From Thermincola carboxydiphila (GTDB lineage Bacteria > Bacillota > Thermincolia > Thermincolales > UBA2595): 52,347 nucleotides of DNA. Positions 1-52,347 of this stretch are shown in pieces. How positions within the stretch are numbered: the first letter of the stretch is position 1; each line of letters starts with the position of its first letter. Location of the stretch: NCBI GenBank assembly GCA_016841045.1, contig JAENZX010000002.1, positions 158,965 through 211,311 on the forward strand, given 5' to 3'. The translations under genes were made by a program, and so were the position numbers. The notes beneath the pieces were generated by a model. The model was not told the origin of the DNA. It saw nothing but the letters and a program-made list of their open reading frames with translations, and ran no database searches.

Positions 1-2
1 GA

Positions 3-2207
3 CCCGATGGAAGACCAGGAGGTCCAAGGCCGGAAGGCAGACCGATGGGCCAGAGACCTGATGGAAGACCGGGTGGTCCAAGACCCGATGGAAGACCGGG
101 TGGTCCAAGACCCGATGGAAGACCGGGTGGTCCAAGACCTGATGGAAGACCGGGTGGTCCAAGACCTGATGGAAGACCGGGTGGTCCAAGACCCGATGGA
201 AGACCAGGTGGTCAAAGACCCGATGGAAGACCGATGGGTCAGAGACCTGACCAAAGACCTGGCGCTCCAAGGCCAGATGGAAGGCCAGGCGGCCCAAGAG
301 CAGAAGGCAGGCCAACAGGTCAGAGACAGGATCAAAGGGCTGGCGAAAAGCGAGGCGGTAGACCTGGTGATAGAAGACAGCAGGATTTCAGGAAGCAGGG
401 TGCCCAACAGCCGGCTAAACAGGCGCCGGTAGTTAAAAAAGAGGAACCTAAAAACCTAAAGCCTATTGTTATCGGTGAAAGTGTTACTGTGCAGGATTTG
501 GCTGCCAAATTAGCTAAGACTGCCGCTGATGTTATAAAGAAACTGATGATGTCTTTTGGCGTTATGGCAACGATTAATCAGGAAATTGACTCTGATACTG
601 CAACACTTATTGCTGCCGAGTATGGTCGCGAGGTTCAGGTAGAGATCGAGGTAGATGAAACAATTGTTGAAGAAGTGGAAGACAAGCCGGAAGACCTGGT
701 TCCCCGCCCCAGTGTTGTCACTGTTATGGGACACGTTGACCATGGAAAAACATCACTTCTTGATGCAATCCGGGAGGCTAATGTAACAGCAAGTGAGGCA
801 GGCGGGATTACCCAGCATATAGGCGCTTATCAGGTAGTACATAACGGCAAGAAGATTACGTTCCTAGATACCCCTGGTCATGAGGCTTTTACTGCCATGA
901 GGGCCAGAGGAGCTCAGGCAACTGACGTGGCAATCATAGTGGTAGCTGCGGATGATGGGATTATGCCTCAGACAGTAGAGGCAATCAATCACTCTAAGGC
1001 TGCAGAGGTTCCCATAATCATTGCTGTTAACAAAATGGATAAACCGGGAGCAAATCCGGACAAAGTTAAGCAGGAACTCACAGAATATGGCCTAGTGCCA
1101 GAGGAGTGGGGCGGGGATACTATCACTGTTCCTGTATCCGCCAAGACCCAGCAGGGAATTGAAGATCTGCTGGAGATGATTCTGCTGGTTGCTGAGATGC
1201 AGGACCTGAAGGCTAACCCCAAAAGGCTGGCCAGAGGAACAGTCATTGAGGCTGAACTTGATAAAGGGCGTGGACCTGTTGCGACAGTTCTTGTCCAAAC
1301 AGGAACCCTCCAAATTGGTGATTCAATTGTGGCAGGCCAGGCTAGCGGTAAGGTTCGGGCTATGGTTGACGACAAAGGACGTCGAGTTAAAAAGGCCGCT
1401 CCTTCAACTCCGGTCGAAGTACTTGGCTTATCAGATGTACCTTTGGCAGGAGATACCTTTAACGCGGTTCCGGATGACAAGACAGCTAAAGCTATTGCCT
1501 CCAAGCGAATCAGTAAAAAGAGGGAAGAAGAATTTAAAGCTACGGCCAAAGTTTCTTTGGAGGATTTGTTTAAGCAGATTAAGGAAGGTCAGGTAAAAGA
1601 CCTTAATATAATTATCAAGGCAGACGTACAGGGCTCTATCGAGGCTCTCAAGCAGTCACTTAATAAACTGTCAAATGAAGAGGTTAGGGTAAATCCTATA
1701 CACGGTGGAGTTGGAGGTATCACTGAAACTGATGTTATGCTTGCTTCTGCTTCAAATGCCATTATTATCGGGTTTAACGTCCGCCCGGATGCTAACGCCC
1801 GTAAGGCTGCCGAAAAGGAAAAAGTTGATATCAGGCTTTACAGGGTGATTTATAACGCTATTGAGGATGTTAAGTCTGCCATGGCGGGTATGCTGGATCC
1901 GGAGTTTAAAGAAGCTGTCATAGGGCGGTTGGAAGTACGGCAAACCTTTAAGGTGTCTAAAATTGGCACAATCGCGGGATGCTATGTAACAGAAGGCAAA
2001 ATCACCAAAAACTCCGAAGTGCGTGTAATCAGAGACGGGATTGTTGTTTTTGAGGGCAAGCTTGATTCCCTGAAGAGATTTAAGGATGATGTCAAAGAAG
2101 TAGTCGAAGGCTACGAATGCGGTGTAACGATTGAGAAATTTAATGATGTCGTTGAAGGAGATATAATTGAAGCATTTGTTATGGAAGAAGTAAAAAGGCA
2201 ATTATAA
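3..2207 (+). CDS. infB: Translation initiation factor IF-2 (5' end outside window)
   Basis: IF-2 is the GTPase that places initiator fMet-tRNA on the 30S subunit and promotes 50S joining. The frame is open to the left edge, so the true start lies upstream; 734 residues are visible. A Pro/Arg/Gly-rich linker of 9-residue repeats (RPDGRPGGP type, 27 bp per unit) spans about nt 3-330. An IF2_N domain follows at about nt 450-610. The G domain shows G1 GHVDHGKT (about nt 728), G3 DTPGHE (about nt 868) and G4 NKMD (about nt 1030), with an SAK G5 near nt 1138. The beta-barrel and C-terminal fMet-tRNA binding domains complete the protein to EEVKRQL. It heads the rbfA-nrnA-truB-ribF run, the usual Firmicute order. 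The assignment is secure; only the N-terminus is missing. Confidence 0.98.
45..245 (+). repeat. 27-bp tandem repeats encoding the IF-2 linker
   Basis: About six near-identical 27-bp units (period gacccgatggaagaccgggt plus ggtccaa) encode RPDGRPGGP in the infB frame. Because the unit is a multiple of three, a second frame also stays open and reads MEDRVVQDP repeats. Copy number could vary by slippage. The repeats lie in the disordered linker before the IF2_N domain. Confidence 0.9.
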
Positions 2208-2233
2208 TCTGACTGGGTTCTGGGGGTGATTCC

Positions 2234-2593
2234 ATGACTTCTCATAGGGCAAACAGGGTAGCTGAGGAAATCAAAAGAGAAGTTACCCAGATGCTGAGAG
2301 ACGAAATAAAAGACCCGCGGGTAGGGTTTGTAACCGTCACCGGCGTTGAAGTGACTCCGGATATCCGTTATGCCAAAGTATTTATCAGCGTGTTGGGTCC
2401 GGAGGAAAAAAAGTCCGAGTCCCTGGAAGCATTGGAAAAGGCTAAAGGTTTTGTTAGAAGCGAATTGGGTAAGAGAATGAGACTTAGGTATACACCTGAG
2501 ATAAGCTTTAAATTTGATACTTCTATTGAGTATGGTGCAAAAATCATGAAACTCCTGGAAGGTGTCAAAGGTACGGAGAGTACGCATGAATAG
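2234..2593 (+). CDS. rbfA: Ribosome-binding factor A
   Basis: RbfA is a small KH-type protein that binds the 30S subunit and helps mature the 5' end of 16S rRNA. The 119 residues match the usual length. Family features are the N-terminal HRANRVAEEIKREVTQMLRDE, the DPRVGFVTVTGVE strand and the C-terminal RYTPEISFKFDTSIEYG segment. The ATG at 2234 follows a GGGGGTG-type ribosome binding site. The gene starts 26 bp after infB and its stop overlaps the start of nrnA by 8 bp, so the two are probably translationally coupled. Confidence 0.97.
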   Translation: MTSHRANRVAEEIKREVTQMLRDEIKDPRVGFVTVTGVEVTPDIRYAKVFISVLGPEEKKSESLEALEKAKGFVRSELGKRMRLRYTPEISFKFDTSIEYGAKIMKLLEGVKGTESTHE

Positions 2594-3554
2594 TCTGCAA
2601 GAGATTGCCGGTTTCTTAAAAAAATTCAAAAAGGCGCTGATATGCGGTCATGCCATGCCGGACGGTGACAGTGTTGGTTCAGTTCTGGCTATGCGGCTTA
2701 TTTTATCTGAAATCGGGGTTGAGAGTATCGCAGTTACTCCTGACCCCGTGCCAGCAATGTATGATTTTCTTCCTGGTGCAGATAAATTTGTAGAACTTTC
2801 ACAAGCCCCCGACGACTTTGATCTGGCGGTAATTCTGGATTGCACTGACTTAGGCCGTCTTGGTTCTGATGGCGGCCCAAAGATAGCAAAAGCACAAAAT
2901 GTTGTTAATATAGATCACCATGTCAGTAACGACGGATTCGGGACTTACTGTTATGTTGACGAAAAAGCTGCTGCCACTGGCGAGATTATATTCAACCTGG
3001 CCCAAGCGATGGGTATTAAGATCAACAAAGATATTGCTGCCAATCTTTATACATCAATTGTAATGGATACAGGTAGTTTCAGGTTTGACAATACTACAGA
3101 TGCAACTCATGAGATAACCGCCGGGTTGATCAGAACGGGGATTAATGTTTCAGAAATTAACCGGAACCTATTTGAAAGAAAAGATGAAATTCAACTCAGG
3201 TTGTTGGGTTATGCACTTGGACAGCTAAAAATTACTGCCGAGGGCCGTGTTGCATGGATAACGATACCTCTGGATGTCCTGCATCGGATGGGCGCCTTGG
3301 ATGAGCATGCCGACGGAATAATCAACTATCCAAGGCTGCTTAATGGTGTGGAGATTGGTATGTTATTCAGGGAAATCAACCCCGGAAGGTTTAAAGTAGG
3401 CTTTAGATCCAAGCAGGATGTCGATGTTAACAAGCTGGCTGCCAGGTTTGGCGGTGGAGGACATCCGCGGGCAGCAGGCTGTGCTATAGAGGGTACGCAG
3501 GAGGAAGTTGAACGCAGGGTTCTGGAGGCATGTATCGAGGAACTGGGAGGTTAA
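2586..3554 (+). CDS. nrnA: DHH-family oligoribonuclease / pAp phosphatase
   Basis: NrnA-type enzymes degrade 2-5 nt RNAs and hydrolyse 3'-phosphoadenosine 5'-phosphate, using two metals. The DHH domain shows HAMPDGDSVGS near the N-terminus, DCTD, and NIDHHVSN. The DHHA1 domain near the C-terminus carries GGGGHPRAAG. I chose the ATG at 2586 because GGAGAG precedes it by about 8 bp and it overlaps the rbfA stop (ATGAATAG); a GTG at 2562 would add 8 residues. Length is 322 aa, normal for the family. Its place between rbfA and truB is conserved in Firmicutes. Confidence 0.95.
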   Translation: MNSLQEIAGFLKKFKKALICGHAMPDGDSVGSVLAMRLILSEIGVESIAVTPDPVPAMYDFLPGADKFVELSQAPDDFDLAVILDCTDLGRLGSDGGPKIAKAQNVVNIDHHVSNDGFGTYCYVDEKAAATGEIIFNLAQAMGIKINKDIAANLYTSIVMDTGSFRFDNTTDATHEITAGLIRTGINVSEINRNLFERKDEIQLRLLGYALGQLKITAEGRVAWITIPLDVLHRMGALDEHADGIINYPRLLNGVEIGMLFREINPGRFKVGFRSKQDVDVNKLAARFGGGGHPRAAGCAIEGTQEEVERRVLEACIEELGG

Positions 3555-3581
3555 GCACTTTAAATATGGAGCAATGCTTGG

Positions 3582-4553
3582 TTGGTGTATTACATGGAAC
3601 ACACTGATATAAATGGTGTCATAAACGTCTTAAAACCTCCGGGAATGACCTCTCATGATGTGGTCAACTTTATCAGAAGAACACTTAAGACTAAAAAGGC
3701 TGGTCATACCGGTACCCTAGATCCCGGAGTTGCAGGGGTGCTGCCTGTATGTGTCGGCAAAGCCACTAAAATAATTGAATATATTAGTCACGACATTAAA
3801 CAATATAGGGCGGAATTGACTTTGGGAAGGAGCACCGATACCCAGGATGGTTTCGGTGAAACTATAGCAGAGTTTGATGCCTCAGGGATAAGTTTGAGCA
3901 GTGTCACAGAAGCGATCAATTCCCTGAGAGGTGAAATTCAACAAGTTCCGCCAATGGTTTCAGCACTAAAATTTAAGGGCAGGAAATTATACGAACTTGC
4001 CCGCCAAGGTATCGAGGTTGAGCGTGAACCAAGAAAAGTACATATTTTTGAGACAAGAATTATAAAGTGCCAGGATTTTGGTACTCCGAATCCCAGAATG
4101 CTTTTTGACGTCAGCTGTTCTAAAGGTACATATGTGAGGACTATATGTCATGACCTCGGTAATTCTTTAGGCTGTGGGGGCTATATGTCTTTCCTGGTCA
4201 GAACCGGTGCAGGCATATTTAAGATCGAAGAATCCCTTACTGTTGAAGAAATTACAGAAGTGGTAGAGACTGGTGGGCTTAATGAAATTATGATGTCGAT
4301 TAGCGAAGTTCTTCCACTGAAACAGATTTTAGTATATGACAATGTTGGGAAATCTATAAGTCATGGTAACCGCGTGTATACCGCAGGGGTTATAAACATG
4401 CCGGAGGATCTTGAAGAAAACCAAATCGTAAAACTTATAAACACTCAGAACCAATGTCTTGCTATAGCAAAAGTAATTAATGAAGCAAATAACGCCGAAA
4501 CAGATATTGAACACAGAAAATATGTTTTTCAGCCCATAAAGGTTTTGTTTTAG
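3582..4553 (+). CDS. truB: tRNA pseudouridine-55 synthase
   Basis: TruB converts U55 of the tRNA T-loop to pseudouridine. The N-terminal NVLKPPGMTSHDVVNF and catalytic GHTGTLDPGVAGVLPV (with the nucleophilic Asp) are clear, and SKGTYVRTICHDLG is the second family motif. The C-terminal 80 or so residues form a PUA-like extension. The start is uncertain: TTG 3582 and GTG 3585 lie suitably downstream of GGAG at 3568, while ATG 3594 is farther away. Size is 323 aa from TTG, slightly longer than average. Operon position between nrnA and ribF supports the call. Confidence 0.96.
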   Translation: MVYYMEHTDINGVINVLKPPGMTSHDVVNFIRRTLKTKKAGHTGTLDPGVAGVLPVCVGKATKIIEYISHDIKQYRAELTLGRSTDTQDGFGETIAEFDASGISLSSVTEAINSLRGEIQQVPPMVSALKFKGRKLYELARQGIEVEREPRKVHIFETRIIKCQDFGTPNPRMLFDVSCSKGTYVRTICHDLGNSLGCGGYMSFLVRTGAGIFKIEESLTVEEITEVVETGGLNEIMMSISEVLPLKQILVYDNVGKSISHGNRVYTAGVINMPEDLEENQIVKLINTQNQCLAIAKVINEANNAETDIEHRKYVFQPIKVLF

Positions 4554-4563
4554 GGAGGACAAG

Positions 4564-5490
4564 ATGGACATTTACTACGGGTTGGACGATATAGGGTACT
4601 ACAGTAATGTTGTTGCTGCCCTGGGAAACTTTGACGGAGTTCATTTAGGCCACCGTCAATTAATTCGAAAAGCAATTGAAAAGTCACAGCAGTTACGTGG
4701 TACAACCGCGGTTTTGACTTTTGATCCCCATCCTCTTAAAATATTGGATCCCGAATTCTCCCCACCGATGCTTTTATCGAAGGAAGAGAAGATAAAGAAA
4801 TTATCTGAACTTGGAGCAGAACTCCTCATAATTATTCCTTTTTCCAAAGAATTTGCAAGATTAACTCCCCAAGAGTTCATAAAGGACATTTTAGCTGAAA
4901 AGCTAAATGCCAAAGGGGTTGTAATCGGATATAATTATACATTTGGTTTTAAGGGTCAGGGAACCCCTGAAATACTTTCTGCTTTGGCAGCAGACTATAG
5001 TATAGAAACCATTGTTGTCCCGCCTGTAACGTACCAGGGAGTTGAGGTTAGCAGTACTTTTATTCGAAGTTTGCTTGTAAAGGGAGAGGTGCATGAGGCC
5101 CAAAGATTCCTGGGATACTACCCGTTTATTCTATCTGAAGTTGTTGCAGGGGATCAAAGAGGCAGGAACATAGGTTTTCCTACGGCAAACCTTGAACCGG
5201 GGGAAGAAGTTCTGATTCCTGCCAACGGTGTATATGCTGTCCGGGTGTACATCGGGGAAGAAATTTTTAAAGGCGTTGCTAACATCGGTCTTCGTCCAAC
5301 ATTTAAACTGGACAAGCCCAGAAATATAGAGATTCACATATTTGATTTCTCCAATGATATTTATGGCAGGAAAGTAAAAGTTGAATTTGTACACCGTATT
5401 CGCGGTGAAAAGAAATTCGAATCTGTTCAGGAACTCATATCACAAATAGCTGAAGATGCAGGAAAAGCAAGGGAAGTATTGAAGGTATAG
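4564..5490 (+). CDS. ribF: Bifunctional riboflavin kinase / FAD synthetase
   Basis: RibF (RibC in Bacillus) phosphorylates riboflavin to FMN and adenylates it to FAD. The N-terminal nucleotidyl-transferase domain has GNFDGVHLGHRQLI (the HxGH motif) and FDPHPLKIL. The C-terminal kinase domain carries GRNIGFPTANLEP and NIGLRPTF. Length is 308 aa, typical. The ATG at 4564 follows GGGAGGAC at 4553-4560, and the gene begins 10 bp after truB. It is probably the last gene of the infB run, because a promoter-like sequence and new genes follow. Confidence 0.97.
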   Translation: MDIYYGLDDIGYYSNVVAALGNFDGVHLGHRQLIRKAIEKSQQLRGTTAVLTFDPHPLKILDPEFSPPMLLSKEEKIKKLSELGAELLIIIPFSKEFARLTPQEFIKDILAEKLNAKGVVIGYNYTFGFKGQGTPEILSALAADYSIETIVVPPVTYQGVEVSSTFIRSLLVKGEVHEAQRFLGYYPFILSEVVAGDQRGRNIGFPTANLEPGEEVLIPANGVYAVRVYIGEEIFKGVANIGLRPTFKLDKPRNIEIHIFDFSNDIYGRKVKVEFVHRIRGEKKFESVQELISQIAEDAGKAREVLKV

Positions 5491-5577
5491 CAGTCAGAAT
5501 AAATTACGACTACGGCCAATATACTAATAATGCAGTTACAATTTAATCTTTGGCTATTTTCCAAATAATAAAATAAA

Positions 5578-5606
5578 TTTACATCATTAGCAATCTATGC
5601 TAAAAT
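5578..5606 (+). promoter_or_regulatory. Sigma-A-type promoter before the small gene pair
   Basis: TTTACA (5578-5583), a 17-bp spacer and TAAAAT (5601-5606) form a good vegetative promoter. It lies 35 bp upstream of the first small ORF. It would let the pair, and perhaps rpsO by readthrough, be transcribed apart from ribF. Confidence 0.6.
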
Positions 5607-5640
5607 AATTAATTGTAAGTGCCCTTAATTGGAGGGAGGC

Positions 5641-5868
5641 ATGGATATGGTAATTGCCCATTTCGATTCGAGGGATGAAGAAATCCGTAAGCTCATAAAC
5701 CAGTTTGCAGAAATTTGCTTGACGAAAGAGTTCATTGAGCTAAAGACTGAGCTTGAGCAGGTTTACTTGAGGAACGGTATCGAAAATGCATTATTAACCG
5801 CATTTCAGGACGCAATCTATGCAATTCTTGCCCAACAGGACGGGGCAAGATGTAAAAAGCTTTACTGA
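5641..5868 (+). CDS. Small protein of unknown function (first of a pair)
   Basis: This encodes 75 residues from ATG 5641, or 73 from ATG 5647. GGAGGGAGG at 5631-5639 favours 5647 by spacing. The sequence is mostly helical and acidic in its first half (FDSRDEEIRKLINQFAEICL), with no membrane segment. I do not recognise the family. The next gene follows after 17 bp and is a basic protein, so the two probably form one unit. The layout, a small acidic protein followed by a small basic one, resembles toxin-antitoxin pairs, but no antitoxin DNA-binding domain is visible, so that reading is weak. Confidence 0.6.
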   Translation: MDMVIAHFDSRDEEIRKLINQFAEICLTKEFIELKTELEQVYLRNGIENALLTAFQDAIYAILAQQDGARCKKLY

Positions 5869-5885
5869 TGATGAGGTAGTGTTCA

Positions 5886-6107
5886 ATGCGGATAATAATT
5901 ACGGAACACGCACGGAAACGGCTGAAGGATTTGAGGCAGGAGAAGATTACTGCATCAGATATTATCAATGCAGCCCGGGAAATCCCGGGGAAAATACCAA
6001 CGGCTACAAGGTTTCGAGGTTTTTTTGCCAAGTCTGGGCGGGTCTTTGATATTGTTGCTAAGGATATCTCGGAAGGTAGACTTGTGATAACAGTTATCGG
6101 AAAGTAA
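5886..6107 (+). CDS. Small basic protein, DUF4258-like
   Basis: This encodes 73 residues starting MRIIITEHARKRLKDLRQEKIT. The N-terminal HARKRLKDR-like segment, the following helix with SDIINAAREIPG, and the C-terminal strands RVFDIVAKD and GRLVITVIGK resemble DUF4258 proteins, which have a RelE/BrnT-like fold. That resemblance is from memory of the pattern and is not proof. The ATG at 5886 is preceded by GAGG at 5873-5876. Catalytic residues cannot be assigned. It ends 148 bp before rpsO. Confidence 0.6.
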   Translation: MRIIITEHARKRLKDLRQEKITASDIINAAREIPGKIPTATRFRGFFAKSGRVFDIVAKDISEGRLVITVIGK

Positions 6108-6151
6108 CACCTGAATAAAAAAGGTTCAAATAGTCTATATTTGTTAATGGT

Positions 6152-6234
6152 GATGGGATTAATCCCATCCTGTTATATAAACCATTTGCTAGGGAACTCG
6201 AGTCTCCGACGGTTATCTTGGCTAATGGGGATAA
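6152..6234 (+). promoter_or_regulatory. Structured leader of rpsO, candidate S15 autoregulatory region
   Basis: A perfect 18-bp palindrome (GATGGGATTAATCCCATC, 6152-6169) is followed by CTCGAGTCTCC and by a TTATC (6213-6217) / GATAA (6230-6234) stem just before the ribosome binding site. Many bacterial rpsO messages are repressed by S15 binding such leaders. The stems are seen; the S15 link is inferred from position. Confidence 0.4.
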
Positions 6235-6255
6235 ATTCGTAAAGGAGGTGACATC

Positions 6256-6525
6256 ATGGCGCTGGCAACTGAGAAGAAAAAAGGAATTATTGAGCAGCAT
6301 AAGATTCATGAATCAGATACAGGCTCTCCGGAGGTACAGATTGCTATTCTTACCGAAAGAATCAATTACCTAACTGAGCACTTAAAGACTCATAAGAAAG
6401 ACCACCATTCAAGGCGGGGTCTTCTTAAGATGGTCGGACAGAGGAGAGCTATGCTTAACTACCTCAAGAAGACTAAATTCGACCGGTACCGTGATATTAT
6501 TGAAAAATTAGGCTTGAGACGATAG
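6256..6525 (+). CDS. rpsO: 30S ribosomal protein S15
   Basis: S15 binds 16S rRNA early in assembly of the 30S platform. The 89-residue protein has the family signature [20 protein letters not shown], and the N-terminal [22 protein letters not shown] helix is typical. A strong AAAGGAGGTGA ribosome binding site (6241-6251) sits before the ATG. An intrinsic terminator follows at once. Placement directly before pnp is the standard order. Confidence 0.99.
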
Positions 6526-6527
6526 GA

Positions 6528-6554
6528 AAAAGCGGGCCGCAGCCCGCTTTTTTT
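6528..6554 (+). terminator. Intrinsic terminator after rpsO
   Basis: AAAGCGGGC pairs with GCCCGCTTT around a short CGCA loop, followed by a run of T. Confidence 0.9.
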
Positions 6555-6724
6555 CAAGTTTTTGGGAATTGAGTTCTGGCTATTGAATTATAGTTTTCTG
6601 AAATTAAGGTTTTCAATTTTTTCGATATGATAGAATTATGGTCATTATAGTTGGTAATAATATAATAGATATTTAGATGTTATTGTATTCTATACTAAAT
6701 ATAAAGGAGGGGAATAAACCCTAT

Positions 6725-8875
6725 ATGAGTGACAACAAAAGCGGTTTTTCTCGGAGCTTACTAGTGGGTGGCAGGGAAATGACCGTAGAAACCGGGAGAG
6801 TAGCTAAACAGGCCGGCGGTTCAGTACTCGTTCGCTATGGCGACACTGTCGTATTGGTTGCTGCTACCAGATCGGTGGAACCTAGACAGGGATTAGATTT
6901 TTTTCCGCTTACTGTAGATTATGAGGAAAGATTGTATGCTGTAGGAAAGATTCCTGGAGGATTTATTAAGCGGGAAGGTCGGCCCAGTGAAAAAGCAATC
7001 CTATCTGCAAGACTAATCGACCGACCCATAAGACCTCTGTTTCCCAAAGGTTACCGAAATGATGTACATGTAGTGGCAAGCGTTCTGTCTGTTGATCAGG
7101 ATAACCCACAGGATGTTTGTGCAGTAATTGGAGCTTCTGCAGCCCTTACCCTGTCAGACATACCTTTTCAGGGGCCTATAGGGGCGGTAGTGGTTGGACG
7201 GGTTGACGGAAACTTTGTCATTAACCCGAACCTCGCCCAGGCAGAACATAGTGAACTGCACCTTACAGTGGCCGGAACAGCTGATGCAGTAATAATGGTG
7301 GAAGCTGGCGCTAAGGAAATACCCGAAGATGTTATGCTAGAGGCCATTATGTATGGGCATGAGGAGATAAAAAGAATTGTAGCCTTTATTTCGGAGTTCC
7401 GGGATGCAGCGTTAGCAAAGGGACTGGCTAAAGAGATTCATGACCACCAGCTTTTCATAACCGACGAAGAAATTCAGGCAGTGGTGAGTGAGTATGCACG
7501 TCCAAAAGTTGAACAAGCTGTTCAGGACTGTATTGATAACAAGTTGGACAAGCACACCAGAGAGAAAATGTTCCGTGACCTTAAAGAAGAAATCAAGCAG
7601 CATTTTGCCGAGGAACAGTTTCCTGATGAAGAACAGCTTAAACAAGTGGGTAATACTCTAGACAAGCTCGAAAAAGAAGCAATGCGCAAGTTTATTACTG
7701 AGAAAAGGATTCGTATTGACGGACGGGCTTTGGATGAGGTAAGACCAATTACCTGTGAAGTTTCAATACTGCCAAGAACCCATGGGACAGGCCTTTTTAC
7801 CAGGGGACAGACTCAGGTTTTAAGTGTTGTAACCCTTGGGGCGGTTGGCGATGAGCAGATTCTTGATGGACTTGGAGTTGAGGATTCCAAGCGTTATATG
7901 CATCATTACAATTTCCCGCCATATAGTGTGGGTGAAGCAAGGTTTATGAGGGGACCAGGACGCCGGGAAATCGGCCATGGAGCTCTTGCTGAAAGGGCAC
8001 TAGACCCTATGATTCCGTCAGAAGAAGAGTTTCCTTATACTATAAGAGTTGTGTCTGAAGTACTCGAATCCAATGGCTCTTCCTCAATGGGAAGTGTTTG
8101 TGGAAGTACTCTTAGTCTTATGGATGCAGGTGTACCCATCAAGGCTCCTGTAGCCGGTGTGGCCATGGGTCTTATAAAAGAAGGAGATAAGTTTGCTATT
8201 CTGACAGATATTCAGGGTATGGAGGACCACCTTGGCGATATGGATTTTAAAGTTGCCGGAACCAAGGCTGGTATCACAGCAATCCAGATGGATATCAAGA
8301 TTGCGGGAATTAACAGGGATATTCTACAGGAAGCTTTGGAGCAGGCCAGACTGGGCAGAATACATATCATGGAGAAAATGCTTGAGGTTATTTCTGCTCC
8401 CAGACCTGAAATGTCTCCTTATGCACCAAGAATAATTACTTTTACGATTGATCCGGACAAGATTAGAACAGTAATCGGACCTGGTGGAAAGACAATCAAG
8501 AAGATTATCGATGAGACCGGAGTTAAGATTGATATCGAAGATGATGGCAGGGTATTTATCGCGGCTGTAGATGGTGAAGCAGGTAAACGCGCCCTGGAAA
8601 TTATTGAGAGCCTTACAGCTGACGTAGAAGTAGGAAAAATCTATTTGGGCAAAGTCGTCAAGATTATGGATTTTGGGGCATTTGTCGAAGTTTTACCCGG
8701 CAAGGAAGGTCTCGTTCATATCTCCCAGCTGGCTGAACAGAGGGTAGGCAAGGTGGAAGATGTAGTTTCTGTTGGTGACGAAATAATGGTCAAAGTAATA
8801 AAGATAGACGAGCATGGAAGGGTCAATCTCTCCAGAAAAGAAGCTATCAAAGCACAACAAGCCAAAGAGAGTTAA
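6725..8875 (+). CDS. pnp: Polyribonucleotide nucleotidyltransferase (PNPase)
   Basis: PNPase degrades RNA 3' to 5' with phosphate. Two RNase PH domains are present; the second holds the active-site region around [23 protein letters not shown] domain ([17 protein letters not shown]) and an S1 domain ([21 protein letters not shown]) end the protein. I place the start at ATG 6725 after AAAGGAGGGG (6703-6712); an upstream in-frame ATG at 6677 would add 16 residues that the family does not have. Length is then 716 aa. An intrinsic terminator follows. Confidence 0.97.
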
Positions 8876-8880
8876 AGTAT

Positions 8881-8903
8881 AAAACCGATGAATATCGGTT
8901 TTT
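8881..8903 (+). terminator. Intrinsic terminator after pnp
   Basis: AAAACCGAT / ATCGGTTTTT stem with a four-base loop and T-tail, six bases after the pnp stop. Confidence 0.85.
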
Positions 8904-8993
8904 ACTTTTTGTATAGCGAAAACCACTCGCTATGCGGGTGGTCATGATTAGTGGCAGGAAATATTATTGATAATGATGAAAAAGAAAAAATCT

Positions 8994-9135
8994 AACCACA
9001 GAGGGCACAGAGATCACAGAGAAATAATAATTAGTAAAATATAGGTAATTATAAGAAAACAAGTAGATATTATACGTAATAATCCTTTTTATTAAATTAT
9101 TTTTACTCTGTGTTCTCTGTGTACTCTGTGGTTAA
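8994..9135. repeat. Inverted-repeat pair (ACAGAG-rich) in the pnp-nfo gap
   Basis: The 325-bp gap 8876-9200 holds no gene. It contains a left arm (8994-9022, AACCACAGAG..CACAGAG) and a right arm (9104-9133) that is its reverse complement with about three mismatches, enclosing an AT-rich 80-bp core. The arms are built from a 9-10 bp CACAGAGNN subrepeat. The same type of ACCACAGAG motif recurs in many unrelated environmental genomes; its function is unknown. Confidence 0.65.
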
Positions 9136-9200
9136 TGAGTTTGTCTTAACCTGAACTCTAACTGATTTGTTTTGAATTATAACATAAAGGGGGATAATAC

Positions 9201-10040
9201 ATGCGGCTGGGGATACATATCTCAATTGGCGGTGGTTTTGACAAGGCGGTAAAAAACCTGGTGAAGCTTGGGTGTAATGCCTGTCAGATGTTTTCCAGGA
9301 GTCCGCGGGGAGGAAAAGCAAGGGCTTTGGGTGAAGCTGAAGTAAAAACCTTCAGGCAGCTTTGTCAAAATAATGACATAGACCCGGTTGTTGTACACAT
9401 TCCTTATGTGCTTAACCTGGCTACATCTGACCATAAGATGCATGATTATGCAATCTCTATGGTTAAGGAAGATTTATACAGAGCCGACACTTTAGGTGCA
9501 GCTTACCTTGTTCTTCACATGGGCAGCCACAAGGGTGAAGGGATGGAAAAGGGGCTGGCCCAGGTGGCGGAAGCATTAAAGAAATCACTATCCGATTATG
9601 ACGGCAGTACAGTCGTTTTACTCGAAAATACATCAGGTGCCGGGAAGGAAGTTGGGTTTACTTTTGAACATTTAAAATGGGTTTTGAACGAACTGGATAG
9701 TGGCAAAGCAGGAATTTGTTTTGACACGTGCCATGGATTTGCAGCCGGATATGATTTAGCAGATGAAGAGAAGGTTAAGAAAACATTTGATGAGATGGAC
9801 AGAGTAGTTGGATTGTCCAGACTTAAACTGATTCACGCTAATGACTCCATGTACCCTTTAGGCTCTACAAAAGACAGACACGCCCATATAGGAAAAGGGT
9901 TTATAGGAGAAGCAGGATTTAAAGCAATACTCAAACATGAGGGACTCATAGACATACCCCTTATTTTGGAGACACCAATTGATGATCAGGGCGGCTGGGA
10001 GGAAAACCTTGAGACAATGAGACGAATCGCAAAAGACTAA
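9201..10040 (+). CDS. nfo: Deoxyribonuclease IV (AP endonuclease)
   Basis: Endonuclease IV cuts DNA 5' to abasic sites in base excision repair, using a zinc cluster in a TIM barrel. Metal-binding segments are visible: LVLHMGSH, LLENTSGAGKEVG, CFDTCHGFAAGYD, IHANDS and RHAHIGKGFIG. Length is 279 aa, normal. The ATG at 9201 follows AAAGGGGG. The gene is transcribed alone, between two terminators. Confidence 0.97.
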   Translation: MRLGIHISIGGGFDKAVKNLVKLGCNACQMFSRSPRGGKARALGEAEVKTFRQLCQNNDIDPVVVHIPYVLNLATSDHKMHDYAISMVKEDLYRADTLGAAYLVLHMGSHKGEGMEKGLAQVAEALKKSLSDYDGSTVVLLENTSGAGKEVGFTFEHLKWVLNELDSGKAGICFDTCHGFAAGYDLADEEKVKKTFDEMDRVVGLSRLKLIHANDSMYPLGSTKDRHAHIGKGFIGEAGFKAILKHEGLIDIPLILETPIDDQGGWEENLETMRRIAKD

Positions 10041-10121
10041 ATTTTTTTGATTTTTATTCCATGATAATTTAAAAAGTACTAATGCAGATTATGCATGGCA
10101 AAGTTATGCTGCTATTTATCC

Positions 10122-10146
10122 AAAAGACCCCTTATGGGGTTATTTT
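10122..10146 (+). terminator. Intrinsic terminator after nfo
   Basis: ACCCC-TTAT-GGGGT stem (10127-10140) flanked by AAAAG and TATTTTG. It lies 87 bp downstream of the stop. Confidence 0.6.
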
Positions 10147-10169
10147 GCTTTATACAGTATGAAAAGGAG

Positions 10170-10197
10170 TTGTCATAATTCTATTTTTTTGTTATAC
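10170..10197 (+). promoter_or_regulatory. Promoter candidate upstream of sleB
   Basis: TTGTCA (10170-10175), a 16-bp spacer and TTATAC (10192-10197). SleB genes are normally made in the forespore, so a sigma-G promoter may be hidden here; I cannot separate the two by eye. Confidence 0.4.
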
Positions 10198-10288
10198 TGA
10201 GTCTTCCTCTGCCGGATTAACGGGATTCTTAGTTCAGATGGAGTTTAGCTATTGGACAAAATGTTTATGTTAGACAGGAGTGGAGACA

Positions 10289-10999
10289 ATGCTTAAAGAG
10301 AATAAATTTATGTTATTATTTATTATAGGTATAATGGTTACTCTAATGTTTGGCTCTTTTTATACACCGGCTGAAGCTGAGAACGGAGTTTACAGGGATC
10401 TTTCTCTTGGAATGATAGGCGGTGACGTCCGGCAGATGCAAATTGACCTATCTAAGAAAGGATACAAACTGGAACCCTCTGATGGCGTTTTTGGACTTAA
10501 AACACATCAGGCTGTTCTTTATTTTCAAAGGCGGAATGATTTAAAAGCCACCGGGGTTTTCGATAAAAAGACTAGAGAGGCTTTAGATGGGGGCCGGAAC
10601 AAGGCCAGGTCACAGAATAAACGGGGAACAGTATCCCGAAGTTTTTCAAGGGATGACGTAATAATGCTGGCCAGGGCTGTAAGTGGTGAGGCAAGGGGAG
10701 AGTCCTTTGAAGGTCAGGTCGCTGTTGCAGCTGTAATTGTTAACAGAACCCAGTCCCGTGATTTTCCCCAAACCATTAAAGGAGTGGTTTTTCAGCCAGG
10801 GGCTTTCGATGCTGTGGAAGACGGACAGATATGGCTTGAGCCCAGTGAAAAATCAGTGAAAGCTGCTGAATTGGCACTGACGGGTTATGACCCGACAGGG
10901 AACGCCATTTATTACTGGAACCCTGCAAAGTCCACAAATAAGTGGATATGGTCACGACCAATAATTAAACGAATCGGCAGCCACGTTTTTGCTAGATGA
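10289..10999 (+). CDS. sleB: Spore cortex-lytic enzyme SleB
   Basis: SleB degrades the spore cortex peptidoglycan during germination. The protein has an N-terminal membrane/signal segment (about residues 5-28), a PG_binding_1 domain (DVRQMQIDLSKKGY to FDKKTREAL, about residues 45-100) and a C-terminal Hydrolase_2 / lytic domain starting DVIMLARAVSGEARGESFEG, with the catalytic Glu expected in GEARGE. Length is 236 aa from ATG 10289, which has GGAG 8 bp upstream; a GTG at 10280 would add three residues. No ypeB partner follows, unlike in Bacillus, so another hydrolase of the family or a distant YpeB is possible. Confidence 0.9.
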   Translation: MLKENKFMLLFIIGIMVTLMFGSFYTPAEAENGVYRDLSLGMIGGDVRQMQIDLSKKGYKLEPSDGVFGLKTHQAVLYFQRRNDLKATGVFDKKTREALDGGRNKARSQNKRGTVSRSFSRDDVIMLARAVSGEARGESFEGQVAVAAVIVNRTQSRDFPQTIKGVVFQPGAFDAVEDGQIWLEPSEKSVKAAELALTGYDPTGNAIYYWNPAKSTNKWIWSRPIIKRIGSHVFAR

Positions 11000-11018
11000 A
11001 AAATAAGTGGTTTCTCAC

Positions 11019-11049
11019 GGGAATCTCCTAAGAGGGATTCTCTTTTTTT
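11019..11049 (+). terminator. Intrinsic terminator after sleB
   Basis: GGGAATC pairs with GATTCTC (one G-T wobble), followed by seven T. Confidence 0.8.
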
Positions 11050-11190
11050 ACCCCAGTTTTTCGGAAATATTTTATTGAAATTACCAGAAATATACACTTT
11101 TTTGCAGGAAGAAGTAAAACGATATAGAATTATTTAATTAAGATAAATGATTATTTTATAGCTGGTTTAGCCCGATGAACGTTAGATAGG

Positions 11191-12579
11191 ATGATTTTTG
11201 TGGTATCTTTGAGTTGCGAAGATAATATCCCTCTAAGACCGGACCTTATGATTTCCCTTCTACAGACAGTGACTGTTGGATTAATTGTGCTAGATATAGA
11301 TGGTAATGTGATATTTGCTAACAAACAATTTGAAGATCTGCTCGGTTATTCGGCTGATGACATTATAGGTCTTTCACATATGAGAGCAGTGTCCATTTTA
11401 GTAGGTAAAACAAGTTATGACGAAATCAAGGAAAATCTACAAAAAACATTTCATGGTGAAAAAATAGCAAAAAAGCGTAAGTTCACCCACAAAAACGGGC
11501 AGATTGTCCCGCTTGAAGTCCAAAGCTACCCCTTTTTTGACAAGGATAACAAAATTGCTGGCAGCTTACTAATATTAAGGGATCTTCATGGAGACCTGAT
11601 GGCCGAAATAACCAATTTGGTGAATTCTACTCTGAGTCTAAAGGAAGTGTTAGACAACACAGTTAAAGCAGTGGTCGAAAATTTGGGCCTGGAATCCACA
11701 GCGGTGTTTCTGTTAAATGAAGAAAAAAAGGAATTGGATTTAATTTGCTGCAATGCGTTCAAAACAGAGGAAGACCTGGCGAAGGTGAAGTGGAAAGTTG
11801 GTGAAGGCCCGCCCGGTAAAATAGTTCAGACAAGGGCTCCCGTCTATGTCAGAAACCTGAGGACGTGTCTAGACCTGCCGGAATTTGTGCGCCAGTTCCA
11901 TGGAGATAAATCCAGTGTGGGATTCCCTCTCATTTGTAAAGATGAGCTCCTGGGGGTTATCGCTTTTGATGCTGATACTGTTAGGGATTTTTCTGACAAG
12001 GAAATGTTATCCTTCAAAAACATAGCCAGCCAAGTGGCTCTTGCTATATACAATGCACGGTTATTTTCCAAGCTTGAATATTTGTCAAATACCGATGGCT
12101 TGACAGGATTATTTAATCATAGGCGTTTTCAGGAACTTTTGAAGGAACATGTTTCACATGCACAGAAGGATCAATGTTCTTTCGGAATTCTGATGTTAGA
12201 TGTAGATTATTTTAAAAGTTTTAATGACCGGTTTGGACATCTTCTGGGCGACCAACTACTTCAGGAGCTTGCTGAGGTGATAATAAAAAACGTTCGCAGC
12301 TGTGACATTGTTGCTCGTTACGGAGGAGAAGAGTTTGCTGTTATTCTTCCCAACTGTACTAAGGAAGTTGCGGTTACTATAGCACAACGAATTAGAATGG
12401 CTGTTGAAGAATCTAATTTTTGCAGTAACACCAAGGCCGCTGGGAAGATTACAGTTTCCATAGGTGCTGCCATGTACCCGGATGAAAAGAATAAACGGGA
12501 ACTCTTGCTAAAAGCTGACAAAGCCCTGTATCTGGCCAAAGAGCTGGGACGAAACAGGATAGAAGTTTATGCAGGGTAA
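11191..12579 (+). CDS. Diguanylate cyclase with PAS and GAF domains
   Basis: This 462-residue cytoplasmic signalling protein makes cyclic di-GMP. It has a PAS domain (about 20-130, VGLIVLDIDGNVIFANKQFEDLLGY), a GAF domain (about 145-285) and a GGDEF domain (about 300-460). The active site is GGEEF at about residue 378, an active variant. The inhibitory I-site RxxD is present as RSCD five residues upstream. No EAL domain and no membrane segment are seen. The ATG at 11191 has only a weak AGG upstream, so the start is less sure. It stands alone between terminators; the input signal is unknown. Confidence 0.93.
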   Translation: MIFVVSLSCEDNIPLRPDLMISLLQTVTVGLIVLDIDGNVIFANKQFEDLLGYSADDIIGLSHMRAVSILVGKTSYDEIKENLQKTFHGEKIAKKRKFTHKNGQIVPLEVQSYPFFDKDNKIAGSLLILRDLHGDLMAEITNLVNSTLSLKEVLDNTVKAVVENLGLESTAVFLLNEEKKELDLICCNAFKTEEDLAKVKWKVGEGPPGKIVQTRAPVYVRNLRTCLDLPEFVRQFHGDKSSVGFPLICKDELLGVIAFDADTVRDFSDKEMLSFKNIASQVALAIYNARLFSKLEYLSNTDGLTGLFNHRRFQELLKEHVSHAQKDQCSFGILMLDVDYFKSFNDRFGHLLGDQLLQELAEVIIKNVRSCDIVARYGGEEFAVILPNCTKEVAVTIAQRIRMAVEESNFCSNTKAAGKITVSIGAAMYPDEKNKRELLLKADKALYLAKELGRNRIEVYAG

Positions 12580-12610
12580 TTGACGATTTATGTTCTGAAC
12601 AAAATGGCAA

Positions 12611-12655
12611 AGATGCCTTTTGAAGCTAGGTCTTCAGAGGGCATTTATTATTTTC
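12611..12655 (+). terminator. Intrinsic terminator after the cyclase
   Basis: ATGCC and TTTTGAAG pair with CTTCAGAG and GGCAT (with wobbles), followed by a T-rich tail. The rest of the gap 12656-12929 shows no gene and no RNA family I recognise; it ends in the AAAGGGGAGGG ribosome binding site of the next gene. Confidence 0.65.
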
Positions 12656-12929
12656 TGAGGGTTTTGAAGGGTGTGAAGACTATGGCAGAATTATGGACAG
12701 TTTTAGTGGGGAAACGATATGGCAAGGTGAATTATGCGTGATGTTGGCTAAAGCGGGTGTAATTACCAACTTGAAGAAAATATCTAAGCAGTAACGGATA
12801 TGTTCGGCAATAGGTCTTAAATACTGTAGCTGATAAACCAACGACATTTTAACAGATTGCCTGTAGACCCCAAACCCTCTATAATCGAAAGGGTTTATCC
12901 GATTATTCAAATTTAGAAAGGGGAGGGAC

Positions 12930-14099
12930 ATGCAGATACTTGCGAATACAGCAAATCGTCGTACTACCGGAAGCGTTATTCTGTTATGCCTGTTGCTTTT
13001 TTTCTTGTCTCCCAGTAAGGTTCAGGCTGGAGAATCACGTGTCACAGATGCAAAAGGTCATGGTCTTATAAGCCTTGTTTCCAGGTGGGAAAAAAAGAGT
13101 GTCAAAGAGCAGGTATACTCTGAGGTTTACTCGCCAAATAAAGAAGTACTGGGCTTTTATACCAAAGATTGGAGTACCGATACTCTGTCACATGATTCCC
13201 TGAAAAAGAATACTGACAAAATTACAGGAATCGCTACATTTACCTACAAAATCAATTCGGAGGGAAAACTGGTCGGCAAAACTCCTAAAGCGGCATTGAA
13301 GGTCTCGCGCCAAAATGATATTGAAACCCTCGCATTGGTACATAACCTTTCTTCTTCTGGATTTAACAGGCAGTTAATTCATTCAATTCTTACAGATCCT
13401 GATTTAAGGGCCAAAACTATCTCAGAAATATATAAGACCCTGATTAAAAATGGATATGACGGAGTCAACATTGATTTCGAAAATATTTCACCACAAGACC
13501 GACAATACCTCAATTATTTTATGGAGGAATTAAAAGCCAAACTGGGTCCTGATGCGCTTAAGGTTACCATATCTGTTCCAGCCAAGACCTGGGACAATCC
13601 AACAGACGGCTGGAGCGGGGCTTTTGACTATGGTCACCTTGCAAAAACCGCTGATAAGATTATGCTGATGACTTATGATGAGCACTGGTTGGGTGGAACT
13701 CCTGGCCCCGTTGCTTCTCAACCATGGGTGGAAAAAGCAGCTGCCTATTCTTCCGCAGTAATTCCCGGGGAAAAGGTGCTGCTTGGCATAGGTAATTATG
13801 GTTATGACTGGATTGAAGGGGGAGCAGGATATAAGACAGTCCAGCAAAGGAATGCAGTTGCGTTGGCTTTGAATCACGGTGCGGAAATCCAATGGGATGC
13901 ATCAAGTCAAACCCCATATTTCAACTACTGGAAAAGTTCAAAGAAACATGTGGTCTGGTTTGAAAGTATCCAGAGTGCTGCCTTTAAACTTGACCTTGTC
14001 AGGAAATACGGACTGGCGGGAATTGCAATCTGGAGGCTGGGTTTCGAAGCTCCAAGCTTTTGGGATGTAGTTGAGGATAAATTGAATGGTACCAATTAA
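12930..14099 (+). CDS. Exported glycoside hydrolase family 18 protein (spore-type)
   Basis: This 389-residue protein has a signal peptide (residues 1-34, cut near VQAGES) and one GH18 barrel. The catalytic DxxDxDxE-type motif is seen as GYDGVNIDFENI, with the acid Glu conserved. Other family strands are KVTISVPAKTWDNP, DKIMLMTYDEHW and GIAIWRLGFE. Relatives (YaaH/SleL, YdhD) are spore cortex N-acetylglucosaminidases, but they carry LysM repeats that are absent here. A role in spore germination is therefore inferred from family and from nearby sleB. ATG 12930 follows AAAGGGGAGGG. Confidence 0.88.
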   Translation: MQILANTANRRTTGSVILLCLLLFFLSPSKVQAGESRVTDAKGHGLISLVSRWEKKSVKEQVYSEVYSPNKEVLGFYTKDWSTDTLSHDSLKKNTDKITGIATFTYKINSEGKLVGKTPKAALKVSRQNDIETLALVHNLSSSGFNRQLIHSILTDPDLRAKTISEIYKTLIKNGYDGVNIDFENISPQDRQYLNYFMEELKAKLGPDALKVTISVPAKTWDNPTDGWSGAFDYGHLAKTADKIMLMTYDEHWLGGTPGPVASQPWVEKAAAYSSAVIPGEKVLLGIGNYGYDWIEGGAGYKTVQQRNAVALALNHGAEIQWDASSQTPYFNYWKSSKKHVVWFESIQSAAFKLDLVRKYGLAGIAIWRLGFEAPSFWDVVEDKLNGTN

Positions 14100-14364
14100 G
14101 AGGATGCTGCTTTTATAGCATCTTATAAGTGGACAAACCCTAAATAAAGCAGAGGGGATGAGATATTTCCTCCACGGCGGCAACACCTCAGCTCGTTACC
14201 GGATCGCTTACGCTCTCCCTCTAGAGGACAACGGGGCTCTAAGCGCTGAAGACGCTAAGAGCCCCGACGCCGACAGCGCGGATGGCAGACTCGCCGCTTA
14301 AGGAAAAATCTCATCCCCTCTTTCTATTATGAAAGGGTTTGTCAAAAGTTGAGGATGCTGCTTT
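14100..14364. repeat. 14-bp direct repeats flanking element copy 1
   Basis: GAGGATGCTGCTTT occurs at 14100-14113, immediately after the GH18 stop, and again at 14351-14364, where it forms the first arm of a complete terminator. A 9-bp inverted repeat (GACAAACCC 14132-14140, GGGTTTGTC 14335-14343) lies inside. The layout looks like an insertion into the GH18 terminator with duplication of the target. Confidence 0.55.
14152..14320. repeat. Palindromic structured element, copy 1 (long form)
   Basis: A 169-bp unit bounded by a perfect 13-bp inverted repeat (GAGGGGATGAGAT / ATCTCATCCCCTC). Inside are the family core motifs ACGGCGGCAACACCTCAGCT and GGATGGCAGACTCGCCG, whose CGGCG and CGCCG can pair. 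This copy has an extra hairpin-forming insert (GGGGCTCTAAGCG / CGCTAAGAGCCCC, 14234-14266). It shares its core with three copies near 31.2 kb. It occupies most of the 324-bp gap 14100-14423. Confidence 0.85.
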
Positions 14365-14384
14365 GGGGCGGCATCCTCTTTTAA
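14351..14384 (+). terminator. Terminator between GH18 gene and Big_2 gene
   Basis: GAGGATGC (14351-14358) pairs with GCATCCTC (14371-14378), followed by TTTT. The two genes converge here and an AAAA on the other side may let it work both ways. Confidence 0.7.
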
Positions 14385-14423
14385 TTGGTATTGAATTTAT
14401 CCTGGTTACTTTAAAGCGTTTGT

Positions 14424-15998
14424 TTATTCTGTGACGACAACCAGGTAGCTGGCGGTTTTGTTGTTTGAGGTTGTTGCTGTGATGACAGCATTTCCTGGCG
14501 CTATTGCTGTTACTTTACCGGTTTGAGTAACTATGGCGACAGAAGAATCACTGGTGCGCCATGTGAGTGAACTTATGGATGTACCGTCAGGATAGGCATT
14601 TACTGTTGGGTAATCGGACATCCCGACCAGTAGGGTACTGGTAATTTTGTTGAAGAGGATACCATACGCTGGCTTTTCAACCGATGGAACAACTGTAATA
14701 ACACAACTTGCTTTCTTACTGCCGTCTGCCGAAGTAGCAGTTACCACGGCTGTACCGGTACGTTTGGCCTCAATAACTCCTGTATTAGTCACTGATACAA
14801 TGCTTGTGTTATTGGAGGTCCAAATTACTTCCTGATTACTGGCATCCGAAGGCTCTAGTGAGTACTTCAGGGTGTCTTTTTCACCTACCGGAATGATTGT
14901 TTGCAGAAGATTAATCTTGACCTCATTAACAGCTTCCCATTCATCATCCGGGATGACCTTGACCAGGAGCTGGTCGGTTTTTCCACCGTCATTAGTTCTG
15001 ACGGTAATTACAGCTGTTCCTTCAGATATTGCAGTTACCTTACCAGATTGATTTACAACAGCAACTGAAGTGTCTCCTGAAGTCCAGGTTAGGGATTTAT
15101 CAGCGGCACTTGATGGTTCTACTGTTGCTGTCAGGGATCTTGTTGAACCCGGTTCTAAGGCAATGTAGGATGTTGTTTTGTCAATGGAGACAGAGGTAAC
15201 AGATGCATTTGCTGAGACAACTTTGACGGAACAGGAGGCTATATATCGACCACTGGAAGTCATGGCAAATATTTGTGCGGTCCCGCTGCTTCTACCGGTT
15301 ATTTTTCCGGATTGGTCAACAGTAGCTATGTTGGGATTGCCGGAAAACCAGGTAACTGAATCAGAAGTATTACCAGGCACCACTGTTGCTGTAAGCGTTT
15401 CAGATGAACCTACGATTAAAGTGGTGTTTGTTTTGTTTAGATAAATGCCTGTAACTTCTGTAGAGGGGTTTTGGGTACCTTCTGTGACAGTTACGGTACA
15501 ACTGGCCACTTTGCTGAAATCAGAACGTGCAACGGCGTAAATTACAGCTTCGCCTGAAGTGATACCTGTAACCTTACCACTTGGGTTTACTGTTGCGATA
15601 TCAGGTCTGGTTGAAAACCACAGTACGTGCTTGTTAGTGACATTAGCGGGTTTAACAAGGGCAGCAAGGCGCTCCCATGAACCTGCTGCAATGGTTGTTT
15701 TAGTTTTATTAAGGGTTATTCCTGTTACCTCAATTCCCTTGAATGGTTTTTTATTTACCTGTGGGTTAGGTTTAGGTGACTTTATCTTAGGTGCTTTTAT
15801 CTTAGGTGCTTTTATCTTAGGTGCTTTGACCTTAGGGGCTTTACTTTTAACCCCGCCTCCGGTTTTCTTTGAGGTTTTACAAATTTTCATGGGCGATTTT
15901 TTTTCAAAGTAGTTATCGGCAAATACTGATGACGCTGACAAAAGCATAAATATCATGCTTAAAGCCAAGATTTTGAAGCTCTTGATTCTCATAAACAC
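14424..15998 (-). CDS. Exported protein with Big_2 (Ig-like) repeats
   Basis: This 524-residue protein begins with a signal peptide (MFMRIKSFKILALSMIFMLL, cut near SVFA). A low-complexity basic stretch of KAPKIKAPKIK repeats (about residues 50-80) follows, then about five Big_2 domains of 80-85 residues. Each repeat contains an xVTGIxLNKT-type start and a VTWxSxxxxIATVxxxGxVTGxxxGxAxIxA-type core. There is no LPXTG motif or S-layer domain, so anchoring is unclear; the basic segment could bind cell wall polymers. Big_2 proteins are typically surface or adhesion proteins. Start ATG 15998 follows AGGAGGG on the minus strand. Confidence 0.85.
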   Translation of the reverse strand: MFMRIKSFKILALSMIFMLLSASSVFADNYFEKKSPMKICKTSKKTGGGVKSKAPKVKAPKIKAPKIKAPKIKSPKPNPQVNKKPFKGIEVTGITLNKTKTTIAAGSWERLAALVKPANVTNKHVLWFSTRPDIATVNPSGKVTGITSGEAVIYAVARSDFSKVASCTVTVTEGTQNPSTEVTGIYLNKTNTTLIVGSSETLTATVVPGNTSDSVTWFSGNPNIATVDQSGKITGRSSGTAQIFAMTSSGRYIASCSVKVVSANASVTSVSIDKTTSYIALEPGSTRSLTATVEPSSAADKSLTWTSGDTSVAVVNQSGKVTAISEGTAVITVRTNDGGKTDQLLVKVIPDDEWEAVNEVKINLLQTIIPVGEKDTLKYSLEPSDASNQEVIWTSNNTSIVSVTNTGVIEAKRTGTAVVTATSADGSKKASCVITVVPSVEKPAYGILFNKITSTLLVGMSDYPTVNAYPDGTSISSLTWRTSDSSVAIVTQTGKVTAIAPGNAVITATTSNNKTASYLVVVTE

Positions 15999-16331
15999 CC
16001 TCCTATGAAATTGAGACTATTAACGAAATGCTGTTAACGCACTTTTACAAAAGTTAAAATTTTAGTTTGAAGACTGACAGCTAGCAAATAGCACTAAATC
16101 TGCCTGTAACCACCTCCCCCGGCGTTGTAACTGAAAAGCTGATGGAAAGTTTGGGAAAAATTTGTATCTAAGTTTAAATACTACCGGGTGAAAGGCTTTT
16201 AGGGTGTAGTTTGGATAGAAAAAATAGTAATATTTGGTATTAATATCTCAGAAATTGTATTTCACATATCTTAACAGGTAGGCGAATAAGATTCTACGGG
16301 ATTAAACATTTCTTGTCCGGAGGTTTTGGAA
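15999..16331. other. Divergent intergenic region, no gene seen
   Basis: This 333-bp gap separates the minus-strand Big_2 gene from the plus-strand small membrane ORF. It must hold promoters for both. A GC-rich block on the minus strand (ACGCCGGGGGAGGTGG near 16110) looks like a structured leader but matches no riboswitch class I know. No ORF of credible size was found. Confidence 0.4.
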
Positions 16332-16508
16332 ATGAAAATTTATTATTTTAGCTCAAAGTATATCATTAAAAAGACTGCACAGATTATCATTATTCTTTTG
16401 GCCCTAGTGCTAATACTAAAAATAACCCAGTATAATTTATTTAAACCTGTAATGAGCAATTTTGACCCCAATCGACTTACTATCGGTAATATCCTGTCAG
16501 GTTTCTGA
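16332..16508 (+). CDS. Small single-pass membrane protein, truncated paralogue of the YlxY anchor
   Basis: This encodes 58 residues with one transmembrane helix (about residues 12-34). It parallels the first 55 residues of the next gene: both start M(K/R)IYY, have KK before the helix, and share NxFKPxxSxF after it; then this ORF stops. GGAGG at 16319-16323 sits 8 bp before the ATG, so it is likely translated. It may be a remnant of a duplication or a real small membrane protein. It lies 43 bp upstream of the deacetylase-like gene. Confidence 0.6.
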   Translation: MKIYYFSSKYIIKKTAQIIIILLALVLILKITQYNLFKPVMSNFDPNRLTIGNILSGF

Positions 16509-16551
16509 ATAAAATCAATAAGGTAAATACCATTTTGTCTGGGGGGATAGC

Positions 16552-17271
16552 ATGAGAATTTATTATATTAATCTTCATAATGTAATGAAGAAGGCTGTCG
16601 TTCTTTTGGCTGTATTACTGGCAGCACTAGTTACGCTCAACTTTATAGGAAATAATATTTTTAAACCTACAACTAGCAGCTTTGAACCAATCTATCAGGG
16701 GAATCAGACAGAGAAGAAAATTGCCCTTACCTGTAATGTTGTCTGGGGAGAAGAGTATGTACCCGAGATGTTAAAAATATTAAAGAAAAATGATGTCAAG
16801 ATGACTTTTTTTATGGGCGGAAAATGGGTTAAAGATTTTCCTGAGCTGACCAAACAGATTGCTGAGAATCACGAACTGGGAAATCACAGTTATTCGCATC
16901 CCCATCCCACTTTTATCAATAAAGAAGAAAATATTAGGGAAATTAAAAAGACTGAAGATGAAGTTTATAAAGTAACCAAGAATAAGATAAATTTGTATGC
17001 TCCGCCATATGGGGAGTTTAACAAGACTGTATTGGAAGCAGCCGGGGAGAGCGGTTACAAAGTTATTATGTGGAGCATTGACACAAGGGACTGGCAGCGT
17101 CCGGCTCCGGAGGTTATTGTTGAGCGTGTCATTGATAAAGCCCATAATGGTGCGATTGTACTCATGCATCCAACAGCTCCAACTGTTAAAGCGCTTCCGG
17201 TTCTCATTGAACAACTCAAAAAAAGAGGATACCAGTTAACTACAGTTTCTGATTGCATAGGAATTAAGTAA
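16552..17271 (+). CDS. ylxY: Polysaccharide deacetylase-family protein, YlxY type
   Basis: This 239-residue membrane-anchored protein has one N-terminal helix (about 15-35) and a NodB-like domain. The metal-ligand motif HSYSHP and the APPYGEFN and MWSIDTRDW motifs are present. The first motif, normally TFDD or TFDxxWG with the catalytic Asp, reads TCNVVWG, so the base is Asn and activity is doubtful or altered. B. subtilis ylxY sits in the same place, between pnp and the M16 protease gene, which supports the name. ATG 16552 follows TGGGGGGAT. Its substrate is unknown; a cell wall or spore role is expected. Confidence 0.87.
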   Translation: MRIYYINLHNVMKKAVVLLAVLLAALVTLNFIGNNIFKPTTSSFEPIYQGNQTEKKIALTCNVVWGEEYVPEMLKILKKNDVKMTFFMGGKWVKDFPELTKQIAENHELGNHSYSHPHPTFINKEENIREIKKTEDEVYKVTKNKINLYAPPYGEFNKTVLEAAGESGYKVIMWSIDTRDWQRPAPEVIVERVIDKAHNGAIVLMHPTAPTVKALPVLIEQLKKRGYQLTTVSDCIGIK

Positions 17272-17398
17272 GTTAATTTTGGGTAGAAGCCACGGCAATC
17301 ACTGGTGAACACGGCTGAAATGCTTTACTTAAATGTCCGTGGATATCAGTGATTTTTTATTTAAGATTTCGACTATAAGTGATGGGGAGAGAACGGGG

Positions 17399-18556
17399 TT
17401 GGCAAAACGATTAATTGCTTCGACCATTGTATTAACAATTTTTTACCTGATGATTTTTGAACCGGCTGTAATGGCACAGGGCAAACCCAATATTACTGCT
17501 GATGCTGCTATTTTGATGGATTTGAAGACAGGGCAGGTACTCTATGCGAAGAATCCTTTTAAGAAAAGACCTCCGGCCAGCACTACAAAAGTATTGACTG
17601 CACTAATAGCCATTGAAAGCGGAAAATCTAATCAAAAAATAAAAGTCAGCCGCCAGGCAGCATATACCGAAGGGTCCAGTATGCATCTGAAGGTTGGGGA
17701 AATTGTCAGTCTGTCGGATCTGATATACGGAGCGCTTATGCGTTCAGGTAATGACGCATGTGAGGCCATTGCAGAGTATTTGGCCGGCAGCCAAGAGCAA
17801 TTTGCGTTACTAATGAATGTTAAGGCTTTATCACTGGGAGCTGTGAATTCACATTTTGTCAATCCTCACGGACTGCCGGATGATAAGCATTATACCTGTG
17901 CTTATGATTTAGCACTTATAGCACGTCATGCCTTAACCAATCCTATCTTTTCAAATATTGTCAGTACACGAAATAAGATGCTTACAGATACTGAAGGAGA
18001 GGCAGTAAGACGATTTTCAAATACTAACAAGCTTTTGTGGAAGTATTTGTGGGCAGATGGTGTAAAAACCGGTACAACAAATAAAGCCGGACAGTGCCTG
18101 ATTTCTTCTGCAACCAAAGGGAACAGACAGTTGGTGGCAGTGGTTCTGCATAGTGGAAACCGCTGGCGGGATTCGATAGAGCTATTCGAGTTTGGGTTTA
18201 ATCGGTTCGAATATTCGCAGGTAGCAGTTGCAGGCGCTGAGTTTGGCAAGCTTCAGGTCCAGAACGGGGAACAGATAAAAGTACCGGTTTCCTATGGGTC
18301 TGACCTTGGACTGCTCATCCCTCTGGATAAGCCGGATGCTGTTGAGAAAAGGCTGATTTACGATTCCTACCCTGCAGCACCCATAAAAAAAGGTCAGATA
18401 ATTGGTTCGGTGAGTTATTTTGTAAACGGCAATTTTGCGGGAAGGGTTAGTCTTAAAGCCGCACAAGATGTTGATGAAAAGGGGTTGTGGACCAGGATTC
18501 AAGAGTGGTTCTATTTAACGGTAAAAAGCTTTTGGGGGACGTTGTTCCTAAACTAA
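17399..18556 (+). CDS. D-alanyl-D-alanine carboxypeptidase (DacF/DacB type)
   Basis: This serine peptidase S11 trims the terminal D-Ala from peptidoglycan stem peptides. Catalytic motifs are STTK (nucleophile about residue 61), SGN (about 117) and KTGTTNKAG (about 223), followed by a PBP5_C-type domain and a C-terminal amphipathic segment (WTRIQEWFYLTVKSFWG) that would tether it to the membrane. I chose TTG 17399 because GATGGGGAG precedes it and it gives a normal signal peptide (AKRLIASTIVL). ATG 17333 would add 22 hydrophilic residues and has no clear ribosome binding site. Clostridial and Bacillus homologues include sporulation-specific DacF. Confidence 0.92.
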   Translation: MAKRLIASTIVLTIFYLMIFEPAVMAQGKPNITADAAILMDLKTGQVLYAKNPFKKRPPASTTKVLTALIAIESGKSNQKIKVSRQAAYTEGSSMHLKVGEIVSLSDLIYGALMRSGNDACEAIAEYLAGSQEQFALLMNVKALSLGAVNSHFVNPHGLPDDKHYTCAYDLALIARHALTNPIFSNIVSTRNKMLTDTEGEAVRRFSNTNKLLWKYLWADGVKTGTTNKAGQCLISSATKGNRQLVAVVLHSGNRWRDSIELFEFGFNRFEYSQVAVAGAEFGKLQVQNGEQIKVPVSYGSDLGLLIPLDKPDAVEKRLIYDSYPAAPIKKGQIIGSVSYFVNGNFAGRVSLKAAQDVDEKGLWTRIQEWFYLTVKSFWGTLFLN

Positions 18557-18639
18557 TAAATTATTTGTAGAGGAATTCCTGACTGTATATAGAAGCTATA
18601 AAGAATGTGCCTCTAAACATATAGGAGGGTTTAGTATAT

Positions 18640-19893
18640 ATGTATAATAAAACAACATTATCAAACGGTGTAAGAATTGTAACAGAAGAAATACCACATG
18701 TAAGATCGGTCTGTTTGGGTTTTTGGGTTGGAGCCGGTTCTCGTGATGAGGACGACAGCAATAACGGGATAGCCCATTTCATTGAACACATGATGTTCAA
18801 AGGGACAGAAAAGAGAACCGCCAAGGAAATAGCCGAAACCCTGGATGCAGTCGGGGGACAGCTTAATGCCTTTACTTCCAAAGAATATACTTGTTATTAT
18901 GCCAAGGTACTTGATGAACATCTTGACATTGCTGTTGATTTGTTAGGTGACATGTTTTTTAATTCACTGTTTAAGGAAGACGATATCGAGAAAGAGAAAA
19001 ATGTGATAATTGAAGAAATCAAGATGTATGAGGATGCCCCTGACGAACTGGTACATGATATTTTTGCCAGCACGTTGTGGAGTGGTCATGCCCTTGGCAG
19101 ACCCGTTATAGGCACAGAAGAAATTATAAAGCGTTTGGGCAGGGAAGACCTCATTAGTTTCAAGGATCGATTCTATTCTCCCGATTCGGTGGTAGTAGCT
19201 GCGGCAGGCAATGTCAAGCATGATGAAATTATCCAAAAACTAGGTCCTATCTTTGAAAAGCTGAGAACTCAACCTGTAGAGAGACGGTATGTTGCTCCAA
19301 AGGTTCATAGCAGTATTCAGTCAAGAAAAAAAGATACTGAACAGGTTCACCTGTGCATAGGTACACCTGGACTTCCTATGGATCATGAGAACACATATGT
19401 TTTTCATATTTTAAACAGTGTATTGGGGGGAGGAATCAGTTCCCGCCTGTTCCAGGAAATCCGAGAGGAAAGAGGATTGGCCTATTCAGTGTATACGTAC
19501 CAAAGTTCTTACAGGGATGCCGGACTTTTCTCAGTTTACGCAGGTTTAAGCCAGAATAATCTGGACCAGCTGATATCCCTTGTTGTAAGAGAGATGAAGG
19601 ATTTCCGCTTAAACGGTATTACAAAGGGTGAGTTAAACAGGGCCAAAGAACAAATAAAAGGCAGCATGTACCTTGGACTGGAAAATGTTAGTAATAGGAT
19701 GAGCCGTATAGGTAAATCAGAACTTTGCCTTAAACGATTGGTGACGATTGACGAGGCGGTCAAGAAAATAAATGATGTGACCCATGAATCTATAAAAGGT
19801 CTTGCGGAGTACCTGTTCAGAAATGAAAAAATAGTTGTGGCTGCAATTGGCCCGCAATTAGATAAGAAACGGCTAGAGGTTTGCCTTGATTAA
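18640..19893 (+). CDS. mlpA: M16 family zinc peptidase (MlpA-like)
   Basis: This 417-residue protein is a single-chain member of the pitrilysin / mitochondrial processing peptidase family. The inverted zinc motif HFIEH lies at residues 46-50, with the downstream Glu expected about 75 residues on. The second half shows the typical GGGISSRLFQEIREERGLAYSV motif. The ATG at 18640 follows AGGAGGG. B. subtilis mlpA (ymxG) has the same neighbours. Its physiological substrates are not known. Confidence 0.93.
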   Translation: MYNKTTLSNGVRIVTEEIPHVRSVCLGFWVGAGSRDEDDSNNGIAHFIEHMMFKGTEKRTAKEIAETLDAVGGQLNAFTSKEYTCYYAKVLDEHLDIAVDLLGDMFFNSLFKEDDIEKEKNVIIEEIKMYEDAPDELVHDIFASTLWSGHALGRPVIGTEEIIKRLGREDLISFKDRFYSPDSVVVAAAGNVKHDEIIQKLGPIFEKLRTQPVERRYVAPKVHSSIQSRKKDTEQVHLCIGTPGLPMDHENTYVFHILNSVLGGGISSRLFQEIREERGLAYSVYTYQSSYRDAGLFSVYAGLSQNNLDQLISLVVREMKDFRLNGITKGELNRAKEQIKGSMYLGLENVSNRMSRIGKSELCLKRLVTIDEAVKKINDVTHESIKGLAEYLFRNEKIVVAAIGPQLDKKRLEVCLD

Positions 19894-19905
19894 CGGAGGA
19901 GCATT

Positions 19906-20355
19906 GTGGAACACGTAAAAATAAGAATAAAAAGGACTAGTGCAGGCAAAGGGATTCCACTACCGCAGTATATGACAAATGGCGCTGCAGGTATGGATCT
20001 TTATGCGGCAGTTGAGGAACCAGAAACAATTCTACCGGGTGAAATTAAGCTGGTATCTTCTGGAATAAGCATAGCGTTACCTGAAGGATACGAGGCTCAG
20101 ATAAGACCTAGGAGCGGACTCGCTTTAAAACATGGGATTACCATGGTCAACACTCCGGGAACCATTGATTCTGATTATAGGGGTGAAATAGGCCTGATTT
20201 TGACCAATCTTGGACAAGCCCCATTTATCATTAAACGAGGTGACCGTATTGCGCAGATGGTTATTAATAAGGTCGCCAGGGCAGATTTCCTTGAAGTTGA
20301 AGATTTGGATGAAACTGATCGGAGTACTGGAGGTTTTGGATCTACAGGAAAATAA
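19906..20355 (+). CDS. dut: Deoxyuridine 5'-triphosphate nucleotidohydrolase
   Basis: dUTPase converts dUTP to dUMP, keeping uracil out of DNA. All five trimeric-dUTPase motifs are visible: [40 protein letters not shown] and [10 protein letters not shown]. The 149-residue length is standard. It starts with GTG at 19906, 6 bp after ACGGAGGA, and 12 bp after the protease gene, so the two are likely co-transcribed. Confidence 0.98.
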
Positions 20356-20447
20356 ATAGTTAGCATAGCAGATTGCGGTTAACAGTCAGCAGTGAAAGAA
20401 AAGATACTGCCAACTGCGGACGGCAGACTACCAAACAACTGACTTTC

Positions 20448-20488
20448 TTAAAAAAAAGGTGTGCGTTTTTAAACGCAAACCTTTTTTT
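20448..20488. terminator. Bidirectional terminator between dut and ylmC
   Basis: AAAAAAAAGGT and TGCGTTT pair with AAACGCA and ACCTTTTTTT. The symmetrical A- and T-runs let it serve both converging genes. Confidence 0.85.
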
Positions 20489-20502
20489 CTACCAAGTTGT
20501 TA

Positions 20503-20781
20503 TTATCCTGGACATCTAATAAGGTTTGGTACTGTATTATCCAACTCTACGATAATTACTTCATTACCAATTCTTTTTACAGCCTCCCATGGAATAATCA
20601 TATTTTGGCGGTCTGCCCACAGACTAAAAAAGGTGTTTCTATGGGGTAGGACAATAGAATGAATTTCTCCTGTATGTATATCAATGAGCATATCGGCCTC
20701 GCCTATTACACCTAGCCTTGCACCGTCAACCAGATTAATAACTTCTTTGCCCTCAAGGTCACTGAGCCTGATGGTTTTCAT
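20503..20781 (-). CDS. ylmC: YlmC/YmxH family PRC-barrel protein
   Basis: This encodes 92 residues beginning MKTIRLSDLEGKEVINLVDGARLG, the signature of the YlmC/YmxH family. The fold is a PRC barrel. Family members are found in spore-formers and are often noted as sporulation proteins, but the mechanism is unknown. I start it at ATG 20781, after AAGGGGGTAGCGG; an upstream in-frame ATG at 20814 would add 11 residues. In B. subtilis ymxH has the same place beside dpaA. Confidence 0.9.
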   Translation of the reverse strand: MKTIRLSDLEGKEVINLVDGARLGVIGEADMLIDIHTGEIHSIVLPHRNTFFSLWADRQNMIIPWEAVKRIGNEVIIVELDNTVPNLIRCPG

Positions 20782-20879
20782 AACCGCTACCCCCTTTAGA
20801 ATAAGGCCGTACACAAAGAATATAGGCCTTATTAATTAATATGAAAGGGTGTCCGAGACTATTCTGATATTCCCCAAAT

Positions 20880-21338
20880 TTAAAGTTTATTTTTGCGATT
20901 AATTTTATAGCTTTTTTCCAGTGCAGATCTTAGGTATCTGATGAACAGCGGGGCTACCGCCAGACCAGCAGCCAGATAAGATGCAATTAGGAAGGCTTTA
21001 AATGCCAGGTATAGACCACTGTCGAAGTTTCGCTCCAGAAACGCCAGCATGGAATTGTATGCAGTTGTTCCAGGGACAAGGGGGATGATTCCTGAAACTA
21101 TATATACGGTTACAGGTTGTTTTTGAAATCTTGCCAGAATTTCTGCCAACGCTCCTATCATTAAAGCTCCGGCCACTGCTACCACAAGCTCTGGTACCCT
21201 TTGTCTCGACAGAGCCTCGCTGGTGGCCCATCCCATCATACCCGTAATACCGACCGTAATCCAGGCGGATTTTGGAGTGCGTAGGGTAATGCCTGTGAAA
21301 AGGGCAGTAGCAAAAGCTAGAAGTGAGTTGATTAACAA
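20880..21338 (-). CDS. ThrE-type exporter, C-terminal half (YjjB-like)
   Basis: This 152-residue membrane protein has about four hydrophobic helices and the family segment SGIIPLVPGTTAYNSM. It corresponds to the second half of the threonine/serine exporter ThrE, encoded here as a separate gene (DUF3815). The upstream minus-strand gene encodes the first half, so the two likely form one transporter. Substrates are not certain; amino acids or succinate have been reported for relatives. Confidence 0.88.
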   Translation of the reverse strand: MLINSLLAFATALFTGITLRTPKSAWITVGITGMMGWATSEALSRQRVPELVVAVAGALMIGALAEILARFQKQPVTVYIVSGIIPLVPGTTAYNSMLAFLERNFDSGLYLAFKAFLIASYLAAGLAVAPLFIRYLRSALEKSYKINRKNKL

Positions 21339-21373
21339 ACCGGTACCTCCCTTTTTTAGGTAGAAAGAAATAA

Positions 21374-22150
21374 TTAAAATAAATTTTTGAAATAACCAGC
21401 ATATAAAGCCAGAGCGAAGCCTACACCTCCGGCCAAGGCGGCTGCCACCAGTAGTGCTTCAACCATCCTCAGGGTGCCTGATAGCAGGTCTCCTGAAATA
21501 AAGTCTCTGACAGCATTTGTGAGTGCAACTCCGGGGACGAGGGGGAGAAGGGCACCCACAACTATTTTATCCAAATGTTCCCCAAATCCAAAGTTCACGA
21601 ATAATATACCAGTAAGGCCGGCAAATAAACCTGCAAGATAGTGCTGCAGTACATAAGCCAAATTAAATGCGGCGGCTCCTATTACTATTCTTACCACTGC
21701 AGTGGCTAACACGGCAGGTAAGAAGTCGGTCCAGCTGCCGCCAAGTAAAACTGTGGCTGCGCCAGAAGCAAAAGCTCCTGCCGACAATAGCCAAAGGCGG
21801 GGGAAATTTCCAGGTGTGTCAGTATAAATATCCTTAACTAAGGCCAGACCATCAGCAAGAGTAATCTTTCCGTCAGCAAATTTTCGGGAAATGTCATTTA
21901 CTGCTGACACAACTGTCATGTTTGTATCCCGCTCGCGAATTCTTTTGGCTGTAGTCAGGCGAATCCCTTTGAACCTTCCATTAACAATGATTCCGGTTGG
22001 GAACACCAGCACCTCTGTTTCAGTGATTTGAGCCCTGTTGCAGATCCTTATTATAGTATCCTCAACCCTAGATGTTTCTGCACCGTTTTTCAGGAGAAGC
22101 TCACCGGCCAGACCGGCAAACTCCAGCGCCTCGTAGCCTGATATAAACAT
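21374..22150 (-). CDS. ThrE-type exporter, N-terminal half (YjjP-like)
   Basis: This 258-residue protein has a soluble N-terminal region (about 1-110, GAETSRVEDTIIRICN) and about five membrane helices, with the conserved LVPGVALTNAVRDFISGDLLSG motif. This is DUF1212, the first half of ThrE. It is 35 bp upstream of the partner gene on the same strand. No clear regulation is visible; it diverges from dapB across a 185-bp gap. Confidence 0.9.
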   Translation of the reverse strand: MFISGYEALEFAGLAGELLLKNGAETSRVEDTIIRICNRAQITETEVLVFPTGIIVNGRFKGIRLTTAKRIRERDTNMTVVSAVNDISRKFADGKITLADGLALVKDIYTDTPGNFPRLWLLSAGAFASGAATVLLGGSWTDFLPAVLATAVVRIVIGAAAFNLAYVLQHYLAGLFAGLTGILFVNFGFGEHLDKIVVGALLPLVPGVALTNAVRDFISGDLLSGTLRMVEALLVAAALAGGVGFALALYAGYFKNLF

Positions 22151-22335
22151 CAGTCCTTTACGGTTTTTAATTATGATTTCCCAAAACAGCTTCAGTATTC
22201 ACTAGGCTGTCAATGACTTGCCCTTGACATATCTGCTAATTTATAAGAAAATAAAATTTAAGGTATTTTGTGTAAGCTAATTGTCGCAGCAAAGAAGCTG
22301 GTATTGTTTTTCAGAATTCGGTGGGAGGTTTATAT

Positions 22336-23136
22336 ATGAACACAAAAGTAATTGTAGTTGGTGCTGATGGCAGGATGGGCCGTGAGGTAGTAAAAACCGT
22401 GCTAAATGAAAGTGATCTGTCCCTGGTAGGTGCAGTTGATACCAGAAACCACGGTCTTGATGTTGGTGTCTTAACAGGTGGTACTCCGTGTGGGGTTCTT
22501 TTGGCAGGAAACCTTGGACGGGTTTTGGAGGAGACTGGGGCCGAAGTTGCGGTTGATTTTACCACACCTGAGATAATCAGAGAGAATTTGTCTGTCTATA
22601 TTAGACACAAGGTAAATATAGTTATTGGGACAACCGGTTTATCCGAAGAGGATGTTGATGATATTGACAAGTCGGCAAGGGAGGCTGGAATAGGAGTGGT
22701 GATAGCCCCCAATTTTGCAATAGGCGCTATACTGATGATGAAGTTTGCAAGTATTGCTGCTAAGTATTTTCCCAATGTGGAGATTATTGAACTTCATCAT
22801 GATGAGAAATTAGATGCACCGTCAGGCACTGCCATTAAAACGGCGGAATTAGTCAAGGCAGGCCGTGAATCCATCCGGCAGGGCCACCCTGAAGAACATG
22901 AAAAAATTACCGGTGCCAGGGGAGCCGAGTTTGACGGAATGCGTATTCATAGCATACGTCTTCCAGGATTCGTAGCTCATCAGGAGGTAATCTTCGGAGG
23001 CCTTGGCCAGACCTTAAGTATTAGACACGATTCCATTAACCGGGAATCTTTTATGCCTGGTGTCGTTCTTGCCATTAGAAAAGTACTTGATTTGAAAGGA
23101 GTGACTTATGGTCTGGAAAAACTGTTAACTGAATAA
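22336..23136 (+). CDS. dapB: 4-hydroxy-tetrahydrodipicolinate reductase
   Basis: DapB reduces the product of DapA to tetrahydrodipicolinate in the lysine / diaminopimelate pathway. The NAD(P)-binding GADGRMGREVV, IGTTGLSEED, and the substrate motif ELHHDEKLDAPSGTA are clear. Length is 266 aa from ATG 22336, which has GGGAGG upstream; the GTG at 22321 would add five residues. It heads the dapB-dpaA-dpaB-asd-dapG-dapA block. A TTGACA at about 22225 may belong to its promoter, but a matching -10 is unclear. Confidence 0.97.
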   Translation: MNTKVIVVGADGRMGREVVKTVLNESDLSLVGAVDTRNHGLDVGVLTGGTPCGVLLAGNLGRVLEETGAEVAVDFTTPEIIRENLSVYIRHKVNIVIGTTGLSEEDVDDIDKSAREAGIGVVIAPNFAIGAILMMKFASIAAKYFPNVEIIELHHDEKLDAPSGTAIKTAELVKAGRESIRQGHPEEHEKITGARGAEFDGMRIHSIRLPGFVAHQEVIFGGLGQTLSIRHDSINRESFMPGVVLAIRKVLDLKGVTYGLEKLLTE

Positions 23137-23157
23137 TAAAAACCTTTTTTGACAAGC

Positions 23158-23211
23158 ACCTCCCTTTGTACGGTTTCATATACTGTCAGTAGTTGGTCGT
23201 ACAAAGGAGGT
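23158..23211 (+). promoter_or_regulatory. Hairpin covering the dpaA ribosome binding site, with an internal sigma-K-like -10
   Basis: The left arm (23158-23172) is the reverse complement of the right arm (23198-23211, CGTACAAAGGAGGT) with a single bulged C, so the AAAGGAGG site of dpaA is buried in a 14-bp stem. In the 25-base loop lies CATATACTG (23177-23185), close to the sigma-K -10 consensus CATANNNTA. A transcript starting near 23192 would lack the left arm and expose the site. Confidence 0.55.
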
Positions 23212-23217
23212 TGTGTC

Positions 23218-24138
23218 ATGAGTTCTAGGCTCGCGGGAGCAGCCATCGCAGTCATTGGTGGTGATGACAGGGAAGTGGTCCTTGTTTCCGAACTGGTGAA
23301 GATGGGTGCTGACGTAAGAGTAGCAGGAATTTCTAAATTAGCGGAAAACAAATCTGTCCAGTGCTTTAAAAAGATCGAAGATGCAGTTAAAGGAGTACGC
23401 TTTGTTATACTCCCAATGCCGGGAATAGATGAGAATGGCTTTGTGAGGGCAAAGTACAGTACAGAGCCGCTGCTCTTAGACAAAAGCACAATGTTATCCT
23501 TTAATGATGACAGTGTGATGATTGTTGGATTCGCCCGACCACTACTAAAGAAACTTGCAAGCGAACGAGGAGTCAAAATTGTAGAAATTGCAGAAATGGA
23601 TGAGGTTGCAATTCTCAATTCTATTCCTTCAGCCGAAGGCGCCATCAAAATGGCGATGGAAGCAACGGATATAACCCTTCACGGTAGTAATGTGATTGTT
23701 ATCGGGTTTGGCCGGTGCGGTGTAACATTGGCAAGAATGCTAGCAGGTATCGGTGCTAAAACATCTGTAGTGGCAAGGAAACCCAAAGACCACGCACGTA
23801 TCAGGGAAATGGGTCTCACGGCGTTTACCTATGAGCAGCTCAAAGACGTAATAGGAGCGGCTGATATCATATTCAACACGGTTCCTTCTATGGTTTTGGA
23901 CAGAGAGATGCTGAAAACCGCTAATACAGAAGTTTACATTTGTGACATTGCCTCTTCACCTGGTGGTGTCGACTTTACGGCGGCCGGAGAACTGGGAATC
24001 AATGCTGTATTAGCTCCTGGGCTACCAGGTAAGGCAGCGCCGAAAACGGCAGGTTTGATTCTGGCACAGGTGATTCCGGGATTAATAGCAGCCGAACTCA
24101 TGGATACATCCTCTTTATCCAATAGTGGATTACAGTAG
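23218..24138 (+). CDS. dpaA: Dipicolinate synthase subunit A
   Basis: DpaA (SpoVFA) with DpaB oxidises dihydrodipicolinate to dipicolinic acid, the main small molecule of the spore core, in the mother cell. The protein has a Rossmann fold with IGFGRCGVTLARMLAGIGAKT in its second half and conserved LPMPGIDENGFVRAKY. The start is ATG 23218, 7 bp after AAAGGAGG; the frame is open upstream to 23149 but that has no such site. Length is 306 aa. It follows dapB directly, drawing on the same intermediate. Confidence 0.96.
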   Translation: MSSRLAGAAIAVIGGDDREVVLVSELVKMGADVRVAGISKLAENKSVQCFKKIEDAVKGVRFVILPMPGIDENGFVRAKYSTEPLLLDKSTMLSFNDDSVMIVGFARPLLKKLASERGVKIVEIAEMDEVAILNSIPSAEGAIKMAMEATDITLHGSNVIVIGFGRCGVTLARMLAGIGAKTSVVARKPKDHARIREMGLTAFTYEQLKDVIGAADIIFNTVPSMVLDREMLKTANTEVYICDIASSPGGVDFTAAGELGINAVLAPGLPGKAAPKTAGLILAQVIPGLIAAELMDTSSLSNSGLQ

Positions 24139-24152
24139 TCGGGGGTGCTTGG

Positions 24153-24743
24153 ATGCAACTAAAAGGTATTAAAATAGGTTTTGCTGTTACAGGCTCACAC
24201 TGCACCATTAAAGAAGTCTTAAGCCAAGTTTCTTTGCTAGTCGAACGCGGCAGTGATGTATACCCAATTGTGTCTACCAGTGTAGATTGTGAAGATACAA
24301 GGTTCGGAAAGGCAGCTGACTGGAAAGAATTTTTAAAAAATACTACAGGACATGAAATAATTAAGACTGTTGTGGAAGCCGAACCAATTGGTCCACAAAG
24401 CCTCTTTGACATTATAGTGGTAGCTCCATGTACAGGGAATACATTGGCGAAGTTGGTCAATGGCATTACAGACAGCCCTGTATTAATGGCTGTAAAAGCT
24501 CATCTTAGGAACCAAAAGCCGGTTGTCATGGCAATATCAACAAATGATGGATTGGGTATGAACGCAAGAAATATCGGAATGCTCCTAAATATTAAAAATA
24601 TTTACATGGTTCCTTTCGGGCAGGATAATCCTATTCAAAAAGCTAATTCTTTAGTAGCAAAGATGTCGCTGTTGCCAGAGACGATTGAGTACGCTCTGGA
24701 TGGTAAACAGATTCAGCCTGTAATTATTCAATATCAAGAATAA
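24153..24743 (+). CDS. dpaB: Dipicolinate synthase subunit B
   Basis: DpaB (SpoVFB) is a 196-residue flavoprotein-like subunit (HFCD family) of dipicolinate synthase. IGFAVTGSHCTIKEV at the N-terminus, VVAPCTGNTLAKLVNGITDSPVLMA and the central CEDTRFGKA are family features. It begins 14 bp after dpaA and is certainly co-transcribed with it. It provides marker evidence that the organism makes endospores. Confidence 0.96.
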   Translation: MQLKGIKIGFAVTGSHCTIKEVLSQVSLLVERGSDVYPIVSTSVDCEDTRFGKAADWKEFLKNTTGHEIIKTVVEAEPIGPQSLFDIIVVAPCTGNTLAKLVNGITDSPVLMAVKAHLRNQKPVVMAISTNDGLGMNARNIGMLLNIKNIYMVPFGQDNPIQKANSLVAKMSLLPETIEYALDGKQIQPVIIQYQE

Positions 24744-24840
24744 CTACGGCTGCGAATTAATATTTGAATGAAAAAATCTGTGCCGTTGGTGTTGGTGAAA
24801 AAGCCTTTGCAAGATATACAAACTTTACGGAGGGATGTAC

Positions 24841-25854
24841 GTGAAAAAGTTCAATGTAGCAGTAGTAGGCGCCACCGGCGCGGTTGGACAAGAGTTACTA
24901 AAGATTTTGAAAGAACGGAATTTTCCTATAGGCCAATTAAAGCTATTGGCTACTGAGAGGTCGGCAGGTAAAAAGATAGAATATAATGGTACTGAATATA
25001 TCGTTGAAAACACCACAGCGGAAGCTTTTGAAGGTGTTGACATAGCGCTTTTTGCAGGTGGCTCAGCCAGCAAGGATTTTGCCCGTGAAGCAGCCAACAG
25101 AGGTGCAGTTGTTGTAGATAACAGCAGCGCTTTTAGGATGGATCCTGATGTACCTTTGGTAGTTCCTGAGGTTAATCCGGAAGATGTTAAGCTGCACAAG
25201 GGAATTATTGCTAACCCTAACTGTTCAACCATTATTATGGTTGTAGCCTTAAAACCTGTCCATGATGCAGCAAAAATAAAAAGAGTGGTTGTTTCCACTT
25301 ACCAGGCAGTATCAGGTGCGGGGAAAGAGGCAATAGATGAACTTGCCGCTCAGGTAAAGCTGCTTTCCGAAGGAAATGATGTTTCCGCTGAAGTTTTCCC
25401 CTATCAGATCGCTTATAATTTGATTCCACATATAGATGTTTTCTCTGACCTTGACTACACTAAAGAAGAGTGGAAGATGGTAAATGAGACCAAGAAGATT
25501 CTTCATGATGAAAGTATCCAGATAACTGCAACGACAGTAAGAGTTCCGATATTTAGAAGCCACTCTGAATCAGTTAATATTGAAACCGAGCGCAAAGTGT
25601 CAGCCACAGAGGCAAAGGAACTTCTAGCTAGTGCTCCCGGGGTAATTGTTCAGGATAAACCGGAGAAAAAAGAATATCCGATGCCTTTGTATACATCAGA
25701 TAGGGACGAGGTTTTTATTGGTAGAATCAGGGAAGATAATTCCATCGCTAACGGATTAAATCTGTGGGTTGTTGCTGACCAACTAAGAAAGGGCGCAGCC
25801 ACAAATGCTGTTCAGATAGCTGAACTGATAGTGAAATACAACTGTTTTCTTTAA
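24841..25854 (+). CDS. asd: Aspartate-semialdehyde dehydrogenase
   Basis: Asd reduces aspartyl phosphate to aspartate semialdehyde, the branch point to lysine, threonine and methionine. The NADP-binding VVGATGAVGQELL and active-site Cys in NPNCSTI are seen, and the second motif YQAVSGAGKEA follows. I start at GTG 24841, 6 bp after GGAGGG; the ATG at 24835 is immediately next to the ribosome binding site. Length is 337 aa, normal. It lies within the dap block. Confidence 0.97.
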   Translation: MKKFNVAVVGATGAVGQELLKILKERNFPIGQLKLLATERSAGKKIEYNGTEYIVENTTAEAFEGVDIALFAGGSASKDFAREAANRGAVVVDNSSAFRMDPDVPLVVPEVNPEDVKLHKGIIANPNCSTIIMVVALKPVHDAAKIKRVVVSTYQAVSGAGKEAIDELAAQVKLLSEGNDVSAEVFPYQIAYNLIPHIDVFSDLDYTKEEWKMVNETKKILHDESIQITATTVRVPIFRSHSESVNIETERKVSATEAKELLASAPGVIVQDKPEKKEYPMPLYTSDRDEVFIGRIREDNSIANGLNLWVVADQLRKGAATNAVQIAELIVKYNCFL

Positions 25855-25879
25855 TTAACTGTTTTTAGGAGATGACAGG

Positions 25880-27100
25880 ATGAAATACCTTGTTCAGAAG
25901 TTTGGTGGTACCTCAGTCAATTCTCCTGAGCGACGTGAGCAGGTTGCTAAAAAAATAATTAATGCTAAAAATGAAGGGTATACTCCGGTTGTGGTAGTAT
26001 CAGCTATAGGAAGACAGGGTGACCCTTATGCAACAGATACCCTGTTGAAGTTTATAGAATCTGTTAATCCGGATCTCCCCCCGCGAGAAATGGATAATCT
26101 CATGGCCTGTGGAGAAATTATTTCCGGGGTTACTATGGCTGCCACTCTCGAAAAACATGGATACAAGGCCGCGTTTCTGACCGGAGGCCAGGCCGGGATA
26201 ATTACAGACGATAATTTCACTGATGCACATATTATTGAAGTAAATCCTAAGAGGATTCATAAATTGTCAAATGAAGGGGTTATAGTTATTGTAGCCGGGT
26301 TTCAGGGAGAAACTGCAGACCAGTTGGTTACAACACTAGGTCGCGGCGGCAGTGATACAACAGCTGCAGCCCTTGGAGTGGCTTTAAATGCTGAAGCTGT
26401 TGACATATATACAGACGTAGACGGGATAATGACAGCTGATCCCAGGATAGTTGAAAACGCCAAAACCCTTGAAGTTATAACCTACAATGAAATTTGCCAG
26501 CTTGCACATGAAGGAGCTAAAGTAATACATCCAAGAGCTGTTGAAATAGCTATGCAGAAGAACATCCCACTAAGGATAAAATGTACTTTTTCCGATGCAA
26601 TGGGCACTTTGGTAACTGCAGGTGCGGAAAACGGCTCTGTTGAGATAAAAAAGGATAAAATAATTACTGGAATAACACATATACCCAACGTAACTCAGCT
26701 AAAAATATTGACTTCAGATTACCCTGAAGTCGACAGCCCTCAGTTGAAGATACTCAAATCCATGGCGCTTGCAGGGATTAGTATTGACTTTATAAATGTC
26801 CACCCTGATGTAGTGATTTATACTGTTAAGGATAATGTTGAACCGAAAGCTGTGGAAGTATTAACTAATATGGGCTTTAATCCGATTGTTACTCCAAACT
26901 GTGCAAAGGTATCTGCTGTTGGAGCAGGGATGGCCGGTGTGCCGGGGGTTATGGCCAGTATCATGGAAGCATTGACAGCAATGGATATAAAGATACTGCA
27001 AACAGCCGATTCTCACTCTACTATTTGGTGTCTGGTCAAGCAGGAAGATATGGAAAAAGCAATAAGAGCACTGCATAGCTACTTTGCGTTAGGCGAATAA
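25880..27100 (+). CDS. dapG: Aspartokinase (DapG type)
   Basis: Aspartokinase phosphorylates aspartate, the first step of the pathway. The kinase domain begins KYLVQKFGGTSVN; GRGGSDTTAAALGVAL and the TDVDGIMTADPR loop bind substrate. Two C-terminal ACT domains (from about residue 265) should carry feedback control. Location between asd and dapA matches B. subtilis dapG, the diaminopimelate-sensitive isozyme; the inhibitor here is inferred. Length is 406 aa. An AGGAGATGACAGG ribosome binding site precedes the ATG. Confidence 0.95.
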   Translation: MKYLVQKFGGTSVNSPERREQVAKKIINAKNEGYTPVVVVSAIGRQGDPYATDTLLKFIESVNPDLPPREMDNLMACGEIISGVTMAATLEKHGYKAAFLTGGQAGIITDDNFTDAHIIEVNPKRIHKLSNEGVIVIVAGFQGETADQLVTTLGRGGSDTTAAALGVALNAEAVDIYTDVDGIMTADPRIVENAKTLEVITYNEICQLAHEGAKVIHPRAVEIAMQKNIPLRIKCTFSDAMGTLVTAGAENGSVEIKKDKIITGITHIPNVTQLKILTSDYPEVDSPQLKILKSMALAGISIDFINVHPDVVIYTVKDNVEPKAVEVLTNMGFNPIVTPNCAKVSAVGAGMAGVPGVMASIMEALTAMDIKILQTADSHSTIWCLVKQEDMEKAIRALHSYFALGE

Positions 27101-27134
27101 CATCTAAATTACCTGAAGAATGGAAGGTGGAAGT

Positions 27135-28013
27135 ATGGTATTTGGGCGTGTAATAACTGCAATGGTAACGCCGTTTGATTCAAACCTGGAAGTGGATTAT
27201 GAAAAGACTCGAAAGCTTGCAAGATACCTCGTAGAAAATGGTTCCGATGGTATTGTGGTTGCTGGTACTACAGGCGAAGCGTCTACATTAACCAGTGATG
27301 AAAAGGTTAAACTCTTTAAAACTGTGGTTGATGAAGTAGGTGATAAAGCAAAAGTTATAGCAGGAACAGGAAATAACGATACAGCCGATTCGGTAGCACT
27401 GACTAAAGCCGCCCAAAAGGCCGGGGTACACGGTGTAATGGCAGTAGTTCCATATTACAACAAACCTCCACAGGAAGGTATTTACACACATTTTAAGATG
27501 ATTGCCGAAGCAACTGATTTACCAGTTATGCTTTATAATATTCCTGGCAGGTCGGTTATTAATGCAACACCGGATACTATTGCCAGGTTGGCTGAGATAA
27601 AAAATATAGTTGCGGTGAAAGAAGCCGCAGGAAATCTTGAACAGGCTGCTGATATCAGACGAAGGACACCGGCTGATTTCACATTGTACTGTGGTGAAGA
27701 CTCTTTAACTTTGCCTATGCTTTCTGTAGGCTCAAGCGGTGTTGTCAGTGTTGTTTCACACGTAGCTGGTGTTGAGATTCAAAGCATGATTAAGGCTTTT
27801 AATGACGGCGACGTACAGAAGGCTCAAAAAATTCACCTGGATTTATTCCCACTGTTTAAAGGGATGTTTATGACGACAAACCCAATTCCTGTGAAAGCAG
27901 CAATGAACTTGATGGGTATTGAAGTGGGAGGACTGCGTCCGCCTATTATCGATCCTACTGAAGAACAAACAAAATTTGTTGAGAATCTTTTAAAGTCTTA
28001 CAAAAAGTTATAA
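27135..28013 (+). CDS. dapA: 4-hydroxy-tetrahydrodipicolinate synthase
   Basis: DapA condenses pyruvate with aspartate semialdehyde. Family motifs are [31 protein letters not shown] and the Schiff-base Lys in VAVKEAAG. Length is 292 aa from ATG 27135; an ATG at 27120 would add five residues. A strong terminator follows, closing the dap operon. Confidence 0.97.
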
Positions 28014-28032
28014 GAGACATAACAAATCTCAT

Positions 28033-28082
28033 TAAAAACCTCAGGAAGTACCGGATGGTATTCCTGAGGTTTTTAATTTTTT
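28033..28082 (+). terminator. Intrinsic terminator after dapA
   Basis: AAAAACCTCAGGAA pairs with TTCCTGAGGTTTTT, with a short loop and T-tail. Confidence 0.9.
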
Positions 28083-28128
28083 TGGATGCATGGGCAGAAG
28101 TCTGTTTGTTATATTCACACTCAAATAT

Positions 28129-28152
28129 AAAAGACACCGTACGGTGTCTTTT
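28129..28152 (-). terminator. Terminator of the minus-strand coiled-coil gene
   Basis: A perfect 24-bp palindrome, AAAAGACACCGT followed by ACGGTGTCTTTT, overlaps the stop codon of the minus-strand gene. Symmetry means it could also act on plus-strand readthrough from dapA. Confidence 0.7.
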
Positions 28153-29029
28153 AATCATCTTCTCCATCATCTTCTTCATCTTCGTCATCTTCATCGATTT
28201 CCGGTTTGAGGAATACATAACTGGCAGCATCAATTTTTGAAATATCAGTTTCGGCAGTGTATGCTAGTTCAAAGTCAGGTGAGGGGACAATTGTCGGTCC
28301 AAAATAGACCCACCCTGTGCCATCATGACTTTTGGACCAACTCAGTTTGAGAGGACCAATCTCCAATTGGTTACCTTTTCCTTCACCGGTTTCACCGAAT
28401 CCAGTCGTGGTCTCAGGTGTCGTAAATATTCCGGTGCCGTCAGGTTGATACCACCAGACGTAGCGAACAAAACTGCCGCGATCGGCTGACGCCTGGTCAA
28501 AAGCCTGCACTGCGGCGTATTTTCCAAGGTGACGAATCAGTAAAATCTGTCCTGTTAACAACCGCATGGCCCTTTTTCCATGAGGAGGCTGGATATTAGT
28601 TATGATACTCCTCAGTCTGGCCTCTGCCTCTTCGTGACGGAGGGCGGATTCTCTAAGCTCTTTCAAAAGGGTTTCTATTTGATGTATTTGTTCTTCCAGA
28701 AGACGCGCCTTTTCAGTGTCGTTTTGTTCTCTGGCTTCGTTTGCATAAGTGTTAAGCTGGGCAGTCTTTCTAAAAGCTGCCAGTTCCATTTCTATTACGC
28801 TTTTTGCATATTTTGATGAACCGTAGCGTGACTGGAGATCAGTTTTCAGCTGTTCAATTTTTTCTTCAAGTTCCTCATCGTCACCAAGCATAAATTTTTC
28901 GTATATTTTATATCCGACGTAAGCCAGAACGATTACAGCTATAAGAACTCCAGCGATATACCAAAATTTCTCGGGGACCTTGTTGAAAAATTTTGTTATT
29001 TTATCTGTATACCCGGTTATTTTGTCCAT
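28151..29029 (-). CDS. Membrane-anchored coiled-coil protein of unknown function
   Basis: This encodes 292 residues. A short cytoplasmic N-terminus (KITKFFNKVPEKFW) precedes one transmembrane helix (about 22-44). A long charged coiled coil follows (about 48-145, rich in E, K, Q, L). A globular region contains paired W and G-rich strands (WWYQPDGTGIF, KSHDGTGWVYFG), and the protein ends in an Asp/Glu tail of about 17 residues. I do not recognise the family. It breaks the usual dapA-RNase J adjacency. The promoter is probably in the 382-bp gap to its right. Confidence 0.75.
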   Translation of the reverse strand: MDKITGYTDKITKFFNKVPEKFWYIAGVLIAVIVLAYVGYKIYEKFMLGDDEELEEKIEQLKTDLQSRYGSSKYAKSVIEMELAAFRKTAQLNTYANEAREQNDTEKARLLEEQIHQIETLLKELRESALRHEEAEARLRSIITNIQPPHGKRAMRLLTGQILLIRHLGKYAAVQAFDQASADRGSFVRYVWWYQPDGTGIFTTPETTTGFGETGEGKGNQLEIGPLKLSWSKSHDGTGWVYFGPTIVPSPDFELAYTAETDISKIDAASYVFLKPEIDEDDEDEEDDGEDD

Positions 29030-29230
29030 TTGACAGATTGTCCCCCCTATAAGGTTAGCATTATATTAGAGCTTGAATAGTTTGGTTAAATTTATTCTCT
29101 AAATTAATTCTATTAAAGTATACATTTTACCTTCTTTAAGTAATCTAATTCTAAACTATCTCCGGTAGTATTTTTAGGGAAAATAATGTCAATACTATTT
29201 TTGATAAGTGATTGCCCGGTAAATAAATCC

Positions 29231-29259
29231 TTGTGATGAAAAATCAAATAAAGTATAAT
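29231..29259 (+). promoter_or_regulatory. Sigma-A promoter of the RNase J gene
   Basis: TTGTGA (29231-29236), a 17-bp spacer and TATAAT (29254-29259). This predicts a 5' leader of about 145 nt. The rest of the gap 29030-29411 is AT-rich and shows no ORF. Confidence 0.7.
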
Positions 29260-29411
29260 AAATCTAGGTGTTTATGGGCGGCTTTACCTTTTTAAAAACC
29301 TTAGGGTCGGACGGACGGATATAATAAAATAAATTCTCCTACTTCTCCTGGTTTTCTCGCAATCATTATTACCAAGAGACTAAGCTTGTTTTTTTTTCAG
29401 GAGGTGTAGTT

Positions 29412-31076
29412 ATGGCTAGAGATGCAAAACTATCGTTAATTCCCCTGGGCGGACTTGGGGAAATTGGTAAAAACATGACGGTTGTGAAGTATGGAGAAAA
29501 TATTTTAGTTATCGACTCGGGTCTAATGTTTCCGGAAGAGGAAATGCTGGGAATAGATATCGTTATTCCTGACATTACTTTTCTTCTGGAAAACAAGGAA
29601 ATGGTTAGAGGGATTGTTCTGACCCACGGTCATGAAGACCATATCGGGGCTCTTCCTTATGTGTTGAGACAGATAAATGTGCCGGTATATGGAACAAAGC
29701 TGACATTGGGTTTACTCCAGGGCAAACTGAAGGAAAATGATGTTGCCGGTGGTGTAAAACTTAATACGGTTAAACCACGTGATGTTGTGGATATTGGACC
29801 ATTTAAGGTTGAGTTTATCAGGGTCAGCCATAGTATTCCTGATGCAGTAGCTATCGCTATTCATACCCCTCAGGGGACTGTTCTGCATACTGGAGACTTT
29901 AAGTTTGACCAGACACCAGTTGATGGTCAAATTACTGACTTTTCAAGGTTGGCCGAATTGGGACATGAGGGAGTCCTTGTTTTGATGTCTGATAGCACCA
30001 ACGTTGAACGTCCCGGCTATACCCTGTCCGAAAAAAGTGTGGGTCACACCTTTGACGAGACTTTCAGAGCGGCAAAGGGAAGGATTATTGTGGCAACATT
30101 TGCCAGTAACGTACATAGGCTTCAGCAGGCGATTGCCACAGCCTATAAGTATGAACGGAGAGTAGCAATTGCCGGCAGGAGTATGGTTAATGTAATTGGC
30201 ATTGCATCAGAACTCGGTTACATTGATTTCCCCAAGGAACTTTTTGTAGAACTGGATGAAATAAACCGGCTGCCGGCAGACAAAGTGGTATTACTCACTA
30301 CAGGAAGTCAGGGTGAACCTATGTCAGCCCTGACCAGAATGGCAATGAGGGACCATAGGCAGATAGATATTCTTCCAGGGGATACTGTTATAATCTCTGC
30401 AAACCCAATACCAGGCAATGAGAAGTTAGTCGCCCGAACCATAGATCACCTTTTCAAGCAGGGAGCCGATGTAATTTATGAATCCTTTTCAGGTATACAC
30501 GTTTCCGGTCACCCAAGCCAGGAAGAACTGAAGTTGATGATGAACCTGGCTAAACCAAAATACTTTGTTCCTGTTCACGGCGAATACAGGCACCTTATTA
30601 AGCACGCCAATTTGGCTGCTGAACTTGGTATTCCCCGCAGTAATATTTTTGTCGGGGAAAACGGCGTTGTTCTGGAGTTTAATAAAAAATCCGCGCGTAT
30701 GAACGGGCGGGTAACAGCAGGACGCGTTCTGGTAGACGGATTGGGTGTCGGTGATGTAGGGAACATTGTCCTTAGAGATCGCAAGCAGCTTTCTCAGGAC
30801 GGTATACTTATAGTAGTGGTAACTATTAATAAGGAAAGTGGTCTGGTGGCTGCAGGTCCTGATATCGTTTCCAGAGGATTTGTTTACGTCCGAGAATCCG
30901 AGGAATTGATGGAGGAAGCCAAGGAAAAGGTTAAACTGGCCCTTGTGAAATGTGAAGAAAAAGGTGTTACCGAATGGGCATCCATTAAATCAAATGTAAG
31001 GGATGTAATTAGTAAATACTTATACGAGAAAACCAGAAGAAGACCAATGATACTGCCAATCATCATGGAAGTATAG
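29412..31076 (+). CDS. rnj: Ribonuclease J
   Basis: RNase J is a metallo-beta-lactamase / beta-CASP nuclease with 5'-3' exonuclease and endonuclease activity. The zinc motif HGHEDHIGALPY is near residue 73, and SDSTNVERPGYT, TTGSQGEPMSAL, SGHPSQEEL and PVHGEYRH are beta-CASP motifs. The C-terminal domain (from about residue 450) is present. Length is 554 aa. Synteny between dapA and tepA matches B. subtilis rnjB (ymfA), but this genome may have one RNase J, so I use the general symbol. AGGAGGTG precedes ATG 29412. Confidence 0.95.
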   Translation: MARDAKLSLIPLGGLGEIGKNMTVVKYGENILVIDSGLMFPEEEMLGIDIVIPDITFLLENKEMVRGIVLTHGHEDHIGALPYVLRQINVPVYGTKLTLGLLQGKLKENDVAGGVKLNTVKPRDVVDIGPFKVEFIRVSHSIPDAVAIAIHTPQGTVLHTGDFKFDQTPVDGQITDFSRLAELGHEGVLVLMSDSTNVERPGYTLSEKSVGHTFDETFRAAKGRIIVATFASNVHRLQQAIATAYKYERRVAIAGRSMVNVIGIASELGYIDFPKELFVELDEINRLPADKVVLLTTGSQGEPMSALTRMAMRDHRQIDILPGDTVIISANPIPGNEKLVARTIDHLFKQGADVIYESFSGIHVSGHPSQEELKLMMNLAKPKYFVPVHGEYRHLIKHANLAAELGIPRSNIFVGENGVVLEFNKKSARMNGRVTAGRVLVDGLGVGDVGNIVLRDRKQLSQDGILIVVVTINKESGLVAAGPDIVSRGFVYVRESEELMEEAKEKVKLALVKCEEKGVTEWASIKSNVRDVISKYLYEKTRRRPMILPIIMEV

Positions 31077-31081
31077 GATTA

Positions 31082-31102
31082 AGCCGCTGTTGCGGCTTTT
31101 TC
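31082..31102 (+). terminator. Intrinsic terminator after RNase J
   Basis: AGCCGC-TGTT-GCGGCT followed by five T. Confidence 0.9.
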
Positions 31103-31137
31103 TGCTTTCGGGGGTAATCTTAAGACATGTTCGGGCC

Positions 31138-31260
31138 GGGAGGGGATGGGACATTTCCTCCACGGCGGCAACACCTCAGCTCGTTACCGGAACCCGTATA
31201 CGCGGGTCTCCGACGAGCGGATGGCAGACTCGCCGTTCCGGAAAAATCCCATCCCCTCCC
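31138..31260. repeat. Palindromic structured element, copy 2
   Basis: A 123-bp unit with a perfect 14-bp terminal inverted repeat (GGGAGGGGATGGGA / TCCCATCCCCTCCC). The core ACGGCGGCAACACCTCAGCT and GGATGGCAGACTCGCCG can pair through CGGCG/CGCCG. An inner stem GCTCGT / ACGAGC is present, closed by a CCCG/CGGG hairpin. It is the first of three tandem copies. Confidence 0.9.
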
Positions 31261-31352
31261 TAGACGAATTGCAATAAAAGATGTACCCCGGGGGAGAAAA
31301 AAGCCGGAAGCAGGCGGCTGGGGAATCTGGGGCGTGGGAAAGAAATATAAGC

Positions 31353-31464
31353 GGGATGGGATGTTTTCCACACGGCGGCAACACCTCAGCTTGTTACCGA
31401 ATCGCTACGCTCTTCGACAAGCGGATGGCAGACTCGCCGCTTAGGAAAAATCCCATCCCCTCCC
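31353..31464. repeat. Palindromic structured element, copy 3
   Basis: A 112-bp unit bounded by GGGATGGGA / TCCCATCCC. The inner stem is GCTTGT / ACAAGC, whereas copy 2 has GCTCGT / ACGAGC, so both sides changed together. The core motifs match copy 2. Confidence 0.9.
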
Positions 31465-31554
31465 TAGACGATATGCGATAAAAGATGTACCCCGGGGGAG
31501 GAAAAAGCCGCAAGCAGGCGGCTGGGGAATCTGGGGCGTGGGAAAGAAATATAA

Positions 31555-31670
31555 GAGGGGATGGGATGTTTTCCACACGGCGGCAACACCTCAGCTTGTT
31601 ACCGAATCGCTATCGCTCTTCGACAAGCGGATGGCAGACTCGCCGTTTAGGAAAAATCCCATCCCCTCCC
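31555..31670. repeat. Palindromic structured element, copy 4
   Basis: A 116-bp unit bounded by GAGGGGATGGGA / TCCCATCCCCTC. It is nearly identical to copy 3, with GCTTGT / ACAAGC and an ATCGCTATCGCTC loop. Confidence 0.9.
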
Positions 31671-31873
31671 TAGACGAATTGCAATAAAAGATGTACCCCG
31701 GGGGAGAAAAAAGCCGCAAGCAGGCGGCTGGGGGGAATCCTGGGGCGTGGGGAAAGAAGTTTGAGTTGAAGTAGAGAAGAAAATTTTGGTGAAATTTGTG
31801 GTGATGGGAGGTATAATGGAAGTATTGGGAATTATTTCATTATTTGTTTATGAACATGTTCGTATTTAGAGTG

Positions 31874-33079
31874 TTAGGTGAAATCGGCAGGGAGGCTACG
31901 ATGTCAAAGAAAAAAAGATATCCAAAACATATGTATGTTGGGATTCTTAGGTGTCGATCTTATTATAATTGGCCTTTGGAAACAAGGGTTGTATCTGATA
32001 CTCTTTCAACAAAGCTTAATGGACAACAGATTTACTTTACACTGCAATTTGTCAGCTATAATTTTCTTCAAGGGAATAAGAAGGAAACGCCACAAACAGA
32101 ATTAGGGCCGATTATTGCAAGGGAAACAATTAGCCCCGATTTTTTTAGACTCGGGAGATACTTAGTAAAATCTCCGGAAGACATCTCCGAAATTTCTATA
32201 AAATATGGAGGTGCTTATCCTGGTGAAGTAGACATCCAATGCCACATCGGATGTGATACAGAATTACCTATTGAATCATTAGATTCAGAAGTATCACCTG
32301 TTCTCTACAGTTTACTAGGTACTCTATCAATCGCGACAAAGGATATTTTAATACCGGTTGCTCCTGCTCAATACAGTAAGATAAACCATGATGGAAAAAG
32401 AGAATTATTATGGAATGAACTTATGTATGTACATGAGCGCAAGACACATGAGGTTACTGTCCTGCGTGAATTGCTAGAGAAATATATTGACGTTAGGGCA
32501 ACGATGACTCCTGAAGAGGGACGAGCTTTTGATACTGCAGCGAGAAGGATAGTTAGCTCGAAAAACGAGAAGGATTTAATTGACCGATATTGTGATTTAT
32601 GGGAAGCCTGTGAATTTTTGTTGATAGGATTTAATGCAAAAGGCGATATTGTTTCAAGAATTGCACAAGCAATTGCATGTTATACCGGGGGAAATAAAGC
32701 AAAAATTGAGAATGGACTTGAGCTAAGAAACATTTACAAGGTTCGGAAAGAAGTTGTTCATGAAGCCTTACAAGATGAGCAACGGGTTGATACGTACATT
32801 AAACTGTTAGATGAAATAGCTAACCAACTGTTTAAGTGGCGACTGAAAATATCATACGCGAACTCTAAAATTATTGATCCATATCTCGACTAGGGTCCCC
32901 TGCCGACATCGCCTAACAACGCTGGAAACGGCTCCGCTGCGCTCCGACCCAACTTTTCCTGCCCGGATGCCGTTCTTTGGGGAGCCGTCTGTCACGGTTT
33001 TTGCGGCCGGGAGAATGGGTCTGGGGCAGCAAAAACCGCGCCAGCCGGTGGGCGGAAAAGTTCGTTTCCAGCAGATGCG
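31874..33079 (+). mobile_element. Putative solitary integron gene cassette
   Basis: The segment is bounded by two GTTRRRY cores, GTTAGGT (31873-31879) and GTTAGGC (33079-33085), where integron integrases cut after the G. It contains one gene with a 27-bp leader and an attC-like site starting 17 bp after its stop, which is the standard cassette plan. No integrase gene or second attC lies in the window. Cassettes lacking an integrase are known, but a single one in a Firmicute is uncommon. Confidence 0.65.
31901..32893 (+). CDS. HEPN-domain protein (ApeA-like C-terminus)
   Basis: This encodes 330 residues from ATG 31901, which has GGGAGG at 31889-31894; an open frame from 31844 adds 19 residues but crosses the cassette boundary. 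The N-terminal 200 residues are mixed strands and helices that I do not recognise. The C-terminal third (about 220-315) resembles an Apea-like HEPN domain: DLWEACEFLLIGF, IENGLELRNIYKVRKEVVHEAL. The HEPN RNase motif Rx4-6H is seen as R282-KEVV-H287. HEPN proteins are often RNases in anti-phage or toxin systems, so a defence role is inferred. The gene is AT-rich next to GC-rich flanks. Confidence 0.75.
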   Translation: MSKKKRYPKHMYVGILRCRSYYNWPLETRVVSDTLSTKLNGQQIYFTLQFVSYNFLQGNKKETPQTELGPIIARETISPDFFRLGRYLVKSPEDISEISIKYGGAYPGEVDIQCHIGCDTELPIESLDSEVSPVLYSLLGTLSIATKDILIPVAPAQYSKINHDGKRELLWNELMYVHERKTHEVTVLRELLEKYIDVRATMTPEEGRAFDTAARRIVSSKNEKDLIDRYCDLWEACEFLLIGFNAKGDIVSRIAQAIACYTGGNKAKIENGLELRNIYKVRKEVVHEALQDEQRVDTYIKLLDEIANQLFKWRLKISYANSKIIDPYLD

Positions 33080-33085
33080 TTAGGC
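32911..33085 (+). repeat. attC-like recombination site
   Basis: The left end GCCTAAC (32911-32917) and right end GTTAGGC (33079-33085) are the R'' and R' boxes of attC. The next arms, GCTGGAAACG (32921-32930) and CGTTTCCAGC (33063-33072), pair exactly, with unequal spacers between box and arm (AA versus AGATGC) as in real attC sites. Further in, AACTTTTCC pairs with GGAAAAGTT, and GGTTTTTGC pairs with GCAAAAACC. At 175 bp it is longer than most. Confidence 0.75.
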
Positions 33086-33112
33086 AAAAGGATTTGGAAT
33101 AGAGGAGAGTTT

Positions 33113-33391
33113 ATGAAAATCCAATATGCATTTTTTCTTATAATTAATCTTTTAAGTTTCTTTTTGATTGGCTATGACAAGTTAAAGGCAAAAAACAGGG
33201 GTTGGCGAATTCCGGAATTGAATCTATTTGTTCTTGCTTTAATTGGTGGAGCAACAGGAATATTTATCGGAATGAAGGTATTTAGCCATAAGACTAGACA
33301 CTTTTCTTTTAGGATAGGTATTCCGTTGTTGTTCGGTTTAAACGTTCTAACAGTTTATTTGATAACTTCTCACTTCAAACCTGCAGGCTAA
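33113..33391 (+). CDS. DUF1294 family membrane protein
   Basis: This encodes 92 residues with three hydrophobic helices and the family motif YDKLKAKNRGWRIPE, followed by GGATGIFIGMKVFSHKTRH. DUF1294 proteins are small inner membrane proteins of unknown role. ATG 33113 follows AGAGGAGAG. It begins 27 bp after the attC-like site, so it may be the original host gene at the insertion point or a later cassette lacking a visible attC. Confidence 0.88.
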   Translation: MKIQYAFFLIINLLSFFLIGYDKLKAKNRGWRIPELNLFVLALIGGATGIFIGMKVFSHKTRHFSFRIGIPLLFGLNVLTVYLITSHFKPAG

Positions 33392-33431
33392 AGGGGTCTT
33401 TTTCATGGAGTCAAATTAATAATTCCATCGA

Positions 33432-33866
33432 TTAGTGTAATAAAATCCGTAGTTGATCAAGAGACTGTCTATCCCGATGTAGTATTTCACCTGCCAGATC
33501 CCTGGACGGATCATCAAGATTACCTCTTACTAATTTTTCAGACATGTTTATGCCTTTGGTTTCTCCTTCAATAGCTTTCTCAATAAGTTTTGAAGCTTCT
33601 GACTTTGAACCCAGCTGCATATTTATTTTGATTTCAGCCATAGTTCCCTTGAGGCCCAGATTTTCATGAGGCTGGCCGCCTAATTCTTGGATATGTTTTG
33701 CCAGTATTAAAATGTTTTGTCTATGATTATCTTGAACCTCTTGAAATATCTTTTTTACAGTTTCTTCTTGAGTCATAGAAATAAATATATTAAATACATC
33801 TACTGCCATATATTCGCCTTGTAGCATTTGGTTAAGAGCATTAATTGTATCTGATTGTTTATCCAT
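33432..33866 (-). CDS. DUF2383 ferritin-like protein
   Basis: This 144-residue helical protein has carboxylate/His positions in LQGEYMAVDVFNIFI, DNHRQNILILAKHI and LHRDRQSLDQL, like a four-helix ferritin-like bundle. The family is found in anaerobes and spore-formers and may handle redox or metals, but this is inferred. ATG 33866 follows AAAAGGGG on the minus strand; the frame is open to 33944 without a good site. Confidence 0.75.
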   Translation of the reverse strand: MDKQSDTINALNQMLQGEYMAVDVFNIFISMTQEETVKKIFQEVQDNHRQNILILAKHIQELGGQPHENLGLKGTMAEIKINMQLGSKSEASKLIEKAIEGETKGINMSEKLVRGNLDDPSRDLAGEILHRDRQSLDQLRILLH

Positions 33867-33967
33867 TTCAGCAGCCCCTTTTGAGTAATTTTTTAGTTGC
33901 AGCATTGAACTTATTTTGCCACTTAGGAAAAAATTAATTCTCAAGTTTTGAAACAGCTGCAGAAACT

Positions 33968-34669
33968 TCAGTTTTTTGGAAACCGGAAGTGATAGATCAT
34001 CGGACTTGGCCAGTCTGTAAGCATGTCATTTTCTGCTGCATGAGGGCCGCTGTTATGAATAAGTAAAGGGATTCCATCTGGTCTTCTCTCATCTGAAACA
34101 ATTCCTATGTGCCACAAAGGGGCACCGTATACTACTATATCGCCACCCTGCCATTGCTTCAGATTTTCAACGTTGTTTGGGATAACTTCTGTGGTTAACG
34201 TGTTGGCATGACGTTTGAAAAAAGAGACAAGGTTCGGGACTCTTCGAAAATCAATGTTAGGTTCAGGTCTGCCGTTAACTCTGGGATAGGCTTGGAGGTT
34301 GTTTTTAATATCTATGTCTATCAGTGCTTTAAGATTATAACCTGCGTCTCTAAAGGATCTCCATATCACGTCTGTGCAGACACCTTCTGTTTCCGGGGGA
34401 TATCCACCCCGGTAATAGGAGTCAATATATCTCGGTTTTCTAATGGCCTCCGCTCTTGCTCCCCGAACTATATCATCAAGGTCATCAATGCCGTCATTAT
34501 CTTGGTCCTTGCCGGATAATACGCGTTCAATGTTGAGGGTTGGTGGGCGATTATTATAATTAGTGTGCCTTTCCTGGTCAGGATTGACGATAGAAAAATT
34601 ATTATCATTTTTACAACCAACTATCAATAGGCTGGTAAAAAATATTATAATTAAACTGAATTTCTTCAT
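33968..34669 (-). CDS. DUF1287 lipoprotein (YijF-like, NlpC/P60-type fold)
   Basis: This 233-residue protein starts with a lipoprotein signal (LLIVGC, lipobox Cys at about residue 19). An acidic stretch DQDNDGIDDLDD follows. The DUF1287 domain has ARAEAIRKPRYIDSYYRGGYPPETEGVCTDVIWR, where Cys would be the nucleophile, with His in LWHIGIVSD and IHNSG completing a Cys-His site. A cell-wall peptidase-like role is inferred; no substrate is known. Confidence 0.85.
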   Translation of the reverse strand: MKKFSLIIIFFTSLLIVGCKNDNNFSIVNPDQERHTNYNNRPPTLNIERVLSGKDQDNDGIDDLDDIVRGARAEAIRKPRYIDSYYRGGYPPETEGVCTDVIWRSFRDAGYNLKALIDIDIKNNLQAYPRVNGRPEPNIDFRRVPNLVSFFKRHANTLTTEVIPNNVENLKQWQGGDIVVYGAPLWHIGIVSDERRPDGIPLLIHNSGPHAAENDMLTDWPSPMIYHFRFPKN

Positions 34670-34794
34670 CGATTAACACATCCTTTTCATTAATCATAGA
34701 ACAATAGAACTTCTGTTACAAGGGTCTGAACAAATTATTGGCGGTTTGGGTGAATATGTTTTTAGAGAGTAATTTAAAATAAGGGGGAGTTATG

Positions 34795-35214
34795 ATGGAG
34801 GATAAAAAAGTAATAAGTATTTTAAGGTTATTGTTTAATTCCACGGTAGTTAAGTACGGAAACAAGATCATAGAACTCGCAGGTGAGGAAGGTTATAACA
34901 GCTTTCAAAGTGAAACTGCAAACGGTCGGCAGTTAGTTCAAGCCTTTGGCCTAAAGACTATTGAAGACGTCTTTTATTTCATGAATGATGTTAATGGAAT
35001 CCAATGGAAGAGGGAAGCGGACTCCTTTGTTACAGGATTTTGTCCTACCGCAGTAATTGGAAAGCAGATGAATGCCAAACCCACTTGCAAAGGGTGCTGC
35101 CTGATACCCCTAAACTCCATGGTCCAAGCAATAGAGCCTAGTGTTAAGCTTGAGATGCAGCAGACCATTTGGGAGACGGGCAAACCATGCATTTTTGATA
35201 TTAACAGGAAATAA
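34795..35214 (+). CDS. Conserved protein with Cys cluster, unknown function
   Basis: This encodes 139 residues. A helical first half is followed by FCPTAVIGKQMNAKPTCKGCCLIPLN, with four Cys that could bind a metal, and a last Cys in GKPCIFD. I do not recognise the family. ATG 34795 is better spaced from GGGGGAG than the adjacent ATG 34792. It stands alone between a minus-strand lipoprotein gene and a minus-strand sod gene. Confidence 0.65.
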   Translation: MEDKKVISILRLLFNSTVVKYGNKIIELAGEEGYNSFQSETANGRQLVQAFGLKTIEDVFYFMNDVNGIQWKREADSFVTGFCPTAVIGKQMNAKPTCKGCCLIPLNSMVQAIEPSVKLEMQQTIWETGKPCIFDINRK

Positions 35215-35319
35215 GTAATGGCTAATCCAATACCGTCCCGCTTATGGATCAGGCCAAATAAAAAATGGGGGCTATAAATTTAGCCACCCAATAACCTGCC
35301 GAAGCGGACTCCATTACCA

Positions 35320-35826
35320 CTACATTCCACTATATAATTGTATTATCCCACACGCCAGCCTTTTTCCCGAGGCTCCGGCAGGTTGGGTTCTATAGTCGTC
35401 AGGGTTTTGATGAATGATTACTGATTTTCCTAATATATCTGAGACCATAAACTTGTTTGTAAAGAAAGACATTCTGGCAACTCCATTGTTTGAGAATAAA
35501 ACAGGAAAGTCTCCCGGATGATTTCCATGTGGTTGGTTATTAGGGTTCCAATGACCGCCTGCAGCGGTAAATGGATTGTTTGGATCTCCTATCACACAGT
35601 TTCCATACTCGTGTATATGAAATCCATGAGGGCCAATGGGCGGCTGTTCTCCGATGGCTGGACGGTAAGCAGGAAGCCCAGTGACATAAACGCAAACCTC
35701 GGTTCCACCAATTACGTCTCTAAACCACACAGTTCCTAAGATTTGAGGGGCCAGCGGTCCACCTCTCATTTGAGCTACAGCCATTATTCCCTGAGGCCCG
35801 TGCCCGACAGATTGATTATAGAACAT
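35320..35826 (-). CDS. Cu/Zn superoxide dismutase-family protein
   Basis: This 168-residue protein has the metal-binding GFHIHEYGNC, GGHWNPNNQPHGNHPGD and SVIIHQNPDD, with the family GKRLACGII end. The His ligands for copper and zinc appear to be conserved. It has no signal peptide, unlike most bacterial SodC proteins, so its location is unclear; B. subtilis YojM-like proteins are relatives. In an anaerobe this suggests oxidative defence or a non-enzymatic role. Confidence 0.85.
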   Translation of the reverse strand: MFYNQSVGHGPQGIMAVAQMRGGPLAPQILGTVWFRDVIGGTEVCVYVTGLPAYRPAIGEQPPIGPHGFHIHEYGNCVIGDPNNPFTAAGGHWNPNNQPHGNHPGDFPVLFSNNGVARMSFFTNKFMVSDILGKSVIIHQNPDDYRTQPAGASGKRLACGIIQLYSGM

Positions 35827-35958
35827 TATTCATCACTCCAGAAAAAATTTTTCTTTGGTAGTCCATTTTATGTTATAAATTTGAACTCTGTGTATACTAC
35901 GAGTACCAAGAGTGACCAGGTGAATTATTACTGAAGACCTGCACGGGAGGAGATACAT

Positions 35959-36705
35959 TTGAACTTTAAAAAAAGAATAGTCATTGTCACAGGAGCGGGA
36001 AAAGGAATCGGTAGAGGAATTGCACTTGCCTACGCTGAGTCTGGAGCCACGGTCATTATTGCTGAACAGGACTCCAAATTGGGTCAAGAGACCTGCCGGC
36101 TTATCAGTGATAAAGGTGGAAATGCATCTTTTATCTTAACTGATGTAAGTAAACCACAAAATATAACAGCTCTCATGACGGAAGTGGAAGCGCGTTATAA
36201 AGGTCTTGATATCTTAATCAACAATGCAGGCATTTCAGAGTGGAAATCACCTTATGAACTGACAGTGGAAGAATGGGACAGGGTTATAAATACAAATCTG
36301 CGGGGTGCTTTTCTGTGTGCCAGAGAAGCTGCGAAAATAATGCGCAAGGGAAATCATGGTTCAATAGTAAATATTTCTTCAACACGGGCAGTGATGTCAG
36401 AACCAAACTCAGAAGCTTATGCAGCGTCTAAGGGCGGTATTGTGGCTTTAACCCACGCACTGGCGGTATCATTCTCTCAAGATAATATTCAGGTAAATTG
36501 TATTAGCCCCGGTTGGATTGAAACCGGAGATTACAGGAAGCTTCGTGAGATTGATCATAGCCAACATCTTTCAAATAGGGTTGGCATCCCGGAAGACATC
36601 GCTCGGGCTTGTTTTTATCTAACCAGTGAGGGTAATAATTTTATAAATGGAACCAATCTCATTATAGATGGTGGGATGACGAGAAAAATGATTTATGAAA
36701 TTTAG
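35959..36705 (+). CDS. Short-chain dehydrogenase/reductase
   Basis: This 248-residue SDR has the cofactor motif TGAGKGIGRGIA, NNAG, the catalytic Ser in ISSTRAV and the YAASK pair. The RP-like region CISPGWIETGD follows the active site. FabG-like sequences are numerous and the substrate cannot be read from sequence. Start is TTG 35959, 6 bp after GGGAGGAG. No linked pathway genes are seen. Confidence 0.88.
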   Translation: MNFKKRIVIVTGAGKGIGRGIALAYAESGATVIIAEQDSKLGQETCRLISDKGGNASFILTDVSKPQNITALMTEVEARYKGLDILINNAGISEWKSPYELTVEEWDRVINTNLRGAFLCAREAAKIMRKGNHGSIVNISSTRAVMSEPNSEAYAASKGGIVALTHALAVSFSQDNIQVNCISPGWIETGDYRKLREIDHSQHLSNRVGIPEDIARACFYLTSEGNNFINGTNLIIDGGMTRKMIYEI

Positions 36706-36752
36706 CGGTAGTTCCCTGACGTAAATATATGTAATTGAAAAAGGTGAAAAAC

Positions 36753-37232
36753 TTGACTATACATATGAAAAATGTCTATTTGATTCGCGATAAAAATGTA
36801 ATTCTAAGTAACATTAACTGGGACGTTCGACCTGGTGAACATTGGGCAATAATTGGGCTTAACGGTTCAGGAAAGACTTCACTTCTGAATATAATTAATG
36901 GCTACATTTATCCTACAAAAGGGGAAGTTTCTATCTTAGGAAAAGCCTTTGGTTCTAATGATTTAAGGGAATTAAGAAAATCAATTGGGTTCGTAAGTTC
37001 TTCATTACAAGAAATGATATATGGCAATGAAACTGTTGAAGATATTGTCTTAAGCGGTAAATACGCCAGCATTGGGTTGTACGAAAGCCCCAGCGAAGAA
37101 GATAGATGTCAGGCCTTGGATTTAATGGAGCAATTTGAATTGGCCGACTTAAGAATAAGGAAGTATTCCACTTTGTCTCAGGGAGAAAGGCAGAAAGTAC
37201 TTCTAGCAAGGGCTTTGATGGGCATATTTTAG
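36753..37232 (+). pseudogene. Truncated ABC transporter ATP-binding protein
   Basis: About 159 residues carry Walker A (GLNGSGKTSL), the Q-loop region and the signature LSQGERQKVLLARALMG, then stop. Walker B, the D-loop and the switch His are missing, so ATP hydrolysis is impossible. The break lies 2 bp from the convergent minus-strand gene end, which suggests that a recombination removed the 3' third. Start may be TTG 36753 after AAGGTG, or ATG 36765. Confidence 0.8.
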
Positions 37233-37234
37233 GC

Positions 37235-37669
37235 TTATTGCATTTGAAGTTCAGGGTTGCTGCTTAGTATCTTCTGCAATGACTCTTTTTCCTCATTAAT
37301 CTCTTCTACTGTGCGGACACCCAAATGTCTTGCTATTGTAAGGGGCGGGCACCACCCCTGAATGGCATGCTGGAGCATAAACAGTGATGCGATTGCACCG
37401 AGGGCAAACCACTTTTTGTTAATTTTATAGCCCAACAGTGAAGATAGCAGCATGACAAGCCCAAAATTGGCTTGAAGTGTTCTCTCGGTATCCCACTCAT
37501 GATTTAGCTCATCAAGCCTTTTATCAATATCTTTTCTGCTTAATCCAATATATTTGTTGACATTAGAATCAGTCTTTTGAGCTATTTTACGTTTCACTTT
37601 TTCGCTGGTGTTTATACTAGCTTTTGTATTGGTTGGGGGTAAGTGCATATCTATTGATTCTAAATTCAT
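37235..37669 (-). CDS. DUF2892-type small membrane protein (YgaP-like)
   Basis: This 144-residue protein has a charged N-terminal half (LSRKDIDKRLDELNHEWDTER) and two closely spaced hydrophobic stretches (ANFGLVMLLSSLLGY, WFALGAIASLFMLQHAIQG), ending with CPPLTIARHLGVRT. The hydrophobic pair and GWCPP look like DUF2892, usually found fused to rhodanese in YgaP. The function is unknown; no rhodanese is attached here. Confidence 0.7.
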   Translation of the reverse strand: MNLESIDMHLPPTNTKASINTSEKVKRKIAQKTDSNVNKYIGLSRKDIDKRLDELNHEWDTERTLQANFGLVMLLSSLLGYKINKKWFALGAIASLFMLQHAIQGWCPPLTIARHLGVRTVEEINEEKESLQKILSSNPELQMQ

Positions 37670-37894
37670 TAAATACTCTACTCCTCTTAATGATTTTGTA
37701 TATAACTATTTGAAAGTTAGTATTTCTCATAAGGTTAAATCATATTACAGCTGAACTCTAACTGTAGGGTCATAAGCATTTTCAGGATCCACCAATGATA
37801 CGAATTTGTGGCAGTGGGGGAAAAAAATGGTGAAATATATGCCGGTTTATTCTATAATAAAATTGCAGTTCAATTTTATTATTGGGAGAATAGT

Positions 37895-38461
37895 ATGCTC
37901 AAATCAAACGAATCGCCTCTGGGGTTGGCCTGTTTTCTTGATGTGGAAACAACGGGGTTAAGTCCATACAAAGATGAAATAGTAGAACTGGCGCTATGCC
38001 TGTTTGAATTCCGGAGAGACAACGGGGAAATTATCAGAATTGTTGACCAGTACGTAGGGCTGCGTGACCCGGGAAAGCCCATACCACCTTATGTCAGCAA
38101 CATTCATGGGATAAAGGACGAGGATGTTAGAGGAAAACGTCTAGATGATGAGGCTATCCGTGAAATGGTAAATAACGCTGAATTTATGGTTGCACATAAT
38201 GCCAGATTTGACCGCGATTTTGTATGCAGGTTATATAACGAGTGTGCTCAAAAGCCCTGGTTGTGTTCAATGAGCGGTATAAACTGGGGCAAGAAAGGTT
38301 TTAGGTCAAGGGCGCTGCAAAACCTGTTGAGGGATCATAAAATAAAAGTTGATAAAGCTCACAGGGCAGACCACGATGTCAAAGCAGCATTAAGACTGCT
38401 GGCACAGGGAGGGAATGATGGCAGGACCTATTTTGGGGAACTTCTCGATAAACTTAAGTGA
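37895..38461 (+). CDS. DnaQ-like DEDDh 3'-5' exonuclease
   Basis: This 188-residue protein has Exo I (FLDVETTGL, DxE), Exo II (VAHNARFDRDF) and Exo III (HRADHDVKAALRLL) with the HxxxxD pair. It is shorter than DNA polymerase III epsilon and lacks a clamp motif I can see, so it may be a stand-alone proofreading or RNA-trimming exonuclease. ATG 37895 follows GGGAGA; the frame is open to 37808 without a good ribosome binding site. A terminator follows. Confidence 0.85.
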   Translation: MLKSNESPLGLACFLDVETTGLSPYKDEIVELALCLFEFRRDNGEIIRIVDQYVGLRDPGKPIPPYVSNIHGIKDEDVRGKRLDDEAIREMVNNAEFMVAHNARFDRDFVCRLYNECAQKPWLCSMSGINWGKKGFRSRALQNLLRDHKIKVDKAHRADHDVKAALRLLAQGGNDGRTYFGELLDKLK

Positions 38462-38463
38462 AG

Positions 38464-38492
38464 CCGCATTCAGCGGCTTAATTTATTTTTTA
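38464..38492 (+). terminator. Intrinsic terminator after the exonuclease gene
   Basis: AGCCGC-ATTCA-GCGGCT followed by a T-rich tail. Confidence 0.8.
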
Positions 38493-39011
38493 CGCTAAAT
38501 AATGCAGTTAAGTCTATAAACATTTTTTATGACAGTTCGATTGATAAAACCAAATAAATATGGTGAAAAATGGAATGTGTTGTAATATAATGGAATAGGT
38601 AGATGTTTTTTTACCGTCAAGAGTTGTTTTTTTGCAACGGCTAATTTCATAGTTAAATTTATAATGTTGATTAACTCATCGGCTGTTACGTTTTATAGAG
38701 AGGCAAATAAGGCGGGAACAAAACTGACAGCCGGGAGTTATTTTATTTTATACTAGGACGGTCTGTGCCGCCATTGAGGTAGGACGCCGAATTGGCGGGT
38801 ACCCAAGGATTTGAAATTTGAGACGGTTTAGTTGACCAGATGGGGACACTGAAGAACCGGGCAAAATGCTAACCTCTTTGCATTAAGACGGAAAATCGGA
38901 CATCTCTGCCCAAGCCAACTTTCATCAACTGATAACATTTGCGTATTTTTTAACCCACACGTTGCCATACTAACCAAGAGAAACCTCAAAAAATTGGGAG
39001 CGTGATTATAG
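38493..39011. other. Long gap upstream of tepA, no gene seen
   Basis: About 520 bp without a credible ORF. A TATAAT at 38586-38591 has only a weak -35. From 38750 the sequence becomes GC-richer with several short stems (CGCCGAATTGGCG near 38784; ATGC/GCAT around 38867-38882), suggesting a structured 5' leader. No known riboswitch signature was recognised. Confidence 0.4.
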
Positions 39012-39890
39012 ATGTTTGATTTCGACTGGACGCGGTCGCCTGGCAGGAATGACGGTACACCGTTTAACCCCCATTTTCCCGGGGGAGGGCCGGGGATGCC
39101 GAATGACCCAAATATCCTGACACCACAACAACCCATGGTTCCAAATGCACCGGAAGGGGAGAATCCCGACGCGGTGCCGGGGCGGGTCAGGAAAACCAAG
39201 CAAGGAACCAATAAAAAAGGAAATGTAGATACCATCAAAGAACTAGGGCAGTTAACTGTTCCCCAGACCAAGACCAATATCCACTGCCTGCCCATAGTAG
39301 GGCAAATAGAAGGTCATATAGTTTTACCTCCACAGAACAAGACTACTAAATATGAACACATTATTCCTCAGCTTGTTGCTCTTGAGGAAAACCCGGAAAT
39401 TGAGGGTGTACTTATAGTATTAAATACAATTGGCGGTGATGTCGAGGCAGGCCTGGCAATAGCTGAGATGATAACCAGCATGTCCAAACCTACCGTATCA
39501 CTTGTCCTTGGAGGAGGGCATAGTATAGGTGCTCCAATAGCAGTTTCGGCTAATTATTCGTTTATTGCAGAAACTGCTAGTATGACTATTCACCCCATTA
39601 GGCTGACAGGTCTCGTTATAGGTGTTCCTCAGACCTATGAGTATCTTGATAAGATGCAGGACCGAGTAGTTAACTTCATAACCAGTCATTCCCAGGTTAC
39701 CGACGAACAGCTCAGGGAACTAATGTTTAGAACCGGTGAGCTGGCGAGGGATATCGGCACGGTTCTGATAGGTAAAGATGCGGTGGAATGTGGTATGATT
39801 AACGAAATGGGCGGTATCTCGAGTGCGGTGGCAAAGCTTAACCAGCTTATCGCTCAAGAAAAGCAATCTTCTGGAGGTATAATTCAATGA
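39012..39890 (+). CDS. tepA: ClpP-like translocation-enhancing protein TepA
   Basis: This 292-residue ClpP/crotonase-fold protein resembles B. subtilis TepA. It has an unusual Pro/Asn-rich N-terminus (about residues 1-60), then the ClpP-like core with [25 protein letters not shown] and [14 protein letters not shown], where Ser would be the nucleophile, and His in TIHPIRLTG. TepA relatives have been linked to spore protein processing or export. Synteny before spoIIIE supports the name. ATG 39012 has GGGAG about 12 bp upstream. Confidence 0.9.
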
Positions 39891-40138
39891 GTTTCTTCTA
39901 TATACCGATGGAAGCCTTTAATGAAGGATGGGAAAACAAGACTCCCGAGTACCGGGAACTGAACGTCGGTGGGGCCAAACTGCTGGTGGAACCCGTGGGG
40001 ATGGATAGCTGCAGGGTAGTAAGGCTAATCAGTACCAACCCGGCAGACTACTTAAAAGACGAGTTTCAACCCGGCTCAGAGCTTCGGTTTATGCCACAGT
40101 ATGGTAAAGAACAGAATACAGGTGAATTTTCAGTTTAA
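39887..40138 (+). CDS. YlzJ-like small protein
   Basis: This encodes 83 residues and overlaps tepA by 4 bp (ATGA), with GGAGG ahead of the ATG inside tepA. The position directly after tepA matches B. subtilis ylzJ, and the size agrees. The function is unknown. The overlap implies coupled translation with tepA. Confidence 0.78.
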
Positions 40139-40152
40139 AAGTATTTTAAAAG

Positions 40153-40183
40153 AGAAGCGTCACCATAGGTGGCGCTTTCACAT
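40153..40183 (+). terminator. Intrinsic terminator after the ylzJ-like gene
   Basis: AGCGTCACC pairs with GGTGGCGCT (one G-T), followed by TTTCACATTT. Confidence 0.65.
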
Positions 40184-40304
40184 TTCACCATAAGGAATCT
40201 CCCCAACCCCAATCTTGTTTATGTTCTGAGTTATCTGACCCGAGACTGTAGCTTTATTATAATCAGGATGGTAGCTTACGGTCCGCTGCTGATTTAACCA
40301 GGCT

Positions 40305-40392
40305 AGGTTTTTTTAGAAAATAATTTATGATATAATTACTGATGTTGTTGCAAAAAATCCGGGGAGATGTGATTTAGACCATATTACAAGCT
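40305..40392. repeat. Left 88-bp direct repeat (decayed uppP promoter/start copy)
   Basis: This segment repeats 47898-47985 with about five differences. It includes the extended -10 TGATATAAT, the GGGGAGATGTGA ribosome binding site and the first bases of uppP, but lacks the T of the start codon (TTTAGACC versus TTTATGACC). It marks the left edge of the 7.6-kb island and may now act as promoter for the regulator gene 50 bp downstream. Confidence 0.85.
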
Positions 40393-40442
40393 TTAACTGA
40401 AGCGGAATAAGGACAGCGAAATTAACTTTTGGGGGAGACTTA

Positions 40443-42233
40443 ATGCAAATTCATCAAGTTGCTTCACCGATAAAAAATTTAATAGATGCTGGTATGAACA
40501 TGAGGAAAGCCTTGGAGCTTCTTCAAAGTATGGATACTGAATTATTGCCTGTTATTGATAACGGAGAAATTAGCGGTATTATTACTATGCATATGGTAAT
40601 GAAACACATATTATTGAATCGGGAATGGGAACATACAACAGTTAAAGAGTTAGCAAGTAAAAATTATCTAATTGTTGACCCTTTTACGCCTATTGAGAAG
40701 ATAATTTATAGAGGTGAAAAATATATCATCCTTGCCAAGGACGGAAATGCTGCTGGTGTTGTTCATTTGAATGATACTTTTGTCAAAATGTATGAAAAAA
40801 TGGCTGAGGTCAACGGTGAACTTGAAGGGATAATTGAGAGCATGCATGACGGCATCGGAGTGGCTGATGGGGAAGGGCGGATAGTCCGGTTAAATAAAAG
40901 TTATGAAAGGATAACTGGCCTAAACAAAGAAGAGGCTGGACTGGGAAAGTTATTGACAGAAGTGGAGAAAGAAGGCGTAATTTCTCAGTCTGTTGCATTG
41001 CAGGTACTAAAAAAGAAACAACCTGTTACTATTTCCCAACGTATTAAAACCGGAATAGAGATATTGGCTACAGGAATTCCGGTTTTAAACGCTGAAGGTA
41101 AGATAACCAGAGTGATTGTTAATTTCCGGGATTTATCCGAATTAAATCGTCTAAGGGAGGAAATCAATAAGTCTAAGAACCTTTCGGCACGTTATCATGT
41201 GGAACTAGAAACTCTGCGTGCGCAGCTGCGCCGGACCAACTTAAGTGTCAAAAGCCCTGAAATGAGTAGAGTGTTTGAACTTTCTAATTTAATAGCCTCT
41301 GTGGATACAACGGTTCTTATCACGGGAGAATCTGGCGTTGGAAAAGAAGTTATTGCAAGATATATTCACAATATGAGTCACCGTAGTAATGGTCCATTTA
41401 TTCAGATTAACTGCGGGGCTATTCCTGATAATTTGCTGGAATCAGAATTATTTGGTTATGAAGGCGGGGCGTTCACCGGAGCAAGTAAGGACGGTAAGCC
41501 AGGATTATTTGAAGTTGCCAATAATGGCACTATATTCTTAGATGAAATTGCTGAAATGCCTCTTAATTTACAGGTTAAACTGCTATGTGCTTTACAGAAT
41601 CACGAAATTTGCAGGATCGGGAGCACGAAACCTATAAAACTAGATGTGCGAATTATAGCTGCGACTAATAAGAATATTGAAATATTAATGAAACAGGGGA
41701 GGTTCAGAGAAGACCTTTTCTACAGGTTAAACGTTGTTCCTGTAAAAATTCCCCCCTTAAGAGAGCGTATTGAAGATATTTTACCCTTATCCATTGAATT
41801 TTTAACAAAATTTAACGAAAAATATTCCCGTAAGAAAAGATTTGACTTAAACGTCGTGCAAGCTTTAGAGAACTATTCCTGGCCAGGAAACATAAGGCAA
41901 TTGGAAAATCTAATCGAAAGCTTGGTAATAACAACTCAAGAGGATTTAATAAAACCGCAGCATATTGCCAATTATTTAAAAATTCCCACTGGAAGTCAGG
42001 ATGTAGAGCGCGAAGATATAATTATCAATGATATTATTCCTTTGAAAAGTGCATTATCAATAGTGGAAAAGGAACTGGTAAAAAGGGCGCTGAAAATACA
42101 TGGAACTACGAGAAAAGCGGCAAGCGTGTTAGGAGTGGGCCATTCCAGCATAATCAGAAAAGTTGAAAAATACAAATTAGCACAAGAGTTAGTAAAATAC
42201 CATCCTCGTAAAATAGATGATAAAGTTGAATAA
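40443..42233 (+). CDS. Sigma-54-dependent activator with CBS and PAS domains
   Basis: This 596-residue enhancer-binding protein controls sigma-54 promoters. A CBS pair (about 1-115) comes first, then PAS (about 125-235), then the AAA+ domain (about 265-500) with Walker A GESGVGKE (residue 295) and the sigma-54 contact loop GAFTGA (residue 342). A Fis-type HTH (TTRKAASVLGVGHSSIIRKVEKY, about 554-576) ends it. CBS domains can bind adenosyl ligands and PAS may bind aromatic or other small molecules; the signal is unknown. Three sigma-54-like promoters lie just downstream, so the TRAP operon is the probable target. GGGGGAG precedes ATG 40443. Confidence 0.95.
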   Translation: MQIHQVASPIKNLIDAGMNMRKALELLQSMDTELLPVIDNGEISGIITMHMVMKHILLNREWEHTTVKELASKNYLIVDPFTPIEKIIYRGEKYIILAKDGNAAGVVHLNDTFVKMYEKMAEVNGELEGIIESMHDGIGVADGEGRIVRLNKSYERITGLNKEEAGLGKLLTEVEKEGVISQSVALQVLKKKQPVTISQRIKTGIEILATGIPVLNAEGKITRVIVNFRDLSELNRLREEINKSKNLSARYHVELETLRAQLRRTNLSVKSPEMSRVFELSNLIASVDTTVLITGESGVGKEVIARYIHNMSHRSNGPFIQINCGAIPDNLLESELFGYEGGAFTGASKDGKPGLFEVANNGTIFLDEIAEMPLNLQVKLLCALQNHEICRIGSTKPIKLDVRIIAATNKNIEILMKQGRFREDLFYRLNVVPVKIPPLRERIEDILPLSIEFLTKFNEKYSRKKRFDLNVVQALENYSWPGNIRQLENLIESLVITTQEDLIKPQHIANYLKIPTGSQDVEREDIIINDIIPLKSALSIVEKELVKRALKIHGTTRKAASVLGVGHSSIIRKVEKYKLAQELVKYHPRKIDDKVE

Positions 42234-42294
42234 AATCAGTTTATTCAAAATAAACCTGCGGGTCGTACTTTTCGTACCTGTATTTGCAACACAA

Positions 42295-42349
42295 AAAATG
42301 GGAGTTGCGCAAAGACTTAAAAAAGTAGCTTTGCGTAACTCCCATTTTA
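42295..42349 (+). terminator. Long hairpin terminator after the activator gene
   Basis: ATGGGAGTTGCGCAAAG pairs with CTTTGCGTAACTCCCAT with one mismatch, flanked by A- and T-runs. It separates the regulator transcript from the promoter array. Confidence 0.8.
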
Positions 42350-42388
42350 CTTATATGTCAGCATTTTGTTTACTTATGAAACTACCTT

Positions 42389-42415
42389 TTGGTTGTCTGG
42401 TGCATAACCGGTCCA
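42389..42415. promoter_or_regulatory. Upstream activator site 1 (degenerate)
   Basis: TGGTGCATAACCGGTCC resembles the left arm of the perfect palindrome at 42639. It is about 125 bp upstream of sigma-54 promoter 1. The right arm is mostly lost. Confidence 0.4.
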
Positions 42416-42511
42416 ATACAATCATTATTTTCCCCTAAAACCGGTACAACCGATTAAAGTTTTATTTTGCCATTTAACCCCCGAAAATGCTGTTTGACGA
42501 AAAATATTAGA

Positions 42512-42531
42512 TTTAGGCATAGCTTTTGCTT
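42512..42531 (+). promoter_or_regulatory. Sigma-54 promoter 1
   Basis: TTTAGGCATAGCTTTTGCTT: GG at 42516-42517, 10 bp, GC at 42528-42529, as in the consensus TGGCAC-N5-TTGCA. Confidence 0.65.
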
Positions 42532-42638
42532 TACAAATAAAGTTTTCTTTACAGCAACGGTAAAGTTGCAGACGTAATGAGATAGATAAGTCAATGGTTA
42601 AATATCAAATATTATGGCATTTGACTAAATTGGTCACC

Positions 42639-42677
42639 TGGACCATAGTCGGTCCAAGGCGGACCGACTATGGTCCA
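42639..42677. promoter_or_regulatory. Upstream activator site 2 (perfect palindrome)
   Basis: TGGACCATAGTCGGTCC, five bases, then its exact reverse complement. Each 17-bp arm itself contains GGACC/GGTCC. Centre is about 138 bp upstream of promoter 2. Confidence 0.75.
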
Positions 42678-42778
42678 GAAAACGATAATTATTACTAATA
42701 TGAAAGCTGGATGCAACCAACTAAAGTTTTATTTGGCCGTATAACCCTCAAAAATGTTGTTTGACGAAAAAAATTAGA

Positions 42779-42798
42779 TTTAGGCATAGCTTTTGCTT
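42779..42798 (+). promoter_or_regulatory. Sigma-54 promoter 2
   Basis: The same TTAGGCATAGCTTTTGCTT sequence as promoter 1; GG at 42783-42784 and GC at 42795-42796. Confidence 0.65.
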
Positions 42799-42856
42799 TA
42801 TTAGGATATGAAACAAAGTTTGGCAAGTATTGAGGCATTTGACTAAACTTTTCATC

Positions 42857-42895
42857 TGGACCATGGGCGGTCCAAGATGGACCGACTGCGAACCA
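42857..42895. promoter_or_regulatory. Upstream activator site 3 (imperfect palindrome)
   Basis: TGGACCATGGGCGGTCC, five bases, GGACCGACTGCGAACCA. Centre is about 137 bp upstream of promoter 3. Confidence 0.65.
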
Positions 42896-42996
42896 AAAAA
42901 CAATAATTATTACTACCATGAAAACTGGATACAACCGACTAAAGTTTTATTTGGCCATATAACCCCCAAAAATGTTGTTTGACGAAAAATGTCGGA

Positions 42997-43016
42997 TTTA
43001 GGAATAACTTTTGCTT
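42997..43016 (+). promoter_or_regulatory. Sigma-54 promoter 3, nearest to the TRAP operon
   Basis: TTTAGGAATAACTTTTGCTT: GG at 43001-43002 and GC at 43013-43014. Predicted start is about 43026, giving a leader of about 235 nt before dctP. Confidence 0.65.
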
Positions 43017-43262
43017 TATAAAAGGTGTGACACAAAAGAAAGGGGGATTGTTTCATACAAAATAACCAGAGGTTTGAGCAATTTGACAAGTTCGAAAAAG
43101 AGGACCAATTTTATTCTGATTTGTGGGAGATGTTGGCTGAGAACTTAAACTGGAGGTGACAGATAAAAGATATTTTTTAATGCAACGGCTAAATGTCAAT
43201 AGCCAATTGGGAAAAATGAGGAAGTAAAATGTGCTTGAGTATATATACGAGGAGGATTCAAC

Positions 43263-44270
43263 ATGAATAAAATTATGAGAAAATTGTTGTTATCACTAAT
43301 AATTATTGCAATGATGCTATCATCTGCAGCGTGTAGTGGAAGTAATAAAACGGGGGCAGAAGGGGAAGCAAAATACACTTTTAAAATAGCCCACATTGCC
43401 CCTACAGCCCATTCCTTCAATGATGCTGCAGAAAAATTTAAGGAAGAATTAGAAGCGCGTTCAGGTGGAAGAATGACTGCACAAGTTTACCCAGCTGGCC
43501 AATTAGGTAATGAAGCAGATATGGTACAGCAGATTCAATCAGGTTCTGTTGACTTTGGAATTATTACCGCAGCATATCTGAGCTCCCGTGCTCCAGCATT
43601 TAGTGCGTGGTTTGCTCCCTATCTATTTGATGACTATAATGATGTAAATGAAGCCCGAAAAGCAGATGTAGCCAAAAAAGTGTTAGCAACTTTAAATGAG
43701 CAAGGCATTACTGGATTGGATTACCATTTTTCTGGTCATCGTACAATGTTATTTAAGGATAAGAAAGCCATGTCACCAGAAGATATGAAAGGTTTAAAAC
43801 TTAGAGTAACACCAAGTCCTACTCTTCAAGATTGGTACAAGTCATTAGGTATTTCCCCGGAATCTCTTTCACTTCCTGATGTTTATCAAGCTGTACAAAC
43901 TGGTGTTATTGACGGGATGGATATGGATTTAGATGTTACAGTACAAAATAAGTATTACGAAGTTGTAAAATATGGCGCAGTCACTAATCATATGGTTTGG
44001 CCTGGAGTTGCAATCACCAACAAGTCAAAACTAGAAAAAATGCCGGCTAAAGACCAGGAGATTGTCTTAAGTGCAATTAGTGCTGCTGTTGAGTATGCTA
44101 ACAAGAAGCGTGCTGGTCAAGAGGGAGAGTTTAAGAAAATCTTAACGGATAATGGATTAGAGTTATATGAAATTGATAAGTCGGTGTTTAAGCAGCAAAT
44201 TGAAGAATTTGACAAAAAATATGGAGCAGTGGACCCGCTTATTGATGAGTTTATCAAGGCTTTTAGGTAA
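43263..44270 (+). CDS. TRAP transporter solute-binding lipoprotein (DctP family)
   Basis: This 335-residue protein captures a substrate outside the cell for the TRAP carrier. A lipoprotein signal (MMLSSAACSG, Cys about residue 23) precedes the DctP domain. Family features are YTFKIAHIAPTAHSFNDAAEKFKEELEARSGGRM, YPAGQLGNEADMVQQIQSGSVDFGI, and LKLRVTPSPT with the carboxylate-binding Arg. The ligand is an organic acid; an aromatic acid is likely given the ligase downstream. AGGAGG precedes ATG 43263. Its stop overlaps the first codon of the next gene. Confidence 0.95.
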   Translation: MNKIMRKLLLSLIIIAMMLSSAACSGSNKTGAEGEAKYTFKIAHIAPTAHSFNDAAEKFKEELEARSGGRMTAQVYPAGQLGNEADMVQQIQSGSVDFGIITAAYLSSRAPAFSAWFAPYLFDDYNDVNEARKADVAKKVLATLNEQGITGLDYHFSGHRTMLFKDKKAMSPEDMKGLKLRVTPSPTLQDWYKSLGISPESLSLPDVYQAVQTGVIDGMDMDLDVTVQNKYYEVVKYGAVTNHMVWPGVAITNKSKLEKMPAKDQEIVLSAISAAVEYANKKRAGQEGEFKKILTDNGLELYEIDKSVFKQQIEEFDKKYGAVDPLIDEFIKAFR

Positions 44271-44770
44271 TGAAAAAAGGGGATGAACTTGTGCACTTTG
44301 TAAGTAATTTAATTGAACGTGTAGAAAAGACTGTATCTATGATTCTTATGTTTTGTATGGCAGTTATCATAATTGGTGCCGTGTTATTTCGTTACTTTTT
44401 AAATAACCCTGTATTTTGGGCCGGGGAAGTATCTATCTTTCTAATGATTTGGATTTCGTTTTTAGGGGGAAGCTTGGGACTTAAGAATAAGTCCCAAGCT
44501 GCCGTCTCAATTTTAGTTGAAAGATTACCACAAGCATTACAAAAGACCCTTAACATTATTGTACATATATTAATGCTTGGTTTTTTATTAGTACTAATTT
44601 ATTACAGCTACCAGTGGCTATTATCAAGTAATGTAGCTTTTCAAAAGTCAACTGCGTTAAGAATGCCTATGTGGATTGCTTATATTTCAGTTCCTATTGG
44701 CTTAACTTTTTCCTTTATTCATCTAATATCGAACCTAATAGGCATAGTGCAGGGGGGGGAAGCTGAATGA
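44270..44770 (+). CDS. TRAP transporter small membrane subunit (DctQ family)
   Basis: This 166-residue protein has four membrane helices, with the family pattern FLNNPVFWAGEVSIFLMIWISFLGGSLGLK. The ATG at 44270 overlaps the dctP stop by 1 bp. GTG 44291, after AAAAGGGG, is an alternative that would give a more usual N-terminus. Its 3' end overlaps dctM by 4 bp. It partners the large subunit in sodium-coupled uptake. Confidence 0.93.
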   Translation: MKKGDELVHFVSNLIERVEKTVSMILMFCMAVIIIGAVLFRYFLNNPVFWAGEVSIFLMIWISFLGGSLGLKNKSQAAVSILVERLPQALQKTLNIIVHILMLGFLLVLIYYSYQWLLSSNVAFQKSTALRMPMWIAYISVPIGLTFSFIHLISNLIGIVQGGEAE

Positions 44771-46047
44771 TAATAGCTGTTCTATTGTTCTTTCTTTTAT
44801 TTTTGTTTATTGGTGTTCCTATTTCCTTAGTTCTTGCCATGACAACAATATTGTATATCATTCTTACTGGGAATCTAAGTTTATTAGAATCTACTCCCCA
44901 AAGGTTATTTTCAGGCTTAGATAATTTTGGACTGTTAGCCATACCGTTATTTATGCTGGCTGGAGAGTTGATGAATGCTGGAGGAATAACAACCCGCTTA
45001 GTTAATCTTGCGAAGGTATTGCTTGGTTTTGTAAGAGGCGGGCTTGCCTATGTTACAGTTTTAGCAAACATGTTACTTGCTTCAATATTAGGATCTGCCA
45101 CTGCACAAGCAGCAATGATGAGTAAAGTATTAATTCCTGAGATGGAGAGAGAAGGCTATCCTAGAGAATTTGCTGCTGCATTAACTCTTGCTTCATCTGT
45201 TGTTGCACCAATAATTCCACCCAGCATGTTATTTATTATTTATGGTACACTATCAGGTGCTTCTATTGGTAGTCTTTTCCTGGCGGGTGTAATCCCAGGT
45301 CTACTGTTGGGAGCAGGTTTTATTATGTTGATTGTTCTTCTTGGCTATAAATACAACTATCCTAAGAGTGAACCAGCAAAGGTTTCTGAAATGTTAATAG
45401 CAGTTGTAAAAGTATTACCTGCTTTGTTTGTACCTTTTATAATTATCTGGGGAATTCTGAGTGGGGCATTTACACCTACTGAATCAGCTGCAGTTGCATG
45501 TTTCATTGCATTTATTGTAGGGGTGTTCTTGTATAAAGAGCTTACTGTTAAAAAAATGCCAGATATTTTAATAAATACAGTAGTTAATACAGCTACAGTA
45601 ACTTTTCTAATTGCTACAGCAAATATCTTTGGGTGGTTAATTGCATTTGAACAAATTCCACAGATGTTAGCACAATCTATGTTATCGTTGTCAGATAATC
45701 CTTTGGTATTTTTACTATTAGCTAATTTATTCTTCTTATTAATAGGATTAGTAATCGATGGAATTGCTGCTATGATTATTGTTGTTCCTGTAATGATGCC
45801 CCTTTTAGGAATTTATAATATTGATCCAATACACTTTGGAGTTATTATGAGCATAAATTTAACTCTTGGTTTATTAACTCCACCTGTCGGAATTGGATTA
45901 TTTGTGGTTTCCTCTATTGGTAAAGTTAAATTTGAAAAACTTGTAAAAAGTATTACTCCCTTTCTCATAGTTTCACTAATATGTCTTTTAATTATTACAT
46001 ACTGGTCTGACGCAGTATTGTGGATTCCTCGTCAATTTGGATTATAA
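44767..46047 (+). CDS. TRAP transporter large permease (DctM family)
   Basis: This 426-residue carrier has about 12 membrane helices. Signatures include IPLFMLAGELMNAGGITTRLV, GSATAQAAMMSKVLIPEM, PIIPPSMLFIIYG and the final LTPPVGIGLFVVSSIGKV. It overlaps dctQ by 4 bp (ATGA) with GGGGGGAAG upstream. It forms the ion-coupled channel for the DctP-bound substrate. Confidence 0.96.
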   Translation: MIIAVLLFFLLFLFIGVPISLVLAMTTILYIILTGNLSLLESTPQRLFSGLDNFGLLAIPLFMLAGELMNAGGITTRLVNLAKVLLGFVRGGLAYVTVLANMLLASILGSATAQAAMMSKVLIPEMEREGYPREFAAALTLASSVVAPIIPPSMLFIIYGTLSGASIGSLFLAGVIPGLLLGAGFIMLIVLLGYKYNYPKSEPAKVSEMLIAVVKVLPALFVPFIIIWGILSGAFTPTESAAVACFIAFIVGVFLYKELTVKKMPDILINTVVNTATVTFLIATANIFGWLIAFEQIPQMLAQSMLSLSDNPLVFLLLANLFFLLIGLVIDGIAAMIIVVPVMMPLLGIYNIDPIHFGVIMSINLTLGLLTPPVGIGLFVVSSIGKVKFEKLVKSITPFLIVSLICLLIITYWSDAVLWIPRQFGL

Positions 46048-46080
46048 ATAGTTAAGATACATAACATGGAGGTGATACTC

Positions 46081-47649
46081 TTGGAAATTCAAATCCCAGA
46101 AAAATTTAATGCAGCTAATTTTTTACTAGATAGGCATATAAAAGAAGGAAGAGGAGATAAAGTTGCAATAGTTTGCCAAGGGCAAAAGGTGACTTACGAA
46201 CAAGTTTTTCTAGAAGTTAATCGCCTGGGAAACGGCTTTCGAAGTTTGGGAGTAGAAATGGAAAACAGGGTGCTTTTACTCTCGCCCGATTTACCAGAGC
46301 TGATTTGTTCAATTTTAGCAGCAATGAAAATTGGTGCAGTGCCGGTAGTTACTAATACTATGCTGCCTGCCGCTGATATAGCGTATATCTTAAATGATTG
46401 CAGAGCAAAAGTAGCAGTTGTCCATCATTCCTTATTGCCCTTAGTAGAACAAGTGCAGGGAAGATTAGAATATCTAAAGCACCTGATCGTAATAGGTGAT
46501 TGTAAAAAAGGCCAGATTTCTTACCAAAAATTAGTAGAGGATTCTTCTGAAGAATTAAAGCCCGCTTTAACTTCAAAAGACGATTCAGCAGTGTGGCAGT
46601 ATAGCTCTGGTACTACAGGAACCCCCAAAGGGATAGTTCATATGCATAAAAGTATCTTTTATCACTTCCACAGCCATGCCCAAGGTATTTTAAATATAAC
46701 TCCTGATGATAAAGTATTTTCCATAGCCAAATTGTTTTTTGGTTATGGACAGGGAAATGGGTTATATTGGCCTTTTGGTGCTGGAGCTACTACTATTTTG
46801 CTTCCAGACAGACCAGAGCCCGAAAATGTAGCTGAGCTAGTAACAAGGGAACGTCCGACAGTTTACTGTGGGGTACCTACTTCCTATAACGCTATTTTAC
46901 AGCTGCCAAACTTAAAAGAGCGGTATGATTTCAGTTCTATTAGAATTTGTACTTCGGCTGGTGAAGCGCTCCCGGCTGCTATATACCAAAAATGGCTTGA
47001 AACATTCGGGGTAGAAATTATTGACGGTATTGGATCAACAGAATGCTTTCATGTCTTTATCTCCAATAGGCCAGGGCAGGTGGTATCAGGTTCAACTGGG
47101 CAGCCAATACCTGGGTTTGAAGCCAAATTAGTTGATGATCAAGGACAAGAAGTGCCTCCTGGAGAAATTGGAACCTTGTTAGTAAAAGGAGGCAGTGTAT
47201 CTGCCGGTTATTGGAATAAACATGAAATGACACAGCGCACATTTCTGGGCGAGTGGGTAAGAACAGGAGATAAATTTTATAAAGATGAAAATGGTTACTA
47301 TTGGTTTGCTGGACGTATGGATGATATGATAAAGGCGGGTGGCATTTGGGTTTCACCTATTGAAGTAGAAGGGATTCTAGTATCACATCCAGCAGTTCTA
47401 GAGTGTGGAGTAATTGGCGCTGAAGACAAAGATGGACTACTGAAACCAAAAGCGTTTGTCGTTTTAAAAGAAGGTAATAATCCTTCTGATGAGTTGACTA
47501 AAGAACTTCAAAAGTACGTTAAACAAAATGCCGCTCCTTTCAAATATCCCCGGTGGGTAGAGTATGCTGATGAATTACCCAAAACTCCAACAGGCAAATT
47601 ACAGCGCTTTAAACTCAGGGAACTTGACAGTAGTAACAAAGCTTGGTAG
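46081..47649 (+). CDS. Benzoate-CoA ligase family acyl-CoA synthetase
   Basis: This 522-residue AMP-forming ligase activates a carboxylic acid to its CoA thioester. The P-loop is SSGTTGTPKG (about residue 174), and GIGSTECFHVFISNRPG is close to the benzoate-CoA ligase signature. The WVRTGD hinge and the C-terminal catalytic Lys in PTGKLQRFK are present. I start at TTG 46081, 5 bp after GGAGGTGA; ATG 46066 overlaps that site. Similarity of the N-terminus (IPEKFNAANFLLDRH) to benzoate-CoA ligases suggests an aromatic substrate. It is the last gene of the sigma-54 operon; no ring-reductase genes follow. Confidence 0.92.
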   Translation: MEIQIPEKFNAANFLLDRHIKEGRGDKVAIVCQGQKVTYEQVFLEVNRLGNGFRSLGVEMENRVLLLSPDLPELICSILAAMKIGAVPVVTNTMLPAADIAYILNDCRAKVAVVHHSLLPLVEQVQGRLEYLKHLIVIGDCKKGQISYQKLVEDSSEELKPALTSKDDSAVWQYSSGTTGTPKGIVHMHKSIFYHFHSHAQGILNITPDDKVFSIAKLFFGYGQGNGLYWPFGAGATTILLPDRPEPENVAELVTRERPTVYCGVPTSYNAILQLPNLKERYDFSSIRICTSAGEALPAAIYQKWLETFGVEIIDGIGSTECFHVFISNRPGQVVSGSTGQPIPGFEAKLVDDQGQEVPPGEIGTLLVKGGSVSAGYWNKHEMTQRTFLGEWVRTGDKFYKDENGYYWFAGRMDDMIKAGGIWVSPIEVEGILVSHPAVLECGVIGAEDKDGLLKPKAFVVLKEGNNPSDELTKELQKYVKQNAAPFKYPRWVEYADELPKTPTGKLQRFKLRELDSSNKAW

Positions 47650-47740
47650 TTACTATTTAAAACGCTCATATAAGTTTTTATCCTGTTAATCTTTAAATAA
47701 AAATCGCAAATCATCTAGGCTAGTTGTAATGATACGCTCC

Positions 47741-47849
47741 CTCTATAGTAGACAGTTGAAATAATAAAACTGTTTCTATAAGAGGGGGCATATTTTTTAT
47801 GGCTAAATCAAGAGTGCCTGATGAGGTAAAAGTAAAAGCAGTCGGTTAG
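47741..47849 (+). pseudogene. Fossil left end of an IS3-like insertion sequence
   Basis: An inverted-repeat stretch (CCCTCTATAGTAGACAGTT pairing with AACTGTTTCTATAAGAGGGG) leads to AGAGGGGG and ATG 47799, which encodes MAKSRVPDEVKVKAVG then a stop. This looks like the start of an IS3-family OrfA (helix-turn-helix) cut off after 16 codons. It lies 49 bp before the right direct repeat. The remaining gap 47650-47898 has no other gene. Confidence 0.6.
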
Positions 47850-47897
47850 TTACTGATTTGACTAAATAGATTAGGACAGGCTAGATTTGAACATGCC

Positions 47898-47985
47898 AGG
47901 TTTTTTTAGAAAACGATTTATGATATAATTACTGATGTTGTGAAAAAAATCCGGGGAGATGTGATTTATGACCATATTACAAGCT
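47898..47985. repeat. Right 88-bp direct repeat with the active uppP promoter
   Basis: Counterpart of 40305-40392. It contains the extended -10 TGATATAAT (47921-47929), GGGGAGATGTGA and the intact ATG of uppP at 47968. Confidence 0.85.
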
Positions 47986-48747
47986 GTGATTTTAGGTGTG
48001 GTACAAGGATTGACAGAATTTCTGCCCATCAGCAGTTCAGGGCATCTGGTCCTTTTTCAGAGGTATTTTGGATTAGAAGAATCAGTACTTACTTTTGATG
48101 TCTTGCTGCACCTTGGTACACTTGTAGCGGTTTTTGCAGTGTTTTGGAAGGATATAGTTTCAATGATTAAAAAGCCCTGGCAGAGGCTGACGTTATTAAT
48201 CATTATTGCCACAATTCCAACGGGTCTGATGGGGCTTGGGCTTAAGGATTTTTTTGAAAAGCTGTTCGAATCGGGCAGAACTCTTGGCATTGAGTTTATA
48301 GCGACAGGATTTATTATCTGGTTTGCAGACCGAAGTACAGCCAAGCTAAAAAATATTGATCAGATTTCACATTTTGATGCAGCTTTTGTTGGCTTTATGC
48401 AGGGGATTGCTATACTTCCGGCAATTTCTCGTTCAGGACTGACAATAGCAGGTTCGCTTTTTAGAGGAATCAATCGTGAGGCTGCGGCACGTTTTTCCTT
48501 TCTCGTATCTATTCCGGCTATAGCAGGTGCAGCAGTGCTGGACCTTAAAGACATAATTGGACAGGGTCTCCCTGCGGGGCAACCCCTCCCCTTTATTGTA
48601 GGCCCAATAGTTGCAGCGATTTCTGGTTACTGGGCTATAAATTATATGATGAAGCTGCTGCGTGAAGGCAGTATGAAGGGTTTTGCATATTATGTATGGG
48701 CTTTGGGACTTATGGTAATTGGTCTTCAGTTAGCAGGCAAATTCTAA
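47968..48747 (+). CDS. uppP: Undecaprenyl-diphosphate phosphatase
   Basis: UppP (BacA) recycles undecaprenyl diphosphate for cell wall synthesis and is a membrane protein. The 259-residue protein has TEFLPISSSGHLVL with the catalytic Glu/Ser region, and LPAISRSGLTIAGSLFRG as the second motif, with about eight helices. GGGGAGATG lies upstream of ATG 47968. The gene survived the island insertion because its promoter was duplicated. Confidence 0.97.
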   Translation: MTILQAVILGVVQGLTEFLPISSSGHLVLFQRYFGLEESVLTFDVLLHLGTLVAVFAVFWKDIVSMIKKPWQRLTLLIIIATIPTGLMGLGLKDFFEKLFESGRTLGIEFIATGFIIWFADRSTAKLKNIDQISHFDAAFVGFMQGIAILPAISRSGLTIAGSLFRGINREAAARFSFLVSIPAIAGAAVLDLKDIIGQGLPAGQPLPFIVGPIVAAISGYWAINYMMKLLREGSMKGFAYYVWALGLMVIGLQLAGKF

Positions 48748-48838
48748 TGCTGTGCTGCTGCGAAATTGAAAACTGTGGTTTTAACAAAGGATTTTCTTTA
48801 CAAATGTAGAATTTAATACAGTTGAGGTGACTGTATTA

Positions 48839-51133
48839 ATGCCAAAAATTACAGGACAGCATAAAAATGAACTTAAATATGAAATCATCGGCATTGGTTT
48901 TATGGCTTTTGCCGTTCTTTGTTTTGTCAGTCTTTTTACCAATTCTACCGGAGCTGTTGGCGGATTATTGGTTAAAGTAACCCGGTTCTTAGCGGGGGAG
49001 GGTAAATACGTCCTTCCACTGGCCATTGCTTATTTTGGTGTCAAAATGATAAAAGAGAGGAAGAAGGCACGATTTGGAGGTCAGGCGGTTGGCGCAATTT
49101 CCTTTTTTGTCCTTGTTCTCACTATGTTTCACCTGCAGCTTGATGTTACTGAAAAAGAACTATTTAAAGCCGGACTTGATGGAAATGGCGGGGGTATTGT
49201 AGGTGGTATTTCTGCTGCAATTATGCTGGCTGCTTTTGGCCGTACAGGGACCTATATCATCTGGACAGGGTTACTGATTATTACAATAGTGCTTATTACC
49301 AATATATCGTTCATTACAATAGCAGGAGTCCTAACCTCCAAGACTGCCGTTCTCTGGAACAGACTCAGGGAACTTGTAGCAACCTTTGTATATACTGAAG
49401 TGGACGAAGATGATGGTGATGATGAAAATACCGTACCCGATGCTCCTCAAGAAAAACGAAAGCTATTTTTAAATAGTAATGTATTTGATTTTCATAAGAA
49501 ATTCCGTGAAGAGGATGAGGAAACTACCAGGAAAGATGAGGATGATATTGAATTTCCCCGGATAAATATTTACCCGGAGCCCATAGAAAAGGTTATTGGC
49601 AGTGACATGAACAAAGGAAGGGCTGAAACTATTGACATTGCCGAGCGTAGGGCACTAAGGGCCGGGAAACAAAGTGGGGTTATGGACAACCGCAGTACAG
49701 CGGATTTTAATTTGCCTCCCCTCAGCATCTTCGTACGCGGTACCAAGACAAAGAATCCTAAGATTAATAAAGACATAACCGGCAATGTCAGGATACTTGA
49801 AGAAACTCTGGAGAACTTCGGTGTAAAGGCAAAGGTGACCCAGGTATCCAGAGGTCCTGCTATAACCAGGTATGAATTGCAGCCTGCACCTGGTGTTAAG
49901 GTCAGCCGTATTGTAAGTCTGGCTGATGATATTGCTCTTAGTTTGGCTGCCTCAGGGGTCAGAATTGAAGCTCCTATCCCCGGAAAAGCTGCCGTGGGCA
50001 TAGAAGTGCCTAATAAAGAGACATCTATGGTAACAATGAGGGAACTTCTGGAAAGTGACGAGTTTTCCAATTCACCCTCTAAGCTGACTTTTGTTTTGGG
50101 AAAAGATATAGCTGGGAAAGCTATTGTAGCTGACCTTTCCAAAATGCCTCATATGCTTATAGCCGGGGCAACAGGTTCAGGGAAGAGTGTTTGCATGAAC
50201 ACCTTGATAGGGAGCATCCTATTTAAAGCAACTCCTTCAGAGGTTAAACTTCTCATGATTGACCCTAAAATGGTTGAGCTGGCGACTTATAACGGTATCC
50301 CACATCTTATTTCCCCGGTTGTTACTGATCCTAAAAAGGCTGCTTCATCGTTAAGATGGGCTGTAAGGGAGATGGAGAAGAGGTACGAGTTATTCGCCAA
50401 AGCTGGAGTTCGAGACATGGAAAGGTTTAACCGGATTGTTGAGTCAGGAGAATTTCCACACGAAGCCGGGCCGCTGCCCTCAATAGTTGTAGTTATAGAT
50501 GAATTAGCAGATTTGATGATGGTTGCTCCTGCAGATGTTGAAGATGCTATATGCCGGTTGGCCCAGATGGCCAGAGCGGCAGGAATGCACCTCGTAATTG
50601 CTACCCAGAGACCTTCGGTGGATGTTATTACAGGTCTGATTAAAGCAAATGTTCCTTCCCGTATTGCTTTTGCCGTTTCATCACAGATTGATTCACGGAC
50701 AATTCTTGATATGGCCGGGGCAGAGAAACTTCTTGGTAAGGGGGACATGCTGTTCTTCCCGGTAGGAGCGGCAAAACCCTTAAGAGTACAGGGAGCCTTT
50801 ATGTCAGATAAAGAAGTAGAAGCTCTGGTTTCATTTTTAAGGGAGCAAGGACAGCCTGAATTTATTGAAGGTGTTGTGCAGGCTGAATCTCAAAACACTG
50901 TTGAACAGGGAGAGGAAGATGAACTGTTTGGAGAGGCTGTACGGATATTGATTGAATGTGGTCAGGCTTCAATTTCAATGCTGCAGAGGAGACTGCGGAT
51001 TGGATATGCCAGGGCAGCCAGACTGATAGATATGATGGAAGAACGGGGTATTGTGGGGAAATATGAAGGAAGCAAGCCCAGGTCTATCCTAATGACAATG
51101 GAACAGTACCAGAATACCTTCGAAAAGACTTAA
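48839..51133 (+). CDS. spoIIIE: DNA translocase FtsK/SpoIIIE
   Basis: SpoIIIE pumps DNA across the division or sporulation septum. The 764-residue protein has four N-terminal membrane helices (about 15-170), an acidic linker ([11 protein letters not shown]), and the motor domain with Walker [12 protein letters not shown] (about 441), Walker [14 protein letters not shown] and the C-terminal gamma domain ([27 protein letters not shown]). ATG 48839 lies 8 bp after GAGGTGA; GTG 48827 would overlap it. Synteny with tepA supports SpoIIIE. Confidence 0.96.
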
Positions 51134-51162
51134 GAGGTCTCTTAGATTTTGGAGGGGAAATT

Positions 51163-52347
51163 ATGGCAATTAAACGAATTATGATAATTAGCCTTGTTAT
51201 AGCAGCAGTTACTATCTTTAGTGGTTGTGCCCTTCGAAAAGCCAGTGAAACCGGTGAGTGGGAACAGTATGGCACAAAGGGTCCGAAAAAAGTAGGACTC
51301 GTCTTGTCGGCTTCTGAAAAAGAGGCATCCGCTGTTTATGAATCTGTTAGTGCTGCTGCCAATAAGGCGTCTTTAGAACAAGGAGCGGAATATCGTGTTA
51401 TGGCACCAGGTGATCTTGTCAATGACAAGGAAACCTTGAAATACCTTGCGGAAAACCAGTATGATCTGATTTTAACAATTGGCCGGGGTATTGAAAAAGA
51501 CCTTGCCAAAGTTGCTGACGAATATCCTGATATCGAGTTTGTCATAATTGGCGGGGAAGTGGATAGTTCTAATGTAACCAGCATCAAGTTTGACAGGGCC
51601 GAAGGCGCTTTTTTAGCCGGGGTTATGGCTGCATCAATTACAAAAACACAGACAGTCGGTTTTGTTGGTGCATCAGAGTCTGGTGACGGGAGAATTATGA
51701 ATGGTTTTACCAGAGGAGTACAATATATCAACCTTATCGAAGGCAAGAAAGTTAAGGTGACTGTTGCATATGCAGGTATTACGTCAGAAGCAGGTGCTGA
51801 TCCAGAAAGGGGCTATACCCTGGCGAACAATTTGTACTGGTCGGGATCTGACATTATTTTTTGCGCTTCTGGCAAGATGGCAACCGGGGTAGTAAAATCT
51901 GCGGCAGAAAACAAGCGATTAACTATAGCAAGCGATATCAAACTCTTGAATGATTTCCCCTGGAACGTATATGCAGCCGTCACTGACAAACAGGAAAATG
52001 CAGTATATGACCTTGTGAAAAAAGGCTTAGCGGGCAAGCTTGACGGTGGGTATACAGACTTCGGAGTAGCTGAAGGGGCTGTTGACCTAGTTGTTGGTAT
52101 GAACGTATCAGAGGAGATAAAGTTAAAACTAAATGCTATAAAAGGAAAGGTAAAAAGCGGGCAGATAAAAACAGAAACAATCACTATACCTGAGGATTTA
52201 GTAACTGAAGTCAGCCAAATGCCTATCGACTGGAATAAGCAGCAGTCAGGCGCTCAAAGCTGGGGAAGGCAGGAACAAAGTCAGCCCGGTGCGGGCACCG
52301 GTGGTAATCAAGGGCAGAATCAGACCGGCGGAGGCACCGGAGATAAT
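51163..52347 (+). CDS. BMP-family lipoprotein (3' end outside window)
   Basis: The frame is open from ATG 51163 to the right edge, 395 residues, with no stop. GGAGGGG at 51151-51157 precedes it. A lipoprotein signal has lipobox TIFSGC (Cys about residue 22). The body resembles BMP/Med periplasmic nucleoside-binding proteins: KKVGLVLSASEKEASAVYESV, YDLILTIGRGIEKDLAKVA, VGFVGASESGDGRIMNGFTRGVQYIN. A Gln/Gly-rich tail begins near residue 355. Ligand is unknown; nucleosides are usual for the family. It starts 29 bp after spoIIIE. Confidence 0.9.
   Translation, partial: MAIKRIMIISLVIAAVTIFSGCALRKASETGEWEQYGTKGPKKVGLVLSASEKEASAVYESVSAAANKASLEQGAEYRVMAPGDLVNDKETLKYLAENQYDLILTIGRGIEKDLAKVADEYPDIEFVIIGGEVDSSNVTSIKFDRAEGAFLAGVMAASITKTQTVGFVGASESGDGRIMNGFTRGVQYINLIEGKKVKVTVAYAGITSEAGADPERGYTLANNLYWSGSDIIFCASGKMATGVVKSAAENKRLTIASDIKLLNDFPWNVYAAVTDKQENAVYDLVKKGLAGKLDGGYTDFGVAEGAVDLVVGMNVSEEIKLKLNAIKGKVKSGQIKTETITIPEDLVTEVSQMPIDWNKQQSGAQSWGRQEQSQPGAGTGGNQGQNQTGGGTGDN

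Follow-up and report, generated by a model that had tools for sequence, protein, structure and literature searches.

The locus considered here, from Thermincola carboxydiphila, raises the question of how a TRAP transporter operon is controlled when the region in front of it holds three consecutive copies of what appears to be one sigma-54 control unit. Bacterial enhancers have usually been studied together with one promoter, and a natural triplicate of whole units is a ready-made system for asking whether promoters share enhancers, whether polymerase traffic from an upstream promoter interferes with the enhancer below it, and by what route an array of this kind originates and decays. The analysis covers a 52,347-nt stretch of contig JAENZX010000002.1 (hereafter the window), and the features under discussion are collected in Table 1. 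Overall, we find it probable that the operon is under sigma-54/activator control from the triplicated region, with the neighbouring CBS-PAS activator working on the dyads in it.

Table 1. Features of the control region and the adjoining genes (positions in the window).
Feature	Positions	Strand	Remarks
Sigma-54 activator, CBS - PAS - AAA+ (GAFTGA) - HTH_50	40443..42233	+	Pfam PF00571, PF00989, PF00158, PF18024
Strong hairpin and U run after activator gene, probable terminator	42295..42348	+	20-nt arms, 95% complementary
Dyad 1A, sole dyad of module 1	42398..42415	+	TGGTGC-N6-GGTCCA, 2 mismatches
P1, GG at 42516	42513..42532	+	TTAGGCATAGCTTTTGCTTT; GG-N10-GC; expected start near 42541
Module 2, repeat unit	42606..42801	+	85% identity with module 3 at an offset of 218
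Dyad 2A, exact	42639..42656	+	TGGACC-N6-GGTCCA, 0 mismatches
Dyad 2B, 21 bp from 2A	42660..42677	+	CGGACC-N6-GGTCCA, 1 mismatch
P2, same as P1 over 20 nt, GG at 42783	42780..42799	+	TTAGGCATAGCTTTTGCTTT; expected start near 42808
Module 3, repeat unit	42824..43019	+	Counterpart of 42606-42801 over 196 nt
Dyad 3A, exact	42857..42874	+	TGGACC-N6-GGTCCA, 0 mismatches
Dyad 3B, weakened	42878..42895	+	TGGACC-N6-GAACCA, 2 mismatches
P3, weakest, GG at 43001	42998..43017	+	TTAGGAATAACTTTTGCTTT; GG-N10-GC; expected start near 43026
dctP, TRAP solute-binding protein, first operon gene	43263..44270	+	PF03480, E=2.8e-68
dctQ and dctM, TRAP membrane subunits	44270..46047	+	PF04290, PF06808
Benzoate-CoA-ligase family protein	46066..47649	+	TIGR02262, 615 bits (cut-off 375)

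Direct reading of the intergenic stretch between the activator gene and dctP reveals three tandem copies of one segment. The preliminary description held that whole enhancer-promoter units are repeated here three times, and this is borne out, since the direct repeats, the dyads and the GG-N10-GC elements could all be located. In addition to the match between modules 2 and 3, positions 42420-42537 of module 1 align with 42687-42804 at 77% and with 42905-43022 at 81% identity. Each copy stops right after TTAGG(C/A)ATA(G/A)CTTTTGCTTT, and 3' of modules 2 and 3 the similarity ends, with 6/24 positions identical. The alignment shows 26 nt missing from module 1 at its enhancer end. Its identity with module 2 amounts to 79/90 positions in the promoter-proximal part versus 10/23 in the linker (p=2.4e-5), and this stronger conservation near the promoter argues that P1 is, or has in the past been, under selection; gene conversion may also have produced such a pattern. 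The hairpin behind the activator gene (-32.7 kcal/mol, z -8.9) probably ends the activator transcript and separates the activator gene from the transporter operon, which would therefore require a promoter of its own.

A whole-genome DNA search returned no further copy of the region, just weak short matches, and a mobile or dispersed repeat was ruled out by this absence of other genomic copies. The window contains other repeated sequences. At 31140-31758, in an intergenic position after an RNase J-like gene, there is an unrelated triple tandem repeat with a 204-bp unit and 90% matches, the units of which are bordered by inverted GATGGGAT/ATCCCATC sequences; it gave no match in Rfam. Positions 1-337 hold about 11 copies of a 27-bp tandem repeat (GACCCGATGGAAGACCGGGTGGTCCAA), beginning at the window edge. 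In the dctP leader, a stretch at 43075-43160, read by eye, has the protein-like sequence EQFDKFEKEDQFYSDLWEMLAENLNWR followed by a stop and lacks a clear start; it is possibly a gene remnant or a leader peptide.

The promoter of each module was recognised as a GG-N10-GC element with the transcript start expected 12 nt after GC. Compared with the -24/-12 consensus of Clostridiales, TTGGCATN5TTGCT (PMC6615313), P1 and P2 match at 11/12 positions and P3 at 10/12. A matrix built from 19 promoters beside homologous activators gave scores of 10.0 for P1 and P2 and 4.6 for P3, against 17-24 for the training set. The three promoters carry A at -26, where T is found in 19/19 of these strong promoters, which had themselves been selected by score, and P3 in addition lacks the C after GG. 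P1 and P2 are the top sigma-54 matches of the window bar one, but they are not strong matches. That best match, TGGCGCGGTTTTTGCTG at 33027 on the minus strand, has a score of 17.7, inside the training range. Allowing up to 2 mismatches to TGGCACN5TTGCW, 27 matches were found versus 25 expected, so that a bare -24/-12 element of such quality is not rare. The weight for the promoters comes from their location, their conservation in three copies and their context rather than from the bare -24/-12 match, and since the three are homologous copies they count as one independent observation. Sigma-54 itself (rpoN) is encoded in the genome (PF04552, 222 bits, G000:C26).

The enhancer of module 2 had been described as a perfect palindrome with 17-bp arms. 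The repeat is indeed perfect, with arms of 18 nt and a loop of 5 nt (42638-42655/42661-42678). No perfect inverted repeat in the window with a loop of up to 8 nt is longer, and the runner-up has 13-nt arms. A better reading, however, is a pair of neighbouring 18-bp dyads of the TyrR-box type, TGGACC-N6-GGTCCA, and the perfect inverted repeat follows from dyad 2B being the reverse complement of dyad 2A. Paired dyads are 21 bp apart centre to centre, which corresponds to two helical turns. All 5/5 dyads have the 6-N6-6 form and the G-N14-C core of the TyrR box, TGTAAA-N6-TTTACA, an 18-bp site with an invariant G-N14-C core (PMC4374768), while the half site is TGGACC and the TyrR half site TGTAAA is absent. 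Modules 1 and 3 had been called decayed, and it is true that module 1 lacks a second dyad and that dyad 3B is weakened, but the retained G-N14-C cores mean that these modules are weakened and not dead. The dyads are situated 110-136 bp upstream of the -24 elements, within the 100-250 bp taken for sites of an enhancer-binding protein; the distance to GG is 125 bp from the centre of the dyad pair in modules 2 and 3 and 110 bp from the single dyad of module 1. The enhancer of module 3 also sits 58-78 bp beyond the P2 start.

Within the genome, the exact dyad is specific to the region. In the 4.16-Mb genome, TGGACC-N6-GGTCCA without mismatch occurs in modules 2 and 3 only, and three sites with 1 mismatch were rejected as further targets, as they lie in or against coding sequence and have no well-placed good sigma-54 promoter. 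A double dyad with up to 3 mismatches was found in 6/398 genomes of the phylum including the host, and the other five are isolated, chance-like matches. Dyads of the form TGGAAC-N6-GTTCCA, close to the TGGACC type of the window, are seen near paralogous activators (G000:C35:14818-14835; L023). No IHF site above chance was found near the activator and module 1 (L008). By computation, enhancer 2 would fold into an 18-bp hairpin (-37.5 kcal/mol) in the RNA transcribed from P1.

The regulator encoded next to the region, a protein of 596 aa with the recognition helix GVGHSSIIRK, had been identified as a sigma-54 activator, which is confirmed by PF00158 (E=1.4e-69) and the GAFTGA motif in the translation; the HTH_50 domain PF18024 was found at E=7e-10. 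Its best NCBIfam family is PrdR (NF041552), with 439.7 bits against a cut-off of 795, and it is therefore not PrdR. At 20 homologous loci where the activator gene has a strong sigma-54 promoter beside it, inverted 6-bp arms with a 6-bp spacer upstream of the promoter numbered 19 versus 2.1 in shuffled sequences; odd spacers were near background, and other even spacers were also enriched because longer palindromes nest. Across homologous activator loci, the residue at the position of His in GVGHSS goes with the third base of the half site, His with TGG...CCA and Gln with TGA...TCA dyads. With one scoring rule, which required [TC]G and C[AG] as dyad ends, TGG dyads were found for His in 11/16 and for Gln in 2/39 loci of a first set, for His in 18/31 and for Gln in 2/23 of a second set (p=1.7e-4), and for His in 29/47 and for Gln in 4/62 over all 109 loci (p=3e-10), p values that are optimistic since the loci are mutually related. 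The second set comprised 59 further activator regions fetched after the pattern of His with TGG had been seen, and the rule was replicated in it for His; the converse is weaker, with TGA dyads at 16/62 Gln and 4/47 His loci. Examples are L009, L023, L057, L213 and L248 for His and L017, L063, L212 and L246 for Gln, and single cases combine Arg with TGC or TGT and Ala with TGT half sites. The activator in the window has His and adjoins TGG dyads, and we infer that it binds them, for which the covariation offers independent, though indirect, support. More generally, these comparisons indicate that base 3 of the half site can be predicted from this one helix residue in sigma-54 activators of the HTH_50 type, which aids in assigning activators to their targets from sequence.

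The operon that follows probably imports and activates an aromatic acid. The nearest relatives of the transporter in a DctM search, up to ~74% identical, are from Bacillaceae, where they sit within what we take to be catechol meta-cleavage operons. These neighbourhoods suggest that the TRAP substrate is an aromatic acid. The Bacillaceae loci have no sigma-54 activator and no such promoter, which suggests that sigma-54 control was acquired in the host lineage. An ortholog search of genome contigs with DctP gave no match. Only two relatives of the activator could be aligned across the CBS part as well, both in other gene neighbourhoods, and an ortholog of the entire control region was found in none of 398 genomes of the phylum, so that there is no phylogenetic footprint.

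From this we propose that the CBS-PAS activator would bind the TGGACC-N6-GGTCCA-type 18-bp dyads ~150 bp upstream of each start, in the complete modules as pairs two helical turns apart, on receiving a signal through its PAS/CBS part; the signal is probably some aromatic acid or a metabolite related to it. The bound activator would then loop to sigma-54 RNA polymerase at the -24/-12 element and open the promoter by ATP hydrolysis. The three copies probably arose through tandem duplication. Module 2 is probably the main unit because it combines the best enhancer with, together with module 1, the best promoter, and P1 is probably still in use because module 1 has kept the 90 bp nearest its promoter, in contrast to the diverged linker preceding them. 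For P3 weak activity is probable, and its enhancer would add activator sites near both P2 and P3. The number of active promoters among the three is close to an even bet. As polymerase from the upstream promoters would cross the downstream enhancers, simple addition is not the sole expectation for the output, for which the preliminary description had suggested a graded or cumulative form. The promoters may add up, share enhancers or interfere with one another. It is tempting to speculate that all three promoters and five dyads act jointly, with polymerase from P1 and P2 evicting activator downstream and so shaping the response. We rate this as clearly improbable; if true, the triplication would set a threshold, a pulse or a bounded output, beyond mere added strength, and the region would be a naturally amplified enhancer-promoter array.

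Control by the activator might also be exerted with fewer working parts. It is conceivable, if rather unlikely, that P2 alone matters and the other two copies are decaying leftovers of a neutral tandem duplication. The missing dyad B of module 1, the -24 element of P3, which is the weakest, and the already imperfect consensus matches would fit such a history, and the unrelated 204-bp triple repeat in the same window indicates that duplications of this kind may be frequent. This account is opposed by the G-N14-C core kept in all five dyads, by the identity of P1 and P2 over 20 nt, and by the conservation of module 1 beside its promoter and not in the linker, which gene conversion could mimic. 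An alternative, likewise rather unlikely, is that the extra copies serve mainly as additional activator sites, so that a single promoter is served by an enhancer cluster. The -24 elements of the later modules are some 330-600 bp away from enhancers 1 and 2, and sigma-54-type enhancers are able to act over such distances. In Clostridiales a promoter generally has more than one enhancer site (32/39 groups, PMC6615313), and rhizobial dctA depends on tandem sites, one strong and one weak, going by the title of Ledebur and Nixon 1992 as cited in PMC11077940. Against a mere cluster of sites, every repeat ends just past the -12 element and retains its promoter, which would be needless for binding sites alone.

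Two further readings are less likely still. The dyads might serve a repressor or a sigma-A promoter as operators, with GG-N10-GC incidental, and a TTGACT-N17-CATAGT match overlapping dyad 2A speaks for this. The -10 element of this match is lost in module 3 (CATGGG), and matches of the sigma-70 type are about as numerous as in shuffled sequence (6 vs 4.2). Every copy retains GG-N10-GC, and a GAFTGA activator is encoded next to the region, which makes this reading very unlikely. The repeats might instead be tandem sigma-54-dependent small-RNA genes, with each promoter giving a short terminated RNA; such an arrangement seems to be present in another genome of the phylum (L156/L161, with four promoters and terminators between some of them). 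In the present region there is no terminator-like site after P1, P2 or P3 on the + strand, the sequence following the promoters is unconserved between copies and no Rfam family matched, and we rejected this reading as extremely improbable.

The preliminary description also regarded the arrangement as unusual. Among 118 homologous loci including the window, 66 have one strong sigma-54 promoter and none has two within the stretch scanned after the activator. A high-identity repeated segment of 60 nt was found at the window locus only; one further repeat is borderline (39/60) and likely due to chance. The claim thus stands for the duplicated cassette, present in 1/118 homologous loci, while tandem sigma-54 promoters as such have precedent. 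When 348 genomes were scanned for pairs of consensus promoters with a spacing of 188-218 nt, matches came from 3 genomes, one with four promoters, one with two and one in coding repeats. At L156/L161 (G152:C30, bases 1-600, minus strand), four consensus sigma-54 promoters follow each other 98-128 bp apart, with short stretches bearing CCTCC-type motifs and with terminators between some promoters. The array matched no Rfam family, and it has the look of small-RNA genes lined up in tandem under sigma-54 control. L157/L162 (G114:C162) has two consensus sigma-54 promoters. Tandem sigma-54 promoters are accordingly rare and not new, and what is unusual is that tandem enhancer-promoter units precede an mRNA. 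In open-licence papers we found no triplicated enhancer-promoter unit.

In some respects the region can be compared to known systems. Like L156/L161, which belongs to a Bacillota-like genome, it has several -24/-12 elements in succession, but the elements there are more closely spaced, partly divided by terminators and small-RNA-like, whereas here an mRNA leader contains copied enhancers. With DctB/DctD control of the dicarboxylate transporters dctA and dctPQM (PMC11077940, citing Ledebur and Nixon 1992), a sigma-54 activator with a transporter target and tandem strong/weak enhancer sites of ~18 bp (TGTGCGgaaatCCGCACA) are shared features; DctD is a two-component response regulator, in contrast to the CBS-PAS one-component activator here, and the triplicated promoter and the aromatic CoA ligase in the operon set the present system apart. 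With the TyrR boxes (PMC4374768) the region has in common the 18-bp dyad with its N6 spacer and G-N14-C core, strong/weak pairs and an HTH_50 (TyrR-like) domain, whereas TyrR mostly represses or works on sigma-70 promoters and its boxes are not amplified together with a promoter. The sigma-54 regulons of PrdR, AdhR and other activators in Clostridiales (PMC6615313, PMC7017808) resemble it in activator architecture, in enhancers of inverted half sites with several per target (three for AdhR, all needed; PMC7017808), in the type of -24/-12 consensus and in an activator gene that adjoins its target. The half sites there are TGT (TGT-N10-12-ACA-type) as opposed to TGG, and the promoter is described as single, whereas here it has been copied along with its enhancer.
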